Source: a virus
IMG/VR virus record: IMGVR_UViG_3300044858_001304
Location: 1-33,828 of that record
Strand: one strand, 5' to 3'
DNA length: 33,828 bases
Shown piece after piece: positions 1-33,828 of the stretch. The notes under the pieces are model-generated. The model did no database searches. It had not been told where the DNA came from and saw only the letters and a list, made by a program, of their open reading frames with translations. Numbering within the stretch: position 1 is the first letter of the stretch; every line of letters begins with the position of its first letter. A program made the position numbers and the translations under genes.

Positions 1-1402
1 TCGCCACACTATCCGGCGTCGAGACATACGTTCCCGCCACACCGTTCAGACTCACGCTGTCATAAGTGTAGGTTGTGGGGAGGGCAGCGCCCGTCAGGGC
101 TGTGTCGAAGCACTGAACTCCATCGACGCCTGCGCCGTGGTAGAGGTAAGAGCCTCCTACGTCTTGGTAGGCTGTGGCGGTTGCGTTGTTCTCTGCCTGT
201 ACTCCGCCGACGTAAACATTTCCTACCTCTGGAACACTAAGTCCATTTGTGGCAGGGAATACTTGCAACGAATTGACGTTAGCCGCAGTAACGGATGTAG
301 TGACAACCTTGATGCGATACACGCCGTCAGCGATTAGTTCTGGCGTACTCTCTTGGCTCCCAACTCCGAACGAAAGCGATGGAACACCAGCAGTCCAAGT
401 CACGGCACAATTCACTCTATTAGGGCCAGCAGTTACGTCTAGCAATCTGAACTGTGTTATTGCAGCCGTGCCAGCTTTCATAAACACAGATATTGACTTT
501 ACCCCATCACCAGTGAAAGCAACTGTTTGGCTGTAGTACTCAAGCGCGACAGCCGAGTCATCACCAATCAGGTCAAGGACAACCCCTTGAGTTGTCTGCG
601 CTGCTGCTGATCTTGTCGGAGTGCCGACCGCCGCCCACGTTGCCCCGAAGTTGCTGCTGTTCAGCACGATGTTCCGCTGCACCACCCCCACACTCACATA
701 CTCACTCGGCGTCGTCTGGTCGGTGCGGCCTGTGATGTCTTCGAGTTGTGCTGCGGTCAGCAATATCGAAACTGTCCCGCTTGAACTACTAAACGTAGGA
801 CGTAAGCCTATATCGAATGTTACAGCGCCAGCACCCGTCTCTTTTAACGAAACTCTTTGGTAGCTACTTGTCAAGGTAACTTGAGTGTAACTACTACCCG
901 CAGCGTGTCGGAACAAAATTACCTTTCCGACGTCACCGGCAGCAAAAGCCTTAACGTAAAAAGACCCGATGTATGGGCTTCCGGTTGTTCCAGTAAACGA
1001 CTGTTGGAGGACAGAAAGGTCTCCTGCACTAGGGGCTGTAAACACAACCTTGTCAGCATACGCAACGCCACTTATAGGGTTTGCGTCTTGATCTGCTGTA
1101 ACTACAGGAACACTGCCAGACCCACCGTTAGATTTTAACCAAGCCGCATTACTGAAATCTTCCGTGAACGTCAGCAGATTCCTCACCCGCCTTGCCCCAA
1201 CGAACCTAGCCTCACCCGCAATAGCCGTGCGCAGGATGCCTTCGTTGTCGCTCACTGTGCCTGTAGTGGCGCGGGTGAAGGTGGGGGAGCCGGTGCCTCG
1301 CTCCAAGACAAGCGTGTGCGTCAGGGGGGCGAAAAACGAAGCAGACCGGAATAGATTACCGACCCCACCTATGAACCGTCGAAGACCAGGCAGAACGATC
1401 AT
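1..1402 (-). CDS. Tail fibre/spike-like protein with tandem jelly-roll-type domains (C-terminus cut by window)
   Basis: The frame is open from an ATG at 1402 to the window edge, giving 467 residues without a stop; the C-terminus lies outside. AAGGA sits 6 nt before the start. The N-terminus has a Thr/Gly-rich lead-in (FTRATTGTVSDNEG), then two related domains. The first begins RNLLTFTEDFSNAAW near residue 73, the second RNIVLNSSNFGATW near residue 242, about 169 residues apart. Each continues into strand-rich sequence with aromatic residues (SFYVKA, SVFMKAG). This layout is common in phage receptor-binding or carbohydrate-binding tail proteins. It is the most distal gene seen in the structural operon, which fits a host-recognition protein. 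The specific ligand cannot be read from sequence. Confidence 0.75.
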   Translation of the reverse strand, partial: MIVLPGLRRFIGGVGNLFRSASFFAPLTHTLVLERGTGSPTFTRATTGTVSDNEGILRTAIAGEARFVGARRVRNLLTFTEDFSNAAWLKSNGGSGSVPVVTADQDANPISGVAYADKVVFTAPSAGDLSVLQQSFTGTTGSPYIGSFYVKAFAAGDVGKVILFRHAAGSSYTQVTLTSSYQRVSLKETGAGAVTFDIGLRPTFSSSSGTVSILLTAAQLEDITGRTDQTTPSEYVSVGVVQRNIVLNSSNFGATWAAVGTPTRSAAAQTTQGVVLDLIGDDSAVALEYYSQTVAFTGDGVKSISVFMKAGTAAITQFRLLDVTAGPNRVNCAVTWTAGVPSLSFGVGSQESTPELIADGVYRIKVVTTSVTAANVNSLQVFPATNGLSVPEVGNVYVGGVQAENNATATAYQDVGGSYLYHGAGVDGVQCFDTALTGAALPTTYTYDSVSLNGVAGTYVSTPDSVA

Positions 1403-1411
1403 GGCGAATCC

Positions 1412-1705
1412 TTAGCAGAACGGAGTGACGTATACGGTGCCGCCAGAGGAAACCTGAATAGCCGATACCTTGGCAGACGGAGGGCAGGAGAAATACTCAG
1501 GCACCAGCGCCGGCAGGTACAGTCCGGTATCCGCAACAGCAGCAGTTCCTGCCGTCGAGATTTCGATGAAGCAATCCGTGGTAGCAACGATCCTGACAGC
1601 AACCGCATTGGCGCTGACAGCAGAAGTTGTTCCTGCAGTTCCGGTATAGGCTACCTTAACGCTGGCAGCAGGCATGGGCGATCCGTAAGTCATGTTTGGG
1701 GTCAT
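1412..1705 (-). CDS. Small virion-associated hypothetical protein (97 aa)
   Basis: Starts at ATG 1705 behind a strong AAGGAGAAGCAAA ribosome site. It is Ala/Thr/Val-rich and predicted mostly beta, with segments such as IVATTDCFIEIS and GLYLPALVPEYFSCPP followed by VSAIQVSSGGTVYVTP. Small proteins of this pattern are frequent beside tail fibre and decoration genes of tailed phages, so a minor virion or fibre-accessory role is inferred. No catalytic motif is visible. It sits between a basic, Trp-rich protein and the terminal tail fibre gene, in the same operon. Confidence 0.7.
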   Translation of the reverse strand: MTPNMTYGSPMPAASVKVAYTGTAGTTSAVSANAVAVRIVATTDCFIEISTAGTAAVADTGLYLPALVPEYFSCPPSAKVSAIQVSSGGTVYVTPFC

Positions 1706-1716
1706 TTTGCTTCTCC

Positions 1717-2052
1717 TTAGTCAGATATTTTGAGGCGTCCAGAAAATTGTATTGCTTGGCTACCGTCATACACCTCGTCCGGTGCGATCCAGTTCTTGTA
1801 GTCTGGCGAATCTACCCCATAAACTTTTGCCCCGAGATAACCACGCCATCCCCATAGGTTCCACGCAATAAACGGTAGCGGGAACCAAGAGTAGAACCGC
1901 AGCAAGCGAGAGAAGTATGGCGGCTTGAACCAATCACCTTTCCCTAGTGGGTGACATACGTCGCCCCAGCGTAGCGCAAGCGTGACTCCCCACACGGAAC
2001 GCTTAGGGTTCGTTAGTCCTTCGTCGCGAGTAGTGATCTGGTGGACTTTCAT
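1717..2052 (-). CDS. Conserved phage hypothetical protein, Trp/Tyr-rich (111 aa)
   Basis: The frame opens further upstream, but the ATG at 2052 forms an ATGA overlap with the stop of the preceding gene, so translation is probably coupled and the protein begins MKVHQITTRDEG. It is rich in Trp, Tyr and Phe, with a hydrophobic aromatic stretch (FYSWFPLPFIAWNLWGW) near the middle that may be membrane-associated or buried. I recall similar proteins of about 110 residues next to phage tail fibre genes, but I cannot assign a function. The upstream extension would overlap the glycine-rich gene. Confidence 0.7.
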   Translation of the reverse strand: MKVHQITTRDEGLTNPKRSVWGVTLALRWGDVCHPLGKGDWFKPPYFSRLLRFYSWFPLPFIAWNLWGWRGYLGAKVYGVDSPDYKNWIAPDEVYDGSQAIQFSGRLKISD

Positions 2053-2813
2053 GCTGATCCACCAACGCCAGCAGTTCCAGACCAACTTGTCAGGGCAACA
2101 CCGTCAAGATATTTACCAGCAGCGCCACCAGCAGTAGGAACAGACCCGCCGCCGAAAGTGTAGTAAGTTCCTTCCTGACCTGCCGTGCCAAGGTCACCAC
2201 CTGATGGGCCTTGGATAGCGGTGTATAAACTCCCGGCCCCTCCTGTTGTAGATGTCCCTGCCGCAGAAGATGCTAGACTTCCATATATCTCACTAGTCAG
2301 TGACGCCGCAGCGCCGACAACCGCGCCAGCACCTCCGCCACCAGAAGCGCCGCCGTAGTCAGAGCCACCAACAGCGTAGCCACCGATAAAACCGCCACCT
2401 CCACCTCCACCAGCCACAACACCATTGTTGGTGACAGTGGTCGTGATTGTGGTTTTGATAGCTGTGCCGCCAGCTTCACCACCGCCATTAGCCGCCCAGT
2501 ATCCACTAGACGCAGATACCCAACGGCAAGCCGTACCATCACCACCCTTACCTTTGATCGTTCCGTTGTTGACAATCGTGATACTAGATCCAACAGGAAA
2601 TGTAGTACCTGAGTCTAATGCTGCCGTGCTAACAGAGGTAGAACCTACAACTACACCACCATCAACTGTTATGGTTGCAATGAGCGGTGAAATCTCATTC
2701 CATCCAGCAGACATAGCAGCCGTCTTGACGTTGTAGTTGTTGGTGTTAACAGAGATAGTCTCGGAAAATCCAAAACTACCTCCAGCACCAAGAAGCATTT
2801 GCTGAATTCCCAT
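2049..2813 (-). CDS. Glycine-rich tail fibre tip / adhesin-like protein (254 aa)
   Basis: The start is placed at ATG 2813, which overlaps the preceding stop as TAATG; an in-frame ATG at 2843 is an alternative. The N-terminal third is beta-rich with Thr/Val strands. The remainder holds several glycine runs (GGGGGGGF, GGASGGGGAGA, AGGAAG) separated by Ala/Ser/Thr and aromatic residues. Such polyglycine segments occur in receptor-recognising tips such as T-even gp38-type adhesins, where glycine-rich loops support variable host-binding loops. It directly follows a tail fibre gene, which fits a fibre-tip or fibre-assembly role. The assignment rests on composition and position, not on a clear family motif. 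Confidence 0.65.
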   Translation of the reverse strand: MGIQQMLLGAGGSFGFSETISVNTNNYNVKTAAMSAGWNEISPLIATITVDGGVVVGSTSVSTAALDSGTTFPVGSSITIVNNGTIKGKGGDGTACRWVSASSGYWAANGGGEAGGTAIKTTITTTVTNNGVVAGGGGGGGFIGGYAVGGSDYGGASGGGGAGAVVGAAASLTSEIYGSLASSAAGTSTTGGAGSLYTAIQGPSGGDLGTAGQEGTYYTFGGGSVPTAGGAAGKYLDGVALTSWSGTAGVGGSA

Positions 2814-3802
2814 TACGTCAGCCCCGAACCGCTGATTACCCAAGTGGTGGTTGCCACTTTAAGGATGGTTGCTGTCCCGTATTGGGCAATTGTTCTGGTT
2901 CCAGTGGTTCCAACACCAGAAAACCTCAAAGTGTCTGATGTGATTGCTATGGTTGAAGACGCAGACGGGTTGTAGAAACTTATTGCAGTTCCAACCGGAA
3001 ACGCTACCGACGAATTTGCTGGTATCGTAAATGCTCCTGCCGTTGCCATGTTGATATGCTTACCAGAATCAGCCAAGACAAGCGTGTAGCTAGCATTTTG
3101 GCTGTTTTGCGGGATACCAGCAGCAGGAGCCAGCGCAGCAATTGCCTGAGCCACCCGCAACGGACTCATGCTTCGTAGTGCAGACTCAGTCCCAGCCTCC
3201 ATTTCTCCTTGAGAGGCAGCGGTCATCTTTGACTGATATCCTGCGGCTGGCATGTAGAACATGCAATACACCGTCGTACCGTCAGCCCAGTAGATTGCCC
3301 TGTCACCAGCAGCAGTCGTGATGTTTGCAGCGCCGGGAAGGTTATTGGTTGTCGCGTTGTGGGTAAGCGTCAGCGCCCCATCGAACACCACCAACCGTAC
3401 TATCCCACTACCGAGCGTGACGCCGGTAATAGTTGTAGTGCCGGTGACATGCACTCCATTTCCTGTTGCCGTAGTCAGGTTGATTGTTGTGTCAGAAGCA
3501 ACATCAGCACCTTTGACCCAGTTCATTGCACCAAGCAGTTGGACTCCTGATGTAGTGAACAACTGCTCGTAGCGTAGAGAATCTCCAGCAGTTGATCCTG
3601 CGGCAAGACCTGTGAACTTGTTTCCTGCCATAGGAAGGTTTGCAGTAACTGTACTTTGTCCGTCTTTTGTTACGCACGTTGACAGCATCGTGGCAACGTC
3701 TGCCGTGAATGCATTGAACACAGAAGCCTCAATCAGCGTGTTGGCTGATACAGGTTGTCCTGCGCTGTTGATGACCGCTACGCCAGAGCCGTTGAAACTC
3801 AT
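2813..3802 (-). CDS. Tail fibre protein (329 aa)
   Basis: Starts at ATG 3802 in an ATGA overlap, behind GAAGGAAAAAACC. The N-terminal 90 residues contain a tail-fibre-type segment (MAGNKFTGLAAGSTAGDSLRY), a pattern repeated in many collar and tail fibre proteins. The middle is Thr-rich beta sequence. The C-terminal 95 residues form a separate domain starting ASYTLVLADSGKHINM and ending TWVISGSGLT, a module I recognise from many phage tail tips. Together with the following glycine-rich gene it probably forms one of the host-contacting appendages. Confidence 0.8.
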   Translation of the reverse strand: MSFNGSGVAVINSAGQPVSANTLIEASVFNAFTADVATMLSTCVTKDGQSTVTANLPMAGNKFTGLAAGSTAGDSLRYEQLFTTSGVQLLGAMNWVKGADVASDTTINLTTATGNGVHVTGTTTITGVTLGSGIVRLVVFDGALTLTHNATTNNLPGAANITTAAGDRAIYWADGTTVYCMFYMPAAGYQSKMTAASQGEMEAGTESALRSMSPLRVAQAIAALAPAAGIPQNSQNASYTLVLADSGKHINMATAGAFTIPANSSVAFPVGTAISFYNPSASSTIAITSDTLRFSGVGTTGTRTIAQYGTATILKVATTTWVISGSGLT

Positions 3803-6480
3803 GGTTTTTTCCTTCCGAGTATTGCTTCTGTAATCCGTGGATCAAACGTCTTTTGTATCGGTAGTTGCGGATCACCTGTAGGATAGACGGGTCCGTAAGC
3901 ATCAGACTTACCACGCATACCACCCAGCTTCGCTCCCGCACCAAACTCCTGCTCAAGCGCCTGAAGCTCCAAAGCAGCAGCAGCCTGCTTCCGCCCATCA
4001 ATCGGGTACTTGTTGTTGATGATCTTCTTCAACTCTTCAGCACGTTGGATAAATGCCTGAGTCGCATCTACCATTGGCCCTTGCTGCCAGAACTCAGTCT
4101 TGTTCATTGTATCAATGGGAGGGCGCTCTGGCGAAGCACGGTTTCGTACAGCCTCTGCCGTGATTTCTTCAAGACTCATCAGCGGAGACTCTTGAGGGAT
4201 AACACGTTCGCCTTTAGCGGCCCTATTCCACATGGAAGGCGTAGGGCCACCACGGGGGGTTCTTTGATTGCGTACCGGAGGAAGGCCAAGTGCGCTGTTA
4301 GGATTAACCATTCCCGGTGCAGTTGGTAGCGCAGCACCTTCATCGGTTATCAAACTACGCAACGCCGCAGCAACCTCTGCTTGCGGAAGCATTGGCGCAG
4401 CAACACCCTCAGACAAAGGCTGTCCCTCATACCCTAGTTTCGTAGGTGCTTCAGGAAGCCCATAATTTGTCAGCCCAGCAGGTTGCTCTTGAACGAAATC
4501 AATCGTCACATTATTAGTACGAACAGGAGGAACCTGCGGCTCTTGTGGGATTCCTCCACGCTCATACAGAGGACGTAAGCGAGGGTCTAATGGAATCTCA
4601 ACAGATGGCGCTGTAGGTGATTGAGGTGTTGTATCGAACTCACCCTGCTTCTTCAACGGGCCTAATACCACATCATTATCAGCTACCCCAAGCAACCCCC
4701 TACCCTGCGGAATTGCTCCCTGCGGAGTCGGAGTAACCAATGGCTCGCCAACCGGAGCAAGCGACAGCGGTTCAGGTCCAATAGGAGTTTTTTCGTACCC
4801 AAGAGCCTGACGAATCGGACGAGCATCAACAGGGATAGCGTTCTTGTTCTGGTACGCTTTCGATGCAATACGGCGAGCTCCAAGGATACTTGCCATCTCG
4901 CCAAGTCCAGCTCCAGCGACAGCGCCACCCAACGTACCCATACCAGGCGCTAGTACAGTTCCAACTCCCATGCCGATAGCAGCAGGAACACCTGACCTAG
5001 CCAGATGCCTCTGAATGGTAGAGAGAGGCCCACCTGAACTGAACGACTCAGGGAACACACCGGCAACCTTTCCAAGGTCAGCAAACGGCCCGGTAAGCGC
5101 ATTGTCCTCTGCGGTAAGTTTCGCCAACTTACCCATGTCGACCTTGCCTGTGTTCTCGTTGAAGATGTCTTCAAGAGTGTAAGTCTTAGCTTGCGTTGCA
5201 CGGTCTTGCTTGTATTGGTCGAGCAGTTTCCCAAGTGCAGGGTTGGCTTCTGCCTGACGTTGCAGGTTCTGGTCGATCAAGCCTTCCAGTTCGCGTGAGA
5301 TGCCTTCACGAACCTTCGCCATAGCCATCTTTTCAGGGCCGAGATCAGTCCCCTTGCGGATATCCCTAGCCTCTTTACGGAGTTGCTCAATGTTCCGAAG
5401 AACATCAGCACCGCTCATCCCGTTTTGGATATCGGTGATAGCTCTATCAATCAGGTTTGACGCTACTTTTTGTGCGGCCTCATCTCCGATAACCCGAGCA
5501 GGCTGAAGCCTAGCAATGGCTTGACTAACAGCGCCATCATCAGTGAATCCACCCATCTGTTGGATAGTTGCGCGTGAGCCACCAGCAGCATCTCTTGCTG
5601 CTTGGATAGACGCAAGAGACAAAGGAGTGTCTGCCGCAATACCGACATCCAACTTCAACGCCTGCTCTGGCCTGCCTACGTTGGCCTTGGTAAGCGCCTC
5701 TGCCTTGTCGTTGGCTTTGACAAAAGACTCTGTAACCTTGTTCTTGACCGAAGGATTGACCTTGCGCGGATCAATCGCAATTCCGTACTGGTTTGCAATC
5801 CTTCCTGCATCAATCATCCCTGCATTGGAAACGCTCTCACGCACTGCCTGAGACTTTAGGTAAGGATCTTGTGCCGTACCAGTTACGTTCGGACGGTTGG
5901 CTGCTTTGTTCAGCCCTGCACGGCCCATCAGGATCGTAGCTATGGCCTCTGGAGCCTTCTCGCCAATCATCTCAGCGCCAAGCTCTGTTCCGGTAAGTTC
6001 AGCGATCCCGCTGTTCCTTCCCATGAACGCGCCAAGTTTCCCAGCGTACTCAATCGGCAGCGCAGCCGCCTTTGACGTTACCTCGCCTTCAGCAGTCCTT
6101 GGCTGATAGGTGTATTTGTCCTGCACGGCACGAACACGCTCGGCGGCTTGATCTACCGTACCGCCACCAAGCAGTTTGTTGATGCCTTCGATGCCGCCGA
6201 CAGCAGATGCCCCCATGCCGGTAAGCATCTGTGTTCCTGCTTCGGCCAGACCATAAGCACCGCGCACAAGCGGGTTGCTGCCCATCTGCTCAAAGCGGCT
6301 AGGCTCATTCACAGGAGGCGGCGCTGGCAATACGGCGGCAGGAGCACCACGCATCACACGGTACTGCCCTGCATCGCTCTTCTGCGCCTTGGAAACAGGA
6401 ACCCACTCGCCTCCAATCATGGCGCGAAACTCTCCAGCATCGTTCTTCTGGACTTTTTCTGCGGATTCCCAATCAGCCAT
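3799..6480 (-). CDS. Large putative internal/ejection virion protein (893 aa)
   Basis: ATG 6480 overlaps the preceding stop as TAATG; an in-frame ATG five codons upstream is less likely. The first 40 residues carry a duplicated motif, VQKNDAGEFRAM then AQKSDAGQYRVM, flanking a GGEWVPV stretch. Residues about 70-110 are Ala/Gly-rich and hydrophobic. A second Gly/Ala-rich segment (AAIGMGVGTVLAPGMGTLGGAVAGAGLG) could insert in a membrane. Between them lies a charged, helical region; the C-terminal third is Pro-rich and low in order. Large helical proteins with membrane-active segments, placed between tail and fibre genes, are typical of podovirus ejection proteins that enter the host envelope with the DNA. 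No lysozyme or protease motif is obvious. Confidence 0.6.
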   Translation of the reverse strand: MADWESAEKVQKNDAGEFRAMIGGEWVPVSKAQKSDAGQYRVMRGAPAAVLPAPPPVNEPSRFEQMGSNPLVRGAYGLAEAGTQMLTGMGASAVGGIEGINKLLGGGTVDQAAERVRAVQDKYTYQPRTAEGEVTSKAAALPIEYAGKLGAFMGRNSGIAELTGTELGAEMIGEKAPEAIATILMGRAGLNKAANRPNVTGTAQDPYLKSQAVRESVSNAGMIDAGRIANQYGIAIDPRKVNPSVKNKVTESFVKANDKAEALTKANVGRPEQALKLDVGIAADTPLSLASIQAARDAAGGSRATIQQMGGFTDDGAVSQAIARLQPARVIGDEAAQKVASNLIDRAITDIQNGMSGADVLRNIEQLRKEARDIRKGTDLGPEKMAMAKVREGISRELEGLIDQNLQRQAEANPALGKLLDQYKQDRATQAKTYTLEDIFNENTGKVDMGKLAKLTAEDNALTGPFADLGKVAGVFPESFSSGGPLSTIQRHLARSGVPAAIGMGVGTVLAPGMGTLGGAVAGAGLGEMASILGARRIASKAYQNKNAIPVDARPIRQALGYEKTPIGPEPLSLAPVGEPLVTPTPQGAIPQGRGLLGVADNDVVLGPLKKQGEFDTTPQSPTAPSVEIPLDPRLRPLYERGGIPQEPQVPPVRTNNVTIDFVQEQPAGLTNYGLPEAPTKLGYEGQPLSEGVAAPMLPQAEVAAALRSLITDEGAALPTAPGMVNPNSALGLPPVRNQRTPRGGPTPSMWNRAAKGERVIPQESPLMSLEEITAEAVRNRASPERPPIDTMNKTEFWQQGPMVDATQAFIQRAEELKKIINNKYPIDGRKQAAAALELQALEQEFGAGAKLGGMRGKSDAYGPVYPTGDPQLPIQKTFDPRITEAILGRKKP

Positions 6481-7754
6481 TACAGGTCTTTCCAATCACC
6501 AGACGCGCCAGTAGCAGATGACTTTGGAGTTCCGTCATCAGAGAAATATGTTCCATCACGGAGCGACTTTGCTTTGCCTTTCGAGAACTCAATCCGCTGC
6601 TTGACTGCCGCTTCTGCACGATCAAATATCTGCTTGCGAACGGCAGGCGACTTACTGGACGAACCTTGAATCTCAAGCAGAACCTTGCGTTCGCCTTCAG
6701 TCGGCATCCCGCCAAATATAGCCTTCAATTGAGGCAGTGCACCGGCAGTCAGGATGTTGTCAAGGTTCTCGGTAGCATCTACCTCAGCAGGCCGGATTCC
6801 TTCAGGGAGTAAAGTTCCTAGCGAAGAAACAACTCCAGCGCCCTTGAATCCCATTGCCTGATCGTTGATGGCTCTTGCTTGTCCAAGCGAAGTAAGCGCA
6901 GCAGCGCCGCCTTGGATTTCTTCGTCAGTCTGGATCAGTTCCTTCTGGGCAGTCGGCGTCATGCCCTTACCTTTACCCTGAATAGGCGCATCACCAATCA
7001 CGCGGCCAGTCCTCGCGTCGACTTTCACTGCCTTACCATCTTTCACAACCTCAGTGACTGTGGGGGCGGGTTCCTGACGCAACGAAGCAGCAAAACCGAT
7101 CATATCCTTACGGTTCTGCCTGTCTCGTTCGCGTTCAATCGCTTCACGTTTCGCCGCTTCTTCAGCGGTGATACGCCTTTCAGCAGCCGCATCCCTGATC
7201 TTTTCCAAGTTCTGCTGATGGATCAAATCAAGCTGGAACAGCTTATCTTCACGCGCAGCAATCTTGTCCTCTTTCCGCGCATCCATCTGGAAATCCATCT
7301 GCCCCATCTTCGACAGACGCGGGTTAGTACTCACAGCCGCTTCGATGATTGCCTGCCTACGCTGATCAGGAGTCGGAGTGAACGCAGGCTTGACGCCCAT
7401 AGCTCCGTCTTCTGTGGGTGGCCCCATAGGCATTTCAGGGCTTCCCATCGTTCCACGCTTGTAGTCTGAAATCGCGGAAGCGTACTCTTGCGCCTTTCTG
7501 TCACTTAACGCCTTGTAGCCCTGCTCCGCACCCTGCGTAGCCTTGCTTGCGTTGTACTGGTGGAACATGTTCGCAAGACCCTGCAACGGCGATGCACCGA
7601 CGTAGGTGTTTCCTACCATTCCACCAGTAAGCGGCACTTGCCCACGCTGCATCATTGCCGCAGCCATCTTCTCCTGATTGGATAGACGCCGCAGTTCAGC
7701 AGCGGTTTCGGGATCAGCATCCCACTCAGTTTGACCGTATTGGTTAGTTGGCAT
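6480..7754 (-). CDS. Putative internal virion / DNA-ejection protein with coiled coil (424 aa)
   Basis: Begins MPTNQYGQTEWDAD at ATG 7754. Residues about 150-225 are highly charged and predicted coiled coil (MDARKEDKIAAREDKLFQ, then RRITAEEAAKREAIERERD). The C-terminal 140 residues form a more conserved-looking domain containing ENLDNILTAGALPQLKAIF and PTEGERKVLLEIQG. This domain and gene order resemble structural proteins next to ejection proteins in podovirus genomes. It lies between the 284-aa and 893-aa genes; the three probably act together inside the capsid or in the tail channel. The role is inferred from context. Confidence 0.6.
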   Translation of the reverse strand: MPTNQYGQTEWDADPETAAELRRLSNQEKMAAAMMQRGQVPLTGGMVGNTYVGASPLQGLANMFHQYNASKATQGAEQGYKALSDRKAQEYASAISDYKRGTMGSPEMPMGPPTEDGAMGVKPAFTPTPDQRRQAIIEAAVSTNPRLSKMGQMDFQMDARKEDKIAAREDKLFQLDLIHQQNLEKIRDAAAERRITAEEAAKREAIERERDRQNRKDMIGFAASLRQEPAPTVTEVVKDGKAVKVDARTGRVIGDAPIQGKGKGMTPTAQKELIQTDEEIQGGAAALTSLGQARAINDQAMGFKGAGVVSSLGTLLPEGIRPAEVDATENLDNILTAGALPQLKAIFGGMPTEGERKVLLEIQGSSSKSPAVRKQIFDRAEAAVKQRIEFSKGKAKSLRDGTYFSDDGTPKSSATGASGDWKDL

Positions 7755-7762
7755 GATCGTCC

Positions 7763-8617
7763 TCAGAACTTGAATGTTCCAGTAGGAGCGCCAATTGCAG
7801 CACCGCCAAGGCTAAACAGCCCACTCATCATGGCATTGTTCCCTGCCGCCTGTGCATTGTAGGAATTCATATCCGCAGCCCCTTGAGCCTGTGCCGCACC
7901 AAACAGCGGAGCCGGAGCGATGTTTGAATTCTGGGCAGCACCGGGGACAGCAAACGGGTTGCTGACCTGCGAGCCAGAAAGCAACGCGTTGATCTCGTTG
8001 AGAGGAGTCTGCCGACCTGCGAGGATCTCTGCAATCGCATCTTTGCGGCGCTGAGTGTCCATCGTAAAGTCGCGCTGGCCTTCCTGACCGGACGCCAAGA
8101 TGGCCTGCTGACGGGCATCGTTATACTGACGCGAAATTTGGTTCTGCGCGTCATCGTATGCCTTGGTGCCGGGACGGATACCGGCGGCAATCAGATCCGA
8201 GTTACGCTGGTCACGCTGGCCTGTAGTGTCTTCATTGACGCGGGACATAATCGCATCGTATGCGCCTTGCCGTGTCTGCTCTGCACTACCTGGAGCACCG
8301 GGAACTCCAGACAGGTCGAGTTGCTTGCCAATGACTCCTTGAAGCGCCGTAGCACCCTGAGTACCAAGACCACCAAGCAGTCCTTTGGTTTCCATCGACT
8401 GCTGATACAGGGCTTGCTGTTCCGGCGAGAACGTCTGCGTCATCGTCGGACGATCTTCAGCAGTAGCGCCCTCAGTCCATGTCTGAGTCCCGTATGGGTT
8501 TACAACATTCGGATTGTTCAGACGGGCAGAAGCCATTGCGGCTTCTTTATTGGCTACGCCTTGGGCAGTAGCTGCTCCGGTGTAATCTGGTGCGGGGGGC
8601 GGCGAGGGTGAACACAT
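7763..8617 (-). CDS. Putative minor structural/ejection protein, MCSPSPPPAPD N-terminus (284 aa)
   Basis: Starts at ATG 8617 after a TAGGAGA ribosome site. The N-terminus is Pro-rich (MCSPSPPPAPDYTGAA), a hallmark I associate with a widespread podovirus virion-protein family. It continues into an Ala/Gln-rich helical middle (YDDAQNQISRQYNDARQQ) and ends in a short Gly/Ala hydrophobic segment (MMSGLFSLGGAAIGAP). An N-terminal lipobox is not convincing because the Cys is at position 2 without a signal peptide. A DNA-transfer or internal capsid role is likely from its place ahead of two other putative ejection proteins. The leader carries an inverted repeat next to the ribosome site (8620-8655). 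Confidence 0.65.
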   Translation of the reverse strand: MCSPSPPPAPDYTGAATAQGVANKEAAMASARLNNPNVVNPYGTQTWTEGATAEDRPTMTQTFSPEQQALYQQSMETKGLLGGLGTQGATALQGVIGKQLDLSGVPGAPGSAEQTRQGAYDAIMSRVNEDTTGQRDQRNSDLIAAGIRPGTKAYDDAQNQISRQYNDARQQAILASGQEGQRDFTMDTQRRKDAIAEILAGRQTPLNEINALLSGSQVSNPFAVPGAAQNSNIAPAPLFGAAQAQGAADMNSYNAQAAGNNAMMSGLFSLGGAAIGAPTGTFKF

Positions 8618-8619
8618 GG

Positions 8620-8655
8620 GACAGTCTCCTAACGGGTTTCGCTATCAGGACTGTC
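8620..8655 (-). promoter_or_regulatory. Inverted repeat beside the ribosome site of the 284-aa virion gene
   Basis: On the minus strand GACAGTC (8655-8649) and GACTGTC (8626-8620) are perfect 7-bp complements separated by 22 nt. The 3' arm abuts the AGGAGA ribosome site, and CCT next to the 5' arm can pair with its AGG across a bulge. Folding could mask the ribosome site and damp translation. It sits in the only sizeable gap (about 65 nt) in this part of the operon. No U-tract follows, so it is not a terminator. Confidence 0.4.
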
Positions 8656-8681
8656 GGCCCCTACGCGCAATATATGTTAAA

Positions 8682-9167
8682 TCATGCGGCTTGTAAAGCC
8701 TCTGCCGCATCAAGGTGTTTGCTGTATTGGTGATTGATAACGCTGAACCCGATATGATCGAGCAGTCGGCAAGCAGCTGATCCCGGCTTTGCCGTGACCA
8801 CGATCTCCCGCGCCCCACGCTCTCGCAACTCGGATTCAATGAACTGGTGGAAACGCAAGCCATTCCTTCCTCTCCGGTACTCAGGCAGCAGGAATATTGT
8901 ATCCTCTGTGGCAATCATGGTCTGCGTGTGCATCGACGGCACCAGATACATCAGGCTGTATCCTACCATCTGACCTGTCTCGGAATCTCTTGCCGTGAAG
9001 GTGATGAGCCACCCGGCCTTGTCGTAGCTGTTGTAACGGTCATAGGATGGCGCGTAGGGCTGCTTCCCACGGTAATACTCCATCGTTTCCTGCCAATGAG
9101 CGCGTCCAATTGCTTCAATCTCAGTCCAGCAACCGGATAACGGCTCAATGTCGTAAGTGACGCTCAC
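8682..9167 (-). CDS. GNAT-family N-acetyltransferase (161 aa)
   Basis: The start codon is GTG at 9167, overlapping the preceding stop as GTGA, and gives MSVTYDIEPL. The GNAT fold is indicated by the acetyl-CoA-binding motif A region, TIFLLPEYRRGRNG (residues 90-103, R/Q-x-x-G-x-G/A type), a following helix, and a C-terminal strand with LLDHIGFSVINHQYSKHL, typical of GNAT motif B. Known members move acetyl groups from acetyl-CoA to amines. Acetyltransferases of this size recur inside podovirus structural operons; the phage target is unknown. It could modify a virion protein or a host factor. Confidence 0.8.
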   Translation of the reverse strand: MSVTYDIEPLSGCWTEIEAIGRAHWQETMEYYRGKQPYAPSYDRYNSYDKAGWLITFTARDSETGQMVGYSLMYLVPSMHTQTMIATEDTIFLLPEYRRGRNGLRFHQFIESELRERGAREIVVTAKPGSAACRLLDHIGFSVINHQYSKHLDAAEALQAA

Positions 9168-10726
9168 AGGGCATTACCCACTTCGTAGATCCAATCCTGA
9201 GCCATCCATTGCACGGTCAGGCTGTTTGTCTCAATCTTGATCTTGCCGGAAGCACAGTACCCAAGATCCTCATCAGGAGAAGTCCACTCTTTTACTACCT
9301 CAAGTCCTGCGGCCCAATTTGCAACATCCCAGTTGCTTGCGTCCCAAGACGATGTTGACGTAACCGAGTATGTTGTTGATCCTGTCATTATGCTGTCGCT
9401 GAAGTCGACATCGATGTCAGTCAGGAATGAGATTGTTCCATTCACCGTCAGTACCGGACGGAACATGTTGTACCGCTTCTGGCTACCCATATCACCAAAG
9501 TACGAAAATGCTGTCTTTCCGTAAGCGATGATGTTGTTGACTCCATCAATCGTACCTGTCCATGCTTTCTGAACAGTGGTCCCTGTAGCGTAATACAACT
9601 CGCTATTGAACACAGCAAATGTCTCTGCATTCCATGAAGTAAACTTGCACCACGACTTTGTGATGGTGTTCATAACATACTGTTCGTGAGTTCCTCCTTC
9701 AACGATTGGTATGTTCACAAGCATTGCTCCTTGAGCTGGGTACTGAATTGCCTCCCACCCAAAGTTTGAACCATATGACCTAGCTGCATCAGCAAACGCA
9801 TCTTCGATGATGTTTGTGATAGCCAGACGGTTGTCAATTGTTGCGGTCTGCAATGCCGCAGATAGAGGAAACACACCGTTCTGCGTGATGATTACCAAAT
9901 CACCACCAAGTCTTGTCAAACACCTGCGGCCAAGAGGTTCTCCAATGTCGTAGACTCCTACCAATGCCCATGCCGTAGCGCTTGACGGGTTTGTTCCTTG
10001 ATAGACAAGACACTCGCCCTCAGAGGTAACAAACACTGCCTTGTCATCAGATCCGTCACCGGCATCGATGGTCCATGTTGCAGCGGCTACCAAGTAACCA
10101 CCTTTCTTTGCAACACCACCCAAGTCAAACTCTGTAAGAGCTCCACCAGCAACACCTGATGCAAGATACCAGAATGAAAGAGAGTTCTTCTCAAGGAATA
10201 TCAACCGACCCTTGAAGACAAAAGCGCTGAAGATGCTGGTAGTGGTAATGCCTGTAAGCGCAGGAGAACTTGCGTTATCAACAGCAATCCAGTTTGTCCC
10301 ATCAAAGTAGAGTGGCTTGTCGACTCCGTTGAACATCATCAGGTACTGGTTTGTGCCGTCAGCAAAGTTGACGCACTGGTGCTTTCCATCAGTCCTTGCC
10401 GCTTTCGATGCTCCAACTGCTCCTGCGCTGGATACGTCATAAACCCCAGAAGCAGTGGCCGCAAACATTTTGGATGTACCAGACATCCCGTTATATACGG
10501 CAAGCGTCTTTATCGTTCCTGTAGCGCCAGTAGCGTGGCTTGAATATCCACCACGGATCTCGCAGTAGGATGTGCGCGGGAACCAGTTACTTAGCACTAT
10601 TGCCTGGTTTGGCTTCATTGCTGCAAGAGCATCCCTTGCGTTCCACCCACCAACCGGAGATGGATACGACATGGAACGCGAAACACGCTGGCGTGGTGAG
10701 CCTTTGGCACGGATTGGTTGTCTCAT
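9164..10726 (-). CDS. Tail nozzle / DNA-stabilisation-like protein (520 aa)
   Basis: ATG 10726 has an excellent GGGAGAAGAG ribosome site and an ATGA overlap with the HNH gene, so the protein starts MRQPIRAKGSP. After a basic N-terminus comes YPSPVGGWNARDALAAMKPNQAIVLSNWFPR-type sequence, which I recognise from phage tail proteins annotated as stabilisation or tubular proteins. The rest is repetitive beta sequence (GVYDVSS, QYLMMFNGVDKPLYFDG, GRLIFLEKNS, ECLVYQGT), consistent with a beta-propeller like T7 gp12 or P22 gp10. It would extend the tail tube below the adaptor. The C-terminus is another strand-rich domain. Exact equivalence to gp12 or gp10 is not proven. Confidence 0.7.
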   Translation of the reverse strand: MRQPIRAKGSPRQRVSRSMSYPSPVGGWNARDALAAMKPNQAIVLSNWFPRTSYCEIRGGYSSHATGATGTIKTLAVYNGMSGTSKMFAATASGVYDVSSAGAVGASKAARTDGKHQCVNFADGTNQYLMMFNGVDKPLYFDGTNWIAVDNASSPALTGITTTSIFSAFVFKGRLIFLEKNSLSFWYLASGVAGGALTEFDLGGVAKKGGYLVAAATWTIDAGDGSDDKAVFVTSEGECLVYQGTNPSSATAWALVGVYDIGEPLGRRCLTRLGGDLVIITQNGVFPLSAALQTATIDNRLAITNIIEDAFADAARSYGSNFGWEAIQYPAQGAMLVNIPIVEGGTHEQYVMNTITKSWCKFTSWNAETFAVFNSELYYATGTTVQKAWTGTIDGVNNIIAYGKTAFSYFGDMGSQKRYNMFRPVLTVNGTISFLTDIDVDFSDSIMTGSTTYSVTSTSSWDASNWDVANWAAGLEVVKEWTSPDEDLGYCASGKIKIETNSLTVQWMAQDWIYEVGNAL

Positions 10727-11298
10727 ATCTCTTCTCCCGGCATACCGGGCCAATGCCTATTGCCTTTAGACCTATTTGCAACACCCTCAAGAATCTGTAG
10801 GTTTGCGAACGTATGTAACCCACAAACCTTATCGCTGACCAAAGGCACGATGTGGTCTACGTGGAATACTACCCCCAGCATCTTGCTTCGTAGTTTGCAA
10901 AGATCATAGGTTTCATTAATCGCGAACTCATTGAACTCATCGTATGGAACCGTAGCGTTCAGCTTTACGGCTCTATAGTTCGCGCCATATGCTCGGTATG
11001 TCGCACTGTGACGCTTCGCATAGTCTGACTTCTGCTTCAGGTGCCGCGCTCTGTCACTGGCCTTGTAGGCTTCTCTCGAAGCGGATACGCTGGCCGCATT
11101 CTTATCCATCCATGCCTTCTTAACTGGCGCGTATTCGGAATGCTTCCGTTTGAGCCTCGCTCGAACATCTGCATAATGGCAAGCCTTGCACGTATTCAAA
11201 TGCCCGTCAGCCATTCGTGGATGCTTATGGAATTCATCCAGTGATTTAGTCAAGAAGCATTTTCTACATTCTTTTAATTGCTTGATTTCATTGCACAT
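10723..11298 (-). CDS. HNH homing endonuclease with N-terminal zinc finger (191 aa)
   Basis: The HNH nuclease core is in the C-terminal 50 residues: HVDHIVPL (catalytic D148-H149), then FANLQIL (N166) and NRSKGN (N175, K178). A CRKC (C11, C14) and CKAC (C37, C40) pair makes an N-terminal zinc finger, and the middle is highly basic and probably DNA-binding. Its ribosome site GAGGAGAT lies inside the end of the upstream gene and starts ATG 11298. It interrupts two virion genes with almost no extra DNA, as free-standing homing endonucleases do. It is not expected to be part of the virion. Confidence 0.9.
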   Translation of the reverse strand: MCNEIKQLKECRKCFLTKSLDEFHKHPRMADGHLNTCKACHYADVRARLKRKHSEYAPVKKAWMDKNAASVSASREAYKASDRARHLKQKSDYAKRHSATYRAYGANYRAVKLNATVPYDEFNEFAINETYDLCKLRSKMLGVVFHVDHIVPLVSDKVCGLHTFANLQILEGVANRSKGNRHWPGMPGEEI

Positions 11299-11300
11299 TT

Positions 11301-12602
11301 CTAGATCTCCTCGCCCCAGCGAATTACCACTTCACTCGACCCGTTCACAGAGTCGTTCGTCACTACGATGTAGTCGCCACGGACGATGTTGAAATTCACA
11401 TGGCCGTTAGGAAACTGGTGGTCTATAGGGACACTGACTTCTACAGGGAAGGCATCTAGGAACTCAAGGTTCGCTACGGTGACAGCAGTGGCTCGGACTG
11501 CCCCTGCGTTCATGTCGGTTGAGTCGGATTGAACGTAGGTATATTTACCGCCGTATCCAGCCACCAGAGTCTCACCAGTGATGTCGGCGGGGTTGCGGGT
11601 CTTCCACACTTTAAAGATGCACTTCTTCGTGTTTCTCAAGTCGATTGAATGGATATGTACCGTTCGGGTATTCACTTTGCCATTGATCAGCAACGGGTTG
11701 TGTATCACCAGCACGGGCTTGTCTGCACCGTTGGTTGCCACAGCTTGCGAGTAAGCCGATTGCGCTTCTTCCTGTGGCTCCCGGCCATTCTCACTGGTCA
11801 GGTCAGCACAGCCAATGTGAATGGCACAGTTCGCCACTGCTGCATTGGCAGTTGTCGCCTTGAACACCATCGGCAAGGAAGGGTTCGCCATGCTCAGTGC
11901 GGTTAGCGTACCAAGGTTGGCGAAGGTATGAACCAGAACGTTGTTGATGAAGAACAGGTAGTTCCCCACGCCGCGCCACTGGTACTGAATATCGTAGATG
12001 TTGCCCTTCTGCACGTCGAAGCCTGAGACTCCACTGGTCGTGATGACCTCTTCCTTTGTCTCCACCGTCAGTGACCGCTGAACGGCATACAACAGACCGT
12101 CAGCTTTGAGGCGGAAGAACACCCCGTTATCCGTTGTCTGTACGCCCCACTCTCGGACACATCCTGTAGCCGTCTTGCTCGGACACCACACCGCTGTCGA
12201 GAACAGCACCCCACGGTTGGGTTGATACGGAGGACACAGCCGGGACTCAAGCCGCAGGTCAATCTTGCCAGCAGAAGTCGTGAGAACTGCCGCACCGTTG
12301 GTCGATACGATGTTGGTCGAGGTATAAACCTGCGTTCCGCCCTCGTACATGAACCACATCTTCTCGGGGATGTCGAACGTGAAGAGTCCGTGGAACAGGC
12401 TGTAGGGGAGGGATACCTTCTGGACACCCCATGCGTCTGCTACGAGGTCGCCTACACCTAGAGTTTGATTTGTCAACCCTACTGGAGCAGGATTTGAGGA
12501 AGTCGCCCCATTCTCACCATCAGCGCCGACCTGAGTGACAAATACGGCTTCACTCGCGGTATCAAACCGAAAGTTCTGGTCGCCGTAAATCCGCTCCGTC
12601 AT
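11301..12602 (-). CDS. Virion structural protein of the tail/neck region (433 aa)
   Basis: ATG 12602 overlaps the preceding stop as ATGA; a TTG four codons upstream is a weaker alternative. The sequence is beta-rich, with motifs such as MWFMYEGGTQVYTSTN, IDLRLESRLCPPYQPNRG and IYDIQYQWRGVGNYLFFINN, which resemble a lectin-like (LamG/concanavalin) sandwich. A second strand-rich domain ends VSVPIDHQFPNGHVNFNIVRGDYIVV. It lies between the tail adaptor and nozzle-like genes, so it is probably a tail or neck component. It ends in TAG, showing that TAG is an ordinary stop in this genome. Confidence 0.6.
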   Translation of the reverse strand: MTERIYGDQNFRFDTASEAVFVTQVGADGENGATSSNPAPVGLTNQTLGVGDLVADAWGVQKVSLPYSLFHGLFTFDIPEKMWFMYEGGTQVYTSTNIVSTNGAAVLTTSAGKIDLRLESRLCPPYQPNRGVLFSTAVWCPSKTATGCVREWGVQTTDNGVFFRLKADGLLYAVQRSLTVETKEEVITTSGVSGFDVQKGNIYDIQYQWRGVGNYLFFINNVLVHTFANLGTLTALSMANPSLPMVFKATTANAAVANCAIHIGCADLTSENGREPQEEAQSAYSQAVATNGADKPVLVIHNPLLINGKVNTRTVHIHSIDLRNTKKCIFKVWKTRNPADITGETLVAGYGGKYTYVQSDSTDMNAGAVRATAVTVANLEFLDAFPVEVSVPIDHQFPNGHVNFNIVRGDYIVVTNDSVNGSSEVVIRWGEEI

Positions 12603-13309
12603 GGAGTAATCCAACTTCCCAAAGGCACCACAACACCAGGCGATACCATCGGAGCAGGATTGCCCATGTTCAGGGTGCGCTTCATCCCGTTACGCGACAG
12701 GGCATCCATCACCTGAGACTCGTAGGTACGGAAGTCTTCAGCGTACTCCAAACCCTTTTCCTTCTTGAACCGCCACCGCAGTCCCATCAGGACGATGGAC
12801 TCAGGCAGCAGGATCGTATCTGTGTCCAGCGTGAAATACTGCTTGTAGGTCGTTCCGTCGGCACCGAGAATCCAGTTCTGCGAGATGTACTCAAACGCCC
12901 ATGTATGGCCTGCCGTCGGAACAGGATTCGAGATCAGCCGACCACCACGGATGCGAGCCTGATACCGTGGGCCGGTCAAATCCATAGCCTTTGCCGCCTG
13001 CCAATTCGGGCCGTCGATGACATACACCGGGAGGCGCAAGTCCCTGTCCCAAATCGTCTGGTTCTTGATGTAGTTGAACCCGTTGGCAGCAATCGTCGTG
13101 ATTGCGCCTTGATCTTCTACTGCCGTCGTGGTGTGCAGTGCTTCGAACGTGAGTTCGTTCCAATCACCACGCTTTGAAAGATCGTCGCCTTCTTCTTCCA
13201 GAAGCGCAAGAATCTGCCTGATCTGAGGATCGGTAGTGCCATAGACAGTTGACGGGACGGATAGGTTTGTCCTACCGCAGAATCTCTGAATCGTGGTCAA
13301 CATTGACAT
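12599..13309 (-). CDS. Head-to-tail adaptor, gp11-like tail tubular protein (236 aa)
   Basis: Starts MSMLTTIQRFCGRTN at ATG 13309 behind GAGAGGTAG; a second ATG two codons in is possible. The N-terminus (IQRFCGRTNLSVPSTV, then DPQIRQILALLEEEGDDL) is a pattern I recognise from podovirus tail adaptors, where a helical bundle docks under the portal. The middle is strand-rich (LRLPVYVIDGPNWQAAKA), then WRFKKEKGLEYAEDF returns to helix. It follows the AT-hook protein gene and precedes tail genes, matching a role linking portal to nozzle. Confidence 0.7.
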   Translation of the reverse strand: MSMLTTIQRFCGRTNLSVPSTVYGTTDPQIRQILALLEEEGDDLSKRGDWNELTFEALHTTTAVEDQGAITTIAANGFNYIKNQTIWDRDLRLPVYVIDGPNWQAAKAMDLTGPRYQARIRGGRLISNPVPTAGHTWAFEYISQNWILGADGTTYKQYFTLDTDTILLPESIVLMGLRWRFKKEKGLEYAEDFRTYESQVMDALSRNGMKRTLNMGNPAPMVSPGVVVPLGSWITP

Positions 13310-13322
13310 GGCAATCTACCTC

Positions 13323-14054
13323 TCAAATCTCTGTTTGGACTTCCTGCTTCGGAGGACGGCCACGACGCTTCGCAGATTCTACAACATCTACGACAGGCTC
13401 ATCGTCAAGAAGGTCTGAGGCACTGATCCTCTGCTCGACATACGGCTGTTGCATCACCTGTGGCTGCTGCGGGATCATTTGCTTCAGCGCCTCAACCTGA
13501 GCCTTCAGCCCGTCAAGCGTTGCCTTCAACTGCTTGTTCTCGGACTCAAGCGCAGACATCTGGATCGTCAAGCCGCCGTGGTCTTTCACGGACGCAAGCC
13601 AGTTCTTCGCCTTGTTGCGGAGGTCTAAAGCGCCCATTCCAATGCGCTTCATGCCCTCGTCGTTGATTTGCGCTAGGTCTTCCACGGTCAGGCAGTTGAT
13701 GGCAATAAGCATCTTCTGCTGTGCCGGCGACACAACGCCCCAACCGAGGATCGGCGTACCATGCAGCGGCATCTCCTGCCCGTTCTGCCACTTCTGGTAG
13801 CCTTCTTTCCACAGGCTTGCCCACTGCTGCGGGATGCGTCCATCACGAACACCACGATCAAGGTCTTCAAGCCAACGGGTGACTTTCTGCTCAACACAGT
13901 CTTTGGAGTACGGCGGCGTCACTAAAGCGAAATCAACATCCTTCGCAATGTACCTGCCTTCGCGCAAGCTGGCTTCCTTGTCTTCGACAGGGCGGCGCTC
14001 AAAGCGAACATAAGCAGGACGTTCTTCGCGGTTCGACACTTCTCCGACGGACAT
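13323..14054 (-). CDS. Conserved podovirus protein with coiled coil and C-terminal AT-hook (243 aa)
   Basis: Begins MSVGEVSNREERPAY after AAGGAGCC. Residues about 15-150 form a conserved block (YIAKDVDFALVTPPYSKDC, then GTPILGWGVVSPAQQKML and EDLAQINDEGMKRIGMG) that I recall from other proteobacterial podoviruses without a known role. A coiled coil follows (MSALESENKQLKATLDGLKA), then a Gln/Pro-rich linker (MIPQQPQVMQQPYVEQ). The last 15 residues contain KRRGRPPK, a canonical AT-hook core that binds the minor groove of A/T-rich DNA. It sits between the capsid and tail genes. A DNA-contacting virion or assembly role is inferred. Confidence 0.65.
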   Translation of the reverse strand: MSVGEVSNREERPAYVRFERRPVEDKEASLREGRYIAKDVDFALVTPPYSKDCVEQKVTRWLEDLDRGVRDGRIPQQWASLWKEGYQKWQNGQEMPLHGTPILGWGVVSPAQQKMLIAINCLTVEDLAQINDEGMKRIGMGALDLRNKAKNWLASVKDHGGLTIQMSALESENKQLKATLDGLKAQVEALKQMIPQQPQVMQQPYVEQRISASDLLDDEPVVDVVESAKRRGRPPKQEVQTEI

Positions 14055-14066
14055 GTGTAAGGCTCC

Positions 14067-14282
14067 TTAGTTTGCGTTGAGGGCGGTCAGGACGGCAGCG
14101 GCTTGCGTAGCCGCGTTGTCAGCAGCGGTGGTTGTGATCAGTTTGGCACGACCCGGTGCATCAAGGTTTCCTTCGACATACCAGTTTTGCTCAGTGCCTG
14201 TAACACCAAATTCTTGAGTAACCTTGGCGTCTGCTTGAGTAGCGCCGAGTGCTGTTTGAAGTTGTGCGCCAGTGATAGCCAT
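14067..14282 (-). CDS. Small hypothetical protein (71 aa)
   Basis: The start is set at ATG 14282 because AAAGGAG lies 6 nt upstream; an upstream in-frame extension would overlap the glycosyltransferase gene. The protein is MAITGAQLQTALGATQ followed by DAKVTQEFGVTGTEQNWYV-like sequence and an Ala-rich tail (ADNAATQAAAVLTALNAN). It is neutral and Ala/Thr-rich with no known motif. Position suggests a minor virion component. Confidence 0.65.
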   Translation of the reverse strand: MAITGAQLQTALGATQADAKVTQEFGVTGTEQNWYVEGNLDAPGRAKLITTTAADNAATQAAAVLTALNAN

Positions 14283-14283
14283 G

Positions 14284-15699
14284 TCAATCTCCTTTAGACA
14301 TACAATGGGCGATATAAGGGATAAGACCATCACCCGCTACCGTGATTATTACCCCTTCCGCTGCCAATTGCAAGGCAAGGTCTTGAAACTGCTGTGCCTG
14401 CGTTGCCATCCATGCAGCGCACTTGAAGGTTCGATCCCCGACAGATACCTCTACCGTAACATCATGATCGTTCTCTGGTTGTGCGTAAGCGTGATGGTTC
14501 TCGGAATAACTGGAGTCAAATCCATGCAGGTGAATAGTCCTGTACCCCTGCGTATAGGCAATCGCCATTGCTGCAAGCCCAACAGTAGTGCCAGAACTTA
14601 TCAGATGAGCAACCCTGTCAGCCGGAAGAATGCTGCTGATACCTTCGGTGTTCATGTGGAAAAGAGTGGTGTTGCCACCTGACTTGTCGAATACTGATGG
14701 GTCGCACTGCGAGGACAGAAATCGTTCCTTACTCCACCACGAATTCATAAATCGCTCGTTATGCGCCCTAGCGTCAATCACCACATGGATGTCAGGCCGA
14801 ATACCATGCTTGTTCAGATATTCGGCAGTGCCATTCAGAGCAATGACCGTCTGGCCTAGTGAATGCCGCCACTTGACTTCTGGTAAGGTGCGCTCAAGAG
14901 ACGGCCCACCGGCAACGATCACGGCATGACTGTCATGCGCCGACTTCAGTTCAAGCCACGGCAAATCACGGGAGCAGGCTGATAGGACGTTTCCCTTGAC
15001 CGATTCAAAGTCTGTGTTAGCGCGTACTTCCAGTTCTGTGCTTGTGTTGCCGCCAACCTTCCATACGCCAGCAACCCACGACTGACCGCAATTACTGGGC
15101 TTCGGCTGACCGTGGAAGCAGACAACGCTGGTTCCTTTCGGCGGGTACGGCTTGCAGGACACTTTGTAGCTGACGAATTTGCCGGGGTATAGGTCTTGAA
15201 GAATGTCGATCTCTTTTGCGAAGCGCCCTTGGTCAAGATTGTTCAGCCACCATAGGTCGCCCATCGCATGACGCGGTTTACTCTGTGCTACCCATTCTTC
15301 CCACACAGATCCTGCGAAGTCGCCGGCCTCCCATGCGATGATTGCCGGGCCAAGTTGCTGCGGATAGTAAAAGTCACGCAGCGTAGCAAACTGTCCGTCA
15401 TACTTGGCAATCTCGTCAATGTTGCCGACTACCAATGTGTCCAAGTCCATGAACAGGCATCTAGCGCCATCACGGAACAGACCTCGCTTGAACATGTAGA
15501 GTTTCCCCCACCACGTTTCCAAATCTGGCGGCAACGGGATAACTTCTACACCATCATCAAGCCCGGTCGGGTCATCGGTAATGCACCAGAACTTACCTGG
15601 AAATCCTTCGGTCAGGCTCCTGCGAACCATATCAAACAGGATATTGACGTACTCTGGGCCGTAAGCCTTGCCTGCTTTTAGACAGATGACATTCAGCAT
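14284..15699 (-). CDS. Glycosyltransferase fused to a DUF115/MptE-like domain (471 aa)
   Basis: The start is ATG 15699, overlapping the methyltransferase stop; the frame is open slightly further upstream. Residues 1 to about 215 look like a GT-A glycosyltransferase: MLNVICLKAGKAYGPEYV, the metal-binding DLD at 85-87 (FMDLDTLVVG), and FHGQPKP at 195-201. Residues about 257-471 match DUF115 (MptE-like, also found in Maf flagellin-glycosylation proteins): VIVAGGPSLE at 261-270, then GIRPDIHVVIDAR at 299-311 and HLHGFDSSY. Known relatives use nucleotide-linked substrates. It lies in the capsid-to-tail region next to a methyltransferase. A role in modifying virion or host glycans is inferred. Confidence 0.75.
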   Translation of the reverse strand: MLNVICLKAGKAYGPEYVNILFDMVRRSLTEGFPGKFWCITDDPTGLDDGVEVIPLPPDLETWWGKLYMFKRGLFRDGARCLFMDLDTLVVGNIDEIAKYDGQFATLRDFYYPQQLGPAIIAWEAGDFAGSVWEEWVAQSKPRHAMGDLWWLNNLDQGRFAKEIDILQDLYPGKFVSYKVSCKPYPPKGTSVVCFHGQPKPSNCGQSWVAGVWKVGGNTSTELEVRANTDFESVKGNVLSACSRDLPWLELKSAHDSHAVIVAGGPSLERTLPEVKWRHSLGQTVIALNGTAEYLNKHGIRPDIHVVIDARAHNERFMNSWWSKERFLSSQCDPSVFDKSGGNTTLFHMNTEGISSILPADRVAHLISSGTTVGLAAMAIAYTQGYRTIHLHGFDSSYSENHHAYAQPENDHDVTVEVSVGDRTFKCAAWMATQAQQFQDLALQLAAEGVIITVAGDGLIPYIAHCMSKGD

Positions 15700-16136
15700 G
15701 TAATTACTACCGTCCAAGGTATGTGCTTATTGTAGGTGGTTATCTTCTTGAATCCTGAGATCATCTCTGGATAGTTCGCGTGTTGCATTGCCGCGTCTGA
15801 GTCGTGCATGACTATCGTATCGCAATGCTTCGCCAACTCAGGAAGCCACTGGATTCGATGGAATGTGAGTTGTTCATTGTCTAGGAAGATCATGCCGTAT
15901 CTCCCAGATGGAACCCACGATTCCCAATCAACCAACTCAACTTCAGCAAAGTCGGTGAATTGCAAAGCCCACTCAGGGCTGGATGACTTTACGAAAAGGT
16001 TGTCTCCGCGATGCCTTGCTACTGCGGAAAGTATCGGTGTGGAGTAGTTTCCACAGCCTAGCTCAAGAATGTTCCCTTTTGATTCCAGTGCTGCATTCAC
16101 CAGTGCTTCAAGGTGCGTTGCATAAGGATCTAGCAT
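15693..16136 (-). CDS. Class I SAM-dependent methyltransferase-like protein (147 aa)
   Basis: ATG 16136 overlaps the stop of a tiny upstream ORF as TAATG. Motif I is visible at ILELGCGNYSTPIL (GxGxx at residues 27-31), the S-adenosylmethionine-binding loop. It is followed by an acidic strand end (VELVDWESW) and a D-rich strand (YGMIFLDNEQ). A final block reads DTIVMHDSDAA. At 147 residues it is shorter than most class I methyltransferases but retains the core strands. It is translationally linked to the glycosyltransferase, so both may act on one substrate, for example a sugar or a small molecule. The substrate is unknown. Confidence 0.65.
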   Translation of the reverse strand: MLDPYATHLEALVNAALESKGNILELGCGNYSTPILSAVARHRGDNLFVKSSSPEWALQFTDFAEVELVDWESWVPSGRYGMIFLDNEQLTFHRIQWLPELAKHCDTIVMHDSDAAMQHANYPEMISGFKKITTYNKHIPWTVVITC

Positions 16137-16210
16137 TAGAATTTATCATCCCTGAAAATGACTATGAGCATGAGCGCCCAAACGACCAACAGGATTGTAA
16201 ACGAAAGCAT
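16136..16210 (-). CDS. Membrane micropeptide (24 aa)
   Basis: An ATG at 16210 opens MLSFTILLVVWALMLIVIF followed by RDDKF, one transmembrane segment with a charged C-terminal tail. Its stop overlaps the methyltransferase start as TAATG, which suggests coupling. The ribosome site is weak; an in-frame GTG six codons upstream, behind AAGGG, is an alternative start. No family is recognised. It might anchor the neighbouring enzymes or act as a coupling leader. Confidence 0.45.
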   Translation of the reverse strand: MLSFTILLVVWALMLIVIFRDDKF

Positions 16211-16220
16211 GAGCTTTATA

Positions 16221-16247
16221 CTACCCACCCCTTGTGAGGATGGGCAG
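16221..16247 (-). promoter_or_regulatory. Strong RNA hairpin after the capsid genes
   Basis: On the minus strand CTGCCCATCC and GGGTGGGTAG form a 10-bp stem with two G-U pairs and a 7-nt loop. It lies just downstream of the decoration-like gene and upstream of the micropeptide. No U-tract follows, so it is not a classic terminator. It may stabilise the capsid mRNA end, act as an attenuator or be a processing site that separates high capsid expression from the accessory genes. Confidence 0.4.
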
Positions 16248-16261
16248 GTAAAACTCACGTC

Positions 16262-16765
16262 TTAGGTGATCTGCCCTTGCGAAGTCGGGGCATTGATCGT
16301 CACAACAACCGTGGAGGTGGTGGTAACAACCGTGGTCAGGTTTGCCGTCTGAGCGCCGAGAACCTGCTGCCCAGAAGAAGCGAGAACCTTGATACGGCCA
16401 GCGGTAGCCGAGATGAACACCGGAACTTGCGGCGTAACCGCGACGCCGGTCTTCTTGATAACTGCATTGCCACGGATTTGATACCACCCGTAACCTGCGG
16501 CGAGGTTTGCCGACATCGCAACTGCCAGCGGCTGACCCTTGTTCTCACTGTTGGTAGTGGTCATCAGGGCGGTTTGGTAAGTGGTTGCGTTGTAAACAGC
16601 CAGATCACCAACGGTGGTGGAAGCGACGCCGAGCAGGTAGATGAACTCGCCCTGACCGTAGGTGGGGTCGGTTGCAGTCACCTTAGTGCCGAGCGGGTGA
16701 ACCGCCGTAGAACTGGTGCTGGCAATCGGCTGTGCGCCGGCTTGACTGTGAATTGCGTAGGTCAT
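16262..16765 (-). CDS. Putative capsid decoration / head protein (167 aa)
   Basis: Starts at ATG 16765 behind AAAGGAG. It is Thr/Val/Ala-rich and strand-rich, with no Cys. Segments include VHPLGTKVTATDPTYGQGEF, GYGWYQIRGNAVIKKTG and VPVFISATAGRIKVL, a pattern frequent in small proteins coded right after the major capsid gene, several of which are decoration or cement proteins. Its place 22 nt after the major capsid gene supports this. A direct virion test is lacking, so decoration is an inference. Confidence 0.65.
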   Translation of the reverse strand: MTYAIHSQAGAQPIASTSSTAVHPLGTKVTATDPTYGQGEFIYLLGVASTTVGDLAVYNATTYQTALMTTTNSENKGQPLAVAMSANLAAGYGWYQIRGNAVIKKTGVAVTPQVPVFISATAGRIKVLASSGQQVLGAQTANLTTVVTTTSTVVVTINAPTSQGQIT

Positions 16766-16786
16766 GATTTTCTCCTTTTCCGGGGG

Positions 16787-17749
16787 TTAGGCCAGAGCCA
16801 AACCTTGTTGATGACGGTTGGAGCAAGTCAGGTTGCCCATCCACAGAATCGGCACGACATCGCCGTCTTGGTTGATCGGACGCTGCGAATCGACGATCTC
16901 AAGATCTGCGTCACGATGCACCACCAGTTCCAGATAGTTCGAGTTCAGGAAGTAGGCGTGTGTCGTGGGGATGCCGGAGTTGCCGTCGAAGTAGACGTCG
17001 GCGTTCTTGTACTTCAGGGAAACCAGGCCAGCATTGGCGCTCTCGGAACTCATGTAGCGCTTGATGCTGGTCTGAGAAGCCTCGAAATACTTGTAGAACG
17101 TGTTGTCCATCACGATCAGGTCGGGCTGGTCATCGGGGCCGCGATCCAGATTGAGCCACAACGGAAGCATGATGCTGTTCTCCATTGTGGTAGCCGAAGC
17201 CGTAACCGAGTTGTCCGAGCAGTCGAAAATCTGGCTTTTCCAGAACGTGTAAACCGACGAGTCGATGCCGCCGACGGTGCCGGTGCCGAGGTCGGAAACG
17301 AGGGCTTGCAGACCGTTGATCTGGTTCGACAGGGTTCCAGCCGAGTACAGGTCGGTCGAGAAGTTGTTGTTGAAGGTGCGAATCGCATTTTTCATCTTCG
17401 ACTTCGCCAGCGAGAAAATGCGTGACTCACCGGAGTTGATGCGCTTCTCGCGGCCAGAGGCCACGATGTTGACAGCGATCTGACGCCACTGGTACTCGGC
17501 GGCGCTGATAACGTCGGACGCGCCGATGTTCAGCAAATCCCAGTCACTGTAACGCTGGTAGGTAGAGTTCTCGGCGTAGTCGAGCGGGGTAACGATGGTC
17601 AGGCCACCGTCTTCGCTGCGATAGTTGCCGCGCTTATACATGTGCTTCAGAAGGGCGTTGCGGTTCGTGAGGTTGTCCTTGACATCCTTGCGAACCTTAC
17701 GGAAGGTCGAAGTGACCAGTTCCGTAAAGGTGCTGTTGGGGCTAGCCAT
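16787..17749 (-). CDS. Major capsid protein (320 aa)
   Basis: Begins MASPNSTFTELVTSTFRKV at ATG 17749 with the ribosome site AAAGGAG. Features of an HK97-fold phage capsid protein include an N-terminal helical arm (residues 1-40), a long helix region (REKRINSGESRIFSLAKSKM) and strand-rich P-domain and A-domain sequences such as DDQPDLIVMDNTFYKYF and YLELVVHRDADLEIV. Position immediately after a scaffold gene and before a decoration-like gene agrees. The length is typical. The exact subfamily is not resolved. Confidence 0.85.
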   Translation of the reverse strand: MASPNSTFTELVTSTFRKVRKDVKDNLTNRNALLKHMYKRGNYRSEDGGLTIVTPLDYAENSTYQRYSDWDLLNIGASDVISAAEYQWRQIAVNIVASGREKRINSGESRIFSLAKSKMKNAIRTFNNNFSTDLYSAGTLSNQINGLQALVSDLGTGTVGGIDSSVYTFWKSQIFDCSDNSVTASATTMENSIMLPLWLNLDRGPDDQPDLIVMDNTFYKYFEASQTSIKRYMSSESANAGLVSLKYKNADVYFDGNSGIPTTHAYFLNSNYLELVVHRDADLEIVDSQRPINQDGDVVPILWMGNLTCSNRHQQGLALA

Positions 17750-17778
17750 GATTGGCTCCTTTCAGGTTGTACTACGAG

Positions 17779-18786
17779 TTAGTGACGAGATTTGATTTCG
17801 CGCATTGTTTCTCTGAGTGCGCTATCCAGACCAGTCATCGTTGCCCGTGGCCCTGTAGGAGTCCGTTGGCTGTCCCGATTTCTGAGATTTACTGATGCTG
17901 CCTTCTTCTTTGCTTCTGCTTCGGCAATCGCCTTTGCTTTCAACGCCGCTTGCTGTTCTGTCTGAACCCGCGACATCTCTTTCTGGCGAGTAACCGGATT
18001 TGCCCATACTGCCTTCTCATACGCATCTTCCAGCGTAGCACCGTTCTTCAACAGAGCTACGATTTCGTCCGAAACTTCGTCAAAATACGCATGTTTCGGA
18101 TCAGACGCGAATGCATTGACCTCATTTTGAATCTTATTTCTTTCCGCGTCAAGTTGTTGTTGATTACCTGACTGAATCACTTGTTTAATGTTGTGCAGTT
18201 CGTCCTGAAGCTGGCGAACCATCGGGTCAATCTGTGGCTGACCTTCCTGCTGCTGCATACCGCCCAGATCAACCCCATACTGTCGGGCAAGGCTCTGAAA
18301 GTACTCAGCCTTCTGCGTGGGGTTCGATACCGACAGTTTGTAGTGCGCGTTCAGCAGCGTCTGGACGGCCTGCGGAGGATCAATGCCCTGAGCCTGGATC
18401 AGCGCCATGTACGGAGTGATTGCCTCCTTCATCTGCTTGCCGTAGCCGGCATCGCCCTTGTACTGCTCCAGCCCGTCAAGCATCTGCTTCTCTCGGACAG
18501 TCCAGTAGTCTTGGGCCTCTTTCGGCATCTTGCCCCAATGGTCGTGCATCTCCTTCGGCCACGACTTCGGAGCGGTACTGACGATCTCAGGTTCCTGCTG
18601 CTCAACAGGTTCATGAGTTTCCGGTTCTGCGCTCAGTTCCGGCGCTTCGCTCTCAGGCTCTGTGCTTGGCTCATGGTCGGGAAACAGGTCTGCCGCAAGA
18701 TCGTTGGAAGTGCTTTCGATGTCAATTCCTTCGGACTCTACGGGACTGCTGTCGGCAATCGCTTCGACTACTGCTTCTTCGCTCAT
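17779..18786 (-). CDS. Capsid scaffolding protein (335 aa)
   Basis: The start is ATG 18786 behind TAGGAGCC. The first 75 residues are strongly acidic and disordered (Glu/Ser/Pro-rich). A conserved block at about 73-100 follows (KSWPKEMHDHWGKMPKEAQ), then Gln-rich helices and coiled coil (LQDELHNIKQVIQSGNQQQ). The C-terminal 60 residues are basic with Ala/Lys helices (KAKAIAEAEAKKKAASVN) and end MREIKSRH. An acidic N-terminus, a helical body and a basic C-terminus that contacts the capsid are the hallmarks of phage scaffolds. It lies directly upstream of the major capsid gene. Confidence 0.85.
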   Translation of the reverse strand: MSEEAVVEAIADSSPVESEGIDIESTSNDLAADLFPDHEPSTEPESEAPELSAEPETHEPVEQQEPEIVSTAPKSWPKEMHDHWGKMPKEAQDYWTVREKQMLDGLEQYKGDAGYGKQMKEAITPYMALIQAQGIDPPQAVQTLLNAHYKLSVSNPTQKAEYFQSLARQYGVDLGGMQQQEGQPQIDPMVRQLQDELHNIKQVIQSGNQQQLDAERNKIQNEVNAFASDPKHAYFDEVSDEIVALLKNGATLEDAYEKAVWANPVTRQKEMSRVQTEQQAALKAKAIAEAEAKKKAASVNLRNRDSQRTPTGPRATMTGLDSALRETMREIKSRH

Positions 18787-18799
18787 TATGGCTCCTAGG

Positions 18800-19213
18800 T
18801 TAGTTACGGACTACATCAACATCAAAGTGTTCCATTTCAGAGGCCAATTTCTCTTTCTTGGCTGTCGGCATCTCGTATATGGTCTTTTCCACATGCTCAT
18901 CGACCTTCTTGTCGAGTTCCGCGTCTTCCCGTGCGACACGCTTGTTCTGTTCAGCAATCAGACTCGGTTCGTAATCGACACACCCTGACGCCGCCATGTC
19001 TTCGCGGCGCTGGGCTTTCCCGGTGATCCACCGTCCCGTCGTTGGAGACTGATACGCTGGGAAGTTAGTGGCGTCTATGTTGAACATGCAAGCCGAAATG
19101 ACACGGTGCGCCTGTGCGTTGCACTCGCATATCTGAGGCTCGTCAAGGTTCGCCAGTTTGATGAAACGGTCGAACTTGTGACCGTTCTCACACAAAAGGT
19201 TGTATAGCGGCAT
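18800..19213 (-). CDS. FmdB-like zinc-ribbon protein (137 aa)
   Basis: Begins MPLYNLLCENGHKFDRFI, the start typical of FmdB-type small zinc-ribbon proteins (MPLYxxxCxxGHxF). A second pair, CEC near residue 30, completes a possible zinc site, though spacing is looser than in FmdB itself. The remainder is helical and charged, with a YQSPTTGRWITGKAQRRED segment often seen in phage proteins placed between portal and scaffold. Function is unknown; zinc-ribbon nucleic-acid or protein binding is plausible. Confidence 0.65.
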   Translation of the reverse strand: MPLYNLLCENGHKFDRFIKLANLDEPQICECNAQAHRVISACMFNIDATNFPAYQSPTTGRWITGKAQRREDMAASGCVDYEPSLIAEQNKRVAREDAELDKKVDEHVEKTIYEMPTAKKEKLASEMEHFDVDVVRN

Positions 19214-19214
19214 G

Positions 19215-19256
19215 TTATTTCTTCGGAGGGCGCTTGCCCTTGCCTTTGCATCCCAT
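19215..19256 (-). CDS. 13-residue basic micro-ORF between portal and zinc-ribbon genes
   Basis: Directly after the portal stop, ATG 19256 has a near-perfect GAAGGAG ribosome site 6 nt upstream. It encodes MGCKGKGKRPPKK and then TAA, two nt before the next start codon. The peptide has six Lys and one Arg in 13 residues. The strong ribosome site, with only this ORF positioned to use it, supports real translation. It may be a nucleic-acid-binding peptide or a leader that couples portal and zinc-ribbon expression. No family can be recognised at this length. Confidence 0.45.
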   Translation of the reverse strand: MGCKGKGKRPPKK

Positions 19257-19257
19257 G

Positions 19258-21531
19258 TCAGTCTCCTTCGGTTTCAGTTTCGGTGGATTCTTCTTTGGCT
19301 TCTTTCATTGCCTGTGCATTGATCATGGCAATCTGGATCTGCGTATCAGCCTGTATGCGAGCCATTTGCAGTTGCGTATCCTTCTGGATATTGGCCTTCA
19401 TCTGCTCAATACTGCGCTGGGATGCCAACTTCGCTGCATCGACTTCCTGCTGTGCCTGCAACTTGGCGCGTTCAAGACTCATGTCCATCTGCGCCTGCAT
19501 CTGCGCCGCCCTGACTTCAAGCGCCATCTCTGCCTGCCTGCTCTGGAACTCCATCTGCAACTTTTGCTGTTCCTGCGCTGCGGATTGCTGCATTTCAGCC
19601 TGTGCCTGTGCCGCAGACTGCTGCATCTCGGTCATCTTGATCTTGGCTTCCTGCTGCTGCTTCGCCATTTCAGCCTGTGCTGCGGCGGCTTCGGCATTGC
19701 CCTTTTGCGGTGCCTTCATGTTCTTGAAGTGGTCTTCCACCTCAACGCCAAACCGGAACCGGCGAACCACGGCAAGCAACAGTGACTGCGAAGCCTCAAA
19801 CGGCATGGCACCAGACTCCACCATCGGCGTCAAGCCGGCCATCAACTGACCCATCGCGTTCATGAAGTCACCGATTTGCTTCTGGTCTTCGGTAGCCTCA
19901 ACGTCGATGGTCGAGTTGGTTTCAATGTCGATCCGGTAGGAACGCTGCATGTCATTCTTGAGCAGTTCCAGAACCTGCTCCCACTCAGGCGCACTCAGGG
20001 CTTTCTCAATCTGCGGATCAATCTGTGGGGGCGGCGAAGGAGGTTGCCCCATCTGCTGCGCCATCATTGCTTGCTGCTGTACTTGCGCCTGTTGCGCCTG
20101 CATCACCATCTGCGCCTGCTGCTTCTGTGCAGAAGTCACAAACGGAAGGCCAGTAGCCGAAGCCCATGTCTCAACCGAGAACTTGGTAGCAGCAATCTCA
20201 AGCATGATCCGCAGCACATCACGGGAGTAGCGTTGCACTTCCTTTTGCAACCGCTTCAAACGCATCGTACCCCAAGATTCCTTGATTTTCTGAGCTCCAA
20301 GAGTCTCGGAAGCTACAGACTGACCACGGATGATGTCGGAAACACCAGTAATCTCGTAGATCACACGCTTGCACTGCTCACGCGCCGCAACCAGATTGGT
20401 CGCTACTGTGATCAACTTCTCTAGCGGCATGAACCAGATTGCGTTGTCCAGACCCTTCTCTGTGGATAACTGCGATGCAGAGTCAGTAGGTATAAGCGTA
20501 TTGTCAGCGCCTTCGAACAAATCACCCAACTGTGCGCTCAAAGCGCCGTCATAAACGCCACGCACCTTCAGCGCCTCGACTACGCGGCCAATGCGAGTTG
20601 TAATCTTGTTGAGTTCTTTCGCCTGATTCTCGTACAGCTTGTACATCGCTACCGGAAGCAGATCGTTCGACTTCTCAATGAACTGCAACGGACGAGGGCA
20701 GTTGAAGAACCCGGTCAATCCTAGTGGATCATCTTCTTCCTTGAGGTATCCGTCGTTGTAGGCAGGGGAGATGTACAGTATACGCTTTCCTCCGGCCCTG
20801 TCCCAGATTTGATATACGAGTGCAGTCTTACGCCCACCCTGATCTTCTGCTTGGTCGCGACCACCCGTACCTGTTCCTTTTTCTTCTTCTTCCTCGTCTT
20901 CGCCTTTGGTAAAGGTAATGTTTTTTACGACATCCTTACCGAACAAACGAGTACATTCTTCCTTGTCCAGATATTCCTCGTATGCCATCCACGGCACCTT
21001 CGACCACTTCTTCGCATACCCGAAATACACCTTGTCCCACCCACGCGAGTCAGGGCAGACCTGCTCCCACTTCATTACCGGTGGGTCTTCGGAGCCTTCT
21101 TCTGGGTCAATAATCTCTGCGTCGTACTTGATCGACGTAACACCCCTTCCGGGAAGTAATCCATCAAGCGTTGCGTATCGCATTGCCTGATCGAATGTCT
21201 CGTATCCTTCCACATTCGTATCGCACAGGAACTCAAGCATTCTCTGCGCGGCCATTGCCGACGCTTTTCCTATAGGGTCTTCATCTTTGAACCGGCGCTG
21301 CACAACAGGTCGCGGGGTCTGGGAAAACACCGCCGGCAACAGTGTTTCGACGTTGCTGAACAGGATGTTAAACGGGATTTTGTCAGGGCATTTGCCTGAA
21401 TAGATGTCGATAACCTCGTTACCATCTTTACGGAAGTCTTTTTCGCGCTTCTTTGCGCTGGCAATCTCACCTAGCCAATGCCTGACTTCTTCCGAAGGTT
21501 CTTTCTTCTTGTCTACCATGCTGTTTGCCAT
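19258..21531 (-). CDS. Portal protein, P22-like length (757 aa)
   Basis: Starts at ATG 21531 behind AAGGAAAAGAT. The N-terminal half has portal hallmarks: a helical clip region (VRHWLGEIASAKKREKDFRK), NILFSNVETLLPAVFSQTPRPVVQRRF, then WEQVCPDSRGWDKVYFG. A helix-rich core includes FIEKSNDLLPVAMYKLYENQ and IRGQSVASETLGAQKI. The final 115 residues are Gln/Ala/Met-rich coiled coil with repeated MQQSAAQ, comparable to the long C-terminal barrel of P22 portal. It forms the dodecameric DNA channel on which TerL docks. The gap before it holds a candidate promoter. Confidence 0.92.
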   Translation of the reverse strand: MANSMVDKKKEPSEEVRHWLGEIASAKKREKDFRKDGNEVIDIYSGKCPDKIPFNILFSNVETLLPAVFSQTPRPVVQRRFKDEDPIGKASAMAAQRMLEFLCDTNVEGYETFDQAMRYATLDGLLPGRGVTSIKYDAEIIDPEEGSEDPPVMKWEQVCPDSRGWDKVYFGYAKKWSKVPWMAYEEYLDKEECTRLFGKDVVKNITFTKGEDEEEEEKGTGTGGRDQAEDQGGRKTALVYQIWDRAGGKRILYISPAYNDGYLKEEDDPLGLTGFFNCPRPLQFIEKSNDLLPVAMYKLYENQAKELNKITTRIGRVVEALKVRGVYDGALSAQLGDLFEGADNTLIPTDSASQLSTEKGLDNAIWFMPLEKLITVATNLVAAREQCKRVIYEITGVSDIIRGQSVASETLGAQKIKESWGTMRLKRLQKEVQRYSRDVLRIMLEIAATKFSVETWASATGLPFVTSAQKQQAQMVMQAQQAQVQQQAMMAQQMGQPPSPPPQIDPQIEKALSAPEWEQVLELLKNDMQRSYRIDIETNSTIDVEATEDQKQIGDFMNAMGQLMAGLTPMVESGAMPFEASQSLLLAVVRRFRFGVEVEDHFKNMKAPQKGNAEAAAAQAEMAKQQQEAKIKMTEMQQSAAQAQAEMQQSAAQEQQKLQMEFQSRQAEMALEVRAAQMQAQMDMSLERAKLQAQQEVDAAKLASQRSIEQMKANIQKDTQLQMARIQADTQIQIAMINAQAMKEAKEESTETETEGD

Positions 21532-21585
21532 ATCTTTTCCTTATGTCTCAGCGGTTTCCATCGGAATCCTCGCCTGACGGACGCA

Positions 21586-21614
21586 AAAATACCCTATATC
21601 TCGCAATAAATCAA
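21586..21614 (-). promoter_or_regulatory. Candidate sigma-70 promoter for portal and downstream head genes
   Basis: On the minus strand TTGATT (21614-21609), a 17-nt spacer and TATTTT (21591-21586) match -35 and -10 boxes at four of six positions each. It begins at the TerL stop codon and lies 55 nt before the portal start, in the largest gap of the packaging region. It could add transcription of portal, scaffold and capsid. Confidence 0.35.
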
Positions 21615-23050
21615 TCACTGCTCCTAGTAAGCCTCATTTTCTTGAAGTGGTCACTCTTGATCTGCCCCATGTGCAGCCCAACCACGTTGCCAGCCATCAG
21701 CCTCTGCTCGAACGGCTGTTCTGCCGTCAGCGCCTTCGATCTGCGCCATGTCACCGCCACAGTGCGGAACCCGTCTGCCGCGTGGCTAGCCCCGTCATGC
21801 TTCGGCGTCGAGGCAAACACGTTGTTTTCCTCATCGAACTCGCGCCGGTATGCCTTCAGGTGGTCAATCCCTATCTCGCACTTGTCACCATCGAACCGAC
21901 ACTTAGGCAACGTAGCCCGTGCTGCCTGGATACCCTCTTGCACATCCAGCCTTGGCGCAATCGCAAACCGGCCCAAACAGTCGTTATGATCCTTGTTGAA
22001 CTCAATGAACTGCTGGAGTATCGACTTACCACCCGCAGCAATCGTCCGTGGTCGGGCATCGTGCGGTAACCAGTGTGTTCCGTAGCGGTATCCAAGCTGA
22101 TCGTGCTTGTTCTTCAGCGACAGAGCGTAGAACTCGACATCCTTGAAGTTATCCTCAATGTAATCGATCACATTCAACTCATCACCAATGACCTGATAGA
22201 ACCAGAACACCGTGTCATCGTCAAAACCCAAGTCACTACCAGTAAATACCGGATACCCCTCCGTGTGCGGCACCAATACCGTAGTAGCCTCCGTCTGCAC
22301 CCTTCCGTTGGCCTCCAGTTTCGAGATGCAATCACCCCAAATAGCCCCCGGCATCGCCGCTTCGAACGAAACGTAGTATTCCTGCATGAACAAGGCCATT
22401 CCATACTCGTCGCCATGCTCTGCTTGCAACTGCCTAAGAATCGAACTCAACTGTTCCGCACTGAATATCCCGCTCTCGTCAGCGTTCAGCGAGCTAAAGA
22501 ACCACCCCGGCTCATTCTGAGCAAACTCGCACAGCCGCTTGAAGTGATTCTTGCCCCGTGGCGTCGAGTTAAACCCCGCCCACCCACCGTTTTCCTCCAA
22601 GATAGGCATCAAGTAACCCCATGACGAGGGCTGACTAATAGCATACTCGGAAAACACCAACCCTACAGGCGGGGAACCAACCAAGGAATTAAAGTTGTCA
22701 CTACCAACCAACTGGAACGTACTTCCGCAATGGAATTCGATCATCATCGACTGATCCAGCGTACGTTTCCTGATCTCCTGCGGGAACGCCCTGTCTATCC
22801 GCTTCTTACCGCTATGTCCGTCGATAGCGTCCCACATCGACTTACGCGCCTGACTGTACTCCGGCAACATGTACCAGTAGTTACCAATCCTCTCATGCGC
22901 CGCACATGCCGTGTGGTGCAGAAACACCTCATCCTTACCCGCCCGTCGGTGCCACTTGGCAACCGCCCTCTTCCCGCCACCACTCAGATATTCCCATAGC
23001 GGCCTCTGGTATGGCCGGGGTGTCCATTCGTGCGGTAGCGTTATCCTCAT
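21611..23050 (-). CDS. terL: Terminase large subunit (479 aa)
   Basis: ATG 23050 overlaps the TerS stop as ATGA. The ATPase domain shows a Walker A-like WHRRAGKD at residues 33-40, Walker B region VGLVFSEYA at 129-137 with E135 as probable catalytic Glu, and coupling motif NSTPRGKNHF at 161-170. The RNase H-like nuclease domain shows metal-binding aspartates D273 (FTGSDLGFDDD), HD 330-331 and D426 (SHAADGFR). It pumps DNA into the prohead through the portal and cuts it. The Walker A is the Arg-rich deviant form common in phage terminases rather than GxxxxGKS. Length is usual for the family. Confidence 0.93.
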   Translation of the reverse strand: MRITLPHEWTPRPYQRPLWEYLSGGGKRAVAKWHRRAGKDEVFLHHTACAAHERIGNYWYMLPEYSQARKSMWDAIDGHSGKKRIDRAFPQEIRKRTLDQSMMIEFHCGSTFQLVGSDNFNSLVGSPPVGLVFSEYAISQPSSWGYLMPILEENGGWAGFNSTPRGKNHFKRLCEFAQNEPGWFFSSLNADESGIFSAEQLSSILRQLQAEHGDEYGMALFMQEYYVSFEAAMPGAIWGDCISKLEANGRVQTEATTVLVPHTEGYPVFTGSDLGFDDDTVFWFYQVIGDELNVIDYIEDNFKDVEFYALSLKNKHDQLGYRYGTHWLPHDARPRTIAAGGKSILQQFIEFNKDHNDCLGRFAIAPRLDVQEGIQAARATLPKCRFDGDKCEIGIDHLKAYRREFDEENNVFASTPKHDGASHAADGFRTVAVTWRRSKALTAEQPFEQRLMAGNVVGLHMGQIKSDHFKKMRLTRSSD

Positions 23051-23529
23051 ATTTCAGCCTCAATCACATTGCTGGCCGGTATATCCTGCACGGGGTATCC
23101 TTTATCTTCTCCTGAGCCTATCCGAACTACCCCCCCCCTCTCCACCACCACCGTTATCCCTCCTCCACCACCAGACATATCCTTTTCACCGTACTTCGCC
23201 CTGTCCAGTTTCGCCGCCAGTTTCATGTAGTGCTCTGCCTGCAACTTTGCCAGTGCAACCGTCTCACTATCCGCACTCTCCACTACATTGGTCGCCTTCC
23301 ACTCCAACTCGTCAGCCCTAGCTCTACCCGCCAACGCAACAGCGTCTGGACAGTTCTTTTCCATCCATCCACGCAACACTACATACGGTATCTCAAACGA
23401 CCTCGCTATGTCCGTCGGTCGCTCTCCTTCCATCAGCCGACACATCAACTGATCATGCAACCACTCGTCACCATGACCATCAACCAGCGAGTCAAGCCGA
23501 GCGTATCCAAGGTTCGTCATTTTGCCCAT
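23047..23529 (-). CDS. terS: Terminase small subunit (160 aa)
   Basis: The first gene of the leftward operon. Residues about 25-60 resemble a helix-turn-helix: RLMEGERPTDIARSFEIPYVVL then RGWMEKN. A helical oligomerisation region follows (SADSETVALAKLQAEHYMKL), then a Gly-rich and strand C-terminus (GGGGGITVVVERGG). It recognises phage packaging sites and delivers DNA to TerL, which overlaps its stop codon. ATG 23529 is used; ATG 23520, better spaced from AAGG, is an alternative giving three residues less. Confidence 0.85.
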   Translation of the reverse strand: MGKMTNLGYARLDSLVDGHGDEWLHDQLMCRLMEGERPTDIARSFEIPYVVLRGWMEKNCPDAVALAGRARADELEWKATNVVESADSETVALAKLQAEHYMKLAAKLDRAKYGEKDMSGGGGGITVVVERGGVVRIGSGEDKGYPVQDIPASNVIEAEI

Positions 23530-24101
23530 GCCTTATGGTAGCACGGGTTTGGCAAGGCGAATATGGGCCACGGGAATATTGGGGCATACCGCAAGAGTCT
23601 CAGATCGCCATCCCCGCCTGCCCGAAGCACCCCCCCACCCACAAAGGCTATGAGCCCAGTAGGCAACAGGACGTAGTCAACTTCGCACACCACCAACACA
23701 CCAACTGCGCCAGGCAGACATCGAGGTCTGATGCTGGCTAGGATGCTGGCGTATCGCGTAGGCATTGCGGGATGTAGCAGATGTGGCAGATGTGGCGCGT
23801 TATCAACAAACGCAATTATCATTTGTGGCAGATGTGGCGGATTGTTGGTAAACCTATATCGTAACTGCATATCCGCAATCGCAACTATGACAATCGCGTA
23901 TAGGGCCATGTGGCGCATATGTGGCACATGTGGCAGATGTGATGCATTTTCACAAACTTTTGTAACGCGCACGCACACACAGGGGGACTTTCCAAAAAAC
24001 GGTAACATCTGCCACATCTGCCGTACCATATCAGTAACTTGTTGATTACATTCCAAGTGGCAGATGTGGCGGATTGTTGGCAAAGTCTTTCAGCAAAAGT
24101 G

Positions 24102-24120
24102 TTTTGCATTTACTGCAACA
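24102..24120. promoter_or_regulatory. Operator-like palindrome 1 (TTTTGCA-N5-TGCAACA)
   Basis: Half-sites TTTTGCA and TGCAACA with a 5-bp spacer form a near-perfect palindrome with one mismatch. The same half-site and spacer occur beside the Cro-like gene at 29740-29758. It lies about 80 bp before the first early gene and upstream of a TATAGT box. Binding by the Cro-like protein is inferred. Confidence 0.45.
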
Positions 24121-24126
24121 ATACTG

Positions 24127-24155
24127 CTGGCTATTGTGCATTGCTGTGTTATAGT
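24127..24155 (+). promoter_or_regulatory. Candidate early promoter for the 24.2 kb operon
   Basis: A TATAGT -10 box (24150-24155) lies 45 bp before the first early start codon. At 17-nt spacing the -35 position reads CTGGCT, a weak match, so activation or an alternative -35 is possible. The box is flanked by operator-like palindromes, as expected for a regulated early promoter. Confidence 0.35.
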
Positions 24156-24162
24156 TACATTA

Positions 24163-24179
24163 CTGCAACTGGATTGCAG
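24163..24179. promoter_or_regulatory. Operator-like palindrome 2 (CTGCAA-N5-TTGCAG)
   Basis: A perfect 6-bp inverted repeat with 5-bp spacer just downstream of the TATAGT box. The 10-mer TTACTGCAAC at 24160-24169 repeats exactly at 24110-24119, 50 bp (about five helical turns) away, as if two bound dimers face the same side of the DNA. Confidence 0.4.
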
Positions 24180-24199
24180 CAACTTACAGGGGATTAAAA

Positions 24200-24502
24200 A
24201 TGAAATCAAAAACTCTCAACATTGGCATGAATCGCGGCAAAGCTCGCCTGTGGATCGAAGGTAATTGGCTGGCTCAGGCCGGGTTTGCTCGCGGGATGGC
24301 ATACACCGTGGAGGCATTCCCGGACAATGGCGTTATCAGCATCAAGGCCACGCCAGACGGTTCCCGCAAGGTAGCTGGCACTACTTCCCGGCCAATTATG
24401 GACTTGACCAAAGCTGGAGACATGGCAGCTATTGGTGGTGCGGGTTCCGTGGTGCTGCTGGAATGCCGCGCACCGGGATGGATTGTTGTCTCTGAAACTT
24501 GA
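24200..24502 (+). CDS. SymE/AbrB-fold-like early protein (100 aa)
   Basis: First gene of the early operon, ATG 24200 after AGGGGATT. Residues about 14-50 (KARLWIEGNWLAQAGFARG, then a VEAFPDNGVISIKA strand pair) match the pattern of SymE-type and AbrB-like swapped-hairpin domains, in which LxGxWLxxAGFxxG precedes a beta hairpin. SymE in E. coli is an SOS-linked toxin with an AbrB-like fold. The rest is Gly/Ala-rich with strands and ends PGWIVVSET. A role in DNA or RNA binding, or host take-over, is possible. The match is by pattern only. Confidence 0.6.
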   Translation: MKSKTLNIGMNRGKARLWIEGNWLAQAGFARGMAYTVEAFPDNGVISIKATPDGSRKVAGTTSRPIMDLTKAGDMAAIGGAGSVVLLECRAPGWIVVSET

Positions 24503-24515
24503 TAGGGGATAGATC

Positions 24516-24695
24516 ATGGTACTGATTGAAAAATTCGGCAAAGGTTATGAGGCATACGCGCAATTCGATGAGTCAGCGCAGGTATTCGAGATATTCACTG
24601 ACACGGAAGGGGAAGGGTATATAGGATGCGCTGACACAATGGTTGAATGCTTGCAGGTGGCGAGGGAATGGTACGCTGAAGCCACTAACTACTAG
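24516..24695 (+). CDS. Small hypothetical early protein (59 aa)
   Basis: ATG 24516 follows GATAGGGGATAGATC and encodes MVLIEKFGKGYEAYAQFDE to EWYAEATNY, ending in TAG. It is acidic and predicted to fold as strands followed by a C-terminal helix (MVECLQVAREWYAEA). Spacing of 13 nt from the SymE-like gene and a good ribosome site support it. No family is recognised. Confidence 0.7.
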   Translation: MVLIEKFGKGYEAYAQFDESAQVFEIFTDTEGEGYIGCADTMVECLQVAREWYAEATNY

Positions 24696-24705
24696 CTGCT
24701 AGCGG

Positions 24706-24733
24706 GTAGCCTTGCCGGGTTCCGGTAGGCTAC
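24706..24733 (+). other. Hairpin between early genes
   Basis: GTAGCCT and AGGCTAC form a perfect 7-bp outer stem, with CCGG/CCGG inside, in the 79-nt gap before the GP88-like gene. No T-run follows, so it is more likely an mRNA structure or processing site than a terminator. Confidence 0.4.
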
Positions 24734-24774
24734 ACGGTATCACCTAGACCATAACTCTATAAGGATAGCTTCCC

Positions 24775-25446
24775 ATGTCTAATCCAGTTACTTTCTATCG
24801 CAGCAAAAAAGACGCCGCTGCCGCCTGCGGCAACATGTCGCAAACTTCTAAAATGGGATGCCAGAGCTTTGGCTTGCCAATTGCCGCATGTAATGTCGGC
24901 TCGAAGCTTCGCAACATTCCCGGTTCAACGTGCTCCAAATGTTATGCCGGCAAAGGGGCATATGCTCAGTATGCGTACACCGTGTTGCCTGCGCAGGAAA
25001 ACAGGCTGGCTCTGTTGCGGGATGCCCTATCCGATACCGGCAAGGCATGGGCATGGGCATATGCCATCGTTCGAATGATTGGCAAGGATACGCACTTCCG
25101 GTGGCATGATGCGGGAGACTTGCAAAGCTTGCCGCATCTCGAGTTGATCGCTCAGGTAGCTGTCGAGCTTCCGGCGGTAAAGTTCTGGCTCCCGACAAGG
25201 GAAAAGGCTGTCGTGTTGGCATACCTGCGGAAGCACGGAAGCTTCCCAGCCAACTTAGTGGTGCGAGTATCTGCCACTATGATCGATAGTGCGCCGCCTG
25301 CCATTGCCGGTACATGCGGATCGGCGGTCTACTCTGATAAGCCCATTGGCTTGGCTTGCATCTCCCCGCAACAGAATGGAGAATGCCGGGCTTGCCGGGC
25401 TTGTTGGTCGGCTGCCGTTCCGGTGGTTTCCTATCATGTCCATTAA
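24775..25446 (+). CDS. GP88-family phage protein (223 aa)
   Basis: Starts MSNPVTFYRSKKDA at ATG 24775. It carries motifs of the gene product 88 family known from mycobacteriophages and other phages: TCSKCYAGKG near 52-61, FRWHDAGDL at 108-116, FWLPTR at 137-142, and a C-terminal cysteine cluster with C195, C204, C207 and C210 (ECRACRACW). The conserved cysteines suggest metal or iron-sulfur binding. The biochemical role of GP88 proteins is not established to my knowledge. It lies in an early operon with other small unknown genes and overlaps the next start by 11 nt. Confidence 0.85.
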   Translation: MSNPVTFYRSKKDAAAACGNMSQTSKMGCQSFGLPIAACNVGSKLRNIPGSTCSKCYAGKGAYAQYAYTVLPAQENRLALLRDALSDTGKAWAWAYAIVRMIGKDTHFRWHDAGDLQSLPHLELIAQVAVELPAVKFWLPTREKAVVLAYLRKHGSFPANLVVRVSATMIDSAPPAIAGTCGSAVYSDKPIGLACISPQQNGECRACRACWSAAVPVVSYHVH

Positions 25447-25558
25447 CCAATTGATGGCAATCGCTACCGCCGAACGGCGGTTTAATCTCGGCCTGATCTC
25501 TGACTGGGAATACTACCGGGCCGTTGTTGAGTCTTACTTTATAGGGGCGCAAACATGA
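25436..25558 (+). CDS. Small hypothetical protein (40 aa)
   Basis: ATG 25436 lies inside the end of the GP88 gene and opens MSINQLMAIATAERRFNLG to FIGAQT, ending ATGA with the next gene. A longer frame upstream is inside GP88 and is not used. The protein is helical (ISDWEYYRAVVESYF). Overlap on both sides supports a translated small gene; function unknown. Confidence 0.5.
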   Translation: MSINQLMAIATAERRFNLGLISDWEYYRAVVESYFIGAQT

Positions 25559-25764
25559 AGCCGAAAAACCGCTATTCCGGCCTATCTGTCGCTCAATTGC
25601 GATACATCATCGATGATTCTGGGGCTGCTATGCGTCTTCACCAAAACAGCGGGAACCGCGCTCCTGAGTCCGGGCAATTGTGCGAAAGCAAATACGCTGA
25701 TCAGGTTAACGATGCCTGTTCGGAATTGTATCGGCGAAGTCTCAAAACATTGAAAGGGGAATAA
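25555..25764 (+). CDS. Small hypothetical protein (69 aa)
   Basis: ATG 25555 overlaps the previous stop as ATGA, behind TATAGGGGC. The sequence MKPKNRYSGLSVAQLRYII to RRSLKTLKGE is basic and helical, with a conserved-looking SVAQLRYIIDDSGAAMR block that I associate with small phage early proteins. No enzyme motif is seen. Probably an early regulator or host-interacting protein, but function cannot be assigned. Confidence 0.7.
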   Translation: MKPKNRYSGLSVAQLRYIIDDSGAAMRLHQNSGNRAPESGQLCESKYADQVNDACSELYRRSLKTLKGE

Positions 25765-25766
25765 TC

Positions 25767-26306
25767 ATGTTAACCATAGAATCCGGCCTGCAAAAGGCCG
25801 TTAGTAGGGGCTTGCTGAAATGGGCGGCTGGCCGTGCTATGTTCTGTCCCCATTGCGATACCGTTGCCGATTATCGCCGCTATGTGCTAGTGCATCGTGG
25901 CGACAATTCCCTTGCATGGGAAGGTTGCGCGGCCTGCTATGACAGGCTTGGCCTTGATCCGGTGCCCGATACATGGGAAGTTATCCGCGAAGCCGCCAGC
26001 AAGCCTCGCAAGCCGCCTGCATTGCCGCTCACGTCTACCATCCGCGACAAAAACGGCAAGCCGCAAGATATAGCTTGCTGCCGCGCATTCGATATGTACG
26101 GCCATACCTTTGTCGCGCATCCTAGCCTGGTTAATCCTGCCATGTGGGTGATAACGCATACCGGCACTGGAGCTGCGGCATGTGTCCCGCAAAAGTCTAA
26201 AGCCGCCGCTATCCGCATAGGAATGGCTAACCTTGATCGTGTTGGTCTTGACGGGTTCACTACGGCGCTGGCCTATGCCATGCAATCTATCTCTAAGGGG
26301 AAATAA
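25767..26306 (+). CDS. Zinc-ribbon hypothetical protein (179 aa)
   Basis: Starts at ATG 25767 two nt after the previous stop, with AAAGGGG upstream. A possible zinc ribbon is formed by CPHC near residue 27 and CAAC near residue 54. Residues 70-100 are Pro/Arg-rich. The C-terminal half holds a domain with YGHTFVAHPSLVNPAMWVIT, probably strand-rich and DNA- or ligand-binding. It is the largest gene in this part of the operon besides GP88. No family is recognised; zinc binding is inferred from cysteine spacing. Confidence 0.65.
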   Translation: MLTIESGLQKAVSRGLLKWAAGRAMFCPHCDTVADYRRYVLVHRGDNSLAWEGCAACYDRLGLDPVPDTWEVIREAASKPRKPPALPLTSTIRDKNGKPQDIACCRAFDMYGHTFVAHPSLVNPAMWVITHTGTGAAACVPQKSKAAAIRIGMANLDRVGLDGFTTALAYAMQSISKGK

Positions 26307-26308
26307 AC

Positions 26309-26470
26309 ATGCATACCATCCATCCGAAAGCCGCAGCCGCAGCCACCGCTGCCCGTAACTGGAAACGCTGGGGCGCATACGCTTCCTATCGCTACGCTGA
26401 AAAACGGGGCGCATTGCCCTATCTGACCATTGCGCGGGTTCTTGCCTGCGCGGAAAGGGCCGGGGTTTAA
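26309..26470 (+). CDS. Small basic hypothetical protein (53 aa)
   Basis: ATG 26309 two nt after the previous stop, behind AAGGGGAAATAAAC. It encodes MHTIHPKAAAAATAARNW followed by basic aromatic sequence (YASYRYAEKRGALPYL) and ends ACAERAGV. It is Ala-rich, basic and helical. Genes of similar size with basic aromatic sequence occur in phage early operons. Function unknown. Confidence 0.6.
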   Translation: MHTIHPKAAAAATAARNWKRWGAYASYRYAEKRGALPYLTIARVLACAERAGV

Positions 26471-26472
26471 CT

Positions 26473-26592
26473 ATGCACGACCCTGACGATTTCGACAGCT
26501 CAGGATTTGCCGACTTGTTGCAGGATGCAATTATTACCATCCTGCTGATGCTGCTAGGCTTGGCGATTATCTCGCCGTGGTGGCTAGTATGA
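26473..26592 (+). CDS. Small single-pass membrane protein (39 aa)
   Basis: ATG 26473 follows GGGG. An acidic N-terminus (MHDPDDFDSSGFADLLQDA) precedes one hydrophobic span (IITILLMLLGLAIISPWWLV). By charge the acidic end would face the periplasm or stay cytoplasmic near a basic partner. It overlaps the next tiny ORF as ATGA. It could be a superinfection-exclusion, host membrane or accessory holin-like protein; none can be chosen. Confidence 0.55.
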   Translation: MHDPDDFDSSGFADLLQDAIITILLMLLGLAIISPWWLV

Positions 26593-26651
26593 GCGCACTG
26601 ATTGCTTCCATCGTGGCATTGATCCTGATCATAATTCGCGGTATAATCTAA
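26589..26651 (+). CDS. Membrane micropeptide (20 aa)
   Basis: ATG 26589 overlaps the 39-aa gene's stop as ATGA. The peptide is MSALIASIVALILIIIRGII, almost wholly a membrane span. It is the last ORF before the terminator of the operon. Coupling supports translation, but at 20 residues it could also be chance. Confidence 0.4.
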   Translation: MSALIASIVALILIIIRGII

Positions 26652-26692
26652 TTCCCCTCGCGCCGCTGTTCTGGGAAGCTCGGCGGCGCATT

Positions 26693-26728
26693 ATCCCGAA
26701 ACCGTTTAAGTCGCTTCGGGATTTTTTT
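26693..26728 (+). terminator. Rho-independent terminator of the early rightward operon
   Basis: ATCCCGAA (26693-26700) pairs perfectly with TTCGGGAT (26715-26722) around a 14-nt loop, followed by seven T residues. A second GC-rich stem, GCGCCGC (26660-26666) with GCGGCGC (26683-26689), lies just upstream. No T-run exists on the minus strand, so it stops rightward transcription before it meets the leftward primase operon. Confidence 0.85.
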
Positions 26729-26924
26729 CGCCTATAGCATGTGCATTGCAGGCAGCTATAGCCTCTTTAGATGTTGCGTATATGCCTATGGTACGGCGAG
26801 CGCATTGCGGCCCGTGTAAAGCCGTATATCCGGTGCTGAATCGCATTATCAGATACGTCTCGGATCTAAGGGTTATCTTTCCGGTGCGGCGGAATTGCAG
26901 AGGCTCAGAATTCATCTGGTGCAT
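26706..26924 (-). CDS. Small hypothetical protein downstream of primase (72 aa)
   Basis: Opens at ATG 26924 within the 3' end of the primase gene; ATG 26915 three codons later is an alternative. The sequence has a strand-like block (TGKITLRSETYLIMRFSTG), then IGIYATSKEAIAACNAHAIG, resembling small phage proteins with a terminal helix. It overlaps the terminator region of the opposite operon. It is basic; function unknown. Support is moderate: correct strand, overlap with primase and protein-like composition. Confidence 0.5.
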   Translation of the reverse strand: MHQMNSEPLQFRRTGKITLRSETYLIMRFSTGYTALHGPQCARRTIGIYATSKEAIAACNAHAIGEKNPEAT

Positions 26925-29373
26925 TCCATCCTGATGCAGGGGCCGGGACTATATCCAAGCCAAGGATATACCGTGCTCCCGATCCTCCCTTAGCCTTTCC
27001 ATATCCCCGAGCTTCCATCCTCTGGCTGAATCGCTTCTGGCTCACCACGCCTTCCCCATGCGATTCAACAAACGCTTTATAGCTTCGGTATGCCTCGCCG
27101 GATTGCACCTTAAGCGAAGCACCTACCGTGCATTGTTCTTCGATCCAGCGACCCATCGTATCCTCTTCTGCAAGGTATGCATGGGTGGCATCCTTGACCT
27201 GCTGGGGCTTCGACAATCCTATACGCTGCCATTCCAGGCATCCATCGATCATCCATTGCATGATTGCCGGCCATTCCTCTCGGAGCAATTCCGGCAGGTT
27301 CTGGATGCGGTCTGCCTCTGGGATCGAATCGGGGAATTCTACAAAGTGCATGCGGCGGCGGATTTCCTCGCCGGTATTCTTAAAAGCCGGTTTGAAGTTC
27401 CCGTTGATCATCAGCTTGAATTCTGGCTTGAAGGTGAATTGCTTCTCATACAGTCTCCGTGCCGATACCGTATCCCGGCCCGTGATCAGTTTAAGCAATG
27501 CCTCGTTCCATCGTGCGCCCTCGTCGGGTTCGCTGGTGCGTACCATCCGAGCACCTGCAAGGCAGGCCATCTCTTCCGTATGCCGTTCGTGCTTGCTTTC
27601 CATAAGCATCTCTATCTTCGCCGTGGCGCAGTATCCGCCCTCGTCGGCTTTCCCAAGGATGTCGCCTATGCAGTCTATAAATTTCGACTTGCCACTATTC
27701 CCGGCCCCGTGGATGAACAGGAATCCCTCCTCCCGGCAGTCTCCGGTCAGGATGTAACCGCACCATCTCTGGTAGTAATCGCGCATCTCTTTGTCGCCAC
27801 GGGTGCATCGATCCAGAACTTTGTCCCATTGCGGATGCTTGCCGCGCTTCGGGGATACTGCTGCCTGCCTGGTTATCATATCACTGCGTTCGGGTGCGCG
27901 TACCTTTCCGGTTTTGAGATCCAGCGTACCTTCTGGAGTACCCATCAACCAAGGGTTCGCATCCCACTGTGCAGGTAGCGTGGCATGGGCAGGAATACAG
28001 GCGGCAAGGTCGCGCACGTTGGCTATGTTGCGTTTTGTGCATAAGGCTTTACGCGCAGTCTCGGATAGCGACTTCGCTTCAAGCCAGTATGTAGCTCGAG
28101 TCATTTCCTCGCCAATGATATTTGTGATGCCATTGATCTCATCAATGCACCACCTAGCACCATCCCACTTAACCCACTTACCCCATGCGACAACGTAGCA
28201 CCAGTCCTTGCCATCGTGGTTCGACCAGTGACGAGCCATGCTGAGTTCTGAGAATTCCGGCGGAAGGTAGTCCTGCGTGATAGCTGTATGCGGCTTTATC
28301 TTGGTGACGTTTGGAGGGAGTTGTTCTGCTGGTGGCGGGAGGATTGTGGGATCAAGGACGGGGACGTATTCACCTTCTATCGGCGCGTTTTGCACAGTTT
28401 TTTTTTCCTGTTCGAGTTTATGCTTTTCGAGTTCGCGGCTTGTCAGCAACGAAACACGCTCCTCTGCAAACGTCACGATATCGTCCCTAGTCCATCCCTC
28501 CGATACCGCATCTGCCAGATCCCATCCTTGGGGTCTGCAACTCGTGTCTAGATAGCGTACTGTGCATCCTATCGCCATCAAATGTGCCGCGACTCCGTAC
28601 ATGGCTTGTTCGCCTGCTGCGTCAGCGTCGGGAACCAAAAGTATATTCCTGTTCGCCAGCGGATGCCAATCTACTTTCTTGACGGCATTCGATCCTCCCG
28701 GCCATGTGATGCAGACCATCCCCGGCAACAGCACCTGCGCTGCATCTGCCGCCTTCTCGCCTTCAACTATGCAGACCTTTGCATTCGGCCTTTCTGCCAG
28801 CCTGTCGAGTCCGTACAGTGGTCGCACCGGACTCCATACCTTGCACCGCCAGGATGGTTCGACATTGGCACTCATGCGGCCATACGTCCACGGGCGATAG
28901 TCCTTACTGCCGTCTGGCTTGAGGTAGCGAACTACATATCCCATAGGTACGCCGCGTGAATCACGGTAGCACCATGTCTGCTGGATTTTCATATTCGGCA
29001 GATCGAAGCTATCGTATGATTCCAGAGGCTCCATGCTCGTCCAAGCATTCGGCTTGATGGGCTTTTCTGGGATGATTCGGTGATCATTGCGAACGAAGTG
29101 GTTTGCCTCTAGACGCTTGATTGCCTCGCCTTCATCACAGCACTCGAACTCCTTGATGACGTCGATGATTGTCCCTGTCTTCCCGCAGGCAGAGTGACAA
29201 TGCACCCGCCATATTCCATCATCTCCCTCGAACACCGACATGCTTGGATTGTTGTCATCGTGCCAGATGCATTTGCATGAGTACTGATGTCCGCGCTGGA
29301 TCAACTCCACACCATAGCCGGTCAGTACGTTGATGATGTTGGTATTGCGCTTGAGTTCAGTCAAGTCTGTCAC
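26905..29373 (-). CDS. Primase-helicase: CHC2 zinc finger, TOPRIM, D5/SF3 helicase (822 aa)
   Basis: A GTG start at 29373 has GGGGAGG 7 nt upstream and overlaps the previous stop as GTGA; a TTG six codons earlier is less likely. A CHC2-type zinc finger spans about 33-63 (C35, H38, C59, C63). The TOPRIM domain shows VEGEKA at 203-208 and PDADAAG at 248-254. After a D5-N-like region (WLMGTPEGTLDL), the SF3 helicase has Walker A GAGNSGKS at 556-563, then GARMVRTSEPDEG and arginines in EEIRRRMHF. It would make primers and unwind DNA at the phage origin, as P4 alpha and D5-like proteins do. The iteron region at 23.7-24.1 kb is a possible target. Confidence 0.93.
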   Translation of the reverse strand: MTDLTELKRNTNIINVLTGYGVELIQRGHQYSCKCIWHDDNNPSMSVFEGDDGIWRVHCHSACGKTGTIIDVIKEFECCDEGEAIKRLEANHFVRNDHRIIPEKPIKPNAWTSMEPLESYDSFDLPNMKIQQTWCYRDSRGVPMGYVVRYLKPDGSKDYRPWTYGRMSANVEPSWRCKVWSPVRPLYGLDRLAERPNAKVCIVEGEKAADAAQVLLPGMVCITWPGGSNAVKKVDWHPLANRNILLVPDADAAGEQAMYGVAAHLMAIGCTVRYLDTSCRPQGWDLADAVSEGWTRDDIVTFAEERVSLLTSRELEKHKLEQEKKTVQNAPIEGEYVPVLDPTILPPPAEQLPPNVTKIKPHTAITQDYLPPEFSELSMARHWSNHDGKDWCYVVAWGKWVKWDGARWCIDEINGITNIIGEEMTRATYWLEAKSLSETARKALCTKRNIANVRDLAACIPAHATLPAQWDANPWLMGTPEGTLDLKTGKVRAPERSDMITRQAAVSPKRGKHPQWDKVLDRCTRGDKEMRDYYQRWCGYILTGDCREEGFLFIHGAGNSGKSKFIDCIGDILGKADEGGYCATAKIEMLMESKHERHTEEMACLAGARMVRTSEPDEGARWNEALLKLITGRDTVSARRLYEKQFTFKPEFKLMINGNFKPAFKNTGEEIRRRMHFVEFPDSIPEADRIQNLPELLREEWPAIMQWMIDGCLEWQRIGLSKPQQVKDATHAYLAEEDTMGRWIEEQCTVGASLKVQSGEAYRSYKAFVESHGEGVVSQKRFSQRMEARGYGKAKGGSGARYILGLDIVPAPASGWNAPDEF

Positions 29374-29513
29374 AGCATTGCCTCCCCGCAACGATCCATC
29401 GCATGTTCGTACTTCTGCGTCGGAGTTAGCTCTGGTATCGGCTTGCGTTCGCGCAGCAGCGGCTCACCGAATTCATCGTACTTGGTGACTATCCATTCTT
29501 GTTCTTGGCTCAC
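29370..29513 (-). CDS. Small hypothetical protein between Cro-like and primase genes (47 aa)
   Basis: The GTG at 29513 overlaps the Cro-like stop as GTGA and has GGAGGA 7 nt upstream, so the long upstream extension of the frame is rejected. The protein is acidic (SQEQEWIVTKYDEFGEPLL, then ELTPTQKYEHAMDRCGEAML). It ends overlapping the primase start. No family is recognised. Coupled position suggests a role with primase or replication control. Confidence 0.6.
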   Translation of the reverse strand: MSQEQEWIVTKYDEFGEPLLRERKPIPELTPTQKYEHAMDRCGEAML

Positions 29514-29692
29514 TTCTTGTTCCTCCGCGCCACAAGCTTGCCGCCAGTAGCGGCCTCCAGTATGCGCTGCGCCTTGTACGGGATTGCACCAGATTTTTCC
29601 CAGTGCCGAATGGCAGGTTCCGTATAGCCAATCGCAAGCGCAATAGCCAAACGGTTGCCTCCGTAGTGATCCATCAATTGTTTGAGTGTCAT
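29510..29692 (-). CDS. cro: Cro-like helix-turn-helix regulator (60 aa)
   Basis: MTLKQLMDHYGGNRLAIALA followed by IGYTEPAIRHWEKSGAIP is the compact helix-turn-helix of P22-type Cro/YdaS-like proteins, ending in a basic tail (KLVARRNKK). It is the first gene of the leftward replication operon and sits next to a perfect TTTTGCA-N5-TGCAAAA palindrome, a likely binding site. Cro proteins repress early promoters and drive lytic growth. No CI partner is visible in the window; it may be outside or absent. Confidence 0.8.
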   Translation of the reverse strand: MTLKQLMDHYGGNRLAIALAIGYTEPAIRHWEKSGAIPYKAQRILEAATGGKLVARRNKK

Positions 29693-29739
29693 GGTATAGC
29701 CCTATGTGAATATGCGTCATTGTGGCATACCGAAAAATA

Positions 29740-29758
29740 TTTTGCAATAGATGCAAAA
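29740..29758. promoter_or_regulatory. Operator-like palindrome between Cro-like gene and rightward operon
   Basis: Perfect 7-bp inverted repeat TTTTGCA-ATAGA-TGCAAAA. On the minus strand it covers a TTGCAA that could be the -35 of the cro promoter (17 nt to CACAAT), and it sits just upstream of the rightward -35 box at 29764. One bound dimer could therefore control both directions. A matching near-palindrome lies at 24102-24120. Confidence 0.55.
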
Positions 29759-29763
29759 AACTC

Positions 29764-29792
29764 TTGCGCTCTCCGATTCCATGTGGTCTAAT
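29764..29792 (+). promoter_or_regulatory. Candidate promoter of the recombination/replication operon
   Basis: TTGCGC (29764-29769), exactly 17 nt, then TCTAAT (29787-29792) match -35 and -10 consensus at four and five of six positions. It lies 34 nt before the first rightward gene and directly beside the operator-like palindrome. Confidence 0.5.
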
Positions 29793-29826
29793 CCTTCTCA
29801 CGCAATCACGAAACGGGAGTAACAAG

Positions 29827-30027
29827 GTGGCTAACACAAGGATCTACGGAGTGCAGGACAACAAGACCGGAGACATTACTCTGGTCGAGTCCTTCGATGC
29901 AAGCAGGGCTTTGGCCTTCGTTGCCAAGGTCAATTACGATGTCAAGCCTGTCAGTGCAACCACTCTGGCTAAGATGCTGGAGCAAGGCTACACCGTGCAG
30001 CAGGCTTCTGTCAAAAAGGAAATCTGA
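29827..30027 (+). CDS. Small conserved hypothetical protein (66 aa)
   Basis: GTG 29827 follows GGGAGTAACAAG and gives MANTRIYGVQDNKTGDITLVE. The longer frame upstream runs through the promoter and is not used. The pattern TRIYGVQDNKTGDITLVES then SRALAFVAK resembles small early proteins of proteobacterial prophages. It may be a regulator or host-interacting protein; no function is assigned. Confidence 0.7.
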   Translation: MANTRIYGVQDNKTGDITLVESFDASRALAFVAKVNYDVKPVSATTLAKMLEQGYTVQQASVKKEI

Positions 30028-30028
30028 C

Positions 30029-30256
30029 ATGTGCCAGCAGCAATTCCAAGCTGAAGTTTCCGACGAGGAAGAGATTCTCGCCGTGCGCCTCAACACCACC
30101 GACGATCTGTTCAACCTGATGGTGGCAATGAACCGCGCCTACCTCGAGCAGATGGAAGCCGACATGGAGCCGCACAAGCGTTCCGGCTATCTGGAGCAGA
30201 TGTGCGAGCAGGCCGATATGCGCCGCAAAGAGAAAAGGGAGAATGGCTATGAGTAA
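30029..30256 (+). CDS. Acidic helical hypothetical protein (75 aa)
   Basis: ATG 30029 lies one nt after the previous stop, behind AAGGAAATCTGAC. The sequence MCQQQFQAEVSDEEEILAV through YLEQMEADMEPHKRSGYLE is acidic, Met/Gln-rich and helical, ending in a basic turn (RRKEKRENGYE). It overlaps the next gene by eight nt. Likely an oligomeric helical protein; no family recognised. Confidence 0.65.
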   Translation: MCQQQFQAEVSDEEEILAVRLNTTDDLFNLMVAMNRAYLEQMEADMEPHKRSGYLEQMCEQADMRRKEKRENGYE

Positions 30257-30464
30257 GTACAAGTTCCGCGCCACTGCGGTCACCGACCTCGACGCCGGTT
30301 ACGGTGGACGCTTTATCAACGTCGAACTCGACATGGATACGCCGCAAGCCAAAGCAGCATTCATCACGCTGGCCGGAGACACGCGGTTGAACGAGTTGGG
30401 GGAATGGATGGCTGAGTTGGGCTACAACATTGCCGAAATCGACATCGACAAGGAGGCCGCATGA
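30249..30464 (+). CDS. Small hypothetical protein (71 aa)
   Basis: ATG 30249 is chosen because GGGAGA lies 6 nt upstream; ATG 30243 is too close. The protein MSKYKFRATAVTDLDAGYG continues as a strand-helix-strand-like fold with acidic C-terminus (YNIAEIDIDKEAA). It overlaps the exonuclease gene start as ATGA. Function unknown; the company suggests a recombination or replication accessory. Confidence 0.65.
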   Translation: MSKYKFRATAVTDLDAGYGGRFINVELDMDTPQAKAAFITLAGDTRLNELGEWMAELGYNIAEIDIDKEAA

Positions 30465-31243
30465 ACACCATCCTCGACATGCCGGCCAGCGAGTATCACG
30501 CTCACGAAGCCGTAAGCAATTCGCTCATCAGCAAGATTCTCAAGTCACCGGCACATGCACGCGCCTATCTGGACGGTGCCACCGACGAGCAGACGCCTGC
30601 AATGGCTTTCGGTACGGCCTTTCATATGGCGGTGCTGGAGCCTTTGAAATTCAACGGAGCCTATAGCGTGTTCGACATGGACGGGCGCACCAAGGAAGGC
30701 AAGGCGGCGAAGCAGGCCATGCTAGATGCCGGCCAGACGATCATCAGCGCGGCTGATTGGGAAACCATTCAAGGTATGTGCGTGTCGATCCTTCGTCACC
30801 CTACGGCATCGGCACTCCTGACGGATGGCGTATCCGAATCGTCCTACTTCTGGACGGACAAGGATACCGGGCTTGAATGCAAGTGCCGCCCTGACTTCCA
30901 ATCAATCGGAACGCCATACATCGTTGATCTGAAATCCACCGAGGACGCATCACCGGCAGGATTCGCAAGGAGCGTGGCAGCTTACGGCTATCACCGGCAG
31001 GCGGCGCACTACATGGCCGGCACCGGAGCGGATTCGTTCTACTTCGTTGCCGTCGAGAAGAAAGCACCTTACGCTGTTGCCGTGTATGAGTTGGATGCCC
31101 TGGCGCTTGATCAGGGATGGCGGGAAGTGCGCCGTGCGCTCGACTACTGGTCGGACTGCACCACCGCACAGATGTTCCCCGGCTATCAGGAAGATATCGT
31201 AACTTTGAGTCTGCCCAATTGGGCTATGAAGGAGGATGTATGA
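30461..31243 (+). CDS. RecE-like PD-(D/E)xK exonuclease (260 aa)
   Basis: ATG 30461 overlaps the previous stop as ATGA. The fold is recognised by AFGTAFHMAVLEP near 49-61 with conserved His, RPDF at 143-146, DLKST at 156-160, and the QxxxY motif (Q180, Y184) in YHRQAAHY. These match the RecE C-terminal nuclease (exonuclease VIII-like; DUF3799-type) that resects duplex DNA 5' to 3'. Only the nuclease domain is present. It is followed at once by a putative annealing protein, the classic exonuclease-annealase pairing. Confidence 0.85.
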   Translation: MNTILDMPASEYHAHEAVSNSLISKILKSPAHARAYLDGATDEQTPAMAFGTAFHMAVLEPLKFNGAYSVFDMDGRTKEGKAAKQAMLDAGQTIISAADWETIQGMCVSILRHPTASALLTDGVSESSYFWTDKDTGLECKCRPDFQSIGTPYIVDLKSTEDASPAGFARSVAAYGYHRQAAHYMAGTGADSFYFVAVEKKAPYAVAVYELDALALDQGWREVRRALDYWSDCTTAQMFPGYQEDIVTLSLPNWAMKEDV

Positions 31244-32130
31244 ACACCGCAATCGTCCCGTTTCAAGATATCCAGCAGATGGCAACCGCCGTCGCCAAGT
31301 CCGGTCTGTTTGGCATGAAGACGCCGGAACAGGCTATCGCCCTGATGCTCGTCGCGCAGTCCGAGGGCTTGCACCCTGCCCGTGCCGCGATGGAGTACCA
31401 CGTTATCCAAGGCCGTCCCGCACTCAAGGCAGACGCCATGCTTGCTCGCTTCCAGAACGCAGGCGGCAAGGTATCGTGGAAGTCCTACACCGATGCAGAC
31501 GTTACCGGTGTGTTCTCGCATCCTTCTGGCGGCGAGGTTTCGATCCAATGGACGTTCGACATGGCAACCAAGGCCGGGCTGACCAAGAACCCGACATGGA
31601 AGCAGTATCCCCGCGCCATGCTCCGCGCCCGTTGCATATCTGAGGGCATCCGCACCGTGTATCCAGGCGTGTCTGTCGGAATCTATACGCCGGAAGAGGT
31701 TCAGGACTTCACCCCGGCTCCTGAGAAGGACGTTACTCCTGTGGCTGAACCTACGCCCATGCCAGAGAAGATCAAGGCCGCTGCCGCCAAGGTATCCGGC
31801 AAGACGCGCAAGCCTGACCTCAACGTGATCGAAGGCGAAGCCACGCACGTTCGCGGCACCGTCAGCGGTGATCCGCTGGAGTCCGACCTGTCCGGTATCG
31901 GCCCTGATCGTCCCGCCGAGGAAGCCGTGAAGAGCAAGGTAGTCCACGCTTTCGCTTCCATTGGCTTCACCCTGCCCATGCTGGAAGAGGAATACGGCAA
32001 GCCGATGCAGGACTGGATGGAGTCCGATATCCCTGAGTTGCGCGAAGTTATGAAGTCGCTGAAGATCGCTGCGGCTAACGCCAAGGCGCAGGCAGAGGAG
32101 ATGCAGCAGCCTGGTGACGGGGAGATCTGA
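31240..32130 (+). CDS. Putative single-strand annealing protein, RecT/Red-beta-like (296 aa)
   Basis: ATG 31240 follows GGAGGATGT and overlaps the exonuclease stop. The N-terminal 170 residues contain a block typical of phage annealing-protein relatives: MATAVAKSGLFGMKTPEQ, AMEYHVIQGRPALKADAML and WKQYPRAMLRARCISEGIRT. The middle is Pro/Ala-rich linker. The C-terminal region is acidic helix (GKPMQDWMESDIPELREVM). Annealases coat the 3' single strand made by the partner exonuclease and pair it with complementary DNA. The family link rests on pattern and gene order, so structure-based confirmation is needed. Confidence 0.7.
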   Translation: MNTAIVPFQDIQQMATAVAKSGLFGMKTPEQAIALMLVAQSEGLHPARAAMEYHVIQGRPALKADAMLARFQNAGGKVSWKSYTDADVTGVFSHPSGGEVSIQWTFDMATKAGLTKNPTWKQYPRAMLRARCISEGIRTVYPGVSVGIYTPEEVQDFTPAPEKDVTPVAEPTPMPEKIKAAAAKVSGKTRKPDLNVIEGEATHVRGTVSGDPLESDLSGIGPDRPAEEAVKSKVVHAFASIGFTLPMLEEEYGKPMQDWMESDIPELREVMKSLKIAAANAKAQAEEMQQPGDGEI

Positions 32131-32132
32131 GC

Positions 32133-32420
32133 ATGAACATCACCTACACCCTGATGCTCGACGGAGAGGAGGTCGACGTCGACTTCCAGATCGAAGCCGA
32201 CATCACCTATCAGGCTGAGTACATCTCTGGCCCACCGGAGGACTGCTATCCGGCATATGGCGAGTGCGACATCACCGAGATAAAGGTACTCAGCACCATT
32301 GACGGACTCAGGGATTCGGATATCCTTGACGCTCTCTACAAGCAGGTTGGCACTGACAAGATCATCGAAGACCTGTGGGAAGAGTACATGACTCGCGGAG
32401 TGGACGATGGCCCGGCATAG
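32133..32420 (+). CDS. Acidic hypothetical protein (95 aa)
   Basis: ATG 32133 two nt after the previous stop. Strongly acidic (MLDGEEVDVDFQIEADITY, then YGECDITEIKVLSTIDGL), with alternating strands and a C-terminal helix (KIIEDLWEEYMTRG). No motif is recognised. Its place between annealing protein and SSB suggests a DNA-mimic or accessory role, unproven. Confidence 0.65.
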   Translation: MNITYTLMLDGEEVDVDFQIEADITYQAEYISGPPEDCYPAYGECDITEIKVLSTIDGLRDSDILDALYKQVGTDKIIEDLWEEYMTRGVDDGPA

Positions 32421-32646
32421 CGAGATCACCATCCAAGCAGCGAATAAGCTGGAGTCGAAGATACTCTCTAGCACCGTACCTCTTGCCGTGTTCGTATCCT
32501 ACGGCGGGTGGTCTTGCACCAGAGTCACAACGGATAGCTTCAACAACCAACTGCGCCTCAAGCCACATAATTTCATGGGCGTATACACCGCTGATGCCTC
32601 TCTTGATCAGCTTATGGATGATTTCTCAACAGCAGGGATACGATAA
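32407..32646 (+). CDS. Small hypothetical protein (79 aa)
   Basis: ATG 32407 overlaps the previous gene by 14 nt, with GGAG upstream, and gives MARHSEITIQAANKLESKI. Strand-rich middle (VPLAVFVSYGGWSCTRVTT) and a helical C-terminus (SLDQLMDDFSTAGIR). Its stop overlaps the SSB start as TAATG. Function unknown. Confidence 0.6.
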   Translation: MARHSEITIQAANKLESKILSSTVPLAVFVSYGGWSCTRVTTDSFNNQLRLKPHNFMGVYTADASLDQLMDDFSTAGIR

Positions 32647-33041
32647 TGAACAATTGGAATTTCACAGGCAATTTGGGCAGGTCGGCAGAGCAGAAGTTCG
32701 TTGGCGACAACAGCCTTGTTTCCTTCAGCGTTGCCGTCAAGTCTGGCTATGGCGATAAGGCCGCGACCACATGGGTCAACTGCCAGATGTGGGGCAAGCG
32801 TGGCGAGTCCGTTCTGCCATACCTCAACAAGGGCCAGCTTGTTGGCATCAGTGGTGAGGCGACCCTGCGCTTGTACGAGAAGAAAGATGGTGGCAACGGT
32901 GCCTCGCTTGATGTTCGCGTCAATGACCTGACGTTGCTTGGAAAGTCAGATCCAATGCAAGATCTCGCTCCGGTCACCGAGCACTCGGCGGCTAAGGCTA
33001 ATGCTTACGTTCCCGACAACTCGGATGAAGCCCCTTTCTGA
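32646..33041 (+). CDS. ssb: Single-stranded DNA-binding protein (131 aa)
   Basis: The OB-fold is recognised by MNNWNFTGNLGRSAEQKFV, FSVAVKSGYGDKAATTWVN, the W/F-rich WVNCQMWGKRGESVLPYL and KGQLVGISGEATLRLYEKKD segments. The C-terminus ends DNSDEAPF, an acidic tip with terminal Phe like the DDDIPF tail that recruits repair and replication proteins in bacteria. It would coat phage single strands during replication and annealing. ATG 32646 overlaps the previous stop. Confidence 0.92.
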   Translation: MNNWNFTGNLGRSAEQKFVGDNSLVSFSVAVKSGYGDKAATTWVNCQMWGKRGESVLPYLNKGQLVGISGEATLRLYEKKDGGNGASLDVRVNDLTLLGKSDPMQDLAPVTEHSAAKANAYVPDNSDEAPF

Positions 33042-33043
33042 TC

Positions 33044-33658
33044 ATGGCTAAAGTCCTTGTTGCTTGCGAGTTCAGTGGTGTTGTGCGCCGCTCATTCCGC
33101 GAACTTGGTCACGATGCATGGAGTTGCGACTTGCTCCCTGCTGAAGACGATTCGCCATATCACCGCCAGATCGATGCCGTTGAATTCGCAACCAACAAGG
33201 CCAATGAATGGGACTTGCTCATCGCCCATCCACCATGCACCTATCTTTGCAACTCTGGTGTGCGGTGGTTGGCTACGGAACCAGGCAGAATTGAGAAGAT
33301 GGAGCAGGCCGCACAGTTCTTCCTAGCCCTGTGGAACGCTCCGATACCCCGCATAGCAATATAGAATCCAATCATGCATGGACACGCCAACAAGATCGTC
33401 GGTATCAAGCACTCGCAGGTGATCCAACCTTGGATGTTTGGTCACGGTGAGATCAAGGCAACTACGTTCTACCTCAAGAACCTGCCGCCTCTGATCCCGA
33501 CGCATATAAAGGATGATTTCTTCCATCCGAATCCACCGGCAGAACGTCACGCAAAGGTGCACCGCATGGCCCCATCGCCTGACCGCTGGAAAGAACGTAG
33601 TCGTACTCTGGACGGGATTGGCGAGGCGATTGCAAAGCAGTGGGGGGCGTTGCTGTGA
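33044..33658 (+). pseudogene. DNA methylase-like gene interrupted by an in-frame TAG
   Basis: MAKVLVACEFSGVVRRSFR opens a protein of the phage DNA cytosine methylase-like family, with AHPPCTYLCNSGVRW (PPC, catalytic-Cys-like, 63-65) and LWNAPIPRIAI. A TAG at 33362-33364 stops it at 106 residues. The same frame resumes at once with NPIMHGHANKIVGIK, then FGHGEIKATTFYL and SPDRWKERSRT for another 97 residues. In intact relatives I recall IAVENPIMH, so TAG replaces a Glu codon. TAG acts as a normal stop elsewhere here. A point nonsense mutation, suppressed amber, or readthrough are all possible; the downstream ATG 33374 lacks a clear ribosome site. Confidence 0.7.
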
Positions 33659-33807
33659 GTCCTGAACTACTCGCCCTACGCATCGCCCTCGACGCACTTG
33701 TCAAAGAGTACGCCAGAGTATGCGATGAGTTCTGCCTCGTACCAACGCGCCACCAAGAATACAACCAAGCCAAGGAGTTGCTCAGTGCGCCTCAAGAAGA
33801 AACCTAG
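33655..33807 (+). CDS. Small hypothetical protein (50 aa)
   Basis: GTG 33655 overlaps the methylase stop as GTGA, behind a G-run. It encodes MSPELLALRIALDALVKEY to QAKELLSAPQEET, a helical, acidic peptide ending in TAG. Coupling to the second methylase half suggests that this half is, or was recently, translated. Confidence 0.5.
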   Translation: MSPELLALRIALDALVKEYARVCDEFCLVPTRHQEYNQAKELLSAPQEET

Positions 33808-33828
33808 TCTGCAAGACACAATGGAGGC
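33785..33828 (+). CDS. Start of a further rightward gene (partial)
   Basis: GTG 33785 has AAGGAG 7 nt upstream and opens MRLKKKPSLQDTMEA before the window ends. It overlaps the previous gene by 23 nt, as other genes here do. Too little remains to identify it; an ATG inside the fragment (33821) is an alternative start. Confidence 0.35.
   Translation, partial: MRLKKKPSLQDTME

Follow-up and report, generated by a model that had tools for sequence, protein, structure and literature searches.

The window, as the stretch of DNA analysed here is called, covers an entire IMG/VR virus record (33,828 bp), and a DNA similarity search of isolated phages with it gave no match. The leftward structural genes begin with an Sf6-type small terminase gene (terS, 23047–23529), next to which lies the large terminase gene (terL, 21611–23050), and the early genes run rightward from 24200. 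The first early gene (24200–24502) encodes a SymE-toxin-like product (E 2.7e-4, below the Pfam cut-off). A P22-Cro-like gene was identified by Pfam at 29510–29692, and a primase-helicase gene lies leftward at 26905–29391. terS and the first early gene are 670 bp apart, and the gap contains a repeat array that begins about 240 bp upstream of terS, at a distance of 2.8 kb from the primase-helicase gene. No sigma-70 promoter-like site was detected in 23400–24400. The reading frames overlapping the array matched no PHROG family; an earlier note on this DNA had named evidence of a conserved protein in the reverse-strand frame as a refutation of an origin. The one match in an Rfam search, to a microRNA, was below threshold and was attributed to chance.

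The repeat array between terS and the early genes

The iteron clusters that the earlier note had described were found again at every position, and the array lies far above chance. The 400 bp from 23701 to 24100 contain 125 pairs of repeated 8-mers, against a mean of 5.7 and a maximum of 33 in 5000 simulated first-order Markov segments. In 8-mer repeat scans of the whole window this segment ranks first, and the next separate peak has 38 pairs. Copies of the 16-nt dimer ATGTGGCRSATGTGGC with at most 3 mismatches number 11 in the window (expected 1.6), 10 of them within 23772–24070. Taken over the window as a whole, the 9-mer GATGTGGCR by itself shows only mild enrichment (31 matches versus 22 expected), and it is therefore the clustering that counts.

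The array is composed of five separated sites on a strong 9-bp period (lag-9 identity 0.64–0.71 across all sub-arrays), all but one of them on the + strand and the remaining one inverted, so that GTGGCAGAT units are followed by a 64-bp gap with an alternating tract and then by an inverted copy. Three tandem 9-bp iterons, GATGTAGCA-GATGTGGCA-GATGTGGCG, occupy 23771–23797 (+ strand, lag-9 identity 0.71). A second iteron pair with a GGATTGTTGG tail lies at 23822–23848 (+ strand), and the third cluster, CATGTGGCG-CATATGTGGCA-CATGTGGCA-GATGTGAT (23907–23943, + strand), constitutes the left arm of the inverted pair, whose right arm is the iteron pair at 24002–24023 on the − strand. The fifth pair is at 24055–24080 (+ strand). 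The second and fifth sites carry the two copies of an exact 24-bp duplication, which the note had given correctly (23825–23848 is identical to 24057–24080). The alternating purine/pyrimidine tract ACGCGCACGCACACACA (23965–23981), which lies within the 64 bp that separate the inverted iterons, is with 17 nt the longest in the window, the runner-up having 14 nt.

This tract was absent from the earlier note, and so were four exact TTGTTGRYWA sites: TTGTTGATAA at 23800–23809 on the − strand, and TTGTTGGTAA (23842–23851), TTGTTGATTA (24039–24048) and TTGTTGGCAA (24074–24083) on the + strand. These are 4 of the 6 such sites in the window, all inside the array (23800–24083), and two of them fall in the exact 24-bp duplication; possibly they bind a second protein. 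The site at 23800 is the opposite-strand reading of the DnaA-like box TTATCAACA proposed earlier. This box does match a DnaA box at 8 of 9 positions, but it does not speak for DnaA, as near-matches in the window number 10 against 6 expected. The only perfect DnaA box in the window lies at 20461, and the boxes are not clustered above chance as at a DnaA-dependent origin, the array having one 8-of-9 match. Likewise, GC skew, which had been suggested as a test for the origin, proved uninformative, since it tracks gene direction, and its change at 23.5–24 kb falls where transcription diverges. Beside the array, an AT-rich flank that is also the early-gene leader extends over 24071–24230. With 62–64% A+T, its 100-bp windows starting at 24071–24141 rank near the top for A+T content in the window, and it may be an unwinding site.

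The primase-helicase and the elements behind related genes

The proposed initiator is the primase-helicase, in which Pfam identified a CHC2 zinc ribbon (6.7e-10), a Toprim-like domain (Toprim_3, 3.1e-4, below its cut-off), D5_N (2.9e-25) and DUF5906 (2.5e-9); the protein thus has the D5/SF3 helicase core of such an initiator. Its modelled C-terminus, confident from about residue 740 and with pLDDT mostly at least 90 in the last domain, is a winged helix that resembles the P4 origin-binding domain (1KA8; Z 8.4, 74 residues, 2.4 Å) and RFX (Z 10.1). The sequence profile of the C-terminus matches P4 alpha weakly, and the link to P4 therefore rests on the fold. RFX reads its site mainly via the wing, which would fit the covariation of wing and motif described below. 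By alignment, the wing of the window primase corresponds to the segment KAKGGSGARY, at about residues 799–808 (26968–26997, − strand), the proposed reader of the iterons. No residual iterons were found 3′ of the primase gene in 26200–27000.

To collect related primases, an alignment of three of them (from the window, from locus L054 and from phage AcaML1) was used, and 80 of 292 confirmed IMG/VR relatives were fetched. Since the search was by protein only, the sample is blind to the motif. IMG/VR searches with terS, the first early gene or the window primase alone yielded nothing, and the relatives fetched share only 31–36% identity with the window primase. In most of these loci, a motif pair, a tract (e.g. 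TACACGCGCGCGCGTA, often with GTTAACC or GGTAAC), an inverted motif and then a RuvC-like gene, recognised by eye from its LDLGTTTGW start, lie just past the stop codon of the primase gene. With fixed thresholds, inverted arms of at least 8 nt around an alternating tract of at least 10 nt were present in 56 of the 76 loci with readable 3′ flanks versus 7 of 206 random segments drawn from the same loci, counts that are not independent because many of the loci are closely related. The lag-9 identity in the arms of the relatives peaks at 0.44, with about 0.2–0.3 at other lags. A stricter rule asks for inverted arms of 11 nt or more that are 40–90 apart and enclose an alternating run of 14 nt or more. 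Under it the window has a single qualifying place, 23928–24017, with arms at 23930–23940 and 24005–24015, a gap of 64 and a run of 17, and 60 simulated Markov windows have none.

The letters of the motif follow the wing. By the last 220 residues of the primase, the nearest five loci are L109, L129, L110, L117 and L105. Four of these five are the only D5 loci in the set with GTGGC[AG]GA dimers, and all four have the wing KHKG[GT]KGARY, where the window has KAKGGSGARY; among about 60 other loci no such dimer was found. Other wings go with other motifs: RHRGGKGARY with GTGACG, KWRN..G.RG with CTGACGCA or CTGACGGA, RWRNPKGAMG with CTGAAGGAT, and R.R..GGAKAL-like wings with TGACCGA. Some primase relatives have the motif class CTGACGGAT, distinct from GTGGCAGAT. 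The window and L054 (wing SKGGKGVRCY) fit the pattern. The uncorrected Fisher value for wing versus motif is 1.6e-6, computed with classes defined after the data had been seen, and the true support is weaker than this value because the loci are related.

Terminase relatives and other occurrences of the motif

The gene order of the window recurs in L005 and L004, whose terL products are 97% and 86% identical to that of the window: a helicase gene, opposite-strand early genes, a repeat-bearing gap, terS and terL. The repeats in the gap are TTATGGTCAT in L005, and ATCAAAGATT and TGTCACAGTTAG in L004. The helicase of L005 is a DUF5906 protein with a weak RepB-primase match, and that of L004 is the C-terminal end of an apparent DUF3987 protein (below the Pfam cut-off); no copy of the window primase turned up in the L005 record. 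Conservation of the repeats in related phages, a check suggested earlier, is thus not seen in these close terminase relatives. The earlier note had held that absence of the repeats from relatives with the same primase would count against an origin, and as L005 and L004 encode other helicases, their differing repeats do not amount to such an absence. Instead, repeats and helicase were exchanged together while terL was kept. terS has also been replaced across the three phages, and therefore these three alone cannot separate the initiator from terS as the partner of the repeats. Repeat peaks in the more distant terminase relatives L020, L022, L023, L028 and L030 are coding.

A separate noncoding element, consisting of a G-tract, about 8 nt and GGCAGGCGGGG, lies closer to terS at 23560–23655 of the window on the − strand. 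It occurs upstream of terS/terL in phages with related terL (50–97%), namely in L005 (5431–5509), L004 (2744–2821), L006 (4536–4628), L007 (835–924), L008 (5599–5689), L011 (5389–5476) and L024 (1589–1680), and it is kept although the adjoining repeats and terS differ. Weak matches outside the seed, in L022, L012, L029 and L002, are likewise upstream of terL in the same orientation, and none was found in 80 control loci. The element is a candidate packaging (cos/pac) site, and a better choice for that function than the array.

Outside these phages, an exact 18-mer scan of IMG/VR with the motif found 12 loci, mostly coding. L054, found in this way, has GTGGCAGATG units on both strands that begin about 40 bp past a D5-type primase-helicase gene. 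Clusters of the GTGGCAGATGTGGC type, which may be a shared iteron or a case of convergence, were seen beside helicases of several families in unrelated phages or mobile elements: at 4300–4580 in L054; at 2176–2290 in L050, directly behind an AAA_25 helicase gene and 0.5 kb upstream of an Sf6-type terS; and in or near DUF3631 and DUF3987 genes in L057 (1010–1475) and L101 (4797–4942), where they may be independent. A blastn search of phages and plasmids with a concatemer of the motif gave no match, low-complexity masking being possible, and a paired-motif scan of bacterial genomes yielded mainly coding VAD repeats and minisatellites. A literature search found no paper with the motif, and nothing relevant on alternating tracts or Z-DNA with phage iterons.

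Reading of the array as a replication origin

Repeats of the same style lie behind genes for the same kind of enzyme, and their spelling shifts with the DNA-reading loop of that enzyme. The array is therefore very probably the cis-acting replication origin of the phage, used by its own primase-helicase. The earlier note had proposed this use, and the layout, the covariation, the domain match to P4 and the comparison with P4 crr support it. From the repeats, the layout shared with the relatives, the 9-bp periodicity, the covariation of motif and wing and the fold match of the winged helix, we infer binding, melting, priming and use as an origin along the following lines. The winged-helix C-terminus of the primase-helicase would bind the GTGGCAGAT iterons, which form pairs with 9-bp spacing and occur in the two orientations around the alternating tract. 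Through this binding SF3 helicase rings would be loaded, probably one on each arm. The DNA may then be melted by the helicase at the core or at the AT-rich flank, and the first primers would come from the protein's own primase domain.

Some observations stand against this origin reading. The relatives have their elements adjacent to the primase gene, whereas here 2.8 kb separate the two, and GTGGCAGAT-like clusters also occur beside non-SF3 helicases (L050, L057 and L101). The low identity of the primase relatives and the lack of an alternating tract in P4 crr count against it as well. As regards the distance, adjacency to the initiator gene is usual in the P4-type family but not required, since P4 ori lies far from alpha and the pRN1 origin still functions after relocation. 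Most likely the array has been displaced from the usual place behind the primase gene; the opposite-strand early-gene cassette intervenes, and the origin thus sits between the early genes and terS/terL.

The position exactly between divergent late and early genes is also a common one for an operator. A repressor or early/late switch protein, either the Cro-like product of 29510–29692 or the SymE/AbrB-like product of the first early gene (below the Pfam cut-off), might bind the array to control divergent terS and early promoters. This is improbable: no further dimer copies were found in the window near the cro-like gene or other promoters, the array region has no recognisable sigma-70 site, and the layout and motif-wing covariation go with primase genes in loci with other neighbours. 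A double role of the array in replication and autoregulation is possible. Use of the repeats as a pac array read by the small terminase is very unlikely. The proximity to an Sf6-type terS, the variation of both terS and repeats among the window, L005 and L004, and the similar cluster upstream of an Sf6-type terS in L050 would agree with such use, yet in the 80 primase loci the element lies between the primase and the RuvC-like gene, and the element at 23560–23655, conserved with terL and nearer to terS, is the better packaging candidate. Growth of a minisatellite by slippage, with no role in replication, is the least likely explanation. GCCACATnn 9-mers do form simple tandem arrays elsewhere, and several of the places where the paired motif matched genomes consist of plain tandem repeats or of GTG-GCA-GAT runs within coding sequence, but five separated sites in two orientations, an exact 24-bp duplication and a primase-linked core tract are unlike the products of slippage.

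As an origin, the array is of a known, P4-like kind, in which an SF3 initiator acts with iterons. In P4 (NC_001609) the annotated crr lies 3′ of the alpha primase-helicase gene and has type-1 repeats 9 bp apart with inverted copies (lag-9 identity 0.62), and the window array likewise consists of short repeats that are paired at 9-bp spacing and occur in either orientation; P4 alpha and the window primase also share, by fold, the C-terminal winged helix (1KA8). The two differ in the repeat letters (GTGAACAGT in P4, GTGGCAGAT in the window), in the alternating tract, which P4 crr lacks, and in position, the array being beside terS and P4 crr next to the primase. In the AcaML1-like phages, represented by AcaML1 itself (JX507079) and the 80 IMG/VR loci, inverted iterons of 9-bp period likewise flank an alternating tract, and the primases have a C-terminal winged helix of matching wing class. 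Their elements adjoin the primase, usually with one pair per arm, whereas the window has five sites at a distance. No description of these elements as origins was found in the open-access literature, although an account in a subscription journal is possible.

Origins behind the gene of the replication protein are known from other systems. The origin of the Sulfolobus plasmid pRN1 lies about 100 bp behind the SF3 primase-helicase gene and is functional when relocated, and pRN1-type origins have a 21-nt stem and a 58-nt loop (PMC4234260). This type and BIP-1 resemble the window in having an origin behind an SF3 primase-helicase gene; unlike the window, pRN1 has an archaeo-eukaryotic primase and an origin read as a stem-loop, with no iterons reported. 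At the origins of SaPI Rep and SCCmec Cch2, the iterons follow immediately after the gene of the initiator helicase, and it is the C-terminal domain of Cch2 that binds the Cch2 origin (PMC7581432). In SaPI and SCCmec, in contrast to the window, helicase and primase are separate proteins, and SCCmec has AAGTG as its iteron.

With its conserved alternating tract, its correspondence between wing and motif and its displaced position, the array is a variant of which we did not find a description in the open-access literature. It is about as likely as not that a recognition code between wing and iteron holds across the family of D5-type phage primase-helicases, that the alternating, Z-DNA-prone tract enclosed by inverted iterons is a conserved, functional part of these origins, and that initiator and origin travel as one swappable cassette at a fixed site beside the terminase genes. 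Most origins of environmental phages are unknown because origin sequences are not conserved. Here the grammar is conserved though the letters differ, and the letters can be traced to ten residues of the initiator, so that origins could be located in uncultivated phages by sequence alone. The wing-motif link also offers a way to test how a winged helix changes its specificity, and the layout allows the part of the alternating tract in melting to be asked. The terminase relatives also show helicase and probable origin being replaced as a pair where the large terminase stays nearly unchanged.

P4 needs both ori and crr, and a second cis site of this kind was not found in the window. AcaML1 (L042) has a second, unannotated repeat cluster, GGTGGAAACC in both orientations, at 13495–13787, about 2.3 kb past the primase, which is a possible second cis site. 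A second repeat family also occurs 0.7–3.5 kb 3′ of the primase in L124, L157, L171 and L184, with the repeats GGTTTGCA / GTGCAAAC and, in L124, GGTGGTCA.

Follow-up and report, generated by a model that had tools for sequence, protein, structure and literature searches.

The GP88-family gene in the viral DNA analysed here (the window, i.e., a linear IMG/VR virus record, 33,828 bases long) is likely to encode a compact radical-SAM enzyme, for which an iron-sulfur cluster and cleavage of S-adenosylmethionine (SAM) are predicted. This assignment rests on predicted folds and on a bridge via DUF5131 (PF07505, phage Gp37/Gp68); the profile steps from GP88 to DUF5131 and from there to radical-SAM proteins are each significant. 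Within the known GP88 family, the gene belongs to a subfamily which combines (i) an N-terminal C-x13-C-x2-C motif with (ii) a second site of four cysteines. Many phages (marine, soil and mycobacterial) encode a GP88 protein, for which the libraries searched list no chemistry; should GP88 indeed belong to the radical-SAM superfamily, its chemistry would be directly assayable (SAM cleavage, EPR). The subfamily would then stand for a radical-SAM enzyme of very small size, whose cluster motif is unusual and whose core houses a second metal site.

The gene (24775-25446, plus strand) is intact from ATG to TAA and encodes a protein of 223 amino acids (P0001), assigned by PF17338 and analysed as a predicted structure; its ribosome-binding site region (24754..24774, plus strand) contains AAGGA about 9 bases upstream of the ATG. 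It is the third of six ORFs (starts at 24200, 24516, 24775, 25555, 25767 and 26309) in a plus-strand cassette (24200-26470) located between the minus-strand genes for terminase and primase. The first ORF (24200..24502, 100 aa) displays a weak SymE-like match (E 2.7e-4; 21.4 bits, below the cut-off of 29). No family could be assigned to the small ORFs of 59 (24516..24695), 69 (25555..25764) and 53 aa (26309..26470, the last of the cassette) or to a 179-aa ORF with a CPHC...CAAC pair (25767..26306), all on the plus strand. A possible further plus-strand ORF of 40 aa (25436..25558) runs across the stop codon of GP88 and into the start of the following ORF. As the preliminary description had remarked, these small neighbours are unusual, in that they gave almost no matches. 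The 179-aa ORF has a single weak relative (L111, E 9e-6) and no confirmed relative in viral_contigs, so that the other cassette ORFs were rejected as a conserved module. All six ORFs possess a purine-rich ribosome-binding site shortly upstream of their ATG (five times AGGGG, AAGGA at 24775), and together with the common orientation this would fit an operon, the early timing of which, as presumed beforehand, is a supposition. Consensus searches around the cassette yielded no excess of promoters (4 vs 4.6 in shuffled sequences) and 6 terminators vs 3.4 in shuffled sequences. Elsewhere, the minus strand of the window encodes portal, major head protein, terminase large subunit and primase/helicase, and the plus strand on the right side carries genes similar to those for exonuclease VIII and RecT. 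Megablast of the 14-31 kb region against phages gave no match.

P0001 matches the Pfam family GP88 (PF17338) over residues 50-170 with 66.4 bits (E 4.4e-18; gathering cut-off 24.4 bits) and phrog_1392 of unknown function with E 3e-13. PF07505 (gathering cut-off 28.9 bits) does not match P0001 at E <= 1 and, among the 95 subfamily members, gives weak matches to 10 (E 0.002 at best). P0001 has no NCBIfam match, and no QueE model is among the NCBIfam models matching the 95 members. Sequence searches of the PDB retrieved nothing credible, the best E-values being 0.96 for P0001 and 0.031 for the 95-sequence profile. In the open-access literature searched, which lacks most subscription papers, no paper turned up under "GP88 family protein" or PF17338, in agreement with the earlier statement that the role of this protein is undescribed.

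Relatives of P0001 occur in 17 of 50,697 phage records, all with less than 40 % identity and including phages of Roseobacter, Pelagibacter, Caulobacter and Acinetobacter. In viral_contigs, at least 600 stretches match the search patterns, and 595 of the 600 listed encode a relative, the best 80 of which were kept; further relatives are present at 30 loci in one-per-species genomes, and none was found among 72,556 plasmids. The resulting alignment comprises P0001 and 119 relatives (120 sequences), 118 of which reach the N-terminal cysteine region. The viral and genomic relatives were fetched with HDAGD and WLPTR among the patterns, such that conservation of these two motifs is biased there; the cysteines were not used as patterns in either search. 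One GP88-like sequence forms the C-terminal part of a 445-aa protein of the Tunturiibacter phage Tunturi_5 (gp272, L288:1925-3262) annotated as "minor head protein", which probably is a misannotation.

The motifs SKCYA (residues 54-58), HDAGD (111-115), WLPTR (138-142) and C-x2-C-x2-C, described as intact beforehand, are all present in P0001, and their cysteines are near-invariant among the 120 sequences. Overlooked at that time were Cys39 and Cys195, which extend the set to a C-x13-C-x2-C motif and a four-cysteine site, respectively. The former (C39-x13-C53-x2-C56 followed by Tyr57; 24889..24945, plus strand) succeeds strand 1 of the predicted structure and is proposed to be the radical-SAM [4Fe-4S] site. 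Among the 118 sequences reaching this region, Cys39 is conserved in 116, Cys53 and Cys56 in all, and Tyr57 directly behind the third cysteine in 117; the spacing is kept in 115 of 116. Via DUF5131 and its relation to PA0069-type radical-SAM proteins, Cys39, Cys53 and Cys56 are the presumptive cluster cysteines. The three cysteines thus appear in a variant spacing, the canonical CX3CX2C being absent from P0001. The long first spacer nevertheless seems acceptable, because QueE provides a precedent with its CX14CX2C motif and beta6/alpha3 core, as described in PMC4389238.

Three further motifs were located. HDAGD (25105..25119, plus strand) occupies the loop after strand 2 (residues 107-110) and by eye matches SMSD of DUF5131. 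WLPTR (25186..25200, plus strand) lies in strand 3 (136-141), where the alignment pairs it with LTKR of DUF5131, and R164-V-S166 (25264..25272, plus strand) closes strand 4 (161-166), opposite the GVSVE segment of DUF5131 in the alignment. The position of HDAGD is presumably that of the SAM amino-group-binding motif of radical-SAM proteins. In relatives this motif mostly reads HDSGD or FDSGD, with Ser (105/120) or Ala (15/120) at the fourth-from-last position. Arg109, Asp112, Gly114 and Asp115, which are inside the motif used for fetching, as well as Asn160, Arg164 and Ser166 are each invariant (120/120).

The C-terminal four-cysteine site (C195-x8-C204-x2-C207-x2-C210; 25357..25404, plus strand), located between strands 5 and 6, is proposed as a second metal site and more likely accommodates an auxiliary Fe-S cluster than zinc. 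Cys195, Cys207 and Cys210 are present in 120/120 sequences and Cys204 in 119/120, with the spacing kept in 111/119. The GP88 proteins of two loci (L004 and L008) contain about 24 extra residues and C-x32-C between the first two C-terminal cysteines (2/119) with the cysteines retained. The last residue, His223 (25441..25443, plus strand), is nearly invariant (119/120). Beyond the seven cysteines, the next best Cys columns reach 51/120 and 37/120.

The connection of GP88 to DUF5131 emerged from a search with the 95-sequence subfamily profile over 5,168 ORFs, in which DUF5131 proteins occupy all of the 30 best non-GP88 places; 120 of these ORFs are DUF5131 by motif (regex), many loci having been fetched with DUF5131 patterns only, and since many of the 120 are mutually related, the 30 places cannot be counted as independent. 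Matches with E < 1 comprise 40 DUF5131 proteins by regex and one more in a DUF5131 locus. Conversely, the Pfam GP88 model scores five DUF5131 proteins (L237, L238, L242, L246, L249) above and three (L239, L240, L254) below its cut-off; these eight were preselected by genome matches to the same model (one such match, L251, was left out of extraction), and the five of eight therefore do not represent a rate; the profile search over the 5,168 ORFs is independent of this preselection. Alignment of the subfamily to DUF5131 by hhalign resulted in E-values of 1.5e-5 (35 sequences), 2e-4 (19) and 9e-4 (90), compared with 0.48 for the TIM-barrel control IGPS, all being uncalibrated values of single pairs. 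The alignments pair WLPTRE of GP88 with LTKR of DUF5131 and P-x-NL-x-VRxSA with P-x-NVW-x-GVSVE, and in both families the Cys motif comes first, followed by (S/G)D, T(K/R) and P-x-N...S. At the sequence level, the bridge appears clearest for the subfamily found in the window, because canonical GP88 against the viral DUF5131 set reaches just 0.027 (control against IGPS, 0.046). An actinobacterial DUF5131 subfamily (L242, L244, L245, L250, L253 and the viral L369-L371) was observed to contain LLTKRP segments close to those of GP88 and a C-terminal CxxCxxC motif, which hhalign pairs with Cys195-Cys210 of GP88 (E 0.002, 21 columns). A contig of Microvirga lupini (L104) carries a GP88 gene (6001-6672) and, at a distance of about 3 kb, a DUF5131 gene (~2277-3218). 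Direct hhalign alignments of GP88 with radical-SAM sets are not significant (mixed set, 0.44; QueE with CX3CX2C, 0.15; PA0069, 0.055), hence the reliance of the assignment on the DUF5131 bridge.

Several lines of evidence indicate that DUF5131 is a radical-SAM protein resembling spore photoproduct lyase. DUF5131 matches the NCBIfam model "radical SAM mobile pair protein A" (TIGR04471) with E 3e-27, a score below the curated cut-off, and aligns with PA0069-type radical-SAM proteins over ~154-155 columns (hhalign E 7e-4 and 8e-5). In the printed alignment, the last two motif cysteines at the GC-x2-CYA end of DUF5131 fall on those of the PA0069 CX3CX2C motif. The cysteine spacing of DUF5131 is C-x6-C-x2-C in 89/90 sequences, and a Tyr succeeds the third cysteine in 90/90, the latter count being biased by the collecting regex. 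A predicted DUF5131 structure (L289:3019-3768; pLDDT 91.9) best matches spore photoproduct lyase (Z 14.1-14.3, 194-196 residues, 2.9 A), followed by viperin (11.9) and by SuiB, lysine aminomutase and RlmN (Z 11-12); Foldseek likewise ranks spore photoproduct lyase first (E 1.5e-3). One DUF5131 protein (L254:1240-3210, minus strand) contains an intein that immediately precedes the third cysteine of the motif and matches the model of the intein-containing Rv2578c-type radical-SAM protein. PADLOC lists DUF5131 (PDC-M41B/M30B) together with TcmP (PDC-M41A/M30A) as phage-defence candidates, and the lyase-like nature of DUF5131 suggests possible action of this pair on nucleic acid. The open-access literature searched yielded no paper under "DUF5131" or "radical SAM mobile pair", and TcmP is named merely as an annotation in the relevant parts of PMC12445080 and PMC12429752.

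The predicted structure of P0001 (from 95 sequences; pLDDT 94.0, pTM 0.90) contains six strands in the order 29-32, 107-110, 136-141 (WLPT), 161-166, 181-186 and 217-221. Long helices follow strands 1-3 only (58-65/70-85/88-102 after the Cys motif, 119-131 after HDAGD, 144-154), corresponding to a beta6/alpha3 layout, and the four-Cys segment is inserted between strands 181-186 and 217-221. In VIA-align, a re-alignment of the best 1000 Foldseek hits in which absence excludes nothing, the best row is QueE of B. subtilis (5tgs; Z 5.9, 138 aligned residues, 3.9 A), followed by TYW1 (5.8), two viperin-like proteins (5.3 each), QueE 5th5 (5.0) and another viperin-like protein (4.9). Thus, the top six rows are all radical-SAM proteins with Z 4.9-5.9, and Z 5-6 is a range where proteins may share just a common arrangement. 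Spore photoproduct lyase is not among the top 50 rows, and Foldseek of the model against the PDB returned no match at E <= 0.001. The model fold, taken alone, is suggestive only as evidence for a radical-SAM protein. In sum, the earlier proposal of an active metal or iron-sulfur enzyme gains support by inference from the cysteine sites, the model topology and the homology through DUF5131 to radical-SAM proteins; the activity and the metal themselves are predictions.

In the proposed mechanism, Cys39, Cys53 and Cys56 would hold a [4Fe-4S] cluster, the free iron of which would bind SAM. An electron would then cleave SAM to generate the 5'-deoxyadenosyl radical, and this radical would abstract a hydrogen of the substrate within the barrel. 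HDAGD and Arg164/Ser166 appear to be placed where radical-SAM proteins bind SAM, and Cys195, Cys204, Cys207 and Cys210 may provide the second metal site, which lies between strands 5 and 6 and would probably be an auxiliary Fe-S cluster. As a tentative guess by analogy, the substrate could possibly be a nucleic-acid base or a nucleotide, because the nearest relatives of GP88, the DUF5131 proteins, have their best predicted fold match in spore photoproduct lyase, which acts on DNA bases, and because GP88 proteins are basic (median pI 9.36 for the 120 sequences vs 8.23 for 501 neighbouring ORFs); beyond relatives and pI, nothing ties GP88 to DNA. Going further, one may speculate that GP88 is a miniature, phage-encoded member of the spore-photoproduct-lyase line that accommodates two Fe-S clusters in ~220 residues, which repairs or alters DNA bases of phage or host, e.g., by undoing photodamage in packaged DNA or by escaping host restriction, and which shares its ancestry with the radical-SAM half of the candidate defence pair PDC-M41/M30. 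This extended scenario is regarded as rather improbable.

The genes adjoining GP88 were inspected in 119 of 123 listed ORFs; four were dropped by hand (L078, similar to L071; L097:6683; L104:5545 with a run of N; L113:4413), 17 locus ids are missing from the list (loci that are near-duplicate, truncated or from named phages, plus L005), and the neighbours in the window are not included. Most of the adjacent genes are orphans. Only 6 Pfam families were found in all, i.e., the N-terminal domain of ArdC (4 ORFs, thus an ArdC-like anti-restriction protein in 4/119), a zincin-like peptidase domain (4), an IrrE-like peptidase (2), and DUF932, Phage_L5_gp82 and a beta-clamp domain (1 each); PHROGs assigned 27 families, most of them without function. 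These families are too few for functional inference. ORF calls around the loci are crude with many antisense shadow ORFs, and the groups named by eye near GP88 (C5-methyltransferase-like, 17 loci; terminase, 26; VRR-NUC-like, 17) may reflect shared phage lineages. At one locus (L107), GP88 resides among genes resembling, by eye, those for a relaxase, a TraG-type ATPase and tyrosine integrases, suggesting that conjugative elements are carriers as well.

Alternatively, a radical-SAM enzyme encoded by the GP88 gene could plausibly, at somewhat less than even odds, use a metabolite, peptide or cofactor as its substrate instead of nucleic acid, comparable to QueE, SuiB or NifB; the four-Cys site would then take part in electron transfer or in binding of the substrate. 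The best direct fold matches of GP88 are QueE, TYW1 and viperin-like enzymes, and the small-molecule substrates of QueE and viperin favour this reading; moreover, peptide-modifying radical-SAM enzymes commonly carry auxiliary cysteine sites. However, no queuosine, peptide or cofactor family is present among the 119 adjacent ORFs as judged from Pfam and the first 25 of the 27 PHROGs families.

Activity itself would be lacking if GP88 were a dead radical-SAM relative, i.e., a zinc- or cluster-binding protein that works through binding, either to DNA or, as an inhibitor or decoy, in relation to a defence protein of the DUF5131 type. The seven cysteines and the histidine would suffice for two zinc ions, the spacing of the cluster motif is abnormal, and a phage might mimic the PADLOC defence candidates DUF5131/TcmP (PDC-M41/M30). 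Contrasting this, the invariance of Arg109, Asp112, Gly114, Asp115, Asn160, Arg164 and Ser166 in 120/120 sequences is as expected of an active site, and CxxCxxC is typical of Fe-S rather than zinc sites; a dead relative is considered unlikely. Least probable is an unrelated metal enzyme on a TIM-barrel-like fold with a convergent resemblance to DUF5131, a view compatible with the low Z-scores (5.9 at most, and 4.9 already for chitinase-like and other barrels) and the lack of Foldseek E-values below 0.001, but at odds with the 30 best non-GP88 places all going to DUF5131 and with the common motif order.

The presumed radical-SAM enzyme was compared with known systems. Viperin and viperin-like enzymes are related by fold matches (Z 5.3 to GP88, 11.9 to DUF5131), and no sequence match between viperin and GP88 was found. 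QueE proteins of the CX14CX2C type share with GP88 the minimal beta6/alpha3 core and the long first Cys spacer; among 30 QueE relatives, 12 contain CX14CX2C and 18 CX3CX2C. QueE and GP88 do not match by sequence (hhalign E 0.15-0.77), and we know of no second four-Cys site in QueE.

Spore photoproduct lyase and PA0069-type proteins differ from the much shorter GP88 by their canonical CX3CX2C motif. The lyase additionally needs a fourth, catalytic cysteine (Cys140/141), whereas no equally conserved lone cysteine exists in the 120 GP88 sequences. For the B. subtilis lyase, PMC3742179 places Tyr99 adjacent to the third of the cysteines Cys91, Cys95 and Cys98 (Tyr98/99) and suggests a role of this Tyr in radical transfer. 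Tyr57 of the GP88 subfamily occupies the same place, which is an analogy, and canonical GP88 lacks it.

DUF5131 resembles GP88 in CYA at the third cysteine and in the (S/G)D, T(K/R) and P-x-N...S segments, and differs from the subfamily by its C-x6-C-x2-C spacing, greater length and extra strands. DUF5131 sometimes adjoins TcmP (e.g., at L249). TcmP (TIGR04474) was found in 0/44 GP88-bearing records (including that of the window; many are fragments) and was rejected as an obligatory partner; since P0001 also has no PADLOC match, GP88 probably works without TcmP. Canonical GP88 of mycobacteriophages and pelagiphages agrees with P0001 in Pfam family, motif order and the presence of three N-terminal cysteines. 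However, the five canonical proteins inspected (L235, L285, L286, L287, L288) display C-x6-C-x3-C without a Tyr after the third cysteine and are devoid of the C-terminal four-Cys site, which the subfamily of P0001 possesses.
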